A stretch of 64,000 bases of DNA, taken from Owenweeksia hongkongensis DSM 17368. GTDB taxonomy: Bacteria; Bacteroidota; Bacteroidia; Flavobacteriales; Schleiferiaceae. The notes beneath the pieces were generated by a model. It did not search any database. It had not been told where the DNA came from and saw only the letters and a list, made by a program, of their open reading frames with translations. Made by a program: the position numbers and the translations under genes. This document shows, in pieces, positions 1 through 64,000 of the stretch (position 1 is the stretch's first letter; every line of letters begins with the position of its first letter). The stretch spans positions 2,852,001 through 2,916,000 of the forward strand of contig NC_016599.1 of the NCBI RefSeq assembly GCF_000236705.1. Direction: 5' to 3'.

Positions 1-460
1 GAAACATCCCCGGGATTTTGTCAAGGCCACCAGTGCCTTTCATGTACACCGCGGCCGTGTAACCGTCATTCTGCAAAAGGTGGTAAGGCGCTTTGGCAAT
101 GGCTTTACGCATGATGGAGTAAGCCGGGTCTTCAGTGCTTCCAGTCACCGCTACTTCCTGCAAGCTCTCGGTTTGTGGCTGTAGCTTAATGTCCACTACC
201 TTGATGGTGTTATCTATGGTTACAGTTTTTTGCTGTGTAGTAAAACCTACAAACTGATACGTGATTTCATATTTCCCCGGAGGTAATCTCAGTTCATATC
301 TACCATCAATATTGGAGCTGGTTCCGGTGCCTTTTTGCTTTATGTAAATGGAAGCATAAGGCATGGGCTCATTGTTTTCATCGGTAATCAATCCTCGGAT
401 GCCTTGCCCAAAAGCGGAGGTAAAGCAAATAAGAAAAGCGAAAACTAAGGGGAGTTTCAT
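1..460 (-). CDS. DUF5686 / carboxypeptidase-regulatory-like protein, N-terminal part
   Basis: Partial gene: it starts at the ATG at 460 and runs off the left edge, leaving about 153 residues. Residues 1-20 form a signal peptide ending SAFGQ. The next ~85 residues are a carboxypeptidase D regulatory-like beta-sandwich (GLITDENNEPMPYASIYI, then a GRYEL-type strand), a module common on Bacteroidota envelope proteins. After it comes EDPAYSIMRKAIAKAPYH, which resembles the start of the DUF5686 region, usually an outer-membrane beta-barrel of unknown function. It is expected in the outer membrane. The 68 bp between it and the acetyltransferase upstream make cotranscription possible. The family call rests on the visible third only. 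Confidence 0.72.
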   Translation of the reverse strand, partial: MKLPLVFAFLICFTSAFGQGIRGLITDENNEPMPYASIYIKQKGTGTSSNIDGRYELRLPPGKYEITYQFVGFTTQQKTVTIDNTIKVVDIKLQPQTESLQEVAVTGSTEDPAYSIMRKAIAKAPYHLLQNDGYTAAVYMKGTGGLDKIPGMF

Positions 461-528
461 GGACGTTAGTAAAAGGGACGGGAATATCAGAAAATTTGAT
501 GAAAACTGGCGGCTCTCCTTTGAACGGA

Positions 529-1014
529 TTAATCAAACGTGAGCTGCCAATAACCAACATCTACCCATTTTTCAAACTTAAAACCGACTTCTTTAAAGTG
601 AGCCACTTTTTTAAAGCCAAACTTTTCATGGAGCTTTATGCTAGGTTCATTGGGTAAGCCCAAAACGCCCATAACCGCGTGAATACCTTGCGCTTTCAGC
701 TTTTGAAGTAGCTCTGCATAGAGCAGTGAGCCAATTCCTTTTGGTGGTAAATCATGTTTAAGGTAAACAGCACTTTCGGCAACAAAGCGGTAAGCTGACC
801 GAGTGCGCCACTCACCGGCATAGGCGTAGCCGAGGATTTCGCCATCTTCCTCAAAAACTATCCAGGGGTATTTTGCGGTAATGATCTCAATTCGCTTCTC
901 AATTTCAGCGGCATCAATTTCAATTTCCTCAAACGTAATAATGGTTTCGCGTACGTAGTGGTTATAAATTTCAGCTATAGCTGGGGCGTCATTTAGGTTT
1001 ACGGGGCGAAGCAT
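529..1014 (-). CDS. GNAT family N-acetyltransferase, phosphinothricin acetyltransferase-like
   Basis: 161-residue GCN5-related acetyltransferase, likely cytoplasmic, transferring acetyl from acetyl-CoA to a small amine. It starts LRPVNLNDAPAIAEIYNHYV, the opening typical of the Pat/MnaT subgroup (methionine sulfoximine and phosphinothricin acetylation). The acetyl-CoA loop is LPPKGIGSLL at about residues 89-98, followed by the conserved helix and the N-E-P-S...F-G-F region near the C-terminus. Length matches the family (160-180 aa). The start is ATG at 1014, 42 bp below the TlpA-like gene stop, so it may be the last full gene of the ileS-lspA run. The true substrate cannot be read from sequence. 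Confidence 0.85.
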   Translation of the reverse strand: MLRPVNLNDAPAIAEIYNHYVRETIITFEEIEIDAAEIEKRIEIITAKYPWIVFEEDGEILGYAYAGEWRTRSAYRFVAESAVYLKHDLPPKGIGSLLYAELLQKLKAQGIHAVMGVLGLPNEPSIKLHEKFGFKKVAHFKEVGFKFEKWVDVGYWQLTFD

Positions 1015-1056
1015 AAGGATTTATAAAGTGTAACCCAAAAGTAAACTTCTTGAGGC

Positions 1057-2295
1057 TTACTCAATCAACTCCTCAATTTGATGCGGATAGGTTCTTAAAC
1101 TTACAATCTTACCTTTTGGATCAATAAGTATGTAGCGTGGATATTCATCTGCCAAAAAGGTTTTCATAAACTCTTTTGTAGTTAAAGCTTGTGTCCAGTC
1201 ATGACCATATTTAGTAGTGTAATTAGCCACAGCATCATTTAGATTATGAGGACTTACGCCAAGCATCTTGACTTTGTCCCGATGTTTTTCGGCAAACTCT
1301 TTAAGTTTGGGAGCCGAAGCGTGGCATGGTTTACACCAATCAGCCCACATATCAATCACCAAATAATGTTTGCCATCAATCATACTTTTTAGCGAAAGCG
1401 AATCACCCTGCGGAGTGGGAAGCATCAAGTTGGGCATTGGGTCGCCTGGTCCAAGTGACTTTTCGTAAGCTAAGTTGGAAGGCTCAATTGTGATAAACTT
1501 TCCAAAAGGATCCACTTCAATAACCTTATATACTTGGTTGTGGAAAGAGAAAAGCGTGGCGGATGTATCAAGCGTTAATGCCCCAGAGATTAGATCCGCA
1601 TCAAAAGGGAAGTTGGGCTCACCAAAGAAGATCATGTCTTTGCCAGCATCATCAAATCGTCCATTTATATTATAATCATGGAGGGCAACTTTTACACTAT
1701 CCCCGTTTAAAGTGGTTTTGGTAATTCGGCTTTCATAGCGTTTGGTTTTAAACCAATATAGGGACGACATCATGTCTATTCCCTTTTCTCTCATGCCCTC
1801 AACATTAAACATTTTGTCGTGAAAGCTGGTGCTGGCAGTATCTAATTTGTCAATCCAATACTTCATGCCAAATTGTTCCTTAGGGTCAGATTTTCCTGTG
1901 AGAACGAAGAAAGTAGAAGAGTCTCTAAAACTGATCGGAGAATTGTAATCATCTCCAAAGTCAAGGTTATTATTTCTGTCAATGTATAAGGTTGGGTTCC
2001 CGCTCTTGTAGTTGGCCACGAGCATGCTTATACCTCGGGGACGTTTGCCGGGAAAACCCACAAAGTATTCTGAGCAATAAGCCGTATCATTAGCTTGGAA
2101 GTTCTTTGGATACTTAAAGTGAAATACTCCAAATCTGGTGGAAACAGAATCTGCATTTACATCAAAAAGAAATGTAAAACCGTGGCTTTCGTTTTCTTGT
2201 GGAAATAGGCTATCCGAAAATTGAATTGTGGTCAGTTGGGATTTTCCGGTAAGGCAGAAAGCGAAGATTGCAAGTAGTAAAAAGTTGTTATTCAT
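1057..2295 (-). CDS. Secreted TlpA-like thioredoxin-fold protein
   Basis: 412 residues. An N-terminal signal peptide (LLLAIFAFCLTGKS) precedes a ~260-residue Bacteroidota-specific region with DRNNNLDFGDD and DYNINGRFDDAG, acidic EF-hand-like loops that could bind calcium. The C-terminal ~140 residues are a TlpA/ResA-like thioredoxin domain with the redox pair WCKPC (Cys321, Cys324) and a later cis-proline region (DEYPRYILIDPKG). This arrangement suits a periplasmic or outer-membrane-associated thiol-disulfide oxidoreductase. The gene follows the small membrane protein gene with a 30-bp gap. Its partner is unknown; no cytochrome c maturation genes are nearby. Confidence 0.86.
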   Translation of the reverse strand: MNNNFLLLAIFAFCLTGKSQLTTIQFSDSLFPQENESHGFTFLFDVNADSVSTRFGVFHFKYPKNFQANDTAYCSEYFVGFPGKRPRGISMLVANYKSGNPTLYIDRNNNLDFGDDYNSPISFRDSSTFFVLTGKSDPKEQFGMKYWIDKLDTASTSFHDKMFNVEGMREKGIDMMSSLYWFKTKRYESRITKTTLNGDSVKVALHDYNINGRFDDAGKDMIFFGEPNFPFDADLISGALTLDTSATLFSFHNQVYKVIEVDPFGKFITIEPSNLAYEKSLGPGDPMPNLMLPTPQGDSLSLKSMIDGKHYLVIDMWADWCKPCHASAPKLKEFAEKHRDKVKMLGVSPHNLNDAVANYTTKYGHDWTQALTTKEFMKTFLADEYPRYILIDPKGKIVSLRTYPHQIEELIE

Positions 2296-2325
2296 CGGAG
2301 GGGTTAAATCTCACCGAAAAGGTAA

Positions 2326-2658
2326 TTACTTTTTAGAAATTTTCTTTTCTCGAAGCCTTTGAATCACATATAGGGGGAGAATCAAGAGGATTGAAATTGT
2401 TCCGAGTAAAAATATATTGGGATGCACAGCTACACCTAGCATTTTAAGAGCTCGAGTGAGCACGAAAACAAATACTAGCACAGTGGCAATTTTGCGAAAG
2501 TCAATAGATTTTGGCTTTTGAAAAAGTGTAAGAAATATTACTGCAACCAATAAAATGACACCAGTAATCAGAGTTGCATTGCCGTAGGGATAATGCAAGA
2601 TTTTAAGCGCAAAGCCGATGATAAGTATGGACAGGGATAGGATGGTGAAACTGCGCAT
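2326..2658 (-). CDS. Small membrane protein with a GldL-like motif
   Basis: 110 residues, almost entirely hydrophobic: four predicted membrane spans (about residues 4-18, 26-46, 55-75, 80-98) and a short basic tail, REKKISKK. The first two spans contain ALKILHYPYGN, resembling the K-I-x-H-[WY]-P-x-G signature at the start of the gliding and T9SS motor protein GldL. It lacks the long cytoplasmic part of GldL, so it is a short paralogue-like protein and not GldL itself. It lies between lspA (25 bp) and the TlpA-like gene, in an apparent operon. Function unknown. Confidence 0.7.
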   Translation of the reverse strand: MRSFTILSLSILIIGFALKILHYPYGNATLITGVILLVAVIFLTLFQKPKSIDFRKIATVLVFVFVLTRALKMLGVAVHPNIFLLGTISILLILPLYVIQRLREKKISKK

Positions 2659-2683
2659 ACTGATCGATTTTCACCGGAGGCAC

Positions 2684-3274
2684 TTACTTTTTAAAAATAT
2701 GCTTCTGAAAAAGAAGTAGCAGACCCACGCCTACAGAAATTGCAGTGTCAGCAATATTGAAGATAGGGCGGAAGAAAACGAAATAATCACCTCCCCAAAA
2801 AGGAATCCAGTCTGGAAGGTAGCCTCTGAATAAGGGGAAGTAAAGCATGTCTACCACACGGCCATGAAACCAGCCAGCATAACCGCCTTCAGCTGGCATA
2901 AAGGTGGCGAGCTGTCCGTAGCTTTCATTAAAAAAGACTCCGTAAAATACGGAGTCAATAATATTGCCAATAGCCCCGGCTAGTACCAGAGATACAGCCG
3001 TGATGGCCACGGGCTTGGCATTTTCTTTTATCATACCGCGCAGCCAGTAAAAAATTCCACCCACCACTACGATGCGGAAAAGGGTTAAAATTAGTTTGCC
3101 ATAATCGCCACCAAGCTCCATCCCAAAAGCCATCCCGGGATTTTCGGTAAAGTGAATGATAAACCAATCGGTAATTTTATACTCCTGACCGAGGAACATG
3201 TTGGTCTTGATCCAAATTTTAGAAATCTGATCGACCAACAGAACCAGGGAAACAATAAGCGCGGCTCTTTTCAA
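2684..3274 (-). CDS. lspA: Lipoprotein signal peptidase (signal peptidase II)
   Basis: 196-residue inner-membrane aspartic protease that cleaves prolipoprotein signal peptides ahead of the lipidated cysteine. Four membrane spans are visible, with the N-terminal LLVDQISKIWIK motif. The two catalytic aspartates lie in the conserved GNIIDSVFYG (near residue 104) and NIADTAIS (near residue 175) boxes. It is longer than the ~165-aa proteobacterial enzyme because of an extra loop before the last span, common in Bacteroidota. It lies 6 bp below the DksA-like gene, an order often kept with ileS in this phylum. The lipoproteins at 9012 and 38452 are plausible substrates. Confidence 0.96.
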   Translation of the reverse strand: MKRAALIVSLVLLVDQISKIWIKTNMFLGQEYKITDWFIIHFTENPGMAFGMELGGDYGKLILTLFRIVVVGGIFYWLRGMIKENAKPVAITAVSLVLAGAIGNIIDSVFYGVFFNESYGQLATFMPAEGGYAGWFHGRVVDMLYFPLFRGYLPDWIPFWGGDYFVFFRPIFNIADTAISVGVGLLLLFQKHIFKK

Positions 3275-3280
3275 ATCGTG

Positions 3281-3673
3281 TTATTGACGGTTTTTAGCCT
3301 CAATGCTAAGTGTAGCATGCGGTACCAAAGTAAGGCGCTCTTTGCTGATCAACTTACCTGTTACGCGGCAAATTCCGTAGGTTTTGTTTTCTATACGAAC
3401 CAAAGCATTTTTTAGGTCGCGGATAAACTTTTCCTGACGTGAAGCTAACTGGCTGTTTGCTTCTTTGCTCATGGTATCACTTCCTTCTTCAAAAGCTTTG
3501 AAGGTAGGCGAAGTGTCATCTGTACCGTTGCTCTTGTCGTTGGCAAAAGTTTCCTTCAACAGTCTAAGGTCTTCTTCGGCTTGTTCTTTTTTCTCCATGA
3601 TGAGTTTCTTAAACTCAGCAAGCTCTGCATCAGAGTATCTTACTTTATCAAGGTTTTCTGTGTTGTCTGTCAT
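3281..3673 (-). CDS. TraR/DksA-like RNA polymerase-associated protein lacking the C4 zinc site
   Basis: 130-residue protein with the DksA layout: a long charged helical hairpin (about residues 15-90, rich in Glu and Lys) and a C-terminal globular part with YGICRVTGKLI and KERLTLVPHATLSIEAK. Classic DksA/TraR proteins carry four zinc-binding cysteines here; only one Cys remains, so zinc is probably not bound. Family knowledge suggests binding in the secondary channel of RNA polymerase; whether it works with ppGpp cannot be told. Gene order ileS / this gene / lspA is typical of Bacteroidota. Confidence 0.86.
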   Translation of the reverse strand: MTDNTENLDKVRYSDAELAEFKKLIMEKKEQAEEDLRLLKETFANDKSNGTDDTSPTFKAFEEGSDTMSKEANSQLASRQEKFIRDLKNALVRIENKTYGICRVTGKLISKERLTLVPHATLSIEAKNRQ

Positions 3674-3825
3674 CGTTTACAAGTTTTATAGGGGTAGTAT
3701 TTTGTTAGCTGTAATTTTTCAAAGTCGGCCAAACCTAATAAAAAAAATCACAGACTTTTTACTTTTTACGCAAGTAGCTCATTACTTCGACATTGCGTTA
3801 TCAACCATACCCTTTCAAATTGTTA

Positions 3826-6800
3826 TTAAACCTTCTCGAGGTGTATTTTAGTATTTATTTCATCAAAACTTACTTCTAGTCCTTCAGTCAGATTATCAGT
3901 CATTTCCAAAGTTTCAGTCAGTGTTTCGGTGGTTATATAGCCTTTGTTTTCGCTAATGGCGGTTTCCAGTCCATCGGCTTTTTGTACCCTAAGTGCAATT
4001 CTGTCCGTTACTTCCAGTCCGCTATCTTTTCTCAAGTTTTGAATGCGGTTTACCAATTCACGGGCTATACCTTCATTTTTCAACTCTTCGCTCAGCGTAA
4101 TATCAAGCGCCACAGTAATACCGTTTTCGGTCATTACCAACCACCCTGGAATATCTTCTGTAGAAACTTCTACATCTTCCATCAATAGTTCCACTTCCTG
4201 CCCTTCTAAAGTAAGGTGATAATGGCCTTGTTCTTCAAGCTTGGCAATATCGTTTTGCTCAAACTTACCAACAGCCCCGGCAATTTGCTTCATCAGCTTA
4301 CCATATTTTGGGCCAAGCTTCTTAAAGTCGGGTTTTACCTTCTTCACCAAAACGCCAGAAACGTCTTTTAGTATATCCAGTTCCTTCACATTTACTTCAG
4401 AAAGGACAAGGTCCTGAATGCTTTCAATAAGTTCAACGGTTTCTGGTTTTAGCGCGGGCACCATCATTTTTTGTAGTGGCTGGCGCACTTTTATGCTTTC
4501 GCGCTTACGCAATGAAAATACCATGGAGCTCAATTGCTGGGCCATTTTCATTCTGTCGTTCAGGCGCTCATCAATCAACTCTGCTCTAGCCTCGCCCAGG
4601 TAAGTCAGATGTACCGACTTTTCTTTGCTGCCTTCCGGCAAATGGCTACTTAGGTTTTGATACAACCAATCAGCAAAAAACGGAGCAATAGGACTCATCA
4701 ATTGACTTACTGTAAACAAGCACTCATAAAGCGTTTCATAAGCCATTTGCTTATCGGTGCTCATTTCACCTTTCCAAAAACGTCTGCGGCAAAGGCGAAC
4801 GTACCAGTTGCTCAGTTCTTCATCTACAAACTGCTGCATAGCTCGGCCAGCACGGGTTGGCTCATATTCATTAAAGCTATTTTTCACAGTTTGTTTAAGA
4901 ACCTGCAAACGTGAAAGTACCCAGCGGTCAATCTCAGGGCGGTCGGCCACATTGGTCTGTTGGTCTGCATTCCATTCAAACCCGTCAATATTTGCGTAAA
5001 GCGCGAAGAAAGAGTAGGTGTTGTAAAGAGTGCCAAAGAATTTACGCTGCACTTCGCCAATTCCTTCAAGGTCAAATTTCAAATTATCCCAAGGTTGTGC
5101 ATTGGTAATCATGTACCAGCGAACAGGGTCAGCACCATACTTTAAAATAGTCTCAAATGGGTCAGCAGCGTTGCCCAATCTCTTGGACATTTTCTGGCCA
5201 TTTTTGTCAAGCACCAATCCGTTTGACACGACATTTTTGTAGGCCACAGAATCGAAAACCAGACCAGCAATGGTGTGCAAAGTGTAAAACCATCCACGCG
5301 TTTGGTCTACCCCTTCAGCAATAAAATCTGCAGGGTACTGAGTTTCAAATTTGTCTTTATTTTCAAAAGGATAATGAAGCTGAGCATAGGGCATAGCACC
5401 GCTATCAAACCATACATCAATCAGGTCGGACTCTCTGTGCATCGGTTGCCCTTTCGGGGAAAGCAAAACTACTTTGTCCACCACATTTCTGTGAAGATCT
5501 ACGGTGTCGTAATTGGCTTCGTCCATGTTGCCCGGCTCAAAGCTTTCAAAAGGATGTGAATCCATCAATCCAGCTTTTATGGCTTCATCGCAGGCCGCTT
5601 TAAGCTCTTCTACACTACCAAATATTTTGCGCTCGGTACCATCTTCCGTGCTCCATATCGGCAAAGGAATACCCCAGTAGCGCGAGCGGCTTAGATTCCA
5701 GTCATTGGCATTTTCGAGCCAGTTTCCAAAACGTCCTTCACCAGTGCTTTTAGGTTTCCAGTTAATTTCTTTATTCAAACCTACCAAACGCTCCTTGTGC
5801 TGGGTCACATTTATAAACCAGCTATCCAAAGGATAATAAAGAATAGGCTTGTCCGTACGCCAGCAATGTGGGTAGCTGTGCACGTATTTCTCAACTTTAA
5901 AGGCTTTGTTTTCTTCCTTCAGTTTGATGGCAATTTCTACATCTACTGATTTCTCAGGAGCTTCACCATCGGCATAATATTCATTCTTCACATAGCGGCC
6001 GCCATACTCGCCCATGTGCTTGGTGAATTTTCCTTGCAGGTCAACCAAAGGCACTGGGTTTTCATTATCATCAAGCACCAACATTGGAGGCACTGGAGGT
6101 GTAGCTTCTTTGGCTACCTTGGCATCATCAGCACCAAAAGTAGGAGCCGTATGAACGATACCTGTACCATCTTCGGTGGTTACAAAGTCTCCGCTAATTA
6201 CGCGGAAAGCATTTTCGGCATTCTCGTAAGGTAGAGCATAAGGCAAAAGCTGCTCATAGCGCAATTCCAAAAGGTCAGCGCCTACACCTTCCCAAACTAT
6301 AGTCCATGGAATATTTTTACCCTTGCCATCATAGTCGGCAAGTGGTTGGTCTTTTTGCTCAGCTTTGAAGTATTTACCGACAAGGTTTTTAGCTAACACA
6401 ACCTTTTGAGCTTTGTGGGTGTACATGTTAAAAGTTTCCACCATCACATACTCAATCTTCTTTCCTACGGTAAGCGCAGTGTTTGAAGGAAGTGTCCATG
6501 GAGTAGTCGTCCACGCTAAGAAGTAAACTTTATCATCGGCCTTTACGGCATCACCAAAAGTATTGCTGTAAGCTTCATTTTTTATCGCAGGAAACTGCGC
6601 GATAATGGTGGTGTCGGTAACATCACGGTAAGATCCGGGCATGTTTACCTCGTGCGAGCTAAGTCCTGTTCCCGCTTTTGGCGAATAAGGCTGAATGGTG
6701 TAGCCTTTGTACATCAGCTCTTTGTCCCAAATTTGCTTTAGCAGCCACCATACCGTTTCCATATATTTGGACTTGTAGGTAATGTAGGGATCATCCATAT

Positions 6801-7233
6801 CTACCCAATAGCCCATCTTTTCGGTAAGGTCATTCCACACATCAGTATAGCGCATCACGGCTTTTTTACAAGCTTCGTTGTAGGCTTCCACAGAAATGGT
6901 TTTGCCAATGTCTTCTTTGGTAATACCCAATTCCTTTTCTACACCAAGCTCTACAGGCAGTCCGTGTGTATCCCAGCCAGCTTTGCGCTTTACCTGGTAA
7001 CCTTCCAAAGTTTTGAAACGGCAAAAAATATCCTTGATAGAACGCGCCATTACGTGGTGAATTCCGGGCAAACCATTAGCCGAGGGAGGTCCTTCATAAA
7101 AGGTGAAAGACGGCTTTCCTTCACGGGAAGAAATGCTTTCCTCAAAAATGTTATTGTCTTGCCAATATTTTAGTATTTCCTGGCTTATGCCGGAAAGGTT
7201 CAAATGCTTGTATTCTGGATATTTGCGCGCCAT
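3826..7233 (-). CDS. ileS: Isoleucyl-tRNA synthetase
   Basis: 1135 residues; charges tRNA-Ile with isoleucine in the cytoplasm. The class I HIGH motif appears as GLPGIHH (about residues 54-60, after FYEGPPSAN) and the KMSKS loop as KMSKR (about residue 681, in GQKMSKRLGNAADPFE). An editing (CP1) insertion with WTTTPWTLPSN and an anticodon-binding domain follow. The length and the KMSKR variant fit the eukaryote-like type 2 IleRS group better than the ~930-aa E. coli type; no C-terminal zinc-binding cysteine cluster is seen. Start ATG at 7233 gives the expected KYPEYKHLNLS opening. It is the first gene of the minus-strand block. Confidence 0.97.
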   Translation of the reverse strand: MARKYPEYKHLNLSGISQEILKYWQDNNIFEESISSREGKPSFTFYEGPPSANGLPGIHHVMARSIKDIFCRFKTLEGYQVKRKAGWDTHGLPVELGVEKELGITKEDIGKTISVEAYNEACKKAVMRYTDVWNDLTEKMGYWVDMDDPYITYKSKYMETVWWLLKQIWDKELMYKGYTIQPYSPKAGTGLSSHEVNMPGSYRDVTDTTIIAQFPAIKNEAYSNTFGDAVKADDKVYFLAWTTTPWTLPSNTALTVGKKIEYVMVETFNMYTHKAQKVVLAKNLVGKYFKAEQKDQPLADYDGKGKNIPWTIVWEGVGADLLELRYEQLLPYALPYENAENAFRVISGDFVTTEDGTGIVHTAPTFGADDAKVAKEATPPVPPMLVLDDNENPVPLVDLQGKFTKHMGEYGGRYVKNEYYADGEAPEKSVDVEIAIKLKEENKAFKVEKYVHSYPHCWRTDKPILYYPLDSWFINVTQHKERLVGLNKEINWKPKSTGEGRFGNWLENANDWNLSRSRYWGIPLPIWSTEDGTERKIFGSVEELKAACDEAIKAGLMDSHPFESFEPGNMDEANYDTVDLHRNVVDKVVLLSPKGQPMHRESDLIDVWFDSGAMPYAQLHYPFENKDKFETQYPADFIAEGVDQTRGWFYTLHTIAGLVFDSVAYKNVVSNGLVLDKNGQKMSKRLGNAADPFETILKYGADPVRWYMITNAQPWDNLKFDLEGIGEVQRKFFGTLYNTYSFFALYANIDGFEWNADQQTNVADRPEIDRWVLSRLQVLKQTVKNSFNEYEPTRAGRAMQQFVDEELSNWYVRLCRRRFWKGEMSTDKQMAYETLYECLFTVSQLMSPIAPFFADWLYQNLSSHLPEGSKEKSVHLTYLGEARAELIDERLNDRMKMAQQLSSMVFSLRKRESIKVRQPLQKMMVPALKPETVELIESIQDLVLSEVNVKELDILKDVSGVLVKKVKPDFKKLGPKYGKLMKQIAGAVGKFEQNDIAKLEEQGHYHLTLEGQEVELLMEDVEVSTEDIPGWLVMTENGITVALDITLSEELKNEGIARELVNRIQNLRKDSGLEVTDRIALRVQKADGLETAISENKGYITTETLTETLEMTDNLTEGLEVSFDEINTKIHLEKV

Positions 7234-7259
7234 TTACGTGCTGATTTTTTTAGGAGGTG

Positions 7260-7267
7260 CGAAGGTA
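7260..7267 (-). promoter_or_regulatory. Candidate -7 element upstream of ileS
   Basis: On the minus strand the sequence TACCTTCG lies 26 bp before the ileS ATG. It is one base from the Bacteroidota -7 consensus TAnnTTTG. No clear -33 TTG is seen at the right spacing, so this is tentative. Confidence 0.35.
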
Positions 7268-7392
7268 AGAATTTAAGGGGTTTTAAACCGTATGAACCTA
7301 CGGTGGAAAAGATGACGTGAAGGTTTTAAAGTTTGGATATTTTGTAGTGAGAAATAAATTATGATGATTAGTTTTAGCCTAAATTGAATAGT

Positions 7393-7917
7393 ATGCGCAA
7401 AATTTCTCTGTACATAGCCGCGTCTTTAGATGGCTATATTGCTAAATCAGATGGTGATATAAAATGGTTGGTTGATTTTCCAAACCCTGAAAAGGATGAT
7501 TTTGGTTATAATCATTTTATAAAAGAAGTAGAAACCACTTTAATGGGTGGAGTAACCTTCCGGCAAATTGCGGACTTTGAGGAATGGCCTTATCCTGATA
7601 AAGAGAATTTCGTGTTTACACGGCAAAGAGGTGAGGAAAGTGCCTTGGTTACTTTTATAACCAGCGATGTAGTGGATTTTGTAAAAGAGCTTAGAAAGAA
7701 AAAAGGTGGTCTCATCTGGTTAATTGGCGGGGGGAGTATCAACACTATTTTTATGCAAAATGACTTAGTTGACGAAATCATTCTTACCGTAGTTCCCATT
7801 GTTCTTGGAGATGGAATTCCTTTGTTTGCAAAAGGGGATTTAAATAAAACAATGAAGCTGCAAAAAACCGAAGCTTTTTCAAACGGGATGGTTCAACTCA
7901 CATATTCTAAACAATAA
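7393..7917 (+). CDS. Dihydrofolate reductase family (RibD C-terminal-like) protein
   Basis: 174 residues from the ATG at 7393 (a TTG nine bases upstream is also in frame, but MRKISLYIAASLDGYIAK is the usual family start). The fold is the RibD-C/DHFR reductase type: the N-terminal S-L-Y-I-A-A-S-L-D-G-Y-I-A strand-loop, a central GGVTF turn and the NADPH-binding LIWLIGGGSI near residue 112, then VPIVLGDGIPLF. These are the YyaP/YwjB-like stand-alone reductases, whose substrates are mostly unknown; it is not assigned to folate or riboflavin synthesis. The 7-bp gap to the channel gene downstream suggests cotranscription. Confidence 0.88.
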   Translation: MRKISLYIAASLDGYIAKSDGDIKWLVDFPNPEKDDFGYNHFIKEVETTLMGGVTFRQIADFEEWPYPDKENFVFTRQRGEESALVTFITSDVVDFVKELRKKKGGLIWLIGGGSINTIFMQNDLVDEIILTVVPIVLGDGIPLFAKGDLNKTMKLQKTEAFSNGMVQLTYSKQ

Positions 7918-7924
7918 AATTTGT

Positions 7925-8977
7925 ATGCCTAAATTTTTATCCACGTTGTTTCTATTCCTCTTTTCGGGAATTTTGCTTTTAGCCCAGGACACTACTCTTG
8001 TGATTGGGGTGAGGGAAGCTCCTCCCTTTGTTCTTAATGAGGCAAATGGGGTAAATGGTTTAAGTGTGGATTTTTGGCACTTGGTAGAAGATGAGGCTGG
8101 AGTAGATTTTGTTTTCAAAAACTATGATAACCTACCTGATTTGCTAGCTGCTGTAAAGTCTGGTGAAGTGGATATGTCAATCAACCCGATAACGGTGACA
8201 GATGAAAGGATGCATGATTTGTATTTTTCGCAGCCATTTTTCATCTCAGGCACGGTGGTAGCTCGCAAATCTGAAAGTACCTGGTGGTCGGTTTTAAAGA
8301 ATATTTTTAGTTGGCAATTTTTCTCTGCCGTAGCGGTATTACTGTTTGTTATCTTTCTTTTTGGCTTGGCTATCTGGTTTTTCGAAAGAAGGAAAAACCC
8401 GGAGCAATTTGGTAAAGGCGTTAAGGGTATTGGCGATGGTTTTTGGTGGAGTGCTGTAACAATGACGACTGTAGGTTATGGAGATAAATCCCCGGTTTCG
8501 CGTGGAGGTCGTGTAGTAGGGTTTATTTGGATGTTTGCCGCCATAATCATGATTTCGAGCTTAACGGCAGGGATTGCAAGTGCCCTTACTGTGCAGTCAT
8601 TAGGCACTATAATTAATAGCGTAGAAGATTTGCGGAAGTTCAATGTGGCCTCAATTGACGGTAGTAGTAGTTCGGCACACCTGAAAAAATTTGGTGTAGA
8701 AACAGTGGATTATAAAAGTGTGAAAGACGCTTTGCTTGCTGTAGATAATGATGAGATTGATATGGTGGTGTATGATCGCCCTATTTTGAAACATTATATA
8801 AACGAGCTAAACCTTGAGGATATAAAAATTGCTAAGAAAAACCTTCGAACAGACTATTATAGTTTTTCGTTTAAGAGGGGAAGTGAACTTAGAGATTTTC
8901 TTGATCCCTATGTGGTGCAGGTGCTCAATTCGGATGAGTGGGGCTATAAGTTGAAACTGCACATGGGTGATGATTAG
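7925..8977 (+). CDS. GluR0-like ligand-gated potassium channel
   Basis: 350 residues with the architecture of prokaryotic ionotropic glutamate receptors. A signal peptide (residues 1-20, ending LLLAQ) is followed by lobe S1 of a periplasmic amino-acid-binding domain (about 22-115, with ITVTDERMHDLYFSQPF; the ER arginine is the usual ligand alpha-carboxylate contact). Then come membrane span M1 (~135-155), a pore loop with the potassium filter TTVGYGD (residues 181-187), span M2 (~198-220) and lobe S2 (~228-345, with MVVYDRP supplying the acidic residue). It should tetramerise in the inner membrane and pass K+ when a small ligand binds outside. The filter argues against a plain transporter-binding protein; ligand unknown. 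Confidence 0.9.
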   Translation: MPKFLSTLFLFLFSGILLLAQDTTLVIGVREAPPFVLNEANGVNGLSVDFWHLVEDEAGVDFVFKNYDNLPDLLAAVKSGEVDMSINPITVTDERMHDLYFSQPFFISGTVVARKSESTWWSVLKNIFSWQFFSAVAVLLFVIFLFGLAIWFFERRKNPEQFGKGVKGIGDGFWWSAVTMTTVGYGDKSPVSRGGRVVGFIWMFAAIIMISSLTAGIASALTVQSLGTIINSVEDLRKFNVASIDGSSSSAHLKKFGVETVDYKSVKDALLAVDNDEIDMVVYDRPILKHYINELNLEDIKIAKKNLRTDYYSFSFKRGSELRDFLDPYVVQVLNSDEWGYKLKLHMGDD

Positions 8978-9011
8978 TTATAAATTAAAAGTAACACTTA
9001 AATACAAGACC

Positions 9012-9893
9012 ATGAAAAAGAGCTTTTTACTATTTGGCGGCCTCATTATGCTGGCGGCTTGTGGACAACAACCTACAGAAGAAAAGAAAGACCCTGCGGT
9101 GCAGGAACCAGCCATAGAAGAGCGAGGCGCTAAAGAACCTTCGCTTTCTCTAGTTTGGGAAACGGATACAAGCCTTACTACCAATGAATCTGTGCTTTCA
9201 CATGAAGGTGTTTTGTACGTGAGTAACATCGCAGGAAAACCTACTGATAAGGATGGTGTAGGATTTATTTCTAAAGTGGATATGGATGGACAGGTAACAG
9301 ACCTGAAATGGGCTAAAGGCTTGGATGCACCAAAGGGGATGGGTGTGCTAAATGACAAGTTGTACGTTACTAATATTACCGAGTTAGTAGAAATCAATTT
9401 GGCGGATGGTAAAATTACAAAGCGTTATCCAGTGTCTGGTTCAGAGTTTTTGAACGATATAGCCATCTTGGATAACAAAGTTTACTTTTCGGATATGAAT
9501 ACTGGAAAGCTACATGTTTTAGAAAATGGGCAAGTGACAACTCTAGCTGAAAATCGTGAAGCCCTGAATGGACTAGCTGTTTCTGAAGGTAAGTTGTACG
9601 GCCTTGATGCCAAGGGATTGCATCAATTTTCGCTTGACGGGAAAGAGCATGTAACCATAAACGATGAGGTAACTGGTGGGGATGGACTTATAGTGATTGA
9701 TGAAAACACCTTTGTGGCCAGCCGATGGAAAGGTGAAATTTGGATGATTAAAGAGGGTCTTGCAACCAAAATGTTGGATTCAAAGGATCAGGATGTTCAA
9801 ACTGCAGATATCGCTTATATACCTGAGGAAAAGTTGGTTTTGGTACCAAGGTTTTTTTCCAATAAGGTGAGCGCCTACAGACTGGATTATTAG
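9012..9893 (+). CDS. Lipoprotein with SMP-30/gluconolactonase-like beta-propeller
   Basis: 293 residues from the ATG at 9012, chosen because it gives a clean lipoprotein signal: KKSFLLFGGLIMLAAC, with the lipobox LAAC and Cys about residue 17; in-frame codons upstream overlap the channel gene and carry no signal. After an acidic, proline-rich linker come repeated blades with NDKLYVTN, LDNKVYFSDM, SEGKLYGLD and ENTFVASRWKG, the pattern of six-bladed SMP-30/NHL-like propellers. Likely anchored to a membrane. No enzymatic metal site could be confirmed. A strong terminator lies just after the stop. Confidence 0.83.
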   Translation: MKKSFLLFGGLIMLAACGQQPTEEKKDPAVQEPAIEERGAKEPSLSLVWETDTSLTTNESVLSHEGVLYVSNIAGKPTDKDGVGFISKVDMDGQVTDLKWAKGLDAPKGMGVLNDKLYVTNITELVEINLADGKITKRYPVSGSEFLNDIAILDNKVYFSDMNTGKLHVLENGQVTTLAENREALNGLAVSEGKLYGLDAKGLHQFSLDGKEHVTINDEVTGGDGLIVIDENTFVASRWKGEIWMIKEGLATKMLDSKDQDVQTADIAYIPEEKLVLVPRFFSNKVSAYRLDY

Positions 9894-9900
9894 AAGCTAA

Positions 9901-9930
9901 AAAGCCGCGATATACATTTATCGCGGCTTT
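9901..9930. terminator. Bidirectional rho-independent terminator
   Basis: Perfect 12-bp inverted repeat AAAGCCGCGATA / TATCGCGGCTTT around a 6-nt loop, between two converging genes, with the T and A edges expected for use in both directions. Confidence 0.9.
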
Positions 9931-9951
9931 CTTTTACTCCCTAATTATCAA

Positions 9952-11871
9952 TTACTTCTTCACCAATCTCTTTTGGTAAAGCGCTTTCCCTGAAGAGGAA
10001 ATCTGCAAAAAGTAAATTCCCTTTGGAAAATCACTCATCTTAAGCTCAATTTTGTGATGGCCAGGATTCAGAGTGTATTCATTGTTAGAAATTACTTTTC
10101 CTTCAACTGATAAAAGTTGTAGCTCTACAGCTTTGCTTTCATTCACACTCAAGCCTACGTTCACTATATCCCACACGGGGTTCGGATAAGCGCCTACAAA
10201 GAGAACTTCATTAGCAGTTTTTACTTCATCCATTCCTACTGAATACGCCAATGGTTTTTGCGGTGCAGCTGGAAAATTTCCAATTTTGGCTGGAGCCGGA
10301 GCTAGTGCCTCTCTTAAAAAACCTTCTTCATTGTATGAAAATAATCCTTTTGCAAACTGCTCAGTACTGCTAATGGTTTGGGTTTCACCATAAAAATAAT
10401 CAGCCTGAACTTTGAGTGGAGTTAGGTCCAAAATAAAGTATCCGTGCTGAGATAAATCAACATACCGAAGATGACTATTCTCTGCGCTCAAAGCTGCTTG
10501 TTCAGCAAATACATCGGCCATAGTGCTGCTTCCCTCATCCATATTTGGTGATGCCAAACTTGGCGTGCAAAGCTCCACACCAAAGGTTCCTGTTCCGGTA
10601 TTTGGAGCATAGGTACCTTGTCCAAAAGGTTCCTCTGCCAAATCAAAGGCCCAAGAGCGATGCGTATCACCAGTAAGGATTACTATATTCTTGGTATTGA
10701 GCCCTAGAAATTTGTTTTGAATTTTTTCACGCTCATAAGGGTAGCCTACCCAGGAGTCTAGTTTGAAAGCTTCATTAAGCTGAGAAAACATCACCTGATT
10801 TCCAATTACTTGCCATTGTGCAGTAGAGTTTTCCATTTCGCCAAACAACCAGTCGCTTTGGGTTTTACCCAAAATGGTACGTGTAGTATCATTTACCAAT
10901 GGATCACCAGCAGAGTGTACTTGCAGAGATCTTTCTTCTAAACGGGTATCTACCATGTACAAGTCCATCAAGTTTCCAAAGTTGAATTCGCGATAAATTC
11001 GCACTCCTGAAGTTTCATTTTTCTGCTCACGGATGGGCATCCATTCCAAATAAGCCGTTACTGCATTAAACTTGCGCGTTTCATAATCACCGTCTTCTGC
11101 AGGATCGTGGTTGTAAAGCTTGGATACACCATTGGTACTGGCATCATTTACTATTTCGTGATCATCCCACACTACAATAAAAGGGTGCTGCTGATGCGCT
11201 GCTCTTAAACTTGGATCAAGTTTATAATAGGCATGGCGAATGCGATAGTCATCCATGCTGTTCAATTCATGATCGGGTTTATGGGTGCGTCCTACGGCAC
11301 TGGTCCAGCCATAGTCATAGGTTGCATATTCATAAATATAATCACCTAAGTGGATAATGGCGTCCAAGTCATTTCGTTCAGCAAGGCGTTGGTAAGCATT
11401 AAAATATCCCATTTGGTAGTTTGAGCATGAACCTACCGCCAATCTCAAGTGATTGGTATTGGTAGGCAGAGTGCGTGTACGGCCAATAAGGCTATTTGCG
11501 CCAAGCGCCTGAAAGTAGTAGAAGTAGGTGATGCCGGGCTCCAATAAATCTACATCTACTTTTACAGTGTAATCTTTGGTATAGTCAGTAGTGGTTTCAC
11601 CAGAATTTACAATGTTGGTAAAAGCGGTGTCGGTGGCGATATACCACTTTACAGGAATGATTGTATCCTTGGTTGGTGTTACGCGGGTCCAAATAATTAC
11701 TTTATCCTGAAGAGGATCTCCACTGGCCACCCCGTGATAAAAGGGCGCCAATGAAGGATCAAAATAGCTGGAATCAATACCTCCGCTATGTGCAAAGGTA
11801 TTTTGTGCTTGTGCCGCCAGACCTATTACCAGAAGGGTACACAGTATGATTGCTTTAATTAGGTTATCCAT
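9952..11871 (-). CDS. PhoD-type alkaline phosphatase/phosphodiesterase with T9SS tail
   Basis: 639 residues. Signal peptide (1-23, LVIGLAAQAQ), then a PhoD N-terminal beta-domain (GVASGDPLQDKVIIWTRV) and the metallophosphatase domain with AVGSCSNYQMGYFNAY, IHLGDYIYEY, VVWDDHEIVND and ILTGDTHRSWAFDL, which hold the metal and phosphate ligands. The last ~80 residues are a T9SS type A sorting domain (VGAYPNPVWDIVNV ... KGIYFLQISS), so the enzyme should be exported and surface-attached or released. The role is phosphate release from extracellular phosphoesters. Its ATG shares one base with the upstream gene stop (TAATG), which points to translational coupling. Confidence 0.94.
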   Translation of the reverse strand: MDNLIKAIILCTLLVIGLAAQAQNTFAHSGGIDSSYFDPSLAPFYHGVASGDPLQDKVIIWTRVTPTKDTIIPVKWYIATDTAFTNIVNSGETTTDYTKDYTVKVDVDLLEPGITYFYYFQALGANSLIGRTRTLPTNTNHLRLAVGSCSNYQMGYFNAYQRLAERNDLDAIIHLGDYIYEYATYDYGWTSAVGRTHKPDHELNSMDDYRIRHAYYKLDPSLRAAHQQHPFIVVWDDHEIVNDASTNGVSKLYNHDPAEDGDYETRKFNAVTAYLEWMPIREQKNETSGVRIYREFNFGNLMDLYMVDTRLEERSLQVHSAGDPLVNDTTRTILGKTQSDWLFGEMENSTAQWQVIGNQVMFSQLNEAFKLDSWVGYPYEREKIQNKFLGLNTKNIVILTGDTHRSWAFDLAEEPFGQGTYAPNTGTGTFGVELCTPSLASPNMDEGSSTMADVFAEQAALSAENSHLRYVDLSQHGYFILDLTPLKVQADYFYGETQTISSTEQFAKGLFSYNEEGFLREALAPAPAKIGNFPAAPQKPLAYSVGMDEVKTANEVLFVGAYPNPVWDIVNVGLSVNESKAVELQLLSVEGKVISNNEYTLNPGHHKIELKMSDFPKGIYFLQISSSGKALYQKRLVKK

Positions 11872-14800
11872 TACTTCACAATTTTTTGGATGATTACACC
11901 TTCCTCATTTTGCACACGAACGATGTAAGTTCCTTTTGCAAGCTGGCTTAGGTTCATTTTAGTAGAAAACCCAGATGCTGCAGTTGATGAAAGCATTTTT
12001 CCGCTAAGGCTAAGAATTTCCACTTTTATAAGGCGAGAAGGTGATTCAATATTCAAATCATTGCTAAATGGGTTTGGATAAACCGCGATAGCCTGCGCAT
12101 CGTTTTCGCTTAAACTAATACTGCTATAGCTGCTGCTAATTACCATTAATCTGTAGCCTCCTTCAAATGGTGCATTATAACCTGAAAACTGTGAGCCCAA
12201 TCCTGTGATAGAAAAAGGAACACTTGGTGCAGCTTTTCCGGCTACGTCAGTTTTACTACTTACGTAGATGCTTACTGTATCATTAGTAGCGGTAAGCGCA
12301 GTTACGGCCATATCAGTAGGGAAATTACTGATGGCAGGATAAAGAGTGATGTTTTCTAAAGTCACTAAATCAGATTCTGTAGATTCGCCTAAAGTGCTTG
12401 TAGTTGATGGTGTATTTAAGGTTTCTCCAGTGCTTAGTACCTCAATTGAATCAATAGCTTCTAATCGTGTAAGACCTCTAAACTGTGAGAGCTGCCCCCA
12501 AATTTTCAACTTATCACCTTCAGTAGCGGTGTAGTTCACAGTTCCGCTTTGAGCGTAAATGTTAAGTCCTTCATTTTGATCTAAAATGTACAAATCGAGA
12601 CCGCCAGAGTTTGAGTAATTTACTCCGTGAACTATTCCTTCTACTACATAGCGACCGTTAATGCTATCTGCTACACCTTGTGTGTTTGAGCTTTTAAGGC
12701 TAGAAACAGGAACTGTAGGAAAATCATAATTATTGATTATGATGGTGTCGTATTTAATACTTCCTTCGGTGGCGTTTCCAAAGTTTCGTAGTCCAAGTAC
12801 AAAGTATTCCTGGCCTTCAAATGGCTCTTCACGATTTAGAGAAAAGCTGAAATAATGAAGGGTATCTCCCGGTTGGTAAATTGTATTGGAGCTGGCATAG
12901 CTATAGTCTACATTTAAAGTTGCTGTACCGGCATCTGCTACAAAAACTTCTACCTGGCTGCTAAAGCTGCTTTCATTTACAAGCTCAATCGGCACGTTAA
13001 CAATACCGTCAATTTCAGTAATTTCTTGCTTTTCATGCATGAAAGAAATAGCAGTGGCGGCAAAGTTTTGTAAAGCTGTAACCTGAACGCTGTCAATAGC
13101 CAATCCGTCATCATAGCTATCAGAGTTATAGTCTGTCCAGCGCAGCCACATAGTGTCTCCGGGGGCAACTTGCAGATTTACCAATACAAACTGAACGCGA
13201 GTTTGATTGATGGTGTCATTTCCATTAAGTGGGGTGTTTAAAACACCGTTTGTAATAGGGGAGTAAAAACTTAGAGCCGTAGCTTTGGTAAAGTTTTGAC
13301 CATCAATTCCTGAAGCATTTACCGCATAGTCAAAATGTAAAGTATCTGGACCAGTAGCTCTTGCACTTCCCGGGCGACCTTGTCTCCATTGCTCACCTAC
13401 ATATTTTACCTCTATGGTGGTAATGGTGTCGGTGGTAGTATTTATCCAGGCAGATCCGTATCTAAGAGTGGAGTTGGACCCACTACCTACAGAACCCAAA
13501 GCACGTTCAGTGCTTAAGCTATCTCCGTAACTATAGATGTTTCCTCCAGCAAATTCACCGTAGGAAATTTTATAGGTGTTATCAGAATTACTTCCAAACT
13601 CGTTGGCAAACCAACCTTGAGGAAGACTAGCAAAATCATAAGCCCCAGGATTGTAATCTAAAGCTAAAGAGTCAAAAGTTTCAATGTAGGTATGGTTAAG
13701 CTGAGAAATGTTTCTGTAAAGAGAAGGCGTGCTTGGGTTTGGATTCATCGATGAGGTAGTATCATAGAAGGTCACTAGCAAACTATCAATAGCCAGTCCG
13801 TCATCATAACTGCTTGAATTAAAGTCTCTCCATCTTATCCAAACGGTGTCGTTTGGTCCTACTTTCAAATCTTCCACTGTAAAGTGAATTTTGCTTTGAT
13901 TGGAAGCAAGATTACCATCAAGTGGTGTGTTTAGTGTTCCATTGTTAATGGGTGAGCTAAAACTCAAATTGCTCAGTTCATGAAAGCTCGTAGCCTGTAT
14001 ATTTGATGCATTTACAGCGTATCCAAAATGAAGGGTATCAGGACCTGTTGCTCTGCTGGTACCTGGTCTGCCTTGTCTCCATTGCTCTCCAGTATATTTC
14101 ACTTCCATGCTTCTTATCGAATCTCCGGTATTGTTTACCCAAGCAGCCCCATAGTGGAGGTGGGGAACAGACCCAGAACCGATCGATCCTAAAGCGCGAT
14201 CGGAAGTGGCGCTGTCGCCAAAGCTGTATAGCTCACCGCCACCAAACTCACCATAGCTTATGCGGTAGGTTGTATTGGCATTACTGCCCACCTCATTGGC
14301 GTACCATCCAGCTGGTAATGTGCTAAAGTCTTCAAAGCCGGGTGAATAAAGATTTCCTAATGAGTTAAAATCCTCATAATGCGGCTGACCTGATTGGCTA
14401 ATAAATAGATAAGCTGCTTTTGGTAAAGCGATTTGTGGAATAAATGTAACGGTAAGGCTATCCACCGCGAGACCGTCATCATAGCTACTTGAGTTAAAAT
14501 CTCTCCAACGGATATATATTGTATCGTTTGGAGCAATTTGTAGTCCTTTGATGGTGTCTTCTTTCCAGGTGCGGTTAGAAGCTAAATTACCATCTAGAGG
14601 TGTGTTTAGTGTTCCGTTATTTTCTGCTGAAGCAAAATGCAGATTAGAATAAGCTATAAAACTAGCGTCATCAATACCTGTTGGATTTACAGCATACTCA
14701 AAGTGAATGGTATCCGGGCCGGTGGTGCGCACAGAACCTTGTCGTCCCTGTCTCCATTGCTCCCCCATATAGGCAATAGTGATGGCCGAAATAGTATCTG

Positions 14801-15137
14801 TTGTCTGGTTTACAAATCGAGTTCCAAAAAGTACTTTGGTGTTAGATCCGCTACCAATACTTCCCAAAGCGCGTTCGGTACTATTGGTATCACCAAAACT
14901 GTAGAGGTCTCCGCCTGCAAGCTCCCCATAAGCTGCGCGGTATTCCTGGTTTGCACTGCTACCAAATTCAGCAGCTAACCACTCCACAGGAAGGGTGCCG
15001 TATGAATTAGTTAAAGTGGTGTCAGATAAGCTATTAAAATCTTGATAATAGCTCATGTTTGTTGGTGTGATGGCGATTTGAGCATTTAGTGAGCCCACTA
15101 CGCCAAAACCAAATAATGAGAATAGAAATTTCTTCAT
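11871..15137 (-). CDS. Large T9SS-secreted protein with three tandem domains, Calx-beta and OB-fold-like modules
   Basis: 1088 residues from the ATG at 15137 (KKFLFSLFGFGVVGSLNAQ signal peptide; an in-frame ATG 17 codons upstream would bury it). Three copies of a ~230-residue unit follow (about 21-240, 245-485, 486-725), each with W.A.E.GS, ERALGS[IV]GSGS, GEQWRQGR, GPDT[IL]HF and DGLA[IV]DS. Next come a Calx-beta domain (~728-840), a ~165-residue segment resembling DUF5689/OB-fold modules of extracellular nucleases, and a T9SS type A tail (VYPNPFSND ... KGTYIVRVQN). No catalytic site is evident. It is coupled by TAATG to the PhoD gene, suggesting a joint extracellular task such as substrate binding. 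Confidence 0.85.
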   Translation of the reverse strand: MKKFLFSLFGFGVVGSLNAQIAITPTNMSYYQDFNSLSDTTLTNSYGTLPVEWLAAEFGSSANQEYRAAYGELAGGDLYSFGDTNSTERALGSIGSGSNTKVLFGTRFVNQTTDTISAITIAYMGEQWRQGRQGSVRTTGPDTIHFEYAVNPTGIDDASFIAYSNLHFASAENNGTLNTPLDGNLASNRTWKEDTIKGLQIAPNDTIYIRWRDFNSSSYDDGLAVDSLTVTFIPQIALPKAAYLFISQSGQPHYEDFNSLGNLYSPGFEDFSTLPAGWYANEVGSNANTTYRISYGEFGGGELYSFGDSATSDRALGSIGSGSVPHLHYGAAWVNNTGDSIRSMEVKYTGEQWRQGRPGTSRATGPDTLHFGYAVNASNIQATSFHELSNLSFSSPINNGTLNTPLDGNLASNQSKIHFTVEDLKVGPNDTVWIRWRDFNSSSYDDGLAIDSLLVTFYDTTSSMNPNPSTPSLYRNISQLNHTYIETFDSLALDYNPGAYDFASLPQGWFANEFGSNSDNTYKISYGEFAGGNIYSYGDSLSTERALGSVGSGSNSTLRYGSAWINTTTDTITTIEVKYVGEQWRQGRPGSARATGPDTLHFDYAVNASGIDGQNFTKATALSFYSPITNGVLNTPLNGNDTINQTRVQFVLVNLQVAPGDTMWLRWTDYNSDSYDDGLAIDSVQVTALQNFAATAISFMHEKQEITEIDGIVNVPIELVNESSFSSQVEVFVADAGTATLNVDYSYASSNTIYQPGDTLHYFSFSLNREEPFEGQEYFVLGLRNFGNATEGSIKYDTIIINNYDFPTVPVSSLKSSNTQGVADSINGRYVVEGIVHGVNYSNSGGLDLYILDQNEGLNIYAQSGTVNYTATEGDKLKIWGQLSQFRGLTRLEAIDSIEVLSTGETLNTPSTTSTLGESTESDLVTLENITLYPAISNFPTDMAVTALTATNDTVSIYVSSKTDVAGKAAPSVPFSITGLGSQFSGYNAPFEGGYRLMVISSSYSSISLSENDAQAIAVYPNPFSNDLNIESPSRLIKVEILSLSGKMLSSTAASGFSTKMNLSQLAKGTYIVRVQNEEGVIIQKIVK
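13060..15075 (-). repeat. Three in-gene tandem repeats, ~680 bp period
   Basis: The GEQWRQGR-coding segment recurs near 14750, 14080 and 13390 and the DGLA-DS segment about 290 bases further on in each unit, giving a period near 680 bp. Copies two and three look more alike than either does to copy one, which suggests stepwise duplication. Confidence 0.85.
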
Positions 15138-15413
15138 GATGTGTGAATCTTGAAATGATGTTTTGATGGGTGCAAAAGAATGTTGCATAAATCAAAAGGT
15201 GCTCAGATTCAGGTTATGAGAAATTTAAGTCCTAAAAATTCGAGTGTATTTAAAAAGAGGCTGTTATTCAGTTGGTTAATTCTTGTAGGATTATGCTTTC
15301 GCAGAAAGTAAGAGTCTCAAATGTTACTTGATTGTGTTTTAAAAGGAGAGACGCTTAATCTACAGTTAATGTTCTTGTTCAGAAATGGATGCTGAAAGCA
15401 CTAAATTTTGTGC

Positions 15414-16355
15414 TTAGCTATTATAAAGCCATTGCACCCATCTTAGGAAAACAATATTTGATACGGTATATCCGAATTCATTTTTATGTACTACGGAGGT
15501 GCTGGTTAAATTGCTCAGGGCTCTTTCGATGCTGCTTGCTGCCCCAAGTTGATATTTTACCAAAAACTTAAAAGAGTGAGGTTGCTCTACCACTTCTTCG
15601 GCAGCTATGGCGCGGATGAGGTTCCATTGCAAATCTGTGAATCGGTGACGAAAAGCGTAAAGTACCTTTTGCTGGGATTCCATCACAAGATTTGCTGCCG
15701 TGGAGAATGAGCATTTAGCTCTTTCCATTTGCTGAATGATATCTAGTATAAAGGCAGTGTTTCCTCTTGTGAATTCGATAAGTTCTGAAAGTTCATCTTC
15801 ATCCGCCAATGGAGTTGTAACCTGTTTTGGAAGCAAGGATTTTAACTTCATTCCTTCTACTCCATAGGCTTGGTTGAATAACCTTGATGTAAAAAGAATT
15901 TGACTATTTCTTGATAAAAAGAAGTGTTTAAAAAGTTTTGAAAGGTCTTCTTTCCCTTCATATTGATCCACATCTTCCAGTATGAAAATGAAATCTTGAG
16001 AGACTTGTTGAAGAGCAACTAATAAGTTTTCAGTCCATTGCTTGAATGCTTTTTCATCCACTGTTTCGGGAACGGGGTTGTCATCAAAAAATGCACGAAG
16101 TTGAAACTCAACATTGGTATGAATGCGTGTTGTGCTTTTTACGGCAAGTTGCAGCTTTGATAAAAACTGATGCAGCGAACTATAAGCGCGAATGCTCAGA
16201 TAAAAACAAACTCTCCTTCCACGAAGTTTCTCCATTAATTCATGACAAAGGAATGTTTTTCCGGTGCCTGATGGTCCATGAAAGAAGAGACTCTTGCGAG
16301 CCATTACTTCATCATATAAAATTGTAATTTCTTCAGCACGATTGATTAATGTCAT
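15414..16355 (-). CDS. AAA/STAND-like ATP-binding protein
   Basis: 313 residues if started at the ATG at 16355; the frame is open to an ATG at 16538, but that would overlap the divergent gene at 16537 and leave no promoter space. Walker A is GPSGTGKT (residues 27-34) and Walker B is FIFILEDVDQ; ILFTSRL afterwards may be sensor 1. The C-terminal third (QWNLIRAIAAEEVVEQP, SSIERALSNL) looks like a winged helix, as in ORC/Cdc6-like and archaeal-type ATPases. Cytoplasmic and probably DNA- or protein-binding; target unknown. The remaining 15138-15413 gap shows no gene. Confidence 0.72.
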   Translation of the reverse strand: MTLINRAEEITILYDEVMARKSLFFHGPSGTGKTFLCHELMEKLRGRRVCFYLSIRAYSSLHQFLSKLQLAVKSTTRIHTNVEFQLRAFFDDNPVPETVDEKAFKQWTENLLVALQQVSQDFIFILEDVDQYEGKEDLSKLFKHFFLSRNSQILFTSRLFNQAYGVEGMKLKSLLPKQVTTPLADEDELSELIEFTRGNTAFILDIIQQMERAKCSFSTAANLVMESQQKVLYAFRHRFTDLQWNLIRAIAAEEVVEQPHSFKFLVKYQLGAASSIERALSNLTSTSVVHKNEFGYTVSNIVFLRWVQWLYNS

Positions 16356-16536
16356 TCCAGTTAGTTGTTTACTAGTGCAATATATCAAATTCGCGGAATG
16401 CGTAACGCCCTCTCTCTTACTTTTAAAATTGTTTTTGTAAGAGGTTTCGTGCAACGAATGGTAGGTTTGCAAGTCAATACTTTGTAAGATAGTATTAATA
16501 AAGGGTTGTAATGCCTTTGCCTTAATCGATAGCTCC

Positions 16537-18657
16537 ATGAAAACTCAAACTACTCAAATGTTGAAAGCAGTACTTCTCATAGTATTAATCTCCTGTGTCA
16601 AAGTGCATGCTCAAAGCCCATACGTGCTGGATAAATCTTTTACCATCTCTAATAGTGGTTCAAATATTTTTGACATGGTGGAGGATGAACAAGGAAATAT
16701 GTATGTAACCGGGAATAGCAGAACCACCGGAATGTTTCAATCCACACCTCCAACTAAAGTGTCTGCAGGCAAAGCCTATGTTCTTAAAATAGATAGTATG
16801 GGAGATATTGCTTGGGTAAAATACTTGGGAGGCAATGGATATTGCTTAGGAAAAAGTGTTGCTTTGGCTCCTGATGGAAATCTCGTGATTGGGGGATATT
16901 TGGATTCAGGGATAACAAGTACGAACATCAATGGACTGCAAAATTATACAAATGGAGGTCAGAATGATAACTTCATAATGAAGCTGGATACTTCGGGAAG
17001 TTTAATTTGGTTCAAAGTATTTCTTGGTTCGGGTACGGTATATAATGAATCTTCATTTGGTGAATTGGCGGTAGGTGGAAATGGAGATATATATGCAACT
17101 GGATCTTTTCAAGGAGCGGTTGATTTTGACCCGGGAGCAGGAACATCTTTTGGATTTTCAATAGGTAGTTTCCATTCTGACATTTTCCTATTGAAGCTAA
17201 ACTCGCAAGGTGAATTTAGATGGGCAAAGAGTATGGGGGCAGGTAATAGGGACTATGGAATGGCCTTGTCTCTTGATGCCTCTGAGAATATAATCATTGG
17301 GGGCTCATTTTCGGACACAGTAGATTTTGATCCGGGTACGCCAATAGGAATTATTGGTTCAACTCCATTGCAGCTTGTACTTGGTACAATACCAATGGAA
17401 GACTGCTACATAGCAAAGTACGACTCCTCTGGCTCTTTTGGGTGGGTAAAGAGTTTTGGTGGTCGTAATGCAGATCGCCTCAAGAGTCTTCAGCTTGATA
17501 GTATGGATAATATATATACGGCTGGGTGGTTTACTGATACTATGGATTTGGATCCAGGTTTAGGCAATTATCAATTAATTCCAAAAGGCTTATATGGTTC
17601 AGATGGATTTGTACAGAAACTTGACGCAAATGGCAATTTGATATGGGGGAAGGGTTTTGGGGCGCCTGTAGTAAATGATCAGGTGGTATCAATAGCTGTG
17701 GGTAAACATGGACATGTGTTGGTAACTGGAGTTTTTGATGATTCTATTGAGTTTAATCCAGGTTCAGGAGTATATTACCCTGGTGACACAAGTAAACCTT
17801 TTAGCATATCCGGCTTGATAGAGTTTGATGGCAATGGACAATTTATTTGGGCTCAGCCTTTACAAAGCAATTACGTTTATGGGGCCGGAGTTGGTTATAG
17901 GCATAGTGGTAAACCTTTCATATTTGGCAGATTCAAAGGTGATTTGGACATTGACCCCACTATGAAAGGTGAGCATATACTAAACACCCCTTTTCAGACT
18001 AACACCTTTTTCTATCAGTTAGATAGATGCGGTGGGACACTTGATACCATTACTGATACGGTATGTGGCTATACAATATTTCAAGACAGTGCTCTGGGAA
18101 AATCGGGACTGTATACTTTTCCTTCACTATCCAAAGCAGGATGTGATAGCATCATTGTTTTGGATTTGACAATAGATTCATTAAATGATGGCGTACGCTT
18201 TCTAGACTCCACAACTTTTGAAGCTGCGGAACCAGCAGCTTCTTATGCATGGTATAATTGCACGAAAGGTACTTTTGTACCCAATGAAACGACTCGTTAT
18301 TTTTCACCCACTGATAATCAGTTGTACGCAGTATTGGTTTATAGAGATGCATGTTCAGAGCTTTCGGATTGTATTTCCCTTACCCACATTTCAACCCCCG
18401 AGTTAGATATTCGAGAATTCCAAATCTATCCTAACCCGGTGAATAATGAACTTGTAATTAAGTCAGTTGATTTTGCGAGCAAAAATGTGCAGGTAAAGCT
18501 ATACAGCTTGAACGGGGCATTGATTAAGGATTTTGGAAATATGAATTTTTCAGATGAGCGCCAAAAACTGGACTTTAGGTTAGTTGCAAAAGGTATCTAT
18601 ATGTTAAAACTACAGGATGGGAATAGGCCTGAATACTTCAAGGTGATAAAGAAATAA
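16537..18657 (+). CDS. T9SS-secreted beta-propeller-like protein
   Basis: 706 residues. The signal peptide (1-26, ending KVHAQ) precedes about seven repeated blades with DFDPG (also DLDPG, EFNPG, DIDPT), GNIYATG-like strands and [FI]..KLD..G...W.K, the SBBP-repeat pattern. Past residue 490 lies a cysteine-containing module (CGGTLDTITDTVCGYT) seen before sorting domains in Bacteroidota cargo. The T9SS type A tail is IYPNPVNNELVIKS ... KGIYMLKLQD. It is likely a surface or released protein; ligand unknown. The start is shared head-to-head with an open frame on the other strand. A TAGGTTTG at 16462-16469 could be its -7 element. Confidence 0.85.
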   Translation: MKTQTTQMLKAVLLIVLISCVKVHAQSPYVLDKSFTISNSGSNIFDMVEDEQGNMYVTGNSRTTGMFQSTPPTKVSAGKAYVLKIDSMGDIAWVKYLGGNGYCLGKSVALAPDGNLVIGGYLDSGITSTNINGLQNYTNGGQNDNFIMKLDTSGSLIWFKVFLGSGTVYNESSFGELAVGGNGDIYATGSFQGAVDFDPGAGTSFGFSIGSFHSDIFLLKLNSQGEFRWAKSMGAGNRDYGMALSLDASENIIIGGSFSDTVDFDPGTPIGIIGSTPLQLVLGTIPMEDCYIAKYDSSGSFGWVKSFGGRNADRLKSLQLDSMDNIYTAGWFTDTMDLDPGLGNYQLIPKGLYGSDGFVQKLDANGNLIWGKGFGAPVVNDQVVSIAVGKHGHVLVTGVFDDSIEFNPGSGVYYPGDTSKPFSISGLIEFDGNGQFIWAQPLQSNYVYGAGVGYRHSGKPFIFGRFKGDLDIDPTMKGEHILNTPFQTNTFFYQLDRCGGTLDTITDTVCGYTIFQDSALGKSGLYTFPSLSKAGCDSIIVLDLTIDSLNDGVRFLDSTTFEAAEPAASYAWYNCTKGTFVPNETTRYFSPTDNQLYAVLVYRDACSELSDCISLTHISTPELDIREFQIYPNPVNNELVIKSVDFASKNVQVKLYSLNGALIKDFGNMNFSDERQKLDFRLVAKGIYMLKLQDGNRPEYFKVIKK

Positions 18658-18658
18658 G

Positions 18659-19072
18659 CTAAACCGTTGCCACACATTTTAACTCAATTGCGATAGGGGT
18701 AGGCAATGCATTAATGGCAATTGTGGTTCTGCAGGGTTTTGGGTCGATATTCTTAAAATACTCCGCATAAACCCTGTTGAAAGTTTGAAAGTCACGTTTC
18801 ATATCCACCAAAAAAACCTGAATATCTACCAACTTATCCCAGCTGCTTCCGTTTTCTTCAAGTATAGCTTTTACATTGGCAAATACTGAGTGTACCTGAG
18901 CTTCAAAGTCAAAGCTTTTAAAGTTTCCATTGTGATCTAATTCTAATCCAGGTACGCCAGAATCATTGGCATCACTACCAGCTATGCGCGGTCCTACTCC
19001 GCTTAGAAAAAGGATGTCGCCAACTTTGCGTGCTAGTGGATATAAACCTACGGGCTTTGGTGCTTTGCTCAT
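18659..19072 (-). CDS. RidA (YjgF/UK114) family protein, possibly aminomuconate deaminase
   Basis: 137 residues, full family length. It has the RidA signature CRTTIAINALP with the carboxylate-binding arginine (Arg115) and the conserved glutamate (Glu130 in AIELKCVATV), at the 15-residue spacing of E. coli RidA Arg105/Glu120. RidA hydrolyses reactive enamines/imines; the subgroup starting with a long VGLYPLARKVGD also includes 2-aminomuconate deaminases. The aminomuconic semialdehyde dehydrogenase-like gene at 48004 fits that reading, but it is 29 kb away. The gene converges on the propeller gene with one base between stops. Confidence 0.88.
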   Translation of the reverse strand: MSKAPKPVGLYPLARKVGDILFLSGVGPRIAGSDANDSGVPGLELDHNGNFKSFDFEAQVHSVFANVKAILEENGSSWDKLVDIQVFLVDMKRDFQTFNRVYAEYFKNIDPKPCRTTIAINALPTPIAIELKCVATV

Positions 19073-19128
19073 GATGTAATTGAAATTTTGCCAAAAGTAA
19101 GAGGCTCGTTTTATTTGAAGCAGAAATG

Positions 19129-21246
19129 CTACTCGTTTTTAATCATTTTCTCCGTAAGAAGTTCTTCATCATTCGCATAAACGCGCAAAACATACTGGCC
19201 TATTCTTAATGGAGAGAGGTTAAATATTATCTCGTTTAACCCCGCAGTACCGTTCTGATCAATGATTTTGGCTACCATACTTCCTTGCATATCATATATG
19301 TAAGCAGAAACACGCTGGTCGCTCGGAAGGTTAAATTGAGCGACTACACTTCCTGAAAAGGGGTTTGGATAAATACCATTAGCATTACCCGACTGGATTT
19401 TGGGAACGATATATGTCCCTTCAGAAGAGCACCCTCTAGCGTCAGTCACTTGGTAGTAGATCGTATCGCCATCACAAAGGCTGTCGATATAGTTGGCAGA
19501 AGTTGTAGCACTATTAAAGTTGAAGGTATACGGAGCAACACCACCAGAGGCTTTAAGGTTTAATGTGCCTGAGCAAAAAACTGGATCACCACTTATTTCT
19601 GGAGCAGAAATAACCTTAGCCGAATCAGGGCTGTTTAGTCTATTGATCCATGTGCCACTACCTGTATTTGCCAAACCATAAAATCCAGCTACCCACACCT
19701 CGCCTGGGTTATTGTGTCTTTTTTGTATTCCAAAGTAATCTCCCCAACGCTCGTAACTATCACTATGCTTATCTACATAATTACCACCTTCTTTTAATCT
19801 TACCAAAGTGGAGTGTGTACTATCATTTGCAAAGTAAACTGCTCCTACACCGGGGAAATCAGTAGGTGAGGCAAAATCAAAACCAATAATAGATTCTACA
19901 TCACAATCCTCGTTTCCGGCAAAGGCGATATTGGGATAACCAAAATCTAATACGGGATCCGCTATGATAGTTCCTGAAATTTTCTGCTGAGGAGTTGCGG
20001 GGTTCGTTATCATTCCATGATAAATGGAAGAAAAACCTGTGGCGGGATTTATACTGTTTGAAACAAATTGAATCCAGTCTCCGTTGGTGATTGCTCCTAA
20101 TACCCGGCCATCATTGGTTTGAAGTCCTTTGGTTGGATCATTGAGATCGGTGTCTTGTTGTCGACCATTAGGAGGAACGCCATAATTTGGGGTGGTCTTT
20201 CCCATTTCTACAGTAAGCTGGGTAGTAGGGTCATCTAAAGTACCGTCAATGTACATTACAAAAATGGTGTCATTGGTCACGTCAAAGTTTCGGTTTGAAA
20301 GAAAGTATTGCCGATCTCCATCTTGATTAATATTCTGAACGGGATGAATATTTCGGGTAAATTTATTATTGAACTGAACCTGGCTATAAAGCTTATTGGG
20401 AAGAATAGAGTCATTGTTGTAACCTGCGCTTTTGTCTAGTTGCCAGATGACAGAACCATCAAATCCTACTTGCCATGTCACATTAGGTACAATTAAGTTT
20501 CCGGTAATAAAAAGTTCATTTTCCGTCAGGCTTATGGCGGGAAAGTCTGTCCAACGATTGTTATTTAATGGATTTCCAGGAAGCTCATACACATACCATG
20601 GATCAATTGGATTGTTGCTACTAGAAAATGCAACAACAATACGGCTAGAGGAAGGCTCACTGTCCTTTAAGAATACAAGGATGAATCGATCGGCTTTTTC
20701 ATCATAAACCATTTTTGGATCAAAGTATCTACCGGTAATATTGCCTTGTGCAATTTGGTTGAGAGACAGTAAGTTGAAAGGTTTGAATAAAGTAGAATCG
20801 GCTTCTATGTCATAAGCCCAAACGGTGCTGTTTATTGCTGCAACTAGCTTTCCATTGTTGGAAATAGCCATTGTGTTGTCATTTGGTATCCCCCCGGAAT
20901 ATTCACGCTCAGGACCTATGGGAGGTTGAAAAGTTATATTATATCCAGGCCCAATCTGGGGCTGGGGAGCAGTAGATTGAGTTTTTTTATTGTTGGCCGG
21001 AGCCTGCTTTCTGGGAAACATTTCACGGCTCTTTATTTTTTGACGCATCAAAAAGGAGCGGTAGCTATCCCCGTCAGGAGAAGGGGCTTCTATATTTTTT
21101 AATTGGGCATTAAAGTCAGGTTTAGCTTCTTTGGGAACAAATGTGTGACTTTTCGTTATGGTATAGCTCTTTCTGGAATTTGGGGTTTGACCCAAAAGGT
21201 TAAGTGCCAAACAGAAAAATAGAAACGAGGATAGTATTCTCAACAT
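19129..21246 (-). CDS. T9SS-secreted protein with proline-rich N-terminus
   Basis: 705 residues from the ATG at 21246 (a TTG seven codons upstream is in frame but less likely). Signal peptide LRILSSFLFFCLALNLLGQ, then a basic, Pro/Gln-rich stretch to about residue 95, then a large beta-rich domain with NNGKLVAAINSTVWAYD, DEKADRFILVFL and CDVESIIGFDF, propeller-like in spacing. A ~75-residue SprB-like repeat (GDPVFCSGTLNLKASGGVAP ... DARGCS) comes before the T9SS tail (GIYPNPFSGSVV ... GQYVLRVYAN). It is likely extracellular; no catalytic motif is seen. Confidence 0.82.
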   Translation of the reverse strand: MLRILSSFLFFCLALNLLGQTPNSRKSYTITKSHTFVPKEAKPDFNAQLKNIEAPSPDGDSYRSFLMRQKIKSREMFPRKQAPANNKKTQSTAPQPQIGPGYNITFQPPIGPEREYSGGIPNDNTMAISNNGKLVAAINSTVWAYDIEADSTLFKPFNLLSLNQIAQGNITGRYFDPKMVYDEKADRFILVFLKDSEPSSSRIVVAFSSSNNPIDPWYVYELPGNPLNNNRWTDFPAISLTENELFITGNLIVPNVTWQVGFDGSVIWQLDKSAGYNNDSILPNKLYSQVQFNNKFTRNIHPVQNINQDGDRQYFLSNRNFDVTNDTIFVMYIDGTLDDPTTQLTVEMGKTTPNYGVPPNGRQQDTDLNDPTKGLQTNDGRVLGAITNGDWIQFVSNSINPATGFSSIYHGMITNPATPQQKISGTIIADPVLDFGYPNIAFAGNEDCDVESIIGFDFASPTDFPGVGAVYFANDSTHSTLVRLKEGGNYVDKHSDSYERWGDYFGIQKRHNNPGEVWVAGFYGLANTGSGTWINRLNSPDSAKVISAPEISGDPVFCSGTLNLKASGGVAPYTFNFNSATTSANYIDSLCDGDTIYYQVTDARGCSSEGTYIVPKIQSGNANGIYPNPFSGSVVAQFNLPSDQRVSAYIYDMQGSMVAKIIDQNGTAGLNEIIFNLSPLRIGQYVLRVYANDEELLTEKMIKNE

Positions 21247-21346
21247 AGGGAGTAAAATAAAGGACAATGTGCTAAAATAAGATAAAGCAACGAAAGGTGA
21301 AGGTATGCCGCGTTGATATTAGGAAATGAAGGAGTTTACTTCTTAA

Positions 21347-21997
21347 CTACTGAATACCATTCCATTCATTGTAAAATTGATAAAGAAAAGATTCCATAAA
21401 CTCATGCCGATGCTCCGCCATCTTTCTTCCCGTTTTTGTGTTCATTTTGTCTTTTAGCAAAAGGAGCTTTTCATAAAAGTGATTGATGGTAGGAGCGGTG
21501 CTAGCCTTGTATTCTTCCTTACTCATCTTTAGGTCTGGTTTTATTTCTGGATTGTAAATTTCGCGACCTTTATGCCCTCCATAATTAAAAGTTCGCGCAA
21601 TACCGATGGCACCCATAGCATCCAGCCTATCTGCATCCTGAACTATATCTAACTCTGGGGAGTGGAAGGTTTGCTCTTCATTCCCACCTTTATAGGATAT
21701 ATGTTTAATAATATTTATAACATGCTCGGTAGTTTCCTGATCTAGCGCAAGCGAACTGAGAAAATCCCGCGCTTTGGCAGGGCCTATTTCTTCATTTCCA
21801 TTATGAAACTTAGAATCAGCAATATCGTGCAGCAAAGCACCAAGTTCAACAACTAGGAGGTTTGCATTTTCTTCTGCTTGAGAAATGGTGCAGGCGGTTT
21901 TCCACACCCGTTCTATGTGAAACCAGTCATGACCACCCTCTGCATCTTTAAGTTCTTGTTTTACAAAGTTTACCGTTTTGCTGATGTACTTTTTCAT
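21347..21997 (-). CDS. HD domain phosphohydrolase, YedJ-like
   Basis: 216 residues from the ATG at 21997 (the in-frame TTG at 22006 is rejected). Metal-site residues of the HD superfamily are in place: HDWFHIERV (His23, Asp24, His27), LLHDIADSK (His57-Asp58), a later His in HISYKGG and QDADRLDAMGAIGIART. This matches the YedJ/YpgQ branch, linked to nucleotide or other phosphate ester hydrolysis; the substrate is unproven. It is a single gene between two secreted-protein genes and is separated from the next one upstream by a terminator. Confidence 0.9.
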   Translation of the reverse strand: MKKYISKTVNFVKQELKDAEGGHDWFHIERVWKTACTISQAEENANLLVVELGALLHDIADSKFHNGNEEIGPAKARDFLSSLALDQETTEHVINIIKHISYKGGNEEQTFHSPELDIVQDADRLDAMGAIGIARTFNYGGHKGREIYNPEIKPDLKMSKEEYKASTAPTINHFYEKLLLLKDKMNTKTGRKMAEHRHEFMESFLYQFYNEWNGIQ

Positions 21998-22024
21998 AGT
22001 AAACAAAGGAAGTGATTAGAAACA

Positions 22025-22055
22025 AAAAAGCAGCGACCAATGGCCGCTGCTTTTT
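22025..22055 (-). terminator. Rho-independent terminator
   Basis: AAAAAGCAGCG / CGCTGCTTTTT form an 11-bp stem followed by a T run on the minus strand, 21 bp past the stop of the gene ending at 22077. Confidence 0.88.
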
Positions 22056-22076
22056 CTATAAGATAAATAGTTGCTT

Positions 22077-23726
22077 TTAGTCCTTCAAGCTAATTTTAAC
22101 CATTACGTCTTCTTTCTGCTTTTTGTAAGCTTCAAAAATAAACTCGGTTTCAGATATTTTCAAAATTTTAGAAGGCTGAAACTGGTATAGACGAACGCCT
22201 TTGGCATCACGCATATCTAGTATTGTTTCTTTTTGCATCTCACCATTAGAATCGTCCACTAGATAGGCGGTAAGGTTTCCATCGCGTCCGTCCGAGTAAG
22301 TGTCCGGAGCTTCGTCAAATGGGAGATCCATGTTTTTTTCATTATCAATGAATAGCAGATAGTGATAGCCTGCATCATAGTGGTGGCGGAACGACATTGA
22401 TCCCAGTCCAGCTCTACCTACCTGACTTTTCGGTAATTTAGTCATCCATGCAAGGTTTCCTGTTGGGTCTATTTTGCTTACAAGCATATCATTATAATGA
22501 TATGTGTAATATGTAGATGATCCTCCACGACTGTTGGTGGTTGTGTGTTGAACTACATAGTTTTGTTCGCCTATCATTACTATACTACCATCTTCCATAA
22601 ACTGTAGCTTGCGCAATTTCAGTTTATAAAACTCTGACTCCCCCTTATCTTCTTTCTTAGTGTTCTTTTTACGGGTGCGCTTGCTTTCATACTGGTTCAG
22701 TACTTCCAGTGGAATGGCATGTGTTTGCTGATCGTAAGTGGTGCCATCTTTTTTGAGTTTTGCGTAAAAAATCCCTTCCGCATCGCCACGAGAATCGGTA
22801 TTATTATAAAAACCAGCTATCACCATTTTGTCATCACTGGTTTCATATAACCATACGCTGCTAATGAATTTATCGTCTAAGCTTGGGGTACTTTGTTCAA
22901 GACGTTTACCAGCTGTAGTTCTCTTTAGCATTTCTATATGATAGTTGGGCTCATCTTTGCTACCTTTCTTGGTGGTTCGGGTACTGTTGTCATCAAATAC
23001 GGTAGACATAATATATGCATTGGCATCATTGTCAATCGCATAGTCTATTATATTCATTTTCTTCTCGGTGTAAGGCATACGCTGTACTTCACCCCAAATT
23101 TCCTTAAGGTCAGTGTCAAACACATGAAGCCCTATTTTGTCAAAGCTCTTAGAGTCATTTTTTACAGTAGGTACCATGCGGTATTGCACCAAGAGTTTGG
23201 ACTTATCGGCAGATTGATAAAAATCAAATTTATCCGTTACTCCAAAAGACATTACACTAAACATGCCTCCAGCAAGATGCTGAGTACCCATTGAGGCTCC
23301 TGCAATTTTTCCGCGTGTGGTGACAAGTAATTTTTCACTTCCGTTATACTTCCCCGCCTCAAAATCTACAGCTCTGCAAAATAGCTGTTCGCTTTTGCGG
23401 CCTTTGTCATAAATAGAATAGAATACGTAGTATTCATCACCAATCTTTTTAATGGTTTCCAGTGAATAGGATTTAGGCATCTCTAGCTCTATTCGGTTGG
23501 TCTCCTTCATTGTCTTCACATCAAACCTTTGAATGATAGCGGTCTTCTTATCTATTTTTATAGAAAAGACTTGATCATCTAGTTGGAAGTAACTTTTAGA
23601 TTGAGCATCTACTACTTTGTAGGGTTCACTTATTTCAAAATCAATCTTCTTTGGCTCATGGTATTGGCCAAAGCTTAATGATGAGCATAGCAGAGCTAAG
23701 CCCATAAAAAGGCTAGTTTTAGTCAT
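22077..23726 (-). CDS. Secreted protein of unknown function
   Basis: 549 residues with a clear signal peptide (LFMGLALLCSSLSFGQ) and no T9SS tail or membrane span, so periplasmic or outer-membrane-associated. The body is beta-rich with repeated short strands (VFSIKID, YYVFYSIYDKG, HVFDTDLKEIWGE, MVIAGFYNN), suggesting a propeller-like fold. A basic stretch with SKRTRKKNTKKEDKG occurs near residue 355. I do not recognise a named family; similar lone proteins are common in Bacteroidota. It ends at a good terminator and starts 82 bp from the divergent membrane protein gene. Confidence 0.75.
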   Translation of the reverse strand: MTKTSLFMGLALLCSSLSFGQYHEPKKIDFEISEPYKVVDAQSKSYFQLDDQVFSIKIDKKTAIIQRFDVKTMKETNRIELEMPKSYSLETIKKIGDEYYVFYSIYDKGRKSEQLFCRAVDFEAGKYNGSEKLLVTTRGKIAGASMGTQHLAGGMFSVMSFGVTDKFDFYQSADKSKLLVQYRMVPTVKNDSKSFDKIGLHVFDTDLKEIWGEVQRMPYTEKKMNIIDYAIDNDANAYIMSTVFDDNSTRTTKKGSKDEPNYHIEMLKRTTAGKRLEQSTPSLDDKFISSVWLYETSDDKMVIAGFYNNTDSRGDAEGIFYAKLKKDGTTYDQQTHAIPLEVLNQYESKRTRKKNTKKEDKGESEFYKLKLRKLQFMEDGSIVMIGEQNYVVQHTTTNSRGGSSTYYTYHYNDMLVSKIDPTGNLAWMTKLPKSQVGRAGLGSMSFRHHYDAGYHYLLFIDNEKNMDLPFDEAPDTYSDGRDGNLTAYLVDDSNGEMQKETILDMRDAKGVRLYQFQPSKILKISETEFIFEAYKKQKEDVMVKISLKD

Positions 23727-23808
23727 AATGTATTTAAGATATTAGAATTATTAAGAGGTATGCGTTACTAAAAAATTGTTCGGGTGCCAATATAGAAAGA
23801 AAAACAAA

Positions 23809-24603
23809 ATGCCCTTAAGGGTGTGTTATACACCTATAATATTTTCATTTGTAAAAAAAATCTTCAACTTGGAACAACCTTCTATTTACCCTTTTGGGAT
23901 AAGAATTGACGAACCAGTGACCATGATTACGGATGTGCTGGTAGCTATAGTATGCATCATTGCCGCGCTAAAACTCCGAAAGTATTCGGATGGCAGTGGA
24001 ACTCACAAAATCATCATATCTTATTTTGCCATGATGGGCGTGGCTACTTTTATTGGAGGAGTATTTGGCCATGGTTTTCTTTATGCTTTGGGCTTTTACT
24101 GGAAACTTCCTGGTTGGCTATTGAGCATGTTGGCGGTAAACTTTTTGGAGCGGGTGATGATTCGTTACTCTAAGCCTATTTTGAGTACCAAAGGGCATAA
24201 ATTTTTCTCTTGGTTCAATATTGTGGAGCTTCTCACATTTATGGCTTTGGCGTTTGCCACGCTTAACTTTTTATATGTAGAAATTCATTCCACTTATGGC
24301 TTTTTAGTGGTAGTGTTTGGTTTTTGTGTTTTCAATTATAGAAGGCGCAATCGCACCAAAGCTGTAAAGCTGATGATGATAGCCGTAGCTATGATTTTTA
24401 TCTGCTCAGTAATTTTTGTTGCAGAATTGAGCATCAGCAAATGGTTTAACCATGCGGATCTTGCTCATATCTTTATGGCCATAGGAGCAATTTTCTTCTA
24501 CTACGCTTCCAAAGAAATGATGCTTGAAACCCAAAATGGCAAAGACTTAAAGGAAGCGGAGGGTAAAGACAGCTTGAGAGAAAAACGCTTCTCGCATGTT
24601 TAA
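23809..24603 (+). CDS. Multi-pass membrane protein of unknown function
   Basis: 264 residues from the ATG at 23809 (a TTG at 23776 is in frame; another ATG lies at about residue 44 of the longer form, just before the first span). About seven hydrophobic spans are visible, including VTMITDVLVAIVCIIAALKL, ATFIGGVFGHGFLYALGF and HIFMAIGAIFFYYAS. Charged loops carry GHGFLY and HADLAHIFM histidines, which could hold metal or haem but are not diagnostic. The polar tail (KDLKEAEGKDSLREKRF) is probably cytoplasmic. No family is claimed. It converges on the antiporter gene with 13 bp between. Confidence 0.72.
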   Translation: MPLRVCYTPIIFSFVKKIFNLEQPSIYPFGIRIDEPVTMITDVLVAIVCIIAALKLRKYSDGSGTHKIIISYFAMMGVATFIGGVFGHGFLYALGFYWKLPGWLLSMLAVNFLERVMIRYSKPILSTKGHKFFSWFNIVELLTFMALAFATLNFLYVEIHSTYGFLVVVFGFCVFNYRRRNRTKAVKLMMIAVAMIFICSVIFVAELSISKWFNHADLAHIFMAIGAIFFYYASKEMMLETQNGKDLKEAEGKDSLREKRFSHV

Positions 24604-24616
24604 GTCCTGAACTTTC

Positions 24617-26431
24617 TTAATGCGCCTCTGCGATATAGGCTAGCTTCATTCCTTTTTCAAATTGAGGTAAATCACGGCTTACCACCATTGGATCTTCCTC
24701 TTTGCGTAAAATAAATAATGGAATTATACTTCCGCGGTTGGCTTTTAGAATGGAGTCATATTCCTCGCGATCTTGGCAGCTATCTACGGCCATATCTTTG
24801 TGTTGACGTATGGCTTGCGCTAAATTTAGGTAGTCCACGTCCGCGCCAAAAAGTACGTTTCGCGGAAGGTCAATATCTTTGAGCTCCAGCTCTTTTTTAC
24901 TGCAAAGGCGGTACACATTTTCTTCACCAAATTCTTCAGCAAAATACTTGTTGGCTAGGTTGTTTACCTCGCTGCTACTGGTAAGAGCCATAAGTCGCCC
25001 AATATTTGTGAGATCTAAATCCTCAAAAACATTGTCTCCCAAAATGTTGCCTTCATATACATCAAAACCCATGCGCTGTGCTTCTCGGATATTAGCTTGA
25101 GAAGTATCGGCTAAAGTAACCTGAACATCATATTGCTTTAAAAAATTGGCTAAAAAGCGTGAGTTTTCATTAGCTCCAGCTAAAAGGAAGCCCTTAGGTT
25201 CTGCACGTTGCACTTTCAGCAATTTGGCCAAAGGCTTAGCTGTTCCTCCTTGCAATACTACAGTTCCCACAATTACTAAAAAGGTAAGCGGGAGGATAAG
25301 TTCTGCTTGCTCGGCATCAATCGGAGCATCTGTGGTGTTGCTCAGCTGAAGTGCAAATAGAGAAGCTACGGCTGCAGCTACAATTCCTTTTGGACCTACC
25401 CAGGCCATAAAGATTATTTCACGCCAGTTGAACTTGCTACCCAAAGTACTTAGCCAAACTATAAGTGGGCGGATAATCAACACAACTACGCCAAATAGAA
25501 GAACAGCATCCCAGCCAAGTTTTTCAAGCTGTACCATGTCAATTCTGCTGGAAAGCAGGATAAACAAGACGGAGATTAGAATAATACTGATATCCTCTTT
25601 AAAGGAGAGTATTTTCTTAAATTCCTCAATCTTTATGTTGGCAACTACAATTCCCATAAAGGTGGCCGCCATAAGGCCTGCTTCATGAGAAATCATTTCT
25701 GAAAAGCTAAATGCAAAGATTACTAGACCCAGGGCGACCACATTTCTAAGGTAGCCAGGGATTCTATTCTTAAGTAAAATCCAACGCATGAACAGTGCGG
25801 CAAGACCACCAACGAATACTCCAGAGGCTATGGTGATAAAAAAGGTTTTTAGAACCTCTATAGTGTCTGCGTTTTCAAAATGACCGATTTGAATAAACTC
25901 ATATACCAATACGGCAATTAGTGCTCCGATAGGATCGATTACAATTCCCTCCCATTTTAGCACATTGTTTATCCGTTCATTAGGTCGTGTGTTCCGCAGT
26001 ATAGGAATTACCACAGTAGGACCAGAAACAATGATAAGAGCTCCAAATAGGAAAGCCAGACGATAATTTAGCCCAAGCAAATAATGAGCAGCAAGGCCAC
26101 CCAGACCAAGCGTAATGATGGGGCCAAAAATCAGGAGATTTCGCACAACTCCGGCCTGGTGCCGAATATCTTTGAGCTTGAGTGTAAGTCCCCCTTCAAA
26201 AAGAATGATCCCAACCGAAATAGAAACAAAAGCAAAGAGTAAGTCGCCAGAAAAAATCTGGTCACCATCAAGCAACTTATCCCCGTAAGGAGTGAAAAAA
26301 GTAGATAAAGGACCGAGCGCAAGGCCAATCATTATAAGAGGTATGATAGCCGGAACTTTGATTTTCCATGCTAACCACTGCGCCAATACACTGAGTATTA
26401 AAATACTCGCTAGTTCTATCATTCCTTCCAT
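24617..26431 (-). CDS. Sodium:proton antiporter (CPA1/NhaP type) with C-terminal RCK_N domain
   Basis: 604 residues. Residues 1-400 are a cation:proton antiporter with 12-13 spans; GIVIDPIGALIAVLVYEF holds the conserved acidic residue of the ion site. The C-terminal ~190 residues carry a Rossmann-type RCK/TrkA-N fold (GFLLAGANENSRFLANFL ... VTLADTSQANIREAQRMG), which in related transporters senses NAD(H), nucleotides or ions. It likely exchanges Na+ or K+ for H+ across the inner membrane, a common need in marine bacteria. The start at 26431 gives EGMIELASILILSVLAQWL. It is 56 bp past arsC, possibly a read-through unit. Confidence 0.92.
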   Translation of the reverse strand: MEGMIELASILILSVLAQWLAWKIKVPAIIPLIMIGLALGPLSTFFTPYGDKLLDGDQIFSGDLLFAFVSISVGIILFEGGLTLKLKDIRHQAGVVRNLLIFGPIITLGLGGLAAHYLLGLNYRLAFLFGALIIVSGPTVVIPILRNTRPNERINNVLKWEGIVIDPIGALIAVLVYEFIQIGHFENADTIEVLKTFFITIASGVFVGGLAALFMRWILLKNRIPGYLRNVVALGLVIFAFSFSEMISHEAGLMAATFMGIVVANIKIEEFKKILSFKEDISIILISVLFILLSSRIDMVQLEKLGWDAVLLFGVVVLIIRPLIVWLSTLGSKFNWREIIFMAWVGPKGIVAAAVASLFALQLSNTTDAPIDAEQAELILPLTFLVIVGTVVLQGGTAKPLAKLLKVQRAEPKGFLLAGANENSRFLANFLKQYDVQVTLADTSQANIREAQRMGFDVYEGNILGDNVFEDLDLTNIGRLMALTSSSEVNNLANKYFAEEFGEENVYRLCSKKELELKDIDLPRNVLFGADVDYLNLAQAIRQHKDMAVDSCQDREEYDSILKANRGSIIPLFILRKEEDPMVVSRDLPQFEKGMKLAYIAEAH

Positions 26432-26487
26432 AGGTCCTTATGCTCTTTGGGCTAAATATCGGATAAATTGATAATATCGGACTACAC

Positions 26488-26898
26488 CTATAGATTGTTT
26501 ACAAAAGTGCTGGCGTATTTTTTTATTTCATCTCTTACCCCACGAAAATCGTTCAATATTTCTTCATCCGTTCCGATGGCTTTTGCAGGATCATCAAAGC
26601 TTTGATGAAAACGCTCGGCATCAGATGGAAACCATGGGCAGTTTTCTTTGGCGTGATCGCACACAGTTATCAAATAGTCAAAGTTTACATCGCGGTACTC
26701 GTCTACGTGATTTGAAGTATGATGCGAAATATCAATGCCATCTTCTGCCAAAACTTTTATAGCCTTAGGATTCACGCCATGAGTTTCAATTCCGGCACTG
26801 TAGGCTTCAATTTTGTTGTTGCTAAAATGGTTTAGGTAGCCTTGCATTATTTGACTACGACAGGAGTTTCCGGTGCAAAGCACTAGTACTTTTTTCAT
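26488..26898 (-). CDS. arsC: Thioredoxin-coupled arsenate reductase
   Basis: 136 residues from the ATG at 26898. It belongs to the low-molecular-weight tyrosine phosphatase-like ArsC class: the P-loop is CTGNSCRS (Cys8, Cys13) and the second redox pair is Cys80 and Cys87 (VCDHAKENC). The spacing equals that of plasmid pI258 ArsC (Cys10/15/82/89), so reduction of arsenate to arsenite by an intramolecular disulfide cascade and thioredoxin is expected. The ATG overlaps the acr3 stop as ATGA, so translation is probably coupled. It is the last gene of the arsR-acr3-arsC operon. Confidence 0.96.
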
Positions 26899-27962
26899 GA
26901 TAAAATAGATGTTTGTGGATAATATTTCTTTTTGAGCCAAAAGGCTACTCTAACTAATAAAATAAGGGCGGGCACTTCTACCAATGGGCCAATTACCCCT
27001 ACAAATGCTTGCCCGGAGTTTAGTCCAAAAACGGCAATGGCTACTGCAATGGCGAGTTCAAAATTGTTGCCCGAAGCGGTAAATGAGATAGAGGCATTTT
27101 GAGCATAATCCGCACCAAAGGCCTTGCTTACAAAGAAGCTGATGATAAACATAAGTACGAAATAAATTACCAAAGGCACAGCTATAAGAACCACATCAAA
27201 CGGGATTTGCACAATCAATTCGCCTTTGAGGCTAAACATCAAAATAATAGTGGCGAGTAATGCGATTAAGGTGATGGGTGAAATTGCAGGGATAAATTTT
27301 TTCTGGTACCAGTCTTCTCCTTTTAGCTTGACTAAAATCACACGACTTAAGAAGCCCATGACAAATGGAATACCCAGATAAATGACTACGCTTTCTGCTA
27401 CTGCTGCCATCGAAATATCTACCAAAGCACCATCGATCCCGAAATAGGGTGGAAGCACGGTGATAAAAATATAGGCATAAAAGCTGTAGAAAATTACTTG
27501 GAAAATACTGTTTAGAGCAACCAGTCCGGCTGCATATTCGCGACTCCCTTCGGCTAATTCGTTCCATACAAGTACCATGGCGATGCAGCGGGCAAGACCG
27601 ATAAGGATAAGCCCAACCATATATTCCGGGTAGTCTCGTAAGAAAATGAGTGCCAGGGCAAACATCAAAATTGGTCCAATAATCCAATTCAATAAAAGCG
27701 AAATAGAAAGCACTTTTACATTTTTGAAAACCTTAGGCAATTGCTTGTATTGAACTTTTGCCAGGGGCGGATACATCATTAATATGAGGCCAATGGCTAA
27801 AGGAATATTGGTGGAACCAGATCCATAGCTCTGAATGTTGTCAGCCATAGCGGGGAAAAAGTAGCCTAGAGCTACGCCAATTGCCATCGCGGCAAAAATC
27901 CATACGGTGAGGTAACGATCTAGAAAACTGAGTCTGCGAGGCTTAAAATTTTTAACTTCCAT
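26895..27962 (-). CDS. acr3: Arsenite efflux transporter, ACR3 family
   Basis: 355 residues with ten membrane spans. The ACR3 hallmark cysteine sits in [15 protein letters not shown] (Cys126), and [14 protein letters not shown] matches the conserved glutamate-containing span late in the protein. It extrudes As(III) at the expense of the proton gradient. Acr3 is usually preferred over ArsB in this phylum. The gene is 58 bp below arsR and overlaps arsC by four bases (ATGA), forming a minimal resistance operon in which ArsC makes the arsenite that Acr3 exports. Confidence 0.96.
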
Positions 27963-27986
27963 TTAATAAGATTTAGAATTCATCAT

Positions 27987-28002
27987 ATTGCTATTTTGCG
28001 AT
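27987..28002. promoter_or_regulatory. Operator-like 16-mer before acr3
   Basis: ATTGCTATTTTGCGAT, in the arsR-acr3 gap, matches 13 of 16 bases of the sequence at 28368-28383 before arsR. The shared motif suggests a second ArsR binding site or a repeated promoter piece. Confidence 0.4.
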
Positions 28003-28020
28003 GATTGAGAGTAAATTTTT

Positions 28021-28350
28021 TTAACAACAGTTCGGGTCAGGCGGTAATAAATCAAACAGACCTTGAATATTTTCTTGAGCTTTTTTCCAATTGGATGGTT
28101 CTATACAATAGCACATTCGGGTGCCATCAATAGTTCCTTGAATCAATCCTGCTTTTTTCAACTCTTGTAGATGTTGCGAGATGGTAGCTTGCGCCAAGCC
28201 AGTCTCTTCTACCAAATCATTGTTTATACAGGATTTTGCCTTTAGCAAAAACTCCAAAATAGCGATACGAGCGGGGTGGCCAAGCACTTTAGCTAGGTCA
28301 GCCAATTGGTTTTGCTCTTGTGTAAAAAGATCTGTTCTTGTGACTCCCAT
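28021..28350 (-). CDS. arsR: ArsR family arsenic-responsive repressor
   Basis: 109-residue winged-helix dimeric repressor. The recognition helix region is LAQATISQHLQELKKAGLI (about residues 52-70). The classical ELCVCD metal site of E. coli ArsR is absent; cysteines are at 41, 80, 82 (MCYC) and a terminal pair 108-109 (NCC), so As(III) is probably bound by a different set, plausibly 80/82 with the tail. It should sit on its own promoter and leave on As(III) binding. It is the first gene of the operon. Candidate binding sites are at 28368-28383 and 27987-28002. Confidence 0.94.
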   Translation of the reverse strand: MGVTRTDLFTQEQNQLADLAKVLGHPARIAILEFLLKAKSCINNDLVEETGLAQATISQHLQELKKAGLIQGTIDGTRMCYCIEPSNWKKAQENIQGLFDLLPPDPNCC

Positions 28351-28367
28351 TTTTAAATAAATTACTC

Positions 28368-28401
28368 ATTGCAATATTACGATGAATATTAAAAAGGGCA
28401 A
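28368..28401 (-). promoter_or_regulatory. Candidate arsR promoter and overlapping operator
   Basis: On the minus strand TTG at 28401-28399 and TAATATTG at 28379-28372 are 19 bp apart, the Bacteroidota -33/-7 arrangement (one mismatch). The palindrome ATTGCAAT (28368-28375) overlaps the -7 element and belongs to the 16-mer shared with the acr3 leader. A 9-bp-arm inverted repeat with TTTGTTAT lies just upstream, at 28400-28425. Confidence 0.5.
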
Positions 28402-28476
28402 TAACAAATATTTTTTTTTGTTATTTCAAGGTGAAGTTCTTCTCGTATTTATGACTCTTAACTAACCTTTCAATAC

Positions 28477-29298
28477 ATGAGATTTGGTCTTTTTCTTTTA
28501 GGCTTTATTGTCGCAAATAATCTGTTTGCTCAGAAGAATTACTATCTGTCCTTGGAGGGTGGAAATACATTGCACACAGCGGATTTTTATCTAAACTATA
28601 AGGCTGTACCAAATGATGATTTACGCGCAACCTATGCTGATGGTGCAGAGGACAATGAGGTGGAGCACTATCAGTTTTCGACAATGCCTTCTTTTGTTGC
28701 ACGATTTCATTACGAAATTGGTGATCCAAGAAAAAGAAAATCGACTCTTGTGTACAGCGTGGGCCTAGGTTATTCTGAAACCAAGTTTGAAGTAACAGAT
28801 CCAGGAACTGTTTTTTCTATTCCTTTAGGTTATGCTCTTACTGGCGGGCAACCTCGAGACTATAGGTATAGTTTTAATTACTTGATAATACCCTTGGGTG
28901 TATCCAAATATTTCAAAAAGCCCGGTAAAGTTTTCTTTTATTCAATAGGAACAGAGCTTACAAACTACTTTTTGGTAGGAAAAAAGGGTGAGGTGAAGTT
29001 CGAGGGTAATGCTTCTTATCAACCAAATAATGATGGAAGGCTTACTTCCTCTCGTGATTTTTTATTGCTGCTCAATCTTAATCCTTCCATTGGTGTGGCA
29101 CTTGGCCGCGAGCAAAAATTCCGGATAGCCGTAAATGTAAAAGGAGGTATTTCTTTTTTAAATGTGTTAAGGAAGGAAGAGGCACTATTCAAACAATACA
29201 CATACTCAGAGCAAGATGGCATTGAGATGTTTGAAAAAACAAAATCTTTGAATCCTTTTTATGGATTTGGCTTGAGTATGGCTTATCAACTTAATTAG
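28477..29298 (+). CDS. Predicted outer-membrane beta-barrel protein
   Basis: 273 residues. Signal peptide RFGLFLLGFIVANNLFAQ, then alternating strands ending in aromatics (KNYYLSLEGGNTLH, VYSVGLGYSETKFEV, RYSFNYLIIPLGVSKYF, FYGFGLSMAYQLN). The last residue pattern (Y-Q-L-N) fits a barrel C-terminal strand. This resembles the PorT-like/OMP_b-brl group of small barrels found in many copies in Bacteroidota. No T9SS tail. Function unknown. It is divergent from arsR but shares no visible arsenic signature. Confidence 0.75.
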   Translation: MRFGLFLLGFIVANNLFAQKNYYLSLEGGNTLHTADFYLNYKAVPNDDLRATYADGAEDNEVEHYQFSTMPSFVARFHYEIGDPRKRKSTLVYSVGLGYSETKFEVTDPGTVFSIPLGYALTGGQPRDYRYSFNYLIIPLGVSKYFKKPGKVFFYSIGTELTNYFLVGKKGEVKFEGNASYQPNNDGRLTSSRDFLLLLNLNPSIGVALGREQKFRIAVNVKGGISFLNVLRKEEALFKQYTYSEQDGIEMFEKTKSLNPFYGFGLSMAYQLN

Positions 29299-29396
29299 AT
29301 GCTTCGCTAATAGCTCTATCTTTTTTCAGTCTTTCAATCGTTCTGCATTATTCCTATTTTACTCATATTTGGCAACCCAACCAGAAATTGAGTAGA

Positions 29397-29942
29397 ATGA
29401 AAATATATACCAAAAAAGGCGACAAAGGCGAAACCTCACTGATAGGAGGTGTTCGCGTAAGCAAAACTGATACGCGCATTGAAGCTTATGGAACGGTAGA
29501 TGAACTGAACTCTGTTATAGGAGTGATTCGTGATTCTGCTAAAGACAGACAAGCCGAAGAAACTTTGGTAAGCATTCAGAATATACTATTTACCGTAGGT
29601 TCTGAGCTAGCCTCTGCACCGGGGAGTAAAATGAAATTGCCGGAAGTTGAGGTTTCAGACATCGAACTTTTGGAAACCGAAATGGATAAGATGAATGAGG
29701 ATTTGCCCGATTTGAAAAACTTCATTTTGCCAGGTGGCGATTTGGCTGCATCTCATTGCCATGTGGCTAGATGTGTGTGTAGAAGAGCCGAGCGTAGGGC
29801 TGTAGCTTTGGCCCAGGTAGCGGAGGTTGACGAAAAAATCATAAAATATTTGAACAGATTGAGCGACTACCTGTTCACCTTAGCACGCTTTTACACCCAC
29901 AAGCATGGAGGTGTGGAAACACCTTGGAAAACAAGGGGTTGA
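29397..29942 (+). CDS. Cob(I)alamin adenosyltransferase, PduO/MMAB type
   Basis: 181 residues from the ATG at 29397 (a TTG nine bases upstream is in frame). The protein opens KIYTKKGDKGETSLIGGVRV, the ATP-binding start of the PduO-type ATR family, with DTRIEAYGTVDELNSVIG next, and near the C-terminus ARCVCRRAERRAVAL and YLNRLSDYLFTLAR, which line the trimer active site. It transfers adenosyl from ATP to cob(I)alamin, making coenzyme B12. No cobalamin riboswitch or B12-dependent enzyme is adjacent, so the use (for example methylmalonyl-CoA mutase or ribonucleotide reductase) lies elsewhere. Confidence 0.96.
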   Translation: MKIYTKKGDKGETSLIGGVRVSKTDTRIEAYGTVDELNSVIGVIRDSAKDRQAEETLVSIQNILFTVGSELASAPGSKMKLPEVEVSDIELLETEMDKMNEDLPDLKNFILPGGDLAASHCHVARCVCRRAERRAVALAQVAEVDEKIIKYLNRLSDYLFTLARFYTHKHGGVETPWKTRG

Positions 29943-29970
29943 TAATAAATTTCAAATAAATAGGAAATGC

Positions 29971-30000
29971 TTGTAAAAGTGCTTGAAAAAATTAATTTTG
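29971..30000 (+). promoter_or_regulatory. Bacteroidota sigma-A type promoter
   Basis: TTG at 29971-29973 and TAATTTTG at 29993-30000 are separated by 19 bp, an exact match to the TTG-N19-TAnnTTTG consensus, 25 bp before the DUF2795 gene ATG. Confidence 0.75.
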
Positions 30001-30025
30001 CAAAAAATAATAACGGAGATTAGAT

Positions 30026-30250
30026 ATGTACTGGACACTAGAATTAGCAAGTTATTTGAGTGATGCACCTTGGCCTGCAACTAAGGATGAGCTTATTGAT
30101 TATTCTATCCGAACCGGTGCTCCTTTGGAGGTAGTGGAAAATCTACAGTCGATGGAAGAAGAGGAAGAGGAAATCTATGAAGTTATTCAAGATATATGGC
30201 CTGATTATCCTACCGATGAGGATTACCTCTGGAATGAGGATGAGTACTAA
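30026..30250 (+). CDS. DUF2795 domain small acidic protein
   Basis: 74 residues, strongly acidic in the second half (SMEEEEEEIYEVIQDIWPDY). The N-terminal YLSDAPWPATKDELIDY followed by GAPLEVVENLQ matches the DUF2795 fold, a small helical module of unknown function abundant in Bacteroidota. It has its own promoter 25 bp upstream, a Shine-Dalgarno-like GGAG and a strong terminator after the stop, so it is an independent and probably well expressed unit. Confidence 0.88.
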   Translation: MYWTLELASYLSDAPWPATKDELIDYSIRTGAPLEVVENLQSMEEEEEEIYEVIQDIWPDYPTDEDYLWNEDEY

Positions 30251-30271
30251 ATAGTGCTGCACAAATATTTA

Positions 30272-30315
30272 AGCGCCCCATTCCGAAATCATTCGAAATG
30301 GGGCGCTCCTTTTTC
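30272..30315 (+). terminator. Rho-independent terminator
   Basis: A 16-bp stem (AGCGCCCCATTCCGAA / TTCGAAATGGGGCGCT, one mismatch) with a 4-nt loop, followed by CCTTTTTC, 21 bp past the DUF2795 gene stop. Confidence 0.9.
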
Positions 30316-30330
30316 ATTCCACTTCTAGAA

Positions 30331-30367
30331 AGAAGGGGTGCCCCGAAAGGATTCGGGGCGGGGTAGT
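30331..30367. repeat. Family B interspersed hairpin element, copy 1
   Basis: AGAAGGGGTG leads into the perfect stem GCCCCGAA / TTCGGGGC (30340-30347 and 30352-30359) and ends GCGGGGTAGTGG. The ending and layout recur at 46985-47032 and, more loosely, at 33706-33741. Confidence 0.55.
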
Positions 30368-30386
30368 GGAAGGCTAAATCAACTGA

Positions 30387-31382
30387 TTAAGCTGGGATTC
30401 CCTGCAGTTTCTTCAAATACTCCTTTCTCTGATAAAATTTAGAATAGTCATATCGGAATCCTTTTTTCCACTGAAATAAATCGCTAAGAACAGCTGATGC
30501 TGTAGCATTGGCACCAGCCCCACTTCCATATAGCATGTTGGTTCCAGCTATAGCTGAATGTACTTTGATGGCGTTCAATTCATATTCAACAGATGTAAAT
30601 TGTGATGCGATGGGCTCTTCCTTAAAATCAATCGAAAGCTCCAAATTCTCGCCTTCGTTATTCACTTTGGCAATGCACTTCCACGGTTTTGATAAGTCAG
30701 GTGCTTGCTCCAAAAACTCTGAAAATGTGGTGCGCTGAACTTCTTCAATAGAAAGAGTGTCGCCAAAAGCATGAGCCGCAAGGATGATCAATTTGTATCC
30801 TGCATCCCAACCATCAATGTCGAGTGATGGGTCGCTTTCCGCAAAACCATTGCTCTGAGCTTGTGCTAAAGCATCATCAAAAGTCAATTTGTCCAGCCGA
30901 AGTTTGCTTAGCAAATAATTGGTAGAGCCATTTACAATTCCTTCCAGGCCAGTGATTTTTTCATTGGCATAATGACTTTCCAAAAGACGAATCACGGGAA
31001 CAGCCCCTGCCACTGCCCCTTCATACAAAAGCGTTTTTCCTGTTTGATTTTGAAGGTCGATAAAAAAGCGAAGACTGTTGGCGATTGCTGCCTTGTTGGC
31101 GCTAATCACATCTTTGCCCGAGCGGAGAGATTGAGCAATGAGCGCTGTAGCTTCCGCGCCATTGTCAATCAGCTCAATCACAAGGTCTATTGATGAATCT
31201 TCTAAAACCTCCGAAGCATCGGTGGTCAGAAGTTCGGAGTTAATGTCCGTGTGTTTTCCAGGGTGCTTGATGCAAATCTTCTTTATGTTAATCTGATCGG
31301 AATAGAATTTTTGAATGTTGCTATACACTCCTCTTCCTACACAGCCGAGGCCAAAAAGGCCAATGTTTATCTTGTTGCTCAT
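30387..31382 (-). CDS. hom: Homoserine dehydrogenase
   Basis: 331 residues; reduces aspartate semialdehyde to homoserine with NAD(P)H, in the threonine and methionine routes. It has the Rossmann loop GLFGLGCVGRGV (residues 8-19), SANKAAIAN, the catalytic region YEGAVAGAVPVI and NGSTNYLLSKL, and the family signature GFAESDPSLDIDGWDAGYKL with the catalytic Lys. It is the short form without a C-terminal ACT domain, so feedback inhibition by threonine through ACT is not expected. Its ATG overlaps the upstream metB-type stop as ATGA, placing it under the same SAM riboswitch. Confidence 0.95.
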   Translation of the reverse strand: MSNKINIGLFGLGCVGRGVYSNIQKFYSDQINIKKICIKHPGKHTDINSELLTTDASEVLEDSSIDLVIELIDNGAEATALIAQSLRSGKDVISANKAAIANSLRFFIDLQNQTGKTLLYEGAVAGAVPVIRLLESHYANEKITGLEGIVNGSTNYLLSKLRLDKLTFDDALAQAQSNGFAESDPSLDIDGWDAGYKLIILAAHAFGDTLSIEEVQRTTFSEFLEQAPDLSKPWKCIAKVNNEGENLELSIDFKEEPIASQFTSVEYELNAIKVHSAIAGTNMLYGSGAGANATASAVLSDLFQWKKGFRYDYSKFYQRKEYLKKLQGIPA

Positions 31383-32563
31383 ACCGCTAATTCTTCTTCA
31401 GTTTGTTTAATTTTAGATTTAAAAGTGGCCGCCAAAGCCTGGTCCAAATCGTAGATCAAATCCTGCGTGGCTTCGGTTCCTACCGAAAGGCGAATCAGTG
31501 AATCTTTGATTCCGGCATTTAGGCGGGTTTCGCGCGGGGTTGATTTATGAGTCATCAAGGCGGGGACACAAAGCAGACTTTTTATTCCGCCAAGACTTTC
31601 GGCCAGTTTGAAGAGTTTGGTTTTTTGAACCACATCAACTGCCAATTCTTCTTTGTCTTCTTTTAGTGAAAACGAAATGATACTGCCAAACTTGGATTGT
31701 TGCTCTTTAGCGATATCATGATTGGGATGGTTTTCCAGACCCGGGTAATACACCAAATCTACTTGTGGGTGAGCTTGTAGCCAATGTGCGATTTCATAGG
31801 CTGAATCTGCTTGCGCATTTACACGTAAGTGTAAGGTTTCAATTCCGCGGATTACCAACCAGCTGTCTTGCGGCCCGAGCACAGCACCTGTAGCATTTTG
31901 AATGAACTTGATTTTTTCACCTAGTTCTTGATTTTTACAAATTACTAAGCCTGCAATAAGATCAGAATGGCCGCCTAAATATTTGGTGGCACTGTGGATG
32001 ATTAAATCTGCCCCAAGCTTAATAGGCTGCTGCAATACCGGAGAGGCAAAGGTGTTATCCACCACCACAAGGCAATCTTTAGCGTGAGCCACTTTGCAAA
32101 TCTTCTGAATGTCAGAAATTTTGAGGGTTGGGTTGGTAGGGGTTTCTAGCCAAACTAGCTTGGTGGCTGGCGAAATGGCATCGACCACATTTTCCACGGA
32201 AGTGGTATCAACGTACTTCACGTTAATGCCAAATTTCTTGTAGATGTGCGTGAAGCAACGGAACGAACCACCGTAAATATCATCAACCGCAATGATTTCA
32301 TCACCGGCCGAAAGCAGTTTGATAACTGCATCTACGGCTGCTAGTCCGCTGGCAAAAGCGTAGCCGGAATGTCCACCTTCGAGGTGAGCGGCCAAATCTT
32401 CCAGCGCCTGGCGTGTGGGGTTGTTGCTTCGTGAATAATCAAAACCTTGATTTACTCCGGGTGCCTGCTGCACAAAAGTGGAGGTTTGGTAGATTGGTGT
32501 TGAGATCGCGCCAGTTTGCGGATCAGGTTGTAAGAAGTGAAGGCTTTTTGTGATAGCTTCCAT
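31379..32563 (-). CDS. metB: Cystathionine gamma-synthase / O-acyl-homoserine sulfhydrylase family PLP enzyme
   Basis: 394 residues of the Cys/Met metabolism PLP family. The Schiff-base lysine is Lys194 (HSATKYLGGHSDL); ASGLAAVDAVI and YSRSNNPTRQALE bind cofactor and substrate as usual. The family includes cystathionine gamma-synthase, gamma- and beta-lyases and sulfhydrylases, which cannot be separated by eye; the upstream SAM riboswitch and the hom partner argue for a biosynthetic role (MetB or MetZ). The ATG at 32563 is partly inside a long leader hairpin. First gene of a two-gene operon. Confidence 0.9.
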   Translation of the reverse strand: MEAITKSLHFLQPDPQTGAISTPIYQTSTFVQQAPGVNQGFDYSRSNNPTRQALEDLAAHLEGGHSGYAFASGLAAVDAVIKLLSAGDEIIAVDDIYGGSFRCFTHIYKKFGINVKYVDTTSVENVVDAISPATKLVWLETPTNPTLKISDIQKICKVAHAKDCLVVVDNTFASPVLQQPIKLGADLIIHSATKYLGGHSDLIAGLVICKNQELGEKIKFIQNATGAVLGPQDSWLVIRGIETLHLRVNAQADSAYEIAHWLQAHPQVDLVYYPGLENHPNHDIAKEQQSKFGSIISFSLKEDKEELAVDVVQKTKLFKLAESLGGIKSLLCVPALMTHKSTPRETRLNAGIKDSLIRLSVGTEATQDLIYDLDQALAATFKSKIKQTEEELAV

Positions 32564-32607
32564 AAGTGTGTAAATTTTAAATAATTAAAAATTATACAAA
32601 CACTTAT
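32562..32607 (-). promoter_or_regulatory. Long hairpin ending at the metB start codon
   Basis: In the RNA, AUAAGUGU, GUA and AAUUUU pair in order with AAAAUU, UAC and ACACUUAU: about 17 base pairs with UU and U bulges and a 9-nt loop. The right arm ends in the first two bases of the metB AUG. The left arm includes the end of GAUAAGU, the same heptamer as the 3' strand of riboswitch helix P1. Confidence 0.65.
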
Positions 32608-32706
32608 CACAGAAGATGAAGAACAAAGGAGTTCTAGATCTTCCTGCACAAGAATGTTGGGGAAGATCAAAACGTCAACAATGCGATATTTTGAAAATGA
32701 GTCCAA

Positions 32707-32818
32707 CTTATCTTTCCACACTTGCGTGCGGCAGGAGTTAGCACCTTATTCTCTTTTTGAAGCGAGAACAGGTTGCTAAGGTTTCAAAGGGCCATACCCT
32801 CCACCTTTCTGGATAAGA
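32707..32818 (-). promoter_or_regulatory. SAM-I riboswitch (S box)
   Basis: Read on the minus strand: P1 CUUAUC...GAUAAG (32817-32812 and 32712-32707) encloses the S-box core AGAAAGGUGGAGGG, UGGCCC, UGAAACC, AGCAACC and AAGGUGCUAA-UCC with the intervening P3 and P4 stems. These are the conserved SAM-binding elements of class I. It lies 144 nt before the metB-type gene and should lower expression when S-adenosylmethionine is plentiful. The linker holds another stem, GATCTTCC / GGAAGATC (32668-32637), without a T run, so control is probably at translation. Confidence 0.95.
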
Positions 32819-32844
32819 AATTGTAAATGAACGATTACTGGGGT

Positions 32845-32875
32845 CAAACTTATAACAAAATTCTAATCGTCCAAA
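32845..32875 (-). promoter_or_regulatory. Promoter of the riboswitch-metB-hom transcript
   Basis: TTTG at 32875-32872 and TAAGTTTG at 32852-32845 on the minus strand are 19 bp apart, an exact Bacteroidota promoter. The predicted RNA start falls a few bases before the riboswitch 5' strand, so the whole aptamer is transcribed. Confidence 0.8.
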
Positions 32876-33099
32876 CACGGGGTGGCAAAAAAGTGATTTG
32901 AGAGGGGCTCTTCAAAGACTTGAAAATGAGCTGTGTTTTTAGGTTTTATAAGGGATGAAGGAAGTTTGAAAAAAGACGAAAAAAAATTGAAATTGGTTTT
33001 TAAGAGTTGGTGAAAAAGATGAATTTCGATCGAAAATGGGCTCAATCTTTACAAGGTTTGTATGTTTATATTCGTAGGGGCTTTAATTATTTGAAAATT

Positions 33100-33558
33100 A
33101 TGTTTGCAAAGAAGATATTACCATTGATGATAATTGTCTTGATGAGTTTGCCGGGCCGCTCTCAAGCGGATAAGCAAATTGGGCTGGATTCGGTTTGTGT
33201 GTATTTGGAGATTTCAGAAAGGGGGCATACTACCGCTGGAGCCTACACTCATTTCAATGACTTAAAGGATAGAGGTATTCAAAAAATGTGTATTTCTATG
33301 GAAGAGAAAATAAGGCTGCAGGAAATTATGAATAGAGCTAAACAGAAAAGGCATTTTCAGCGGAAACTAGCTATGGGATTGGTTTTTTGTGAAGTTAGTT
33401 TTGAGAACAGTGCGTTTAATTCAAGGGTTGCCATATGGGTTGGATCAGAAGTGGGGGACATTATGGACTTATCAAGCCGAAAAGATTATTTGGTAACTGA
33501 GAAGAGAGACTTGGAATGGCTTATGGGGTTTAAGAACAAAATTGAACAATCACTTTAG
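33100..33558 (+). CDS. Small exported protein of unknown function
   Basis: 152 residues from the ATG at 33100, chosen because it gives a signal peptide (FAKKILPLMIIVLMSLPGRSQ); the frame is open to 33007 but that start hides the signal. The body has an Arg/Lys-rich helix (NRAKQKRHFQRKLA) followed by strands (VFCEVSF, RVAIWVGSE). No family is recognised. No T9SS tail, so periplasmic or outer-membrane-associated. The 281 bases before it hold the divergent metB promoter and otherwise no feature I can identify. Confidence 0.6.
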   Translation: MFAKKILPLMIIVLMSLPGRSQADKQIGLDSVCVYLEISERGHTTAGAYTHFNDLKDRGIQKMCISMEEKIRLQEIMNRAKQKRHFQRKLAMGLVFCEVSFENSAFNSRVAIWVGSEVGDIMDLSSRKDYLVTEKRDLEWLMGFKNKIEQSL

Positions 33559-33651
33559 AGCTTTAAGTTTATCCACCTGAATTATCCTCATCTCCTCGAT
33601 CTAAACATCTTAAACCCTCCTTCTTTCTAGAAGAGGAATGTGCTGCGTGAA

Positions 33652-33750
33652 ATTGTGCACCCTCGCCCTTCGGGCACTTCCGCCAGCGGGAGATATGCAT
33701 TGTGTCCCCCTTTGGAGGGGGTGGCTGAAAGCCGGGGGAGGACAGTTTTT
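33652..33750. repeat. Family B interspersed element, copy 2 (composite hairpins)
   Basis: The 33559-33900 gap holds no gene. It contains GCCCTTCGGGC (33665-33675) and CCCCCT / AGGGGG (33706-33711, 33716-33721) followed by GTGGCTGAAAGCCGGGGGAGG. Such hairpin strings with an AAAGCCGGGGGAGG end occur between genes in many Bacteroidota. Confidence 0.5.
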
Positions 33751-33900
33751 ACTTTGAAAGCATTATGCTTTCAACCCTACATTTCATGTGTTATATTCGT
33801 GATAATTGAATACGGGAGCTTATGGTAGTGGTCAATTCGTGGTCATAAACGGAACCTCCAAAAAATTTCTATTTTCGTCTCACTCAGTTAAACTAGAACT

Positions 33901-34581
33901 ATGCCTCTATTTCGAAAGCTACTTTTTATTACATTTTCTTTTGTGTCACTTTTCTTATCAGCTCAAAGCTTTAAGCCCTATCACTCTTATGGCGTGGTAG
34001 TAAATGCCCATTCGGTAAGTTTGCTTACCACGCAGCAAGCTGCTAATAATGGATATAGTAAGGCAGGAGAAGATATGGGTGGCAGTACTTTTGGTTTCGA
34101 TTTTTTAGCCCATTATGATTATGGAGCCCTCAAGTGGCTGGGTGTAGGAACAGGTCTTGGCTTCAGTCGAAGAGGTGGGCGTGGTGCAGATGGTTATTCC
34201 TATGATGACAAAAGGTACCTTTCTTATCTTAATATCCCGGTGCGTGTGCAGTTTAAACCGTGGTACTATATATGGTTCGAAGCCAGTGTTGAGGTGCTTT
34301 ATTTTTTAAACTATAAGGATGTGGGGTATTTTAGCTACCCTGGAGTTTCTGGTGGTAATGGGCCGTTTAATGCAGAAGGAATAAATAATATGACTGTAAG
34401 CTTTATACCTGCTTTAAGATTTAATCTGTTTGATGGGTTTTCATTTAATATTGGATATTCAATGGGCCTTGGCGATGCGGCTGCAGTGAAAGTTAGTCAG
34501 CCTACAGCTATGAGTACTACTTACAAAAATTTCAGTGTCTTTGTAGGGGTAAGATATATGTTTAACCAGCCTGAGAAGTAA
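33901..34581 (+). CDS. Outer-membrane beta-barrel protein (PorT-like)
   Basis: 226 residues. Signal peptide LLFITFSFVSLFLSAQ, then strands typical of an 8- to 10-stranded barrel: TFGFDFLAHYDYGALKWLG, VGTGLGFSRRG, LNIPVRVQFKPWYYIWFEA, FVGVRYMFNQPEK. The IPV-beta-strand followed by YxWFEAS is the usual OMP_b-brl_2/PorT-like pattern. Function unknown. A TATTTTCG at 33870-33877 may be its -7 element. Confidence 0.78.
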   Translation: MPLFRKLLFITFSFVSLFLSAQSFKPYHSYGVVVNAHSVSLLTTQQAANNGYSKAGEDMGGSTFGFDFLAHYDYGALKWLGVGTGLGFSRRGGRGADGYSYDDKRYLSYLNIPVRVQFKPWYYIWFEASVEVLYFLNYKDVGYFSYPGVSGGNGPFNAEGINNMTVSFIPALRFNLFDGFSFNIGYSMGLGDAAAVKVSQPTAMSTTYKNFSVFVGVRYMFNQPEK

Positions 34582-34678
34582 TTAGGGTTGATAAAGATTA
34601 AATCCATCAGGCTTTAAAAATCAAATGAGTCTTCCTTTTTTAAGTGTTTTCGCACTCTTAACATATGAAGTCAAAATC

Positions 34679-34775
34679 AGTGCTAATCCGTAAGACCTGC
34701 GTTATCCGTGTCTACTTTCCATCACAGAGTTTAACGGGGCATTGCGCCCTTTGCGACTTAGCATGAAATCAATCC
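34679..34775. repeat. Family A interspersed sequence, copy 1
   Basis: The 34582-34933 gap holds no gene before the secA promoter. It carries CTGCGTTATCCGTGTCTACTT, CATCACAGAGTTTAAC and GCGCCCTTTGCGACTTAGC, which are degenerate matches to the repeat pieces at 45898-46166. Confidence 0.55.
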
Positions 34776-34879
34776 ACGCTTCTATTTTTCCAATTCTTAA
34801 AACCCACGAATTTTCAAATCCTTTTTTCGGCCCTTTTCCGCCAATAAGTCAGTAGCTTCGCTGAGGCACATTTTTAGTG

Positions 34880-34910
34880 TTTCAATACGCCATTAATATG
34901 GCTAAATTTG
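34880..34910 (+). promoter_or_regulatory. Candidate secA promoter
   Basis: TAAATTTG (34903-34910) matches the -7 consensus; TTTC at 34880-34883 lies 19 bp before it as a weak -33. The leader to the secA ATG would be under 20 nt. Confidence 0.6.
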
Positions 34911-34933
34911 CCACCCCTTGATAAAATGAAGAT

Positions 34934-37900
34934 ATGTTAGGTAATATTATAGAGAAGTTATTTGGCTCCAAAAGTGGCCGCGATATAAAAGAGCTGCAAC
35001 CCTTTGTAGATAAGGTAAAGGCCATTTTTCCAACGTACGAACCCCTTACTCATGATGAGCTTCGTGGAAAGACTTTAGAGTTCAAAAAAAGGATAGCTGA
35101 TAACATTACCGAAGAGACTTCGAGGATAGCTGAGCTTAAAGAAAAGCTGGAAACCGAAGAAGGCGTAGAAGCCAAAGAAGCGTTTTTCAATGAAATTGAC
35201 GCTTTGGAGCAAACTGCGTATGACAAAACTGAAAAGCTTTTGCTGGAAATGTTGCCCGAAGCTTTTGCTGTAGTAAAAGAAACAGGTCGCAGGTTTAGTG
35301 AAAGCGAAACCATGGAAGTTTCGGTTACTGATTTTGATAAAGAAGTGGCTTCATTTAGTGATGCGGTAGATGTGTCTGGCGATAAAGCTATTTGGAAAAA
35401 CAAGTGGACGGCAGCAGGAGCTGAGGTAAGTTGGAACATGGTGCATTACGATGTGCAGCTTATTGGTGGTAGCGTACTTCACAAGGGTAGCATTGCTGAG
35501 ATGGCCACGGGTGAGGGTAAAACTTTGGTGGCAACCTTGCCGGTATACCTTAATGCCCTTACGGGGAAAGGGGTTCACTTGGTAACCGTAAATAACTACC
35601 TGGCAATTCGAGATTCTGAGTGGATGGCGCCAATTTTCCAGTTTCATGGAATGTCTATCGACTGTATAGATAAGCACCAACCAAACTCTGACGAACGTAG
35701 AAAAGCATACTTAGCAGACATCACTTACGGTACCAATAACGAATTTGGTTTTGACTATTTGCGTGACAACATGTCTCGTAGTCCAAAAGATTTGGTACAG
35801 CGCAAGCACAATTATGCCATTGTGGATGAGGTGGATTCTGTATTGATTGATGATGCTCGTACGCCATTGATTATTTCGGGGCCAACCCCAAAAGGAGATT
35901 TACATGAATTTAATGAGCTGAAGCCTCACGTGGCTAAGCTTGTGGAAGCGCAGAGAGCATTGGCTGCAAAGGAGCTGAAAGAAGCCAAGCAACTTATTGC
36001 GAGTAGCGATAAAAAAGAAAAAGAAGAAGGCGCCAAAAAGTTGCTTCGCGCACATAGAGGTTTGCCTAAAAATAAAACCCTCATCAAGTTTTTGAGTGAA
36101 GAGGGAATGAAGACACTTTTGCAGAAGACTGAAAACTTCTACATGCAGGAGCAGTCTAAAAATATGCACATCATTGATGATGAATTGTATTTCACCATTG
36201 ATGAAAAGCAAAACCAAATTGACCTTACGGACAAAGGTATTGACCTGATTTCTCAAGGTACCGAGCGCAACTTCTTTATTATGCCTGATATTTCTACCGA
36301 GCTGGCTCAGCTGGAAGGTGAGGAAATGGAAGACATGGAGAAAGCCGCCAAGAAAGAGGAAATCATGCGCGACTTTGGTGTTAAGAGTGAGCGCATCCAT
36401 ACCATGAACCAGCTGCTAAAGGCGTATGCACTTTTTGAAAAAGATGTGGAATACGTGCTTATGGACAATAAGGTGAAAATTGTGGATGAGCAGACCGGTC
36501 GTATTATGGAAGGTCGTAGATATTCTGATGGTCTTCACCAAGCGATTGAAGCCAAGGAAAACGTGAAGATTGAGGCGGCTACGCAAACCTATGCCACGGT
36601 TACTTTGCAAAACTACTTCCGTATGTACAATAAGCTGAGCGGTATGACCGGTACGGCAGAAACGGAAGCTGGTGAATTTTTTGACATCTATAAATTGGAG
36701 GTTACGGTAATTCCTACCAACCGACCGATTGCCCGTGATGATAGACAAGATTTTGTTTTCAAAACAAAGCGTGAAAAGTACAATGCTGTAATTGAGGAGA
36801 TCAATACTTTGGTAGATGCAGGCCGCCCGGTTTTGGTGGGTACCACTTCCGTGGAAATATCTGAGTTGCTAAGCCGAGCATTGAAGCTTCGTAAAGTGCA
36901 GCACAACGTGCTTAACGCGAAGTTGCACCAAAAGGAAGCAGAAATTGTAGCCGGAGCAGGACAGCCAGGAGCAGTAACTATTGCTACCAACATGGCAGGT
37001 CGTGGTACGGATATTAAGCTTACGCCAGAAAGTAAAGCCGCAGGGGGGTTGGCCATCATCGGTACTGAGCGTCACGACTCTCGAAGAGTAGACCGCCAGT
37101 TGCGTGGTCGTGCGGGTCGTCAGGGAGATCCGGGTTCTTCACAGTTCTTTGTGTCTCTTGAAGATAACTTGATGCGCTTGTTTAACTCTGAGCGTGTGGC
37201 CAAACTGATGGACCGCATGGGTCTTAAGGAAGGTGAAGTTATTCAGCACTCTATGGTTTCAAAATCCATAGAGCGTGCGCAGAAAAAAGTAGAGGAAAAC
37301 AACTTCGGTATTCGTAAGCGTTTGCTTGAATATGATGATGTGATGAACTCACAGCGTGAGGTTATTTACAAACGTAGACGTCACGCACTTTATGGTGAGC
37401 GCCTTCAGGTGGATATTGCAAACATGTTCTTTGATACGGTACAGAGCATTGTTTCCGAGTATCAGGATATGAAAGACTTTGGAGGATTCCAGTTGGAATT
37501 AGCCCGCGTGTTTACCATGGAAACTCCGGTTTCTAAGGAAGACTTTGACAAAATGAAAGCTGAGGAATTGGTTCATAAATTATATGAATCGGTGCTTAAG
37601 TCTTACTCAGATAAAAACGAACGCATTGCTAAAATGGCCTATCCGGTTGTGAAGAATGTGTACGAAGATTCAAATAATAATTTTGAGAATATCGTGGTGC
37701 CATTTACCGATGGAGCCAAAGGTATTCAGGTGACAACCAATCTAGAGAAGGCTTACAAAACTGAAGGTAAGCACTTGATTCGCGATTTTGAAAAGAACAT
37801 TGTTCTGGCCATGATTGATGATAGCTGGAAGGAGCACCTTCGCGATATGGACGACTTGCGCCAAAGTGTACAGGGTGCAGTGTATGAGCAAAAAGATCCA

Positions 37901-38278
37901 CTTTTGATTTACAAGTTTGAGGCTTTCCAGCTTTTCAAAACTATGGTGGATAAGAGTAATAAGGAGATTGTTTCTTTCCTTTTCAAAGGGCAGTTACCAA
38001 GCCAGGATACTCAAGTGCAGCAGGCACAGGCACCAAAGCGTGCCAATTATGATAATCTTCAAACATCGCATGAGCAGTTGGAGTCATCTGGTGCAAATGA
38101 AACCAGAGAAGACCAGCCACGCGAGCGTCCAAAACCACAGCCTGTGGTGAGCGAAAAGACGCATGGCAGAAATGATGTGGTGACGATTCAAAACTTAACA
38201 ACTGGCGAAAAACAGGAAGTGAAGTTTAAAAAAGCAGAGCCAATGGTTCAGTCGCGTCAATGGATAATTATTGACTAG
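34934..38278 (+). CDS. secA: Preprotein translocase ATPase SecA
   Basis: 1114 residues; the ATPase motor that pushes unfolded preproteins through SecYEG. Motifs in order: Walker [11 protein letters not shown] (~residue 192), the [23 protein letters not shown] region (~298), [29 protein letters not shown], and [19 protein letters not shown] for motif VI. A Bacteroidota-type ~100-residue charged insertion follows the DEAD region. The tail ends [13 protein letters not shown]...QWIIID without the zinc-binding CxCxSGxxxxxCH element used for SecB and lipid contact elsewhere. SecA exports the T9SS cargo of this window to the periplasm first. Single-gene unit with its own terminator. Confidence 0.98.
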
Positions 38279-38303
38279 ATAGAGTTAAACTCAAATATTT
38301 AGG

Positions 38304-38337
38304 AAGGCAATCTGAGAAATCGGGTTGCCTTTTTTTG
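38304..38337 (+). terminator. Rho-independent terminator of secA
   Basis: AAGGCAATC / GGTTGCCTT stem followed by a run of seven T, 25 bp after the secA stop. Confidence 0.88.
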
Positions 38338-38451
38338 TGTCGTCTATTGTCAACTTAGAAGTGGTTTATTTATTTAAGGTTAAAGCGAACATTATGTGTG
38401 GTAAATCCTTATTTTTAAAGGATTCACTAATAATCAAATAAACCAGATAAC

Positions 38452-38913
38452 ATGAAAAAGTACTTTATTCTTAGCATGGGGCTTAGCGTTACATTTGCAT
38501 TTACCTCTTGTAAATCAGCAGTAACAGCACAAGATGTTCTAAAGCAGGAAAGTAAAGCTAATGAAGCTACTGTAGAAGCTCAACAGGAGTTGATAGAATT
38601 AGCTCAAATGAAAGAGCAATATTCAGTAGATGGTGTAAAGGCTGAAATAAAGATTCTGAAAAAGGAAAAGTCAAAAATTGATAAGGATATTAAAAGTCTT
38701 GAGCAAGTATCAGAGTCAACTGCCGAAGCTACCAAAGGTTTATTGGGTGATTTGAAATCGAAAAGTGCTAGCATTTCAAAAAAGATAGAAACCCTAGAGG
38801 CACAGCCTAAAGAAAATTGGTCGGAATCTATTGAAAGTATTAATCAAAGCATACAAGAATTGCAGCAAGAAGTAAATGTAATTACTGCAAACATTAATAG
38901 AACGGAAGAATAA
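38452..38913 (+). CDS. Coiled-coil lipoprotein
   Basis: 153 residues. Signal peptide with lipobox FTSC (KKYFILSMGLSVTFAFTSC, Cys about 20), so lipid-anchored after LspA processing. The rest is almost wholly helical and highly charged, with heptad-like runs (ELIELAQMKEQY, IKILKKEKSKIDKDIKSLEQ, NQSIQELQQEVNVITANI): a rod or coiled-coil oligomer, perhaps a small Lpp-like or periplasmic spacer protein. No named family. Flanked by terminators of its own and of secA, hence monocistronic. An inverted repeat AATCCTT / AAGGATT lies 28-48 bp upstream. Confidence 0.75.
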   Translation: MKKYFILSMGLSVTFAFTSCKSAVTAQDVLKQESKANEATVEAQQELIELAQMKEQYSVDGVKAEIKILKKEKSKIDKDIKSLEQVSESTAEATKGLLGDLKSKSASISKKIETLEAQPKENWSESIESINQSIQELQQEVNVITANINRTEE

Positions 38914-38941
38914 AGTAGTTGAACTACAGTTGTTTACTAAG

Positions 38942-38967
38942 CCCTGGCACTTGTGCCGGGGTTTTTT
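38942..38967 (+). terminator. Rho-independent terminator
   Basis: CCCTGGCAC / GTGCCGGGG stem with a minimal loop followed by TTTTTT, 28 bp after the lipoprotein gene stop. Confidence 0.88.
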
Positions 38968-38974
38968 ATTTAAC

Positions 38975-38991
38975 TTTAGGGCAACCCTAAA
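38975..38991. promoter_or_regulatory. Perfect dyad upstream of the ECF sigma gene
   Basis: TTTAGGG-CAA-CCCTAAA is a perfect 7-bp inverted repeat with a 3-base spacer, 42 bp before the sigma factor ATG. It could be a regulator site or part of an autoregulated promoter. Confidence 0.4.
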
Positions 38992-39033
38992 TTAATTTCC
39001 CGTCTATATAAATGGGTACACTTTAAATTATTA

Positions 39034-39654
39034 ATGAATTCTAAGCCGGAACATAGCATCCATTTGGAAAACTTGGGGGCACTTGTGCCACCCAAAGAAT
39101 TCTTGCTCGACAACTCCGAGCAGGAGCTCATTGCTGCGTGTAAAGCCGGAAAGAGAGTGGCCCAAAAGCGCATTTATGAATTGTTTTCATCAAAAATGGT
39201 GTTTGTGTGCCGGAGGTATGCAAATGATATGGAGCAGGCAAGGGATTTTATGCATGATGGGTTTATAAAAGTATTTCTAAATATCAGCAAGTTTAGGGGA
39301 GACTCTTCCCTTGAAACCTGGATCACCCGAATTATGATTAATAACAGTATCACCTCAATTAAAAAAGAGGTGCGCAAGGGTATTAAGGTTAACATAGATG
39401 ACGTAAAGTTAAGCGAAAGTGAAACTTTTGATTATGAGCTGGAACGCAAGCAACCTATTTCGGCAAGGCAAGTCATAGATGCACTGGATAGTTTACCAAT
39501 AGGATACCGAACAGTGTTGAGTTTATATATTTTGGATGGATACACTCACAAAGAAATTGGTAGTGAGTTAGGGATTTCAGAAGGAACGTCAAAAAGCCAG
39601 CTGGCTAAGGGCAAGCGACTTTTGGCAAAAACGTTGAAGGACAAGTATCAGTGA
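39034..39654 (+). CDS. ECF-type RNA polymerase sigma factor
   Basis: 206 residues. Sigma region 2 lies at about 45-105 (YELFSSKMVFVCRRYANDMEQARDFMHDGFIKVFLNISKF is the span, with the DFMHDGF core and SLETWITRIMINN) and region 4 at about 145-200 (DALDSLPIGYRTVLSLY, HKEIGSELGISEGTSKSQL helix-turn-helix). No region 1.1 or 3, so group 4. A ~35-residue N-terminal extension before region 2 is longer than usual. The partner gene begins at or just past the stop, with a GTG overlapping the TGA, so the downstream membrane protein is probably its regulator. Confidence 0.93.
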   Translation: MNSKPEHSIHLENLGALVPPKEFLLDNSEQELIAACKAGKRVAQKRIYELFSSKMVFVCRRYANDMEQARDFMHDGFIKVFLNISKFRGDSSLETWITRIMINNSITSIKKEVRKGIKVNIDDVKLSESETFDYELERKQPISARQVIDALDSLPIGYRTVLSLYILDGYTHKEIGSELGISEGTSKSQLAKGKRLLAKTLKDKYQ

Positions 39655-39671
39655 GAAACGAGCAAAAAAAT

Positions 39672-41249
39672 ATGGAGGATTTTCTCAAGGAGAAATTAGG
39701 TCATGGTGAAGATAACTTCACCAATGATTGGCCAGCCTTTGAGCAAAAACTTGAGCGCGCTTTGTTTTTCAAACAGATGCGTGTTGGGGCTATGGTAAGC
39801 GTAGTGCTTATTTTACTTAGTATTGGTTTTTTCAGTAGTTCTTCTTTTTCAAGGTTTAATGTATTTCAAAGCGAAAGTAGCACCGAAGCCTACAGAGGGG
39901 ATGGTAGATATTCTGATTTTAATTCAGAAAGAAAAACCGCTAGAAACAACGATGCCGCGAGCAAAGTTGCTGCAATTAGCGAAGCTAATGAACAAGTTCA
40001 TGCCGAAATAAGACAGGAGGATGTGGCTGAAATCACGACTGCTTCTACAACAGAGTATACTGAAAACAGTAAGACCAAAATACCTAATGGTAAAGCGCAA
40101 ACTACTGTAGCTGCTGCTGATATTTACAAAGAGGAAAGTACCCCAAACATAAACGAACCAACTCCAGATACAGAAGATGGAGTTGTCTTTTTGACTAGTT
40201 CTACTGAGCAAAATTCTGTGAAAGAAAAACCCATTAATGTGGTTGTTTCAGAGGAGTCAGAAATCGTATCCATGGCGTCAAGTAAGGTGAACGCAGGAGA
40301 AGATGTGAGCTCAAGCTCACCTAGTGCAGATGATAGTGACGTTGCGATTCCTGAAAAAACTAGAGCCGTTGCTTCTCACGGCCAGGCATTGATTCCCGAT
40401 GGGCTAGAGTCGTCAAACTTTAAGGCTAATGTTAAGCCTATTGAGTTAATGGTAGATACACGTGATGTGAATAACATGAGTTTAAAGACTCCAATAATTC
40501 CGATGAAGTTGGTGCCTGCCAAAAAAGAAGCTTACGTGAGCCCTTTGCAAGAAAAGAAACCTTGGAGCTACTCTATTAAGGTTTATCCAAATTTCACTTA
40601 CAGAAAGTTTACCGTAGCAGCCAACAAGATGCCTTATATACATAGAGATTTTATTGATCAGGTAAAGGTTTCAGAAAGTGGTGGTTTTAGCTTGAATGTG
40701 GGTTTTGAGGCCAGCAAAAGAATAGGCCGAATTACTTACCTTAATGCAGGTGTGGAATATATCAGTTATAAAACTGAAGCCAACTTTGATTTTATGAATT
40801 ACCGGGATGCAGTGATTAATAATGAAAGCGGAAAAATAACCAGTTATGATTTTAGAAATGAGCCTGAGCACATCGTAATAGTAGATGCGAACAGGTATCA
40901 TTATTTAAATTTTCCACTTAGCATAGCTTACCGTCCATGGGCAACAGATCATGTGAGGTTAAATATTGAAGCTGGAGGTAGCTATATGTATTTTGTTAAA
41001 GCTAATGGACAGTCGATTGACTATCAAACTTTAGATATTATTGATTTATCTGAAAGAGATTATAGAAACAGTATGGCTTCTATTTGTCTAAAAGTAGGTG
41101 CCTCTTATCATGTTTCTGAAAGTTTTAATATTGGGATTGAACCTACCGTGGTTTATTTCTCCAATACCATTTACACTGAAGAATATCCATTTGAGGTGGT
41201 GCCTTATTCTGTGGGAGTAAACTTCAAATTACAAATGAAGTTGAACTAG
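39672..41249 (+). CDS. Membrane-anchored sigma-partner protein with C-terminal beta-barrel-like domain
   Basis: 525 residues from the ATG at 39672; an in-frame GTG at 39651 overlaps the sigma stop and cannot be excluded. Residues 1-35 are cytoplasmic and begin EDFLKEKLGHGEDNF, a pattern seen at the start of Bacteroidota proteins encoded after ECF sigma genes. A single span (AMVSVVLILLSIGFFSSSSF) follows, then ~230 residues of low-complexity Ser/Thr/Glu-rich linker and a ~200-residue beta-rich domain (WSYSIKVYPNFTYRKFTV ... YLNFPLSIAYRPW ... VGASYHVSESFNIGIEP) resembling small outer-membrane barrels. Inference: an anti-sigma-like sensor that reaches across the periplasm. Confidence 0.75.
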   Translation: MEDFLKEKLGHGEDNFTNDWPAFEQKLERALFFKQMRVGAMVSVVLILLSIGFFSSSSFSRFNVFQSESSTEAYRGDGRYSDFNSERKTARNNDAASKVAAISEANEQVHAEIRQEDVAEITTASTTEYTENSKTKIPNGKAQTTVAAADIYKEESTPNINEPTPDTEDGVVFLTSSTEQNSVKEKPINVVVSEESEIVSMASSKVNAGEDVSSSSPSADDSDVAIPEKTRAVASHGQALIPDGLESSNFKANVKPIELMVDTRDVNNMSLKTPIIPMKLVPAKKEAYVSPLQEKKPWSYSIKVYPNFTYRKFTVAANKMPYIHRDFIDQVKVSESGGFSLNVGFEASKRIGRITYLNAGVEYISYKTEANFDFMNYRDAVINNESGKITSYDFRNEPEHIVIVDANRYHYLNFPLSIAYRPWATDHVRLNIEAGGSYMYFVKANGQSIDYQTLDIIDLSERDYRNSMASICLKVGASYHVSESFNIGIEPTVVYFSNTIYTEEYPFEVVPYSVGVNFKLQMKLN

Positions 41250-41345
41250 TAGATATTCTTCTATTTGTCAACTATCACTCCTTTTTCTTGTTGATGCTTC
41301 AATACCTTCGGGTAGATTTTTCGTATATATTCAAAACCAATTGAA

Positions 41346-42101
41346 ATGAAAAGAATAGCATTGATAGTAATGAGCGTATTTATGGCTGGAAGCCTTGCCG
41401 CTCAGGATTATGTAGAAGTATCTAAAAACCTCCTCAAAGCCATGCGCGACAAAGACATGACGGAGGCTAAAAAATATGTAGACCAAATAGCCAATGGTAA
41501 CCCGGCAGACTTTAAAAAGCAAATAGACACTCAGGAAGAGAAATTGGCATTTTGGATTAATACGTATAATGGACTAATTCAATATGAGCTTACCAAAGAT
41601 CCTTCACAGTTTGATGATCGTGGTGATTTTTTTGGTGACGAAAACATCACAGTACTAGGCGAGAAGGTGAGTTTTGATAACCTCGAGCATGGTGTGATGC
41701 GCAGAAACACATCTAAATATTCAAAAGGATATTTTTCAAACCCCTTTAGTGGAGACTGGTACAAACAGTATCAGTTTGAAAAAATTGACTGGCGTATACA
41801 TTTTGCTCTAAACTGTGGAGCAGCCAGCTGTCCACCGGTGCGTATATATGATGATAAAACAATCTATCAGCAGCTAAATGCAAGTTCAAAGCAATACCTG
41901 GATAGCCAAGTAAAGTATGATAAAGAAGAGGAAGAAGTATATGCTCCCAAGCTTATGGACTGGTTTTCCGGTGATTTTGGAGGCTCGGATGGAGCACTTA
42001 AAATCCTAGAGAAAAACGGATATATACCTAGTACCGATGTGGATTTAGAGTTTAATGATTACGATTGGACCTTAAAGTTGGGAACCTTCTATAAGGACTA
42101 A
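41346..42101 (+). CDS. DUF547 domain exported protein
   Basis: 251 residues. Signal peptide ALIVMSVFMAGSLAAQ, then the DUF547 domain with its two signatures LAFWINTYNGLIQY (about residues 65-78) and HFALNCGAASCPPVRIY (about 150-166). The conserved Cys and His make a papain-like (transglutaminase-like) fold plausible for this family, but no activity is established. Likely periplasmic. Its function is unknown. A TACCTTCG at 41303-41310 may be a -7 element. It converges on the aminotransferase gene with six bases between stops. Confidence 0.88.
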   Translation: MKRIALIVMSVFMAGSLAAQDYVEVSKNLLKAMRDKDMTEAKKYVDQIANGNPADFKKQIDTQEEKLAFWINTYNGLIQYELTKDPSQFDDRGDFFGDENITVLGEKVSFDNLEHGVMRRNTSKYSKGYFSNPFSGDWYKQYQFEKIDWRIHFALNCGAASCPPVRIYDDKTIYQQLNASSKQYLDSQVKYDKEEEEVYAPKLMDWFSGDFGGSDGALKILEKNGYIPSTDVDLEFNDYDWTLKLGTFYKD

Positions 42102-42107
42102 TCTACG

Positions 42108-43256
42108 CTAGCCAATATTTTTTAATAGAGACCCTGCCTTGTGCAGGGTTTCTTCATTTTTGGCAAAACAAAAACGAAGCACATGATGCTCCTGCGGAAT
42201 GTGATAAAATACACTCATAGGTATAGAAGCCACAAAGTGTTTGGTGGTCAATTCCTTTGCAAATTCCACTTCATTCTTATCGCTTATCGCGGAATAATCT
42301 AAAAGTTGAAAGTATGTTCCTTTGGAAGGAAGAGGCTTAAAGCCTGAGCCCTCAATGGCTTTCAAAAAAGTATTTCTCTTGCCCTCATACATGGCAGAAA
42401 TTTCCAGTCTTTCTTGATGCTGTAGATATTCGGCAATAGCATACTGCATTGGTGTATTCACCGCAAATACCATGTATTGATGCACTTTTCTAAACTCCGC
42501 CATAAGTTGAGCCGGTGCGGCACAATAGCCCAGTTTCCATCCGGTAACGTGAAGCGATTTACCAAAAGAACCAATCTTAAAGCTACGCTCAGCCAAAGCT
42601 GGGAAGCTAGAAGCCGAATGGTGCTCATTTCCATCAAATACAATGTTCTCATATACTTCATCCGAAAGGATAAGCATATTAGTTCCTTCCACAATTTCTT
42701 GTAATTGTACCAAATCCTCTTTGCTAATAAGCGTTGCGCTAGGATTGTGAGGGGTGTTTATAATGATGAGCTTGGTACGGTGCGTCATCTGTTTTTTGAA
42801 AATGTCCCAGTTGATATTATAGTTGGGAAATTCCAGTTGTACAAAAATGGGTGTTCCACCGTTTAGCTCTACCATAGGGGCATAACAATCGTAGGCAGGG
42901 GTAAAGATGATGACTTCATCGCCCTCGCGCACACAGCAACTAATGGCTGCTGCTATAGCCTCAGTGGCTCCATGAGTAATGGTTACTTCATTTTCGGGAT
43001 TATAGCTGTGACCTGTTTGGCGCTGAACCATATCACTTACTACCTGGCGAAGCTCAGGAACACCGGGCATTGGTGCGTATTGATTTAATCCGCGATGCAT
43101 GTACTTGTTTACCAAATCAAGCAATACAGGATCAGTCTCAAAATCAGGGAAACCCTGAGAAAGATTGATGGCATTATGCTCGGCAGCCAAAGCTGACATT
43201 ACCGAAAATATGGTGTCTCCCGTATTCGGAAGCTTACTCTTTATGGTTTGTGACAT
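42108..43256 (-). CDS. Class I aminotransferase, methionine/kynurenine aminotransferase-like
   Basis: 382-residue fold-type I PLP enzyme. NLSQGFPDFETDP, GLNQYAPMPGVPELRQ, NTPHNPSA and SFGKSLHVTGWKLGYC (Schiff-base Lys in the last, about residue 230) are exactly the pattern of the YbdL / kynurenine aminotransferase group, which transaminates methionine, glutamine and aromatic amino acids using 2-oxo acids. A methionine-salvage role is usual in Bacteroidota; a kynurenine role is possible given the aminomuconate-type genes at 47-49 kb, but not shown. A TAAATTTG (43332-43325) upstream may be its -7 element. Confidence 0.92.
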   Translation of the reverse strand: MSQTIKSKLPNTGDTIFSVMSALAAEHNAINLSQGFPDFETDPVLLDLVNKYMHRGLNQYAPMPGVPELRQVVSDMVQRQTGHSYNPENEVTITHGATEAIAAAISCCVREGDEVIIFTPAYDCYAPMVELNGGTPIFVQLEFPNYNINWDIFKKQMTHRTKLIIINTPHNPSATLISKEDLVQLQEIVEGTNMLILSDEVYENIVFDGNEHHSASSFPALAERSFKIGSFGKSLHVTGWKLGYCAAPAQLMAEFRKVHQYMVFAVNTPMQYAIAEYLQHQERLEISAMYEGKRNTFLKAIEGSGFKPLPSKGTYFQLLDYSAISDKNEVEFAKELTTKHFVASIPMSVFYHIPQEHHVLRFCFAKNEETLHKAGSLLKNIG

Positions 43257-43440
43257 GCGGATGTTTGTGAGGATAAGAATTATGGTTCAGGTATTAGCAA
43301 AGGCGACTCCCCTAAATCGCGCGGCAAATTTAGCAAAGTACTTCTACTTAGCTATAGCTTAATACTATTCTTTAATAGCTATTTGAAGTATGGTGGTGGG
43401 AAAAATGGTCTTCGTAATTTCACCGCAAAATTTAAGCATT

Positions 43441-45315
43441 GTGAATTACCTCTCGGTAGAAAATATTTCAAAGAGCTTTGGTGCTCGCACCCTCTTCAAA
43501 GACTTGTCATTTGGTATTGCTCAAGGGCAAAAAGTAGCCTTGGTGGCACAAAATGGTACAGGCAAAACTTCCATTATGGAAATGCTGGCTGGCCATGAGC
43601 AGCCTGATACCGGACTGGTAACTTATCGCAAAGGAATAAAGGTAGGCTACCTTACTCAAGATCCTGATATTGATCCCACTTTAAGTATTCTGGATAATGT
43701 GCTTTCTGCTGATAACCCAGCCACTGAAGCAATTCGTCAGTATGAAATTGCCTTGGAAAACCCCGAGAAGGAAGATGAATACCAAAGGGCATTTGATCAA
43801 ATGGATCGCCATAATGCCTGGGATTTTGAAGCGCAGGTAAAACAGATTTTGGGAAAGCTAGGTTTGCAGGAAGTAAACCGAATAGCCAATAATCTCTCCG
43901 GAGGGCAGCGCAAGCGCATCGCCTTGGCGCGAACACTTATTTCAAAGCCTGAGATTTTAATTTTTGATGAGCCCACCAACCACCTCGATGTAGAAATGAT
44001 AGAGTGGCTGGAAGAATATCTTTCACAGCCCTCCATCACTTTGTTTATGGTAACGCACGACCGTTACTTTCTGGAGCGTGTTTGCGATCAGATTTTTGAA
44101 CTTGAAAATGAAACCTTATACAGCCACCCGGGTAATTATAGCAACTTTTTGGAGCGAAAAGCTGAGCGCGAAGAGATAGAAGGTGTGAATGTGGGTAAGG
44201 CCAAAAACCTTTTGAAAAAGGAATTGGAATGGATGCGCAGGCAGCCCAAAGCTCGCGGTACCAAGTCTAAAGCGCGCATTGATTCATTTTATGAATTGAA
44301 GGGCGAGGCCAATAAAGATTTGAGCAAAGGGCAGTTGGATATGGAGGTGCAAATGACGAGACTTGGCAGCAAGATTTTAGAATTGCACCGCATAAAGAAA
44401 AGTTACGGTGACCTTAAAATATTGGACGGCTTTGATTACACTTTTAAGCGCGGTGAGCGCATTGGTATAGTTGGGCCAAATGGTGTGGGAAAAACCACTC
44501 TGCTCAAAATTTTGACAGGTAATGAGGAAATAGATGGTGGAAAAGTTATCACTGGTGAGACGGTGAAGTTTGGTTTTTACACCCAAGCCGGAATTAACCT
44601 AGACGGTGATAAGCGTGTGATAGAGGTGGTGAAGGAGATTGCAGATTTTATCCCCATTGGTAAAAAAGGAAGGAATGTAACGGCATCTCAAATGCTAGAT
44701 CGTTTCCTTTTTGAAGGCGATAAGCAATACACTTATGTTTCAAAGCTGAGTGGGGGAGAGAAAAGACGCTTGTATCTACTCACTGTTTTAATGGATAATC
44801 CAAATTTCCTAATCCTGGATGAGCCTACTAACGATTTAGATATCCTTACGCTCAATGTTTTGGAGGAATTTCTTCTGGAATTTCAAGGCTGTTTGATGGT
44901 GGTAACGCATGACCGTTATTTTATGGATAAGCTTACGGACCACCTTTTTGTATTTAGAGGAAACGGTGAAATCAAGGATTTTAATGGTAATTATCGCGAG
45001 TACAAAGCTTACGAAGAAGACCGTTTGGAAACGGAAAAACTGCGAAATAAGAGTTTAGCGAAAGCGCCAAAACAAGCCGCTAAAAAAGAGGAGGCGAGCA
45101 AAAAGATGACCTATGGTGAGCGCCTGGAGTTTGAAGCCTTGGGAAAAGAAGTGGAAAAACTGGAAGAGCGTAAAGCTGAAATTGCCAAAGCCTTTGAAGA
45201 TGCGAGCCTTGATGCCAATAAGTTGGAAGAACTGAGCCGTGAAATGAATGAAGTGCAGGATGAACTTGACGAAAAAGAACTGCGTTGGTTGGAACTGAGT
45301 GAAATGGAAAACTGA
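43441..45315 (+). CDS. uup: ABC-F family ATPase (Uup type)
   Basis: 624 residues from the GTG at 43441, which gives NYLSVENISKSFG, the standard Uup opening; an upstream in-frame ATG at 43390 adds 17 unconserved residues. Two ABC ATPase domains: Walker A AQNGTGKTS with LSGGQRKRIALAR and LIFDEPTNHLDVE, and Walker A GPNGVGKTTLL with LSGGEKRRLYLL and LILDEPTNDLD. The linker has RRQPKARGTKSKARID. The last ~80 residues are a basic coiled-coil (EKLEERKAEIAKAF), the DNA/ribosome-binding tail of Uup. There is no membrane domain: this is a cytosolic ribosome-associated factor and not a transporter. Confidence 0.94.
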   Translation: MNYLSVENISKSFGARTLFKDLSFGIAQGQKVALVAQNGTGKTSIMEMLAGHEQPDTGLVTYRKGIKVGYLTQDPDIDPTLSILDNVLSADNPATEAIRQYEIALENPEKEDEYQRAFDQMDRHNAWDFEAQVKQILGKLGLQEVNRIANNLSGGQRKRIALARTLISKPEILIFDEPTNHLDVEMIEWLEEYLSQPSITLFMVTHDRYFLERVCDQIFELENETLYSHPGNYSNFLERKAEREEIEGVNVGKAKNLLKKELEWMRRQPKARGTKSKARIDSFYELKGEANKDLSKGQLDMEVQMTRLGSKILELHRIKKSYGDLKILDGFDYTFKRGERIGIVGPNGVGKTTLLKILTGNEEIDGGKVITGETVKFGFYTQAGINLDGDKRVIEVVKEIADFIPIGKKGRNVTASQMLDRFLFEGDKQYTYVSKLSGGEKRRLYLLTVLMDNPNFLILDEPTNDLDILTLNVLEEFLLEFQGCLMVVTHDRYFMDKLTDHLFVFRGNGEIKDFNGNYREYKAYEEDRLETEKLRNKSLAKAPKQAAKKEEASKKMTYGERLEFEALGKEVEKLEERKAEIAKAFEDASLDANKLEELSREMNEVQDELDEKELRWLELSEMEN

Positions 45316-45372
45316 GGCACGCAAAGCTCCGAAATGCTTCGGAGCAAGTCGTAAACCAGCAAAGTTTTAAGG
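45304..45372. repeat. Family A interspersed sequence, copy 2 (reverse), with hairpin
   Basis: On the minus strand this reads CTTTGC...GGTTTACGACTTGC and TTTGCGTGCC, related to the 46110-46166 piece. It holds the perfect hairpin GCTCCGAA / TTCGGAGC (45326-45345) just after the uup stop; no T run, so terminator use is doubtful. Confidence 0.45.
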
Positions 45373-45861
45373 ATGCAAAGAATCTGGAATTACTTGTTTT
45401 ATTGTACTTGGAGGCTTGGGGGTCTTATAGACAAAGTAAGCACGAAACTTTTTGGAGGTTCTCTTATTTGAGTCCTTCAAAAGTATTTTCCTTCTAATAG
45501 TAGAAAGCGAGTGGAGGTTTTAAAAACATTGAAATATAAAGAGGCCAAATGGCCTTACCCGTGGCGAGCATTTCGGCTGTTTGAAGTTAGCACTCTGATC
45601 CTGTTTTTAATCGTTTGTGATTTTTTAATGACTTGGTTTGCTGTGGATGAAGAAAGAAAGATTTACTACATCATCTCGGTGGGAACGCTAGCTGTCTATT
45701 TGAATTATCGTTGGTGTTGGAAAGGTGATATTTACCGTAAGTATTTCCAAAAATTTAAAAAGAAGGGCTATAACAATTGGGATTATCTAGTTGCCCTCAT
45801 GTTTTACTTTGGAATTTTAGGCTTTGTTGTTTTATCAGCTTTGGGTTTAGAATTTGTTTAG
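45373..45861 (+). pseudogene. Membrane protein gene apparently split by an in-frame TGA
   Basis: The ATG at 45373 opens a frame of 32 residues (QRIWNYLFYCTWRLGGLIDK ...) that ends at TGA 45469-45471. The very same frame continues as VLQKYFPSNSRKRVEVLKTL into the GTG-started protein at 45511. Both parts look coding, and the first resembles the short N-terminal helix common to small Bacteroidota membrane proteins. The simplest reading is one 162-codon gene with a nonsense change (TGA for a sense codon such as TGG or CGA), or translation restarting at 45511. The call rests on reading-frame continuity only. Confidence 0.5.
45511..45861 (+). CDS. Small membrane protein of unknown function (downstream part of a split gene)
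   Basis: 116 residues from GTG at 45511. After a basic amphipathic start (KTLKYKEAKWPYPWRAFRL) come three hydrophobic spans (about 26-42, 50-64, 92-112). Tryptophan- and tyrosine-rich interfacial segments (NYRWCWKGDIYRKYFQKF) lie between. No family recognised. No ATG lies near the protein start; the frame is continuous with the 32-codon piece upstream apart from one TGA, so this may be only the remainder of a longer protein. A 15-bp direct repeat (45841-45855 and 45866-45880) spans the stop. Confidence 0.6.
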   Translation: MEVLKTLKYKEAKWPYPWRAFRLFEVSTLILFLIVCDFLMTWFAVDEERKIYYIISVGTLAVYLNYRWCWKGDIYRKYFQKFKKKGYNNWDYLVALMFYFGILGFVVLSALGLEFV

Positions 45862-45897
45862 AGTTTTGGGTTTAGAATTTCTTTGCTACTTAGCGCC

Positions 45898-46166
45898 TTT
45901 GTGTGGAATGGAAAATCCCTGCCTATCGGCCAAATCAGTGTTATCAGCGTTCTATTTGATTAACCACAGAGTGTCAGGAGTTACACGGAGAGCATTGCGT
46001 CTTCGCGACTTTGCGAGACTCCCTTTTGCGTGGAATGAAAAATCTGCACGTATCAGTGAAATCAGTGTTATCCGCGTTCTATTTTAACAATAAAGTTTAA
46101 TAGATCTTGGTGTTCTTAGCGACTTTGCGAGAATCTTCTTCCCGTCTTTGCGTGCCTTCCCTTTTT
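45898..46166. repeat. Family A repeat cluster with a tandem 60-bp unit
   Basis: The gap 45862-46233 contains no gene. Two 60-bp units (45898-45957 and 46025-46084) run from TTTG[TC]GTGGAATG to GTTATC[AC]GCGTTCTATTT and are clearly related. Between them are AACCACAGAGTGTCAGGAG and CGCGACTTTGCGAGA; a third GCGACTTTGCGAGA piece follows at 46119-46132, with CGTCTTTGCGTGCC after it. Confidence 0.75.
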
Positions 46167-46233
46167 TAACAAAGCTCTAACAGTCACATTTCACATTTTC
46201 CCACTAAATTGCCCTTGAAAATTAGAACCGAAC

Positions 46234-46917
46234 ATGGAAAACATCATAGAGCTGAAGAAAATCGTGCGGAACTTTCCTTTGGGAAATCAAGTGGTAAAAG
46301 TGCTGAAAGGCATAGATCTTCAGGTGGAGTGCAACGAGTACACAGCTTTGATGGGGCCTTCTGGCAGTGGGAAATCTACCCTTATGAATTTGCTCGGATG
46401 TTTGGATACACCTACTTCTGGCGAGTATTGGCTCAATGGCCAAAACGTGAGTCAGTTGGTAGATAATCAGTTGGCGGAAATTAGAAATCGCGAGATTGGT
46501 TTTGTTTTCCAAACGTTCAACCTTTTACCTCGTTCTACCGCTCTCGAAAACGTGATGCTTCCTTTGATTTATGCCGGATATTCTTCAAAAGATAGAAAGG
46601 AAAGAGCAGAGGAGGTATTGCTTCAGGTAGGTCTTTCGGATAGGATGGATCACCGTCCCAATCAGCTTTCTGGAGGACAAAGACAAAGAGTTGCGGTGGC
46701 GCGGGCTTTAGTAAATAAGCCCTCCATCATTTTAGCTGATGAGCCAACCGGAAATCTCGATACCAAAACATCAGTAGAAATTATGGCGCTTTTCAGTGAA
46801 ATACAAAGCAAAGGTAATACTGTGATTTTGGTAACTCATGAAGAAGACATTGCATTACATGCCAATAGAGTTATCAGATTGCGAGATGGAGAGATTGAGT
46901 CGGATGTGACACAGTAA
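46234..46917 (+). CDS. ABC transporter ATP-binding protein, MacB/LolD-like
   Basis: 227 residues, one nucleotide-binding domain: Walker [13 protein letters not shown] (about 41-52), Q-loop [13 protein letters not shown], signature [15 protein letters not shown], Walker [17 protein letters not shown]-loop VILVTHEED. The LL-x-x-L-D-x-P-T-x-G and NLL-P features place it with MacB/LolD/FtsE-type ATPases that drive mechanotransmission permeases (lipoprotein release, macrolide export). No FtsX-like permease is in the flanks, so its partner is encoded elsewhere. Cytoplasmic face of the inner membrane. Confidence 0.93.
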
Positions 46918-46984
46918 AGAAGGGCTCGACTCCGCACGATCTGACAGAACAAGTAATTTGCCAATTTGCTTGTTGAATGGAATT

Positions 46985-47032
46985 CCCCTTCAATGCTTGA
47001 AGGGGTGGTCGACCGCAGGGAGAGCGGGGTAG
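46985..47032. repeat. Family B interspersed hairpin element, copy 3
   Basis: CCCCTTCAA / TTGAAGGGG (46985-46993, 46997-47005) forms a perfect 9-bp stem, followed by the palindrome GGTCGACC and the ending GAGCGGGGTAGT, shared with copy 1 at 30331-30367. Confidence 0.55.
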
Positions 47033-47105
47033 TTAGAAATTAACTCGGGCATCTATTTTCGGACTTTAGCATCTCGAATTTTTCATTCTTCCCACCCCAG
47101 TTTAT

Positions 47106-47113
47106 TACCTTCG
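47106..47113 (+). promoter_or_regulatory. Candidate -7 element for the SDR gene, giving a near-leaderless mRNA
   Basis: TACCTTCG ends five bases before the ATG at 47119; RNA would begin at or next to the start codon. The -33 match (TTTC near 47081) is weak and its spacing is off. Confidence 0.4.
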
Positions 47114-47118
47114 CACGC

Positions 47119-47907
47119 ATGGATTTAAATCTTACAGGAAAAAAAGCATTAGTATGCGGAAGCTCCGATGGAATCGGGAAAGCGGCTGCAGAAGAGTTGG
47201 CAAAAATGGGCGCAGAAATAGTACTTCTAGCGCGCAATGCTGATAAATTAGAAAAAGTAAAAAAGGAACTTTCTACGGCTCATGGTCAAAATCACACCTA
47301 TCTGGTAGCTGATTTTGATGATCCGATTCAGTTGGAGGTTGTGGTGCTGGCTTATCTAAGCAAAGGAAATACCATCAACATTCTGGTAAATAATACTGGC
47401 GGTCCGCCCGCTGGACCAGCACACACAGCAGATTTGGAAGATTATGTTACTGCTTTCAGACGTCACTTACTTTGTAATCAATTGTTGGTGCAAAAAGTAT
47501 TGCCGGGCATGAAGGATTCTGGATACGGACGCATTGTAAATGTAATCAGCACTTCGGTAAAAGCTCCATTGCCCAATCTTGGTGTGAGCAACACAGTACG
47601 CGGTGCGGTAGGTAATTGGAGTAAGACTTTAGCCACCGAGCTTGGTGCTTTTGGAATTACCGTAAATAACGTTTTGCCGGGTGCTACTGAAACAGGAAGG
47701 CTTTCTTCAATCATAGAAAACAAGGCCAAAAAACTGGGAATAAGCATAGAGGAGGCTTCAGGTAAAATGACCTCTGAAGTGCCTATGAAACGTTTTGCCA
47801 AGCCCGAAGAAGTAGCCAACGCAATTGCGTTTTTAGCTAGTCCTGCGGCTGCTTACATCAATGGAATTAATATTCCTGTAGATGGTGGAAGGACTCCGGT
47901 TCTTTAA
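47119..47907 (+). CDS. SDR family oxidoreductase with replaced catalytic Tyr/Lys
   Basis: 262 residues. The NAD(P) loop is GSSDGIGKAAAEELAK (14-29) and the structural NN-x-G is VNNTGGPPAGPA. The catalytic Ser is present (ISTSVKAPLPN), but the YxxxK motif is replaced by SNTVR in GVSNTVRGAVGNWSKTLA, with Ser for Tyr and Arg for Lys. Some family members with the P-x-N-x-x-x-S-N-x-x-R pattern are annotated as 3-oxoacyl reductases without proof, so normal carbonyl reduction is uncertain. It lies 96 bp before a 2-aminomuconic semialdehyde dehydrogenase-like gene, hinting at a shared tryptophan/kynurenine breakdown role (inference). Confidence 0.87.
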   Translation: MDLNLTGKKALVCGSSDGIGKAAAEELAKMGAEIVLLARNADKLEKVKKELSTAHGQNHTYLVADFDDPIQLEVVVLAYLSKGNTINILVNNTGGPPAGPAHTADLEDYVTAFRRHLLCNQLLVQKVLPGMKDSGYGRIVNVISTSVKAPLPNLGVSNTVRGAVGNWSKTLATELGAFGITVNNVLPGATETGRLSSIIENKAKKLGISIEEASGKMTSEVPMKRFAKPEEVANAIAFLASPAAAYINGINIPVDGGRTPVL

Positions 47908-47909
47908 AG

Positions 47910-47975
47910 TTTGTTGTTCGTGGAAAATGCTCTGCGAAACTTTGCGATCTCCGCGCTTCTGCGTTGAAGCAATTT
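47910..47975. repeat. Family A interspersed sequence, copy 5
   Basis: GTTCGTGGAAAATGCTCTGC, GAAACTTTGCGATCTCCGCG and CTTCTGCGTTGAAGC sit between the SDR and dehydrogenase genes, related to the CTTTGCGTGGAA / GCGACTTTGCGA pieces at 45.9-46.2 kb. Confidence 0.45.
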
Positions 47976-48003
47976 GAAAATCACACCCTGTAAGAGGAAG
48001 CAA

Positions 48004-49455
48004 ATGGTAAAAATGAAAAAGATTTTAAACTACATAGATGGCGAACTTCTGGAACCAATTTCCGGCAAGTTTATGGACAATATTGATCCTTCTCGTGGCC
48101 AGGTGTATTCCTTGATTCCTGAGTCGGATGGGGCGGATGTGCAGAAAGCTGTGGAGGCCGCGAAAAGAGCTTTTCCAATTTGGAGCGCTATGTCAGCCAA
48201 AGAGCGTTCGGAGATTTTGCTTCGAGTGTCGCAAGGTATTTCTGATAGGCTAGATGAATTGGCGGCAGCCGAAAGTTTAGATAATGGCAAGCCTTTAAAG
48301 CTGGCCACTTCGGTGGATATTCCCAGAGCCCGTGATAACTTTTCATTTTTTGCGACAGCTATTTTGCATGATGAAGACCAGTTTCATAATATGGGTACTC
48401 GGGGTTTTAATTATACTCTTCGTCAACCGATTGGTGTGGTGGGCTGTATTTCCCCATGGAACTTGCCCCTTTACCTTTTTAGTTGGAAAATAGCTCCGGC
48501 TTTAGCTGCTGGAAACTGCGTGGTGGCAAAGCCATCTGAGGTTACTCCGATGACGGCTTATTTACTTTCAGAAATTTGCCGTGAGGCGGGAATGCCAGCC
48601 GGTGTATTAAATATTCTTCATGGGCTTGGGCCAGCGGTTGGTCAGGCTATTGTGGAGCATCCAGAAATAAAGGCAATTTCATTTACAGGAGGTACCAAAA
48701 CAGGTGAGCACTTGGCGCGTACAGCGGCTCCTATGTTTAAGAAGCTTTCTCTCGAATTGGGAGGTAAAAACCCCAATTTGATTTTTGCAGATTGTGATTT
48801 TGATAAAGCGGTAAAAACTTCGGTCACTTCTTCCTTTGCCAATCAAGGGCAAATTTGCCTTTGCGGAAGCCGAATCTTTGTAGAGCGTAGCATTTACGAT
48901 AAGTTTAAAAAAGCTTTTGTAGAGCGTGTAAAAGGACTAAAAGTTGGTCCACCGCAAGAAGAAACCAGCCGAATGGGAGCTGTGGTTTCTGAAGTACATA
49001 TGAACAAAGTTTTGGATTACATCTCTCTTGCCGAGGAAGAAGGTGGAACAATTCTTACCGGAGGAAACCGTGTGAAATTGGATGGCGAATTTGCCGAAGG
49101 CTATTATATTGAACCAACGGTGATTGAAGGTTTGGCTTACGATTGCCGCACCAATCAAGAAGAGATTTTTGGACCGGTAGTTACCATCACACCCTTTGAT
49201 ACCGAAGAGGAAGCCTTGATGATGGCCAATTCTACGGAGTACGGTTTGGCCTGTACTGTGTGGACAGAAAATCTAAACCGTGCACACCGAGTAGCGGCTC
49301 AAATGCAATCCGGAATTGTATGGATAAACTGCTGGTTGGTTCGCGATTTGAGAACCTTATTTGGAGGAATGAAAAACAGTGGAGTAGGTCGCGAAGGCGG
49401 TTATGAAGCGCTGCACTTTTTTACGGAGGCAAAGAATGTTTGCTTAACATATTAG
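48004..49455 (+). CDS. Aldehyde dehydrogenase, 2-aminomuconic 6-semialdehyde dehydrogenase (ALDH8)-like
   Basis: 483 residues from the ATG at 48004, which has GAGGAAG at good spacing (ATGs at 47974 and 48013 are in frame too). Rossmann fold and catalytic residues are intact: SPWNLPLYLFSWK, FTGGTKTGEHLA, SLELGGKNPN (Glu base), NQGQICLCGSRIF (nucleophile Cys285) and EEIFGPVVTI. The C-terminal NCWLVRDLRTLFGGMKNSG is characteristic of the ALDH8A1/AmnC/hydroxymuconic semialdehyde group and differs from general ALDHs. Predicted to oxidise 2-aminomuconate semialdehyde with NAD+ in the kynurenine route. The RidA protein at 18659 could do the next deamination. Confidence 0.93.
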   Translation: MVKMKKILNYIDGELLEPISGKFMDNIDPSRGQVYSLIPESDGADVQKAVEAAKRAFPIWSAMSAKERSEILLRVSQGISDRLDELAAAESLDNGKPLKLATSVDIPRARDNFSFFATAILHDEDQFHNMGTRGFNYTLRQPIGVVGCISPWNLPLYLFSWKIAPALAAGNCVVAKPSEVTPMTAYLLSEICREAGMPAGVLNILHGLGPAVGQAIVEHPEIKAISFTGGTKTGEHLARTAAPMFKKLSLELGGKNPNLIFADCDFDKAVKTSVTSSFANQGQICLCGSRIFVERSIYDKFKKAFVERVKGLKVGPPQEETSRMGAVVSEVHMNKVLDYISLAEEEGGTILTGGNRVKLDGEFAEGYYIEPTVIEGLAYDCRTNQEEIFGPVVTITPFDTEEEALMMANSTEYGLACTVWTENLNRAHRVAAQMQSGIVWINCWLVRDLRTLFGGMKNSGVGREGGYEALHFFTEAKNVCLTY

Positions 49456-49456
49456 T

Positions 49457-49538
49457 CTGTCATTCCGGCCATAGAGCCGGAATCCTTTTGTTGATAGTGA
49501 GATTCCTGGTCTCCGTTTTACTTCGCCTGGAATGATAG
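49457..49538. repeat. Family C MITE-like element
   Basis: An ~82-bp element with imperfect terminal inverted repeats: CTGTCATTCCGG at the left and CCTGGAATGATAG at the right. Inside the left end ATTCCGGC / GCCGGAAT form a stem followed by CCTTTTG, which may terminate the aldehyde dehydrogenase mRNA. It begins two bases past that gene. Confidence 0.55.
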
Positions 49539-49620
49539 CCGATGATCATTCTATCAAGGAGTTGGAAACTGTCCGAATAGTAGATTTTAAATCTTAGTTT
49601 TATTTTGCCAAGAGTATTGT

Positions 49621-49650
49621 TCATCATTCCGGCCAGAGAGCCGGAATCTC
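49621..49650. repeat. Family C element, second copy (hairpin half)
   Basis: TCATTCCGGCCAGAGAGCCGGAATCTC repeats the left hairpin of the element at 49457 with few changes; the right half is missing. Confidence 0.6.
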
Positions 49651-49660
49651 TATAAAAAAC

Positions 49661-49688
49661 AGAAAGCCCCGACTCTTCGGGGCTTTCT
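49661..49688 (-). terminator. Rho-independent terminator oriented leftward
   Basis: AGAAAGCCCCGA / TCGGGGCTTTCT 12-bp stem with a 4-nt loop. The T run (GTTTTTT) is on the minus strand, so it ends a transcript coming from the right. The only candidate there is the small frame at 49703-49831. Confidence 0.8.
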
Positions 49689-49702
49689 CACTATATAGAG
49701 GT

Positions 49703-49831
49703 CTATTCTGGTAAATTTTGAACGTTTAACACAAAATTCGAGTCGAATAAGACGTTGGCTAATTTAGTATCAAAGTTTGTACCAGGGCGGTTTTTATAGG
49801 TGAAATTTGTCAAAATTTCTTTAAGCTGCAT
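49703..49831 (-). CDS. Possible 42-aa small protein or gene remnant
   Basis: From ATG at 49831: QLKEILTNFTYKNRPGTNFD followed by a segment ending QNLPE. The frame stays open upstream to 49900 without another usual start codon. The main support is position: the stop is 14 bp before a leftward terminator that serves no other gene. Composition is protein-like (mixed charged and hydrophobic), but no family is recognised; it could be the tail of a decayed gene. The rest of 49456-49952 holds family C elements and nothing else I can support. Confidence 0.35.
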   Translation of the reverse strand: MQLKEILTNFTYKNRPGTNFDTKLANVLFDSNFVLNVQNLPE

Positions 49832-49952
49832 TTTAGAGCAGGTGCGGGGTTTATGTGCTTTGGCTTCTTTAAATGTTAGTTTGATTTCTGATAAAGAGAA
49901 CTAAAACAGTGTTTGATGGTTTATTTAGGTATTAACCAAAAACACAAAGATC

Positions 49953-50105
49953 ATGAGCAATTTACTGTATTTCATAGCGATCATTCTATTAATCGGATGG
50001 GTGTTAGGGGCTTTCGTATTTTCACTAGGTTATCTAATTCATATATTATTAGTGCTTGCCATTATTGCTATTTTATTCAGACTTATTGGCGGGCGAGGAG
50101 TATAG
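49953..50105 (+). CDS. lmo0937-family membrane miniprotein
   Basis: 50 residues: SNLLYFIAIILLIGWVLGAF, a short turn with SLGYLIH, and a second span ending FRLIGGRG. This is the pattern of the lmo0937 family, very small two-span inner-membrane proteins of unknown function, often stress-induced and often several per genome. It starts at ATG 49953 and ends four bases before the macro domain gene, so the two are likely cotranscribed. The match is by pattern memory, but length, spans and the terminal R-x-I-x-G-x-R fit well. Confidence 0.82.
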   Translation: MSNLLYFIAIILLIGWVLGAFVFSLGYLIHILLVLAIIAILFRLIGGRGV

Positions 50106-50109
50106 ATAA

Positions 50110-50625
50110 ATGATCAAAATCATTCTTGGAGATATTACGCATTCCCCTGCGGATGTGATTGTAAACGCGGCCAACTCGGCACTTCGTGGAGGTGGTGGGG
50201 TTGATGGTGCCATTCATCGAGCGGCCGGACCGATTATAGTAGAAGAGTGCAAGGCTTGGGTAAAGGAGAATGGTGAATTGCCAACAGGCCGTGCAATGTT
50301 TACTTCAGCGGGCAAACTTCCACATAAGGGTATAATACACACTGTAGGTCCCGTGTGGGAAGACGGCATCGCCAATGAAGATCAACTCTTGGCGGAATGT
50401 TACATCAATGCCTTACATATTGCTTTCGAAAAAGGTTTCGACTCTATCGCTTTCCCTAATATTTCTACTGGCGTTTACGGTTTCCCTAAAAAGGATGCGG
50501 CCGATGTGGCAATATGTACGGTTCAGAATTTTTTGGGTTCTCGAAAAGAGCAGCTGAAGGTGACTTTTGTTTGCTTTGATCAAGAGAACTTTGACATTTA
50601 TAAATCCTTTCTAGGTGAAGATTAA
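50110..50625 (+). CDS. Macro domain protein, O-acetyl-ADP-ribose deacetylase-like (YmdB type)
   Basis: 171 residues, a single macro domain. ADP-ribose contacts: LGDITHSPADVIVNAANSAL (about 5-24), RGGGGVDGAIHRAAGP with the catalytic-loop GGGGVDGAIH, and NISTGVYGFPKKDAADVA for the phosphate loop. The Asn and Asp of NAAN and VDGAIH match the MacroD/YmdB hydrolases, which remove ADP-ribose from O-acetyl-ADP-ribose or from Asp/Glu. Cytoplasmic. The preceding lmo0937-type gene (4-bp gap) suggests a stress context; no ADP-ribosyltransferase or toxin is adjacent. Confidence 0.94.
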   Translation: MIKIILGDITHSPADVIVNAANSALRGGGGVDGAIHRAAGPIIVEECKAWVKENGELPTGRAMFTSAGKLPHKGIIHTVGPVWEDGIANEDQLLAECYINALHIAFEKGFDSIAFPNISTGVYGFPKKDAADVAICTVQNFLGSRKEQLKVTFVCFDQENFDIYKSFLGED

Positions 50626-50640
50626 TGCTATTTTAGTGGT

Positions 50641-51924
50641 ATGAAATCTCTCTACATTTTCCTTTTTGCACTTTTGTATGGCTCACTTAGCGGCCAATAT
50701 TATTTCCCTCCGTTAGCCGGAAATGCTTGGGATACCGTGAATCCATCTTCTTTAGGATGGTGTTCCCAAAAGCTAGATACCGTTCATAAATACCTTGAAG
50801 CTCGACACAGCAAAAGCTTTATCATTTTGCATAAAGGCAAAATTGCGGATGAAATTTATATGAATGGCTTCGCTCAGGATTCAGCTTGGTACTGGGCTTC
50901 TGCCGGAAAGACTTTGGCTGGCTTCCTTACGGGAATGGTTCAGGAGGATGGATTATTAAATGTCAATGATAAAACTTCAGATTACCTCGGTACCGGTTGG
51001 ACCTTGGAGCCACAGGCAAAAGAAGATTTAATTACGATTCGTCATCAACTGAGCATGACTTCAGGCTTGGATTATAATATCTCTGACTTGAATTGCTTGG
51101 AAGATACTTGCCTTAAGTATTTGCATGATGCCGGAAACCACTGGTATTATCACAATGCTCCGTACAGATTGGTGCAGGATGTGTTAGAAAACGCATCGGG
51201 CAAAAATATGAATACCCTTACCTATCAGAAATTGGGTTCTACTATCGGTCTTGCGGGTTTGTGGTATGACTATGTGTTCTATAGCAAAGCAAGAAATATG
51301 GCGCGTTTTGGGTTGTTAAACCTAAATAAGGGAAATTGGGCCGGAACAACTATTCTTCAGGATTCAACTTACTTGTATGACATGGTTCATCCTTCTCAAA
51401 ACCTGAATGAAGCTTATGGATATCTGTGGTGGCTCAATGGTCAATCATCATATAGGCGTCCGGGGCTGGATATTGTTTTTCCAGGTTTTATGGTGCCCGA
51501 AGCACCTGCTGATATGTACATGGCCGCTGGTAAAAATGACCAAAGAATTTACGTGATTCCATCCATGGATTTGGTGGTGGTTCGTCAAGGTGAAGCGGCC
51601 TATACTTCGCAACTGGCGCTTTCTACTTTTGACAATGAATTGTGGGAACTGTTGATGGATGTTTTTTGTCAAACCACCGCTTTACACGAAAGTGAAATTG
51701 TTGACCTCCAAGTTTATCCTAACCCAGCTTCTGGTTTTGTAAATATCAGTTCAAGTTTTGAATTGAAATCCGTTCAGCTGATTTCCCTACAGGGGGAGGT
51801 TGTGAAGCGTCAGAAAAAAGAATTTTCAAAACTCAACATTCAGGATGTGGCGGCTGGAGTTTACTTTTTGCAGTTTGAAACTCTGGCTGGAGAATCTTTT
51901 CAGCGAAAGCTGGTGGTGAAGTAG
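50641..51924 (+). CDS. T9SS-secreted serine hydrolase, beta-lactamase/PBP-like
   Basis: 427 residues. Signal peptide KSLYIFLFALLYGSLSGQ. The class C beta-lactamase/DD-peptidase-like domain has the S-x-x-K catalytic pair in YWASAGKTLAGF (Ser87, Lys90), MTSGLDYN, YHNAPYRL as a Y-x-N equivalent, and GYLWWLNG. The C-terminal ~75 residues are a T9SS type A tail (LQVYPNPASGFVNI ... AAGVYFLQFE). It is therefore an extracellular esterase, amidase or D-peptidase; such enzymes are usually not resistance beta-lactamases. Starts 15 bp after the macro domain gene. Confidence 0.9.
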   Translation: MKSLYIFLFALLYGSLSGQYYFPPLAGNAWDTVNPSSLGWCSQKLDTVHKYLEARHSKSFIILHKGKIADEIYMNGFAQDSAWYWASAGKTLAGFLTGMVQEDGLLNVNDKTSDYLGTGWTLEPQAKEDLITIRHQLSMTSGLDYNISDLNCLEDTCLKYLHDAGNHWYYHNAPYRLVQDVLENASGKNMNTLTYQKLGSTIGLAGLWYDYVFYSKARNMARFGLLNLNKGNWAGTTILQDSTYLYDMVHPSQNLNEAYGYLWWLNGQSSYRRPGLDIVFPGFMVPEAPADMYMAAGKNDQRIYVIPSMDLVVVRQGEAAYTSQLALSTFDNELWELLMDVFCQTTALHESEIVDLQVYPNPASGFVNISSSFELKSVQLISLQGEVVKRQKKEFSKLNIQDVAAGVYFLQFETLAGESFQRKLVVK

Positions 51925-51946
51925 CTTAACCCTCAAGAATGTTAAA

Positions 51947-52567
51947 ATGAAGACAGTTCAAATCGTTTTAATGACATTTATAACGAATGTCTTGTTTGGA
52001 CAAATCAGCATCAATGATATCGAACAAGCTGATTTACTAATGAATGGTTTCCAAAATCATACAGATTCGGTCAGTCAATTGAAGCAGGGAGCGAAGGTTT
52101 ATTATATCAGCGACTCTTTGTTTAAGGGGATAATGCTTACTCTTCAGAATGGTAATAAAATTGAAATTGACTTACGGTATAATGACAGTTATGGGGGCTA
52201 TGCAGAAATAGGTGCAGATTTTGAAAATTATGTTCTTGTAAAACACCGTGGATCAGGGTCAGGAAACTCTGAAAAACTTCAGGTAATTAACAAAGAAACA
52301 GGTGAAGATAAATGGCTTGGAAACTATCCTTTCTATCTTGACTTGAAGAATGAAATAGGAGTTTATGAAGCATATAAAGATTCAACTTCACAAATTGTTG
52401 TTCACGATTTTTCAACTGACAAGACAGAGGCTTATCCAACTCCAAATACCAAATGTGTATGTTGTGATTGTTTTGAAGTTGTTCGTTTTGAGATGGAAAG
52501 TTTTACAATGCGGTTTATTGGTCTTGATGGAAAGACGACAGAAATAAAGGTGAAAAGGCAAAAATAG
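51947..52567 (+). CDS. Exported protein of unknown function with a CxCCxC cluster
   Basis: 206 residues. Signal peptide QIVLMTFITNVLFGQ; mature part beta-rich (KVYYISDSLFKGIMLTL, NYVLVKHRGSGSGNSEKL). Near the C-terminus is NTKCVCCDCFEVVRF, four cysteines in six residues, which could bind a metal or form disulfides in the periplasm. No named family. No T9SS tail. It follows the serine hydrolase gene by 22 bp and converges on rmuC. Confidence 0.68.
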   Translation: MKTVQIVLMTFITNVLFGQISINDIEQADLLMNGFQNHTDSVSQLKQGAKVYYISDSLFKGIMLTLQNGNKIEIDLRYNDSYGGYAEIGADFENYVLVKHRGSGSGNSEKLQVINKETGEDKWLGNYPFYLDLKNEIGVYEAYKDSTSQIVVHDFSTDKTEAYPTPNTKCVCCDCFEVVRFEMESFTMRFIGLDGKTTEIKVKRQK

Positions 52568-52609
52568 CGTTTGTCAGCAATGGGAATATTTTAGGTCATG
52601 AAGTGATCT

Positions 52610-53932
52610 CTAGTCCAGCGCCCTATCTATCAGCTTAGGATTTTGGGTTTTAGAAGTTTTGGCACCCAACTCCTGTAGCTTTTGGGTTCTTCGCACTAAG
52701 TTTCCACTTCCGGCACTTAGCTTTTTCATAGACTCCTGATAAGTGTTTTGAACCGTTCCCAGCTGATTGCCCAGTTTTACTAAATCTTCAGAAAAGCCCA
52801 CAAACTTGTCGTAAAGAGCTCCGGCTTGTCGTGCAATTTCCTCAGCATTTTTGTTTTGTAAATCCTGATTCCAGATGTAACTGATGGTGCGCAAAGTAGC
52901 CAACAAAGTAGTGGTGCTTACCAACACGATATTGCTTCTCAATGCCTTGTCATATAGTTCAGAATCTTCCTTGAGGGCCATAGTGAGAGCGGGCTCATTG
53001 GCCACAAACATCATCACATAATCAGGCTGTTTGATGTCGTAAAGGTTTTGGTAATTCTTATCACCCAAAAGTTTAATGTGACCTAAGATGGAATTTACGT
53101 GCTGCTTTAAAAACTGCTTCTTTTCAGCCTCATCTTCGGTGTCAAAATAATTGCTGTATGCGGTCAAAGAAACCTTGCTGTCCAGCACCAAATGCTTGTC
53201 ATCCGGTAGATTTATGATGAAGTCCAATCGCTGATTAGCGCCTTCTTCATTCTTAAAGTTTTTCTCCTTGAAATAGTGAATGTCTTTTTGAAGTCCTGCT
53301 TTTTCAAGGATAGACTCAAGTTGCATTTCGCCCCAACCACCCTGCGCTTTGCTATCCCCTCTGAGGGCAAGCGAAAGGCTTTTGGCTTCATGTGTAATTT
53401 GCTGGTTGAGCTCGCGGAGGTTTTTCAATTGCTCATTGAGAGCCGCACCACGCTTTTCACCATCCATGTTACTTTGTTCCACTTTCTTCTGAAAATCGGT
53501 CAATTTTTCCCTTAAAGGGTTCAAAAGTGTGTCCAGGTTCTCTTTGTTCTGATCGGTGAACTTTTTGCTCTTTTCTTCCAGAATTTCGTTCGCCAGGTTT
53601 TTAAATTCAACCGAGAATTTCTGATTCAGCTTTTCAACTTCTGCTTTTTGCTCGGCCAGTTTTTCTGAAAGCGCATGGTATTCAGCTTCTCGCTTACTCA
53701 GCTCTGTGCTTAGGTGCAAAGTTTGCCTACGCTCATCCTCAAGTGAGGTTTTGGCTTGAGCCAAATTTTCACTCAGACTTTTATTGCGCTCTTCGGCTAA
53801 AGCAGCCGCATTTCGAAGTTCATTCGTTTCTTTACTATGAGCTGTTTCTGTATTTGCAACTTTGTTTTTAGAAAGTAACCAAGCGATAATTCCCCCAATA
53901 AGAAGACCAGCTATGAGCCAAATAATTTCCAT
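52610..53932 (-). CDS. rmuC: DNA recombination protein RmuC
   Basis: 440 residues. An N-terminal membrane anchor (EIIWLIAGLLIGGIIAWLL) is followed by a long coiled-coil to about residue 180 (NKSLSENLAQAKTSLEDERR) and the RmuC nuclease-fold domain with GDSKAQGGWGEMQLESILE, LDFIINLPDDKHLVLDSKVSL and YVMMFVANEPALTMAL. The D-S-K and E-x-x-L residues are those of the PD-(D/E)XK-like core. RmuC limits rearrangement at inverted repeats; the exact reaction is not established. It is 5 bp below marC. Confidence 0.96.
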   Translation of the reverse strand: MEIIWLIAGLLIGGIIAWLLSKNKVANTETAHSKETNELRNAAALAEERNKSLSENLAQAKTSLEDERRQTLHLSTELSKREAEYHALSEKLAEQKAEVEKLNQKFSVEFKNLANEILEEKSKKFTDQNKENLDTLLNPLREKLTDFQKKVEQSNMDGEKRGAALNEQLKNLRELNQQITHEAKSLSLALRGDSKAQGGWGEMQLESILEKAGLQKDIHYFKEKNFKNEEGANQRLDFIINLPDDKHLVLDSKVSLTAYSNYFDTEDEAEKKQFLKQHVNSILGHIKLLGDKNYQNLYDIKQPDYVMMFVANEPALTMALKEDSELYDKALRSNIVLVSTTTLLATLRTISYIWNQDLQNKNAEEIARQAGALYDKFVGFSEDLVKLGNQLGTVQNTYQESMKKLSAGSGNLVRRTQKLQELGAKTSKTQNPKLIDRALD

Positions 53933-53937
53933 AAATC

Positions 53938-54579
53938 TTATTTAAAAAAGTTGTCGTACAAGCCAAAGGCTCCGGTAATCAACATTTGCGCAGCCAATGA
54001 TCCTACTATCAGCCCCATCAATCGGTTGAACACCTTAAGGCCATTTACGCCCAAGCGCCTTTTGATAAAGGGCATACGGCTAAGAATTAAAAAGTTGGCG
54101 AGTGAACAAATAATAATGGCAATAGCAACAGAGGTATAAGATTCCCAGCCCTTGTTAGTAATACTTAGGTTTATGAGAGTAGTGGCCAACCCAGGCCCGA
54201 CTATTATAGGAATAGATAGCGGAACCATGCTAATGTCATTTTGCTGCTGGGCAGCTACGTGATCCGTAGACTGGTGATTACTCTTTTTACCATGACCCTG
54301 CACCATGTCAAAACCCATTACCAAAAGAATAATACCTCCAAATACCCTAAGTCCATCTGGCTGAATACCGAAGAAATTAAAGATATAGGTACCACTCAAA
54401 AATAGGATAAGCATGGCCAGAAAAACCGTTTTGCTGCTTTTTCCAGCTATGGTTTTAAACTCCTTTTTTGTGGTAGTATCATCTACTAGCGTCAGCATAA
54501 TGGCCCCTGCTGAAAGAGGGTTCATAATGGTGAAAATAGAAATGGTATCTCCGAGAATGTTTTTTAGTAGATCAATCAA
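53938..54579 (-). CDS. marC: MarC family (UPF0056) inner-membrane protein
   Basis: 213 residues with six spans. Family signature NPLSAGAIMLTLVDD near residue 20 and GFDMVQGHGKK in the cytosolic loop; SIPIIVGPGLATTLINL matches the second conserved box. MarC proteins were once linked to multiple antibiotic resistance, later disputed; function remains unknown. Starts ATG at 54579 and lies just ahead of rmuC. Divergent from the sterol desaturase gene, with 131 bp between them and no confident promoter seen. Confidence 0.93.
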   Translation of the reverse strand: MIDLLKNILGDTISIFTIMNPLSAGAIMLTLVDDTTTKKEFKTIAGKSSKTVFLAMLILFLSGTYIFNFFGIQPDGLRVFGGIILLVMGFDMVQGHGKKSNHQSTDHVAAQQQNDISMVPLSIPIIVGPGLATTLINLSITNKGWESYTSVAIAIIICSLANFLILSRMPFIKRRLGVNGLKVFNRLMGLIVGSLAAQMLITGAFGLYDNFFK

Positions 54580-54710
54580 GTCGGTAAATTTTCATGCAAA
54601 ATAACGGTTTCTAAGCTTTATCGTGAAGGAATGCCCACAGGAGATTCGAACAATAATTGGACTGAGACTTAAAAGGGGTTTTTTGGTAAATTGGCGAAAA
54701 CCTTTTTTTC

Positions 54711-55613
54711 ATGTTTCCCGATTTAATTCAAGCAGCGATTCCATTTTTTGTAGGCTTCATTTTATTGGAGATTATCATTTCCTCTTACATGAAAATTCAC
54801 ACCTATGAAACAAAGGATGCGTTGAGCAGTATTGCCATGGGGCTGGGAAATGTGTTTCTTGGAATCATCGGAAAAGTGTTGGTTTTTGGGGCTTATACCT
54901 TTGTTCATAAGTGGGCTATTTTTAATTTGGGCTACGTTTGGTGGGTTTGGATAATTGCTTTTTTTGCTGATGATATTAGCTACTATTGGTTTCACCGGAC
55001 GAGCCACAATGTTCGTTTTTTTTGGGCAAGCCATGTGGTGCATCACTCTTCGCAGCGCTACAATTTAGCCACGGCTTTGCGCCAAACGTGGACAGGCAAT
55101 TTTACCGGAAGTTTCATCTTTTGGCTTTGGATGCCTCTCATCGGTTTTGAACCTTTGATGATTGTTTTTCTGCAAAGTGTAAGCTTGCTCTATCAGTTTT
55201 GGATTCACACGGAAGTGATTAATAAAATGCCACGGTGGTTCGAATTTATCTTCAACACGCCTTCACATCATCGGGTGCACCACTCTTCAGATTTGAAATA
55301 TTTGGATAAGAACCATGCAGGTATTTTGGTTATTTGGGACAGGATGTTTGGCACTTTTCAGGTGGAAGAGGAAAAGCCAAAGTATGGTTTGACTACCAAT
55401 ATCAATACGTTCAATCCTTTGCTAATCGCCACACACGAATGGATTGCCTTGGGCAAAGATGTGTGGCAACATCCTAAATATGGATTGCAATATACGTTTG
55501 GCCCACCGGGGTGGAGCCACGATGGAAGCCGGAAAACTACGGAGCAGTTGAGAGAGGAAGCTGAATCAAATACACCAAGGGTAACAAAAACTAAAGAGTC
55601 ATCTTATGCTTAA
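54711..55613 (+). CDS. Sterol desaturase / fatty acid hydroxylase family membrane protein
   Basis: 300 residues, about four spans. The eight-histidine di-iron signature is visible: HRTSH in YYWFHRTSHNVRF, HVVHH in ASHVVHHSSQRYN, and HRVHH in NTPSHHRVHHSSD. These ligate two irons for O2-dependent hydroxylation or desaturation of lipids. Which lipid is unknown; Bacteroidota homologues act on fatty acids, ornithine lipids, carotenoids or hopanoid/sterol-like substrates. Inner membrane with active site facing the cytosol. Its stop overlaps the protease start by eight bases, so the two are translated from one mRNA, though a functional link is not obvious. Confidence 0.93.
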   Translation: MFPDLIQAAIPFFVGFILLEIIISSYMKIHTYETKDALSSIAMGLGNVFLGIIGKVLVFGAYTFVHKWAIFNLGYVWWVWIIAFFADDISYYWFHRTSHNVRFFWASHVVHHSSQRYNLATALRQTWTGNFTGSFIFWLWMPLIGFEPLMIVFLQSVSLLYQFWIHTEVINKMPRWFEFIFNTPSHHRVHHSSDLKYLDKNHAGILVIWDRMFGTFQVEEEKPKYGLTTNINTFNPLLIATHEWIALGKDVWQHPKYGLQYTFGPPGWSHDGSRKTTEQLREEAESNTPRVTKTKESSYA

Positions 55614-58209
55614 ACAAATACTTCTAGCGAGTTTTTTTCTTGCAGCTTTTATATCCGCAGGGCAGATTTCATCACGCTTGGAAAAGGAGATGAAAGAAGC
55701 TTCACGGGATTTTCTACCCGTAGTGGTTGAGTTTCGTACAACTGTGAATTGGAAACAGCTGGAAACTAAGTGTGAGGATAAAAATGTTTCAGATTGGCCA
55801 AAGTTGGTAAACCGGGCTTTGATGAGGCAAGCGGCCAATACGCAGTCTGAAGCATTAGAGTATTTGAATGAATTAAGTGCAGATCAGGTTAAAAGCATAA
55901 GCTCATTTTACATTGTAAATGTGATGATTTTGGAAGCTAAGCCGGATGTGATTTCTAAGCTTGCAGCCATACCTGATGTGGATTGGATAGATCTGGCTGA
56001 TGATGAGTTTTTGATTCATGATCCGATTATACCTTCTAAAAAATCCACAGCAACTGTAAATGGCGTGGAGCCAGGTTTGGAGGCCATAAATGCTCCTGAA
56101 ATGTGGAAGCTAGGTTACACCGGTCGTGGGAGGTTGCTTTACAATTACGATACTGGAGTTTGGGCCACGCACCCTGCCTTTAGCAATCGATTTTTAGGAA
56201 ACTATAAGCCGCTTTCACAATCGTGGTATGGGCTAAAAAAGAATTATCCGGATGGGAGAATTAGCAATCACGGAACTCATACTTTGGGCACTATGGCAGG
56301 TTTGGACACCGCAACCAATGATACGATAGGCGTGGCTTTTGGCGCTTATTGGATGGCCAATGATTATGTGAATAGCACGGTAGCCACGCTTCCGCCCATT
56401 GCTGAAATGATTCAGGCGTTTGAGTGGGCGCTGAATCCTGATGGAGACACCAGCACAAGCGATGATGTACCGGATGTAATAAACAACAGCTGGCGCTGGC
56501 GCGATGATCCGGATACTGTGCAATGCGGTGGCTATGTGGTGCAGCTTATGAATGCTATTGAAGCCGCAGGAATTGCTAATGTTTTTTCGGGTGGAAATGC
56601 GGGGCCAAATAACTCTACCATCAGTGCACCGCAAAGAATTAACACCAACAAGACCAGTACTTTTTCGGTGGGAAGTGTGAATGGAAATCTCACTTTTCCG
56701 TTTCCCATCAGCAGCTTTTCTTCACGCGGGCCTACCCAATGTCCGGGTACCGGAAATCTAAAAATTCATCCAGAAGTGGTGGCGCCTGGGCAGGATGTTC
56801 GTTCGGCTTGGGGCACAGATGGCTATAATACCATTTCGGGAACCAGCATGGCTGCACCGCATGTTTCGGGTGCTGTGCTTTTGCTCAAGGAAGCTTTTCC
56901 ACAGCTTAGTGGAACAGACTTACTGAATGCATTATATGTAACTGCCATTGATATGGGTACGATAGGTGAAGACAATACTTATGGTAATGGCTTGATAGAT
57001 GTCCATGCAGCCTATCAACATTTGGCGCAAAGCCACACGCCTGTTGATCCCAAACAAGTGGACTGGGATATTGCTGTAAAAGGTATGATCTACTCACCAA
57101 TAGATACCGCTGTAACGTGCTGGGATAATGTTTTTGATATAACTGTGACAGTAGAAAACCTTGGGGCGAATACCATTGATAGCTTCTACGTGAATTGTTG
57201 GTTGGATGGTGTCCCACTTTCATCAGTGCAGATTTCCGTTGTAGCCCCGCCTAATTTCACTACAGGTGAGGTATTTGGGTTTACATTTCCAATTCATATG
57301 AATGTCAATACCATGGGGGAGCATGAACTAAGGGCAAAAGTAGAACTTGATTTTCCGGAATATGACCTTATCAATAATGAAAGGATGGTGCACTTTAATA
57401 AGCGGAATAAGGAGAGCTTCCCTTTTGAAGAAGATTTTGAACAACAAAGCAGTTTTGATAACTGGTATGTAGAAGATGAAGATCTAGTGGCTACTTGGGA
57501 AACTACAGGTATTACAAATTGGACCGGAAACACGAAGGCGGTAGTTATCAAATATGCTGAGTACTTTCCACGCTCAAGTCAAAAGGATAGGCTGTGGAGC
57601 CCGGTGTTTGCCATGCCAAGTGGTGCGGCAGGTTTAGGTTTTGATTTGGCTTACCAGCAGCGAAATACCTTCTCGCTTTTTCAAGATACATTGAAGGTGT
57701 TAGCTTCTACGGATTGCGGTAAAACATTCCCTTATGTTCTATATGAAAAAAGTGATGCGGACCTAAATACTGTGGGAACAATAGGCTCGGATTATGTGCC
57801 TGCTGGCAGAAATGAATGGAGGCGTGAGTATGTGGATTTGTCATCTTTAGCAGGCCAGGAAGTCGTTCTTGCTTTTGAAGGAGTAAACCGTGGAGGCAAT
57901 AATTTGTATTTGGACAACATCTCGATTTATCCAGGGTATTGGGATCCGGTTTCACTTGAGGAGTTAAACCAAAGTTCACTTAGTCTATACCCGAACCCTA
58001 GCAAGGAGCTCATTTATCTGAAATCATCAGAAAGCCCTTACAAACTGATTGAGGTTCAGATTCTTGACATGAAAGGGGTAAAGCAGTCACAAAAATTTAC
58101 CTTAAATGAAGATGGAGTAGTTTATATAGAAAACCTGTCCAAAGGCCTATATATAATGAAGGTAGAGCAGGGTGGTGTTAGGAGTTTTTTAAGGTTTTTA
58201 AAAGAATAA
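55606..58209 (+). CDS. T9SS-secreted subtilisin-like serine protease (S8)
   Basis: 867 residues. Signal peptide LKQILLASFFLAAFISAGQ; residues ~20-145 look like an inhibitor-type propeptide. The peptidase domain has catalytic Asp182 (YNYDTGVWATHP), His222 (NHGTHTLGTM) and Ser414 (GTSMAAPHVSGAVLL), with the oxyanion Asn in FSGGNAGPNNS. A CARDB-like beta domain (~500-610), a MAM/jelly-roll-like domain (~620-780) and a T9SS type A tail (SLYPNPSKELIYLKS ... KGLYIMKVEQ) follow. It is extracellular and probably nutritional. Starts inside the desaturase gene. Confidence 0.95.
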   Translation: MLKQILLASFFLAAFISAGQISSRLEKEMKEASRDFLPVVVEFRTTVNWKQLETKCEDKNVSDWPKLVNRALMRQAANTQSEALEYLNELSADQVKSISSFYIVNVMILEAKPDVISKLAAIPDVDWIDLADDEFLIHDPIIPSKKSTATVNGVEPGLEAINAPEMWKLGYTGRGRLLYNYDTGVWATHPAFSNRFLGNYKPLSQSWYGLKKNYPDGRISNHGTHTLGTMAGLDTATNDTIGVAFGAYWMANDYVNSTVATLPPIAEMIQAFEWALNPDGDTSTSDDVPDVINNSWRWRDDPDTVQCGGYVVQLMNAIEAAGIANVFSGGNAGPNNSTISAPQRINTNKTSTFSVGSVNGNLTFPFPISSFSSRGPTQCPGTGNLKIHPEVVAPGQDVRSAWGTDGYNTISGTSMAAPHVSGAVLLLKEAFPQLSGTDLLNALYVTAIDMGTIGEDNTYGNGLIDVHAAYQHLAQSHTPVDPKQVDWDIAVKGMIYSPIDTAVTCWDNVFDITVTVENLGANTIDSFYVNCWLDGVPLSSVQISVVAPPNFTTGEVFGFTFPIHMNVNTMGEHELRAKVELDFPEYDLINNERMVHFNKRNKESFPFEEDFEQQSSFDNWYVEDEDLVATWETTGITNWTGNTKAVVIKYAEYFPRSSQKDRLWSPVFAMPSGAAGLGFDLAYQQRNTFSLFQDTLKVLASTDCGKTFPYVLYEKSDADLNTVGTIGSDYVPAGRNEWRREYVDLSSLAGQEVVLAFEGVNRGGNNLYLDNISIYPGYWDPVSLEELNQSSLSLYPNPSKELIYLKSSESPYKLIEVQILDMKGVKQSQKFTLNEDGVVYIENLSKGLYIMKVEQGGVRSFLRFLKE

Positions 58210-58363
58210 TTAATACCTAAATTATGCTCCTTTCGGATGGGTTTATAAGATTATGAAACATTTTTAAGTAACCTTTAAGTCAATAATTGTAGGAAATCGC
58301 TGAATAATTGAAAACGTTCTTTAACTCAGTTCGGAACTCTAAAGAAAAAGGAAGGAGAATAAA

Positions 58364-58462
58364 ATGTATTTCGTCTGGTTACGTCTGTTTGTTCAGCCCA
58401 GAGTACTACACTATACCTTACTTTGCGCGGTGGTAGAAATGGTTATGCTAAGAGTAGGGTAA
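58364..58462 (+). other. 32-codon open frame with a good ribosome site in the 58210-58580 leader
   Basis: The 58210-58580 gap holds no recognised gene. It has one short frame, YFVWLRLFVQPRVLHYTLLC plus 11 more residues, started by ATG at 58364 eight bases after GGAAGGAG, unusually strong Shine-Dalgarno-like in this genome. It could be a leader peptide or chance. A small dyad AGTTC-G-GAACT lies 25-35 bp upstream. Confidence 0.25.
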
Positions 58463-58580
58463 GTAGGGTGGTGCGGCTTGTTCAGTTGAGATTGTTTACT
58501 AATTAAGGTTTGAATTAGGAATTTTTCTTGTCTAGTTTCGGACAGTTTTATTAACCCATTTCTTAAAAATACACATCAAA

Positions 58581-61500
58581 ATGAAGAATCTTTTACTGTA
58601 TGTAAAAGACGCCTCTTTGTGGAATTACTTTTCGATTCATCCCTTTCGAAGTTTTGCCAAAAAAGGTGTCACAATCTCAGGGTCAGCAGTTTGGGCTGCT
58701 CTTTGCTTTTTAATTATTAACGCCACGGCAGTCGCCCAAGGCACCATTTCTACTCATGCGGTTTACCCCGATAACAATGGGTCATCGGCAGTTTCTTTTG
58801 AAATTGAGAGTACATCGCCTGTTAACATTACCGATATTTCTCATGTTTTTAACGCAACTACATCTTCATCCGAGGTTTGGATAAGAATTGGTGGTGTGGG
58901 AAGCCCAAATTCTGCAGGTGACCTGGAGGTAACAGCAGCCAATGGCTGGGTTTTAGACCAAACCGCTACTGTAAGTGGTGGCGGTGGGGCCAACAGTGCA
59001 CCGGTTTCCTTACAAAACCTTACTGAAATTGCGATTCCTGCTAATACACCGGTTGGAGTGGTTATTACGGGAGGCATGCGCTATTCGGGGTCAAATGCAG
59101 CACCGCCCACGCCTACTGCATTTACCGATGGTCCTGTTACCTTACGCACCGGAGGTACCTGGGGGTATGGTGGAGCAATGTCCACTCTGACAAACAGTCC
59201 TCGTGGATTTCTAGGAACTGTAACTTACGAGCTAGGCGTAAAAGGAAACTGTGCCAATTCATTTACCAATTTTGTGATTGATAGCATTAGTGGAACTTCT
59301 GCTAAAATATCATGGTCTCCAGGTGCCGGCAATAGTTCTTTTTATCTTGAGTACGGTGCAACGGGCTTTACGCCTGGTACAGGAACTAAGGTTACGGGTG
59401 CATACCCCGGAGCACAACCTCCTGTTGTATTAAATGGTTTGACGCCTTCAACTGGTTATGACATTTATTTTGGAGAAATCTGTAACTCTGGTAGTGATAG
59501 TGTTTACTTTCCGACTCCACAACAGTTTAGTACTTCAAAAACCTGTTCGCCAGTATTAAATTTTAGCGCTTCAAACCTTACGAGCAGTAGTGCAGATTTT
59601 AGCTGGACGCATGCCAGTGCTGCCAGTGATTTTGATATTATTTATGGTACACCCGGGTTTGATCCAGCAAATGCTGGTACCACAGTAAATACTACATCTT
59701 CACCTTACACTTTGAGTAGCTTGTCTGGTAATACAGATTATGATGCATATATAGTTGCAGATTGTGGTGGTACTAGTGGACTAAGTGATACAACTGGTCC
59801 AATAAGCATTAAAACATTGTGTGGAACTTATAGCGCACCTTATTACAATGGTTTTGAAACAGATCCTCAGGATGCGCCACCAGTTTGTTGGAGCGAGTAT
59901 GTTACCGGAACCAGCGCATTTGTAGAAGTTGAGGATTTTACAGGTGCTGCTGCCCCTTACGCTGGTAATCAGGCACTTTATTTATACAGTGGGTCTTCAA
60001 GCACCACACCAGGTACGGATACACTTATTGCAATTAGTCCACAGTTTTCGGACCTACCTACAGGAGATAAGCAAATTCGCTTTTATGCTAACGCAGATGA
60101 TCCCGTAGATACATTGATTATAGGAACTATTCCTAACAAGATGCTAGGGGCACCTTTTACTCCTATTGATACTGTAACTTTTGCAACTCCGGATACTTAT
60201 CAGGAAGTTATTCTGCAGTTGACTACAGCCAATGGGTATAATGGTACTGATGAATACATAGTATTTATGCATAATCTTGGAGGTACCTTTGATTATATCA
60301 GAATTGACGAATTTAATTATGAAACAATTCCAGCTTGCCCTAAAGTGAGTAATATATCCCTTACCGGAATCGGGGTAACGGACGCTAGTTTTACTTTTTC
60401 AGGATCTGGAAGTAGCTATGATGTTGAGTTTGGACCAACTGGCTTTACTCAGGGGACAGGTTGTACGGGTACTTTTGGTAGTAATAATATTACAATTGAT
60501 AATACCACCAGCCCGGGATGTGCTACTCAATTAGGTGGAAATACAACTTATGATATTTACATAAGAAATAACTGTACTTCTGCTAGCAACGGTACGTCTA
60601 TCTGGGAAGGGCCATTTACTTTTACCACCTTATGTGCACCATTTACTGCACCTTATTACAATGGTTTTGAAACAGACCCTCAGGATGCGCCACCAGTTTG
60701 CTGGGGCGAGTATGTAACAGGAACCAGTGCCTTCGTAGAAGTAGAGGACTTTACAGCAACTGCCGCGCCTTATGCTGGTAGTCAGGCACTTTATTTATAC
60801 AGTGGATCTTCAAGTACTACACCCGGTAATGATACTCTTTTTGCTTATACACCTGCTTTTAGTGATCTTCCAGCAGGGGATAAGCGTATTCGCTTTTGGG
60901 CAAATTCTGATGCTTCTGCGGATAGACTTATTGTAGGTTCTGCTCCTGACCCTTATAGTGGTGTTATTAATTCGATAGATACTATAGTGTTTCCAACGGC
61001 TGACACCTACCAAAGGGTGATAGTAGAATTTACTGCAGCAAATGGTTATAACGGCACGGATCAATACATTGTATTAATGCATGATTTGGGTGTGACTACT
61101 GATTATATTAGAATTGACGAGTTTAATTATGAGCTAATACCTCCTTGTCAGGCACCATTTCAGAGTGATTTGGGTGTAGCGGCAATCACAGCTACTAGCG
61201 CTAAAACCTTTTGGGGAAGTACTTCTCAAGGAAGCAAAACTTATGTAGAAGTTGGGGCAACAGGTTTTGTTCCTGGAATAGGTAACCATACTGTACTTGA
61301 TTCTGTAGCTGGTAACGTGGATACCCTTTTAGTAACAGGTCTTGCAGGTCAAACTACTTATGATTTCTATGTACAGGATAGTTGTCTGCCAGGCGGATTA
61401 AGTGGATGGGTAGGGCCTTTCACTTTTACTACTAAATGCGTACTTAGTCCTATTACATTACCAATGCATGATGGTTTTGAAACTTACACAGGTCCAATTT

Positions 61501-64000
61501 CTACTGACGATGAGTTTTATTGTGGTAATGGTTATTCTTGGACAGTAACAAGACCAGGAAATACTGGAGATATTTTATTTAGCTACACGCCTTCAACCGC
61601 TCCCTCTACACCTTATGCGGGAAGTCAGTCGGCCGGTTTTCAGTCACTGAGTTCTAGTGAAGCAATCTTCATGACGCTTACATCTGATTTATCTAATTAT
61701 ACTTCCTCACCTGGAGTGGAGTTGAGCTTTTATTGGGCGGAACATGCGGATGAAGTTAATCCTAATGATCGCGTTTGGGCAAGGGGTAGTGTTAATGACC
61801 CTTGGATAGAAATTTTAGATTGGAATGCGGCTAATTCTACCTCATGGGAATATTTCAGTATAGATTTAAAAGGTGCACTTACCACTGCCGGCCAGAGCCT
61901 TTCAACAAGTACGCAAGTACGATTTGGGCAGCAGGATAATGCTGCTTTGACTGGTGGAGATGGATTCAGTATTGATGAAGTAAGACTTACCGAATTAACC
62001 TGCTTGGATCCTACTAATCTTGTAGCTACTCATATCGGGTCTGGTGACGCATCTTTGCAATGGGACGGAAGTTCGAGTGCGGCTCTTGGTTATCAGGTAT
62101 GGTACGGGCCTGTAGGGTTCTATCAGGGAACCTTGACAGTTGGAGGTACAAAAATGATATCATCAGGTGATAGTTCATATGTTTCTGGTTTTACACCACA
62201 AACGTGTTATGAGTACGTAGTTAGAGGTATTTGCTCAGCTGGAGACTCTTCTCAGTGGGTTGGTCCTTTTGCATTTTGTACTACATGTGTTAATCAACTT
62301 TCTGGAACTTATACCATAGGAGGTGCGGCCGGACCAAACAATTTCCCTACCTGGGATTCTGTGGCAACATCACTTAACGGTTGTGGAGTTTCGGGGCCAG
62401 TAGTATTTAATGTAGCACCAGGTACATATAATGAGCACATTACGCTAAATGATATTACAGGAGCTAGTGCTACTAATACTATCACCTTTAATGGTGGTGA
62501 TACTTCTCTGGTAGAAATCACTCATACTTCTACTACTGATGAGCCAACTATTTACTTTAATGGTGCTGATTATGTAACCATCAAGAATATTACAGTAAGC
62601 AACAACAGTTCAAGCGATGCATGGGGACTTATGTTCCAAAATGGTTCGGATAACAATACCGTTGATAGTTGCCATATCAAAATGCCAGTGACAACGACTT
62701 TTGAAATAATGGGAATTGTAGCCAGTGCAAGCCTTAGTTCTGCAACAAGTACAGGAAACAACGCTAACAATCTTACAGTGAGTAACTGTATGATTACTGG
62801 TGGTGAAACAGGTATACACCTGGAAGGAACAACTACAGCTGCCAGTTATAACGCAGGTAATCAGATACTGAATAATATCTTCCGCTTCCAAGACGACCAT
62901 GGTATAGAAGTGGACGGACAGGTAGGTTTGAAGATAATTGGAAATGACGTTGATAGTCTGGTTAATACTCAGGCTGAAGGAATCTACCTTCAGAATGTTG
63001 ATGATTTTGTTCTAAATGAAAATCGTGTGATAGCCCCTGATTGGGCTGTTTATATCACGGATGGAAACGATGGCTTTACACCGTCTGCAAATTCTCAGAT
63101 TGTAAACAACATGATTGTATCGTCTACTGATTATGGTATATATCTAAATGACTTTGAGAGCACAGATGTATTCCACAACTCCGTTGTGGGTGAACCTGCT
63201 TTGTTGATCAATGATCAAAGCAATGCTGTAGCAATTAAGAATAACATCTTCTATTCTACTGGAGATTATGCCTTCGAATCTTCGGATGCGCTTAATGCAT
63301 CTGATGATATTGATTACAATTTGTATTACAGTGCAGGTACAGATGCTTTCGAAATTTTGTCAACCGTTTACACTGATCTTGCTGCATGGCAAGTAGGTGA
63401 CGCAAGTCGCAATGTAAATTCACTAGAGGGTGATCCGGTTTTTGTAGATGCAGTTTTTGATCTACATGCATTGAGCAACCTACCAAATAATGTAGCTGAT
63501 GGCAGTGTTGGTGTTACCACAGATATTGATGGTGATCCTAGATCTGCAACTACACCTGATATGGGAGCTGATGAATTTGTTCCAGTTTCAGGCGATTTGG
63601 CTTTGATTAATGGTGAGTTTATTAAAGGTTTGTGTCTTGGTACCAATGACTCGGTTATGATTCAAATCGAAAACTTGATTGGTAGCTCAGTGAATTTTGC
63701 GACAGATCCACTAACTGTAACTTATGATGTAACCGGAGCTGCAACGAGCTCAGGGACTATTGTAGTAAATACAGGTACTTTACCAACTGGAGATACAATT
63801 ACAGTGTACGGTACAGGTATAGATTTATCAATTCCTGGAAACTATACCCTTAACGCGTATATTGACCCGAATGCTGTAAACACGCTGGCATTTAATGATA
63901 CGTTAGTGCCTGCGGTAGATTTAGAGGTTGACTCAAACCTTACTGTTTCGCCTAAAAATGTAACATTACTTACAGCAACTGATTCAGTGGAAATTTGCGC
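58581..64000 (+). CDS. Giant adhesin-like secreted protein, 3' end outside the window
   Basis: At least 1806 residues, open to the right edge. The N-terminus has a ~30-residue extension (YVKDASLWNYFSIHPFRSFA) before the hydrophobic core GSAVWAALCFLIINATAVAQ, so the signal peptide is unusually long. The exported part has a beta-sandwich start, several fibronectin III modules (NGLTPSTGYDIYFGEIC, SLSGNTDYDAYIVADC), two near-identical ~170-residue jelly-roll domains (60 and 61 kb), a third related one, and a right-handed beta-helix with many N-N-x-[IF] rungs (about 62,280-63,480), then CARDB-like modules. A T9SS tail is expected beyond the window. Likely surface adhesion; no enzymatic motif seen. 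Confidence 0.88.
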   Translation, partial: MKNLLLYVKDASLWNYFSIHPFRSFAKKGVTISGSAVWAALCFLIINATAVAQGTISTHAVYPDNNGSSAVSFEIESTSPVNITDISHVFNATTSSSEVWIRIGGVGSPNSAGDLEVTAANGWVLDQTATVSGGGGANSAPVSLQNLTEIAIPANTPVGVVITGGMRYSGSNAAPPTPTAFTDGPVTLRTGGTWGYGGAMSTLTNSPRGFLGTVTYELGVKGNCANSFTNFVIDSISGTSAKISWSPGAGNSSFYLEYGATGFTPGTGTKVTGAYPGAQPPVVLNGLTPSTGYDIYFGEICNSGSDSVYFPTPQQFSTSKTCSPVLNFSASNLTSSSADFSWTHASAASDFDIIYGTPGFDPANAGTTVNTTSSPYTLSSLSGNTDYDAYIVADCGGTSGLSDTTGPISIKTLCGTYSAPYYNGFETDPQDAPPVCWSEYVTGTSAFVEVEDFTGAAAPYAGNQALYLYSGSSSTTPGTDTLIAISPQFSDLPTGDKQIRFYANADDPVDTLIIGTIPNKMLGAPFTPIDTVTFATPDTYQEVILQLTTANGYNGTDEYIVFMHNLGGTFDYIRIDEFNYETIPACPKVSNISLTGIGVTDASFTFSGSGSSYDVEFGPTGFTQGTGCTGTFGSNNITIDNTTSPGCATQLGGNTTYDIYIRNNCTSASNGTSIWEGPFTFTTLCAPFTAPYYNGFETDPQDAPPVCWGEYVTGTSAFVEVEDFTATAAPYAGSQALYLYSGSSSTTPGNDTLFAYTPAFSDLPAGDKRIRFWANSDASADRLIVGSAPDPYSGVINSIDTIVFPTADTYQRVIVEFTAANGYNGTDQYIVLMHDLGVTTDYIRIDEFNYELIPPCQAPFQSDLGVAAITATSAKTFWGSTSQGSKTYVEVGATGFVPGIGNHTVLDSVAGNVDTLLVTGLAGQTTYDFYVQDSCLPGGLSGWVGPFTFTTKCVLSPITLPMHDGFETYTGPISTDDEFYCGNGYSWTVTRPGNTGDILFSYTPSTAPSTPYAGSQSAGFQSLSSSEAIFMTLTSDLSNYTSSPGVELSFYWAEHADEVNPNDRVWARGSVNDPWIEILDWNAANSTSWEYFSIDLKGALTTAGQSLSTSTQVRFGQQDNAALTGGDGFSIDEVRLTELTCLDPTNLVATHIGSGDASLQWDGSSSAALGYQVWYGPVGFYQGTLTVGGTKMISSGDSSYVSGFTPQTCYEYVVRGICSAGDSSQWVGPFAFCTTCVNQLSGTYTIGGAAGPNNFPTWDSVATSLNGCGVSGPVVFNVAPGTYNEHITLNDITGASATNTITFNGGDTSLVEITHTSTTDEPTIYFNGADYVTIKNITVSNNSSSDAWGLMFQNGSDNNTVDSCHIKMPVTTTFEIMGIVASASLSSATSTGNNANNLTVSNCMITGGETGIHLEGTTTAASYNAGNQILNNIFRFQDDHGIEVDGQVGLKIIGNDVDSLVNTQAEGIYLQNVDDFVLNENRVIAPDWAVYITDGNDGFTPSANSQIVNNMIVSSTDYGIYLNDFESTDVFHNSVVGEPALLINDQSNAVAIKNNIFYSTGDYAFESSDALNASDDIDYNLYYSAGTDAFEILSTVYTDLAAWQVGDASRNVNSLEGDPVFVDAVFDLHALSNLPNNVADGSVGVTTDIDGDPRSATTPDMGADEFVPVSGDLALINGEFIKGLCLGTNDSVMIQIENLIGSSVNFATDPLTVTYDVTGAATSSGTIVVNTGTLPTGDTITVYGTGIDLSIPGNYTLNAYIDPNAVNTLAFNDTLVPAVDLEVDSNLTVSPKNVTLLTATDSVEIC
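59817..61137 (+). repeat. Recent in-gene domain duplication, 813-bp offset
   Basis: 59817-60330 and 60630-61137 share long runs such as TATTACAATGGTTTTGAAAC and GATCCTCAGGATGCGCCACC with only scattered third-position changes; both code YYNGFETDPQDAPPVCW and end YIRIDEFNYE. A fibronectin-like module separates them and shares the same period. Confidence 0.85.

Follow-up and report, generated by a model that had tools for sequence, protein, structure and literature searches.

A probable GluR0-type potassium channel of Owenweeksia hongkongensis: domain order, ligand residues and gene neighbourhood

The window, i.e., the whole stretch of 64,000 nucleotides analysed here (positions 2852001–2916000 of a single 4,000,057-bp contig), encodes what is very probably (about 0.9) an amino-acid-gated K+ channel of the GluR0 type, located in the inner membrane of Owenweeksia hongkongensis. 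Strain UST20020801T of this species is described as a free-living seawater bacterium (PMC3570807). The open reading frame, domain order, selectivity filter, ligand residues, predicted fold and conservation of the channel are established below.

Table 1. Features at the channel locus; positions are those of the window
Feature	Position	Strand	Remarks
ileS	3826..7233	-	divergent from the channel gene; upstream neighbour in 8/11 channel-bearing relatives
RibD_C-type reductase gene	7384..7917	+	TTG start listed, ATG alternative at 7393; Pfam
GluR0-type channel gene	7925..8977	+	350 aa, ATG to TAG, order S1-M1-P-M2-S2
Putative signal peptide	7925..7984	+	residues ~1–20, by eye; model helix 2–18
S1 half of ligand-binding domain	7994..8275	+	residues 24–117, with R95; phmmer match to 2pyy
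M1 helix	8312..8386	+	residues 130–154; AlphaFold2 model
P helix and K+ selectivity filter	8417..8485	+	residues 165–187; TTVGYGD at 181–187
M2 helix	8501..8602	+	residues 193–226; iGluR-like SSLTAGIASALTV motif
S2 half of ligand-binding domain	8609..8974	+	residues 229–350; S247–S249, D284
Beta-propeller lipoprotein gene	9012..9893	+	293 aa; starts 34 nt past the channel gene
Intrinsic-terminator-like hairpin	9901..9930	+	12 pairs, after the propeller gene; pattern match only

The channel gene and its class

The open reading frame is intact and uninterrupted from start to stop codon in the open reading frame listing, and its product was matched by three Pfam families, all exceeding the curated cut-offs: SBP_bac_3 in a match split across residues 25–329 (E 3.9e-18), Lig_chan (residues 138–248, E 7e-18) and Ion_trans_2 (residues 139–222, E 5.2e-14). 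The original prediction had claimed a split binding domain within 350 residues and a TTVGYGD filter; the Pfam matches bear out the former, and the latter is part of the K+ filter TMTTVGYGD (residues 179–187). Lig_chan is found in one gene of this genome and in none of 14 well-known control genomes. At the level of sequence, the match to GluR0-type receptors is far beyond chance. By eye, the N-terminus, MPKFLSTLFLFLFSGILLLAQ, resembles a signal peptide, and it is helical in the AlphaFold2 model; beyond this segment, the long membrane helices of the model are M1, P (residues 165–180) and M2. K/R-rich stretches, recognized by eye, follow M1 (ERRKNPEQFGKGVKG) and the filter (DKSPVSRGGR), which fits the expected cytoplasmic face. 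The S2 half matches 2pyy by sequence over residues 229–326, and the model alignment extends to residue 349. A decayed gene was ruled out, given the intact frame and 33–60% identity to the ten homologs in genomes of the same family. Neither is there a second copy of the channel, as at a threshold of E 0.001 the genome has just one further match, located at 3949265, which spans only residues 136–217 of the query, i.e., the pore.

In the available text of Ger et al. 2010, where 12 members are listed, Group 1 prokaryotic iGluRs have both lobes, two transmembrane helices around a pore loop, a K+ filter, and a conserved Arg in S1 and Asp in S2 (PMC2950845). The channel agrees in having SBP-type S1 and S2 lobes flanking two transmembrane helices and a pore loop, a TVGYG-type K+ filter, and neither an amino-terminal domain nor M4. 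Judged by sequence and model, it is a GluR0-type or “Group 1” prokaryotic iGluR of known architecture. A Group 2 prokaryotic iGluR was ruled out by the canonical K+ filter in the pore loop, the eukaryotic iGluR class by the absence of the M4 helix and the amino-terminal domain in 350 aa, and an ABC-transporter amino-acid binding protein (SBP_bac_3) by the pore module at residues 130–226, which carries the filter and splits the domain.

The same S1-M1-P-M2-S2 order, K+ filter and Arg/Asp pair occur in Synechocystis GluR0 (slr1257; structure 1ii5), although the channel is only 23% identical to it over the aligned ligand-binding domain. The ligand-binding domain of Nostoc punctiforme GluR0 (2pyy) is the best match by both sequence and fold, but here the solved structure comprises the binding core only and identity is 25%. 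With the AMPA receptors (GluA1-4), the channel has a ligand-binding domain plus pore in common, the M2/M3 motif being SSLTAGIASALT versus SSYTANLAAFLT; at 350 aa, however, it is without amino-terminal domain and M4, and where AMPA receptors have their pore loop it carries a K+ filter. Group 1 of Ger et al. already covers this architecture, filter and fold, and the string “Bacteroid” is absent from the available part of the main text of that paper (PMC2950845). The literature on GluR0 yielded no hit with “Flavobacteri” and, with “Bacteroid”, PMC5127831 only, whose accessible text mentions each word a single time. Added here are a Bacteroidota clade with an ileS locus and the association with a propeller gene.

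Predicted fold and ligand residues

The AlphaFold2 monomer, computed from 42 aligned sequences, reached a mean pLDDT of 91.6 and a pTM of 0.78. Binding-domain folds were ranked by realignment among the best 1000 Foldseek chains, rows within Z 1 being tied. The best match was 2pyy (Z 29.4, rmsd 1.7 Å, 212 residues), followed by two glutamine-binding proteins (Z 28.3 and 27.7) and, in fourth place, by 1ii5 (Z 27.6, rmsd 2.2, 219 residues); glutamine- and arginine-type binding proteins at Z 26–28 are tied with the latter. Both 2pyy and 1ii5 are structures with bound L-glutamate. In these model comparisons, the fold by itself singles out neither glutamate nor, beyond 2pyy, GluR0 from glutamine-binding proteins; since such rows are tied, it is the pore that assigns the protein to GluR0 rather than to the glutamine-binding proteins. 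In a sequence search of solved structures, 2pyy again came out on top (E 1e-21), ahead of a plant glutamate receptor, the binding protein ArtJ and animal receptors. All 50 matches that Foldseek listed for the whole chain were AMPA-receptor chains, with a best E of 7.5e-20 and moderate TMq values of 0.48–0.69.

Residues 74–109 and 279–336 align with the S1 and S2 segments of Synechocystis GluR0 (blastp 1e-9 and 5e-5), for which the segments printed in PMC2950845 were run against the single channel protein. According to the same source, as far as available, the S1 Arg contacts the alpha-carboxy group and the S2 Asp the alpha-amino group of the ligand (PMC2950845). Inside the aligned segments lie both ligand residues that had been predicted, as R95 in NPITVTDER and D284 in YDRP. 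Their conservation was followed in an alignment of 42 rows from 44 loci, in which the window row replaces L001, the window gene. Left out are L009 (genome G009), which ends close to the end of a contig, L056, which has an in-frame TGA, and two matches of the phylum search to which no locus belonged, namely the second one in G359 and that in G334. R95 is Arg in 42/42 sequences and D284 is Asp in 41/42, with Asn in L012; the ligand contacts of both lobes, the loss of which had been named as counter-evidence, are thus retained. P34 is invariant, F35 is Phe in 41 sequences, and position 90 is Thr in 38 and Ser in four. Positions 246–250, near the ligand side chain, are variable, with mostly small or hydroxyl residues. 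The roles of other single residues are presumed, partly by GluA2 numbering. GYGD is conserved in 41/42 sequences, being lost in L059. This homolog, which comes from a different family within the phylum, has IGSSD instead of VGYGD and retains the Arg and Asp; by its sequence, its selectivity may differ from that of homologs with the K+ filter. The intact GluR0-type K+ channel of the original prediction is supported by the filter and both ligand residues as well as by the domain order and the predicted fold.

Proposed working of the channel and alternatives

From here on, we infer the membrane orientation, tetramer, ligand identity, gating and physiology of the channel. Four subunits would be arranged round one pore, each with a periplasmic clam-shell domain of two lobes. 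The ligand would be an alpha-amino acid, most likely L-glutamate or a close relative, held by R95 at its carboxylate and by D284 at its amino group, and closure of the lobes would tug the M2 helices so that the pore opens. The canonical K+ filter would lie on the cytoplasmic side, the pore being inverted relative to KcsA. Opening, triggered perhaps by an extracellular or released amino acid, would let K+ flow down its gradient and shift the membrane potential or turgor.

The original prediction held the physiology of such channels to be largely unknown. This is partly dated, as a 2026 study, in its accessible parts, gives Synechocystis GluR0 a role in cell volume upon KCl upshock (PMC13099474). 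Within 70–150 ms after the upshock, wild-type Synechocystis shrinks more slowly than the GluR0 mutant, whereas the two are equal at 1–10 min; the mutant grows better on high-KCl agar and equally well in liquid. Synechocystis GluR0 also rescues K+-uptake-deficient E. coli, an effect lost without the soluble domains, and PhoA fusions point to the inverted topology, although not all values are significant (all PMC13099474).

A GluR0-type channel with another natural ligand than glutamate, e.g., glutamine, serine or a basic amino acid, is a serious candidate, which we place somewhat short of even odds. Glutamine- and lysine/arginine/ornithine-binding proteins are the best NCBIfam matches, albeit far under the cut-offs, binding proteins of the glutamine and arginine type lie within Z 1–3 of 2pyy, and the homologs differ at positions 246–250; on the other hand, both L-glutamate-bound GluR0 cores rank within the top four by fold, and S247 and S248 preserve the small, hydroxyl-bearing residues found in that loop. 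Further, the pore could chiefly be a K+ leak or turgor valve that the ligand merely tunes. The rescue of E. coli by Synechocystis GluR0 in minimal medium, for which the available methods list contains no glutamate, and the altered shrinkage upon KCl upshock after loss of GluR0 agree with such a valve (PMC13099474). Nevertheless, we consider it unlikely, as the conservation of R95 and D284 would be needless for a simple leak. Finally, the binding domain makes up much of the protein, and 9/10 distant plasmid homologs listed are annotated as “transporter substrate-binding domain-containing protein”, as would suit a membrane-anchored binding protein or sensor that is no channel. A pore module with two helices, a P helix and a K+ filter, the filter being present in 41/42 aligned sequences, makes this highly improbable.

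Besides the channel, the only SBP_bac_3 match in the genome is an open frame of 506 aa at 861737, and the channel would therefore be a main candidate for periplasmic amino-acid sensing via this fold. To our knowledge, few bacterial GluR0-type channels have been tested. One Lig_chan gene, one other SBP_bac_3 match and what appears to be a cultured marine type strain offer a clean setting for asking what these channels sense. A widespread view, found for example in the available text of PMC6385376, is that K+-selective bacterial channels of the GluR0 type resemble the ancestor from which the glutamate receptors of neurons arose. A KefB/C-like gene (24617–26431, minus strand) with Na_H_Exchanger and TrkA_N matches, a candidate for K+ handling, is located about 16 kb from the channel.

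Distribution and gene neighbourhood

Homologs of the channel (E 1e-30 or better) were found in 31/395 sampled genomes of the phylum and 20/171 genera, and a full or near-full homolog occurs in 11/60 relatives, split over two contigs in G009; the window's genome is counted in both sets. The patchy distribution that had been claimed is supported by these figures. Any match to the channel was obtained in 43/60 relatives; 32/60 have partial matches only, nearly all over the pore and in G052 also over S1. Pore-only matches are the pattern expected, at sequence level, from ordinary K+ channels. All 11 channel-bearing relatives belong to the window's family (11/37 there). A short-pattern scan of named genomes gave four loci, in Psychroflexus tropicus, P. 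lacisalsi, an unclassified bacterial MAG and a Thiotrichales MAG. Among plasmids, 21 records hold distant homologs (26–32% identity in the ten listed), by first name Agrobacterium in seven, Salmonella in three, Rhizobium and Paracoccus in two each, and single others. In the tree, the window's gene clusters with six genes of the same family (97/95), and this cluster joins two more rows of the family and two Psychroflexus rows (100/99); L012, also of this family, is placed elsewhere on a long branch. The distribution fits largely vertical inheritance accompanied by losses and possibly by some transfer, the tree being indecisive.

The neighbours had been given as a reductase and a propeller lipoprotein, which agrees with the RibD_C match and the predicted beta-propeller fold. 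Reductase, channel and lipoprotein genes lie on the same strand with gaps of 7 nt and 34 nt, and from this arrangement a single transcript is plausible. Terminator-like hairpins number eight in the region versus 2.6 in shuffles; promoter-like sites, at three versus 6.7 in shuffles, are fewer than chance, and the TANNTTTG pattern has two matches versus 4.9 by chance. The original prediction had proposed a survey of gene neighbourhoods, and among the 11 channel-bearing relatives ileS is the upstream, divergently oriented neighbour in eight, the propeller the next downstream gene in five (window, G003, G011, G017, G030) and the reductase adjacent in two (window, G015). Being adjacent in only 2/11, the RibD_C reductase was rejected as a partner of the channel and taken as incidental. 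The gap between ileS and the channel contains no gene of at least 80 aa in G003, G011, G017 and G030, one gene in the window, and two in G010 and G026.

The lipoprotein matched no Pfam family. Its Cys17 is invariant in 8/8 sequences, and its model (pLDDT 85.6) is a beta-propeller nearest to Cj1041c of Campylobacter jejuni (Z 32.2, rmsd 2.1, 242 residues, 29% identity), the structure of which was solved both with and without Ca2+. At E 1e-20, the lipoprotein is present in 8/60 relatives, six of which carry the channel; it is missing in 5/11 channel genomes and present in 2/49 relatives without the channel. Ignoring kinship, the association is significant by Fisher's test both overall (6/11 versus 2/49, p 2e-4) and within the family (6/11 versus 1/26, p 1e-3). 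The propeller gene next to the channel is a lead on physiology. It might encode a dedicated partner, either an auxiliary subunit or an enzyme making, removing or presenting the ligand, but we consider this improbable, and we know of no auxiliary component described for a bacterial glutamate-receptor-like channel. Our estimate was lowered by G009, the sixth channel-bearing relative with the lipoprotein, where the lipoprotein gene lies about 0.5 kb past the end of the channel and an opposite-strand frame of 145 aa separates the two. Read cautiously, the link may reflect gene order shared by descent instead of function, and ileS, at 8/11, is a still more stable neighbour.

In two genomes from the same genus as the window (L073:12660–13098 in G003 and L102 in G002), the ileS gene itself contains an in-frame insert with a domain of the DUF559 type (Vsr-like nuclease), whereas the window's ileS is uninterrupted at this position. 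In G003, the DUF559 match fills 109 aa of the approximately 142-aa insert, leaving little room for an intein; in both genomes, G/C-rich inverted repeats were seen by eye at the ends of the insert. Two genes for type I restriction R subunits likewise contain DUF559 in-frame, positioned by eye directly ahead of the ATPase motif, and a further unit lies within an Eco57I-type restriction-modification gene (loci L101 in G008, L107 in G005 and L108 in G006). Together with the ileS cases, DUF559 is embedded in a longer host gene in at least five of the 17 matches from 31 genomes (13/17 loci inspected). Possibly, the DUF559 unit is a mobile nuclease for which coding sequence is a tolerated insertion site; among the DUF559 papers listed, judged by titles, none is evidently on insertion into host genes. 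In the genome from which the window comes, DUF559 has three matches, all outside the window (G000:C1:702984, 254409 and 1108394) and in short frames of 131, 132 and 103 aa, the last being a partial match. Near these frames, palindromic or repeated G/C-rich sequence was seen by eye.
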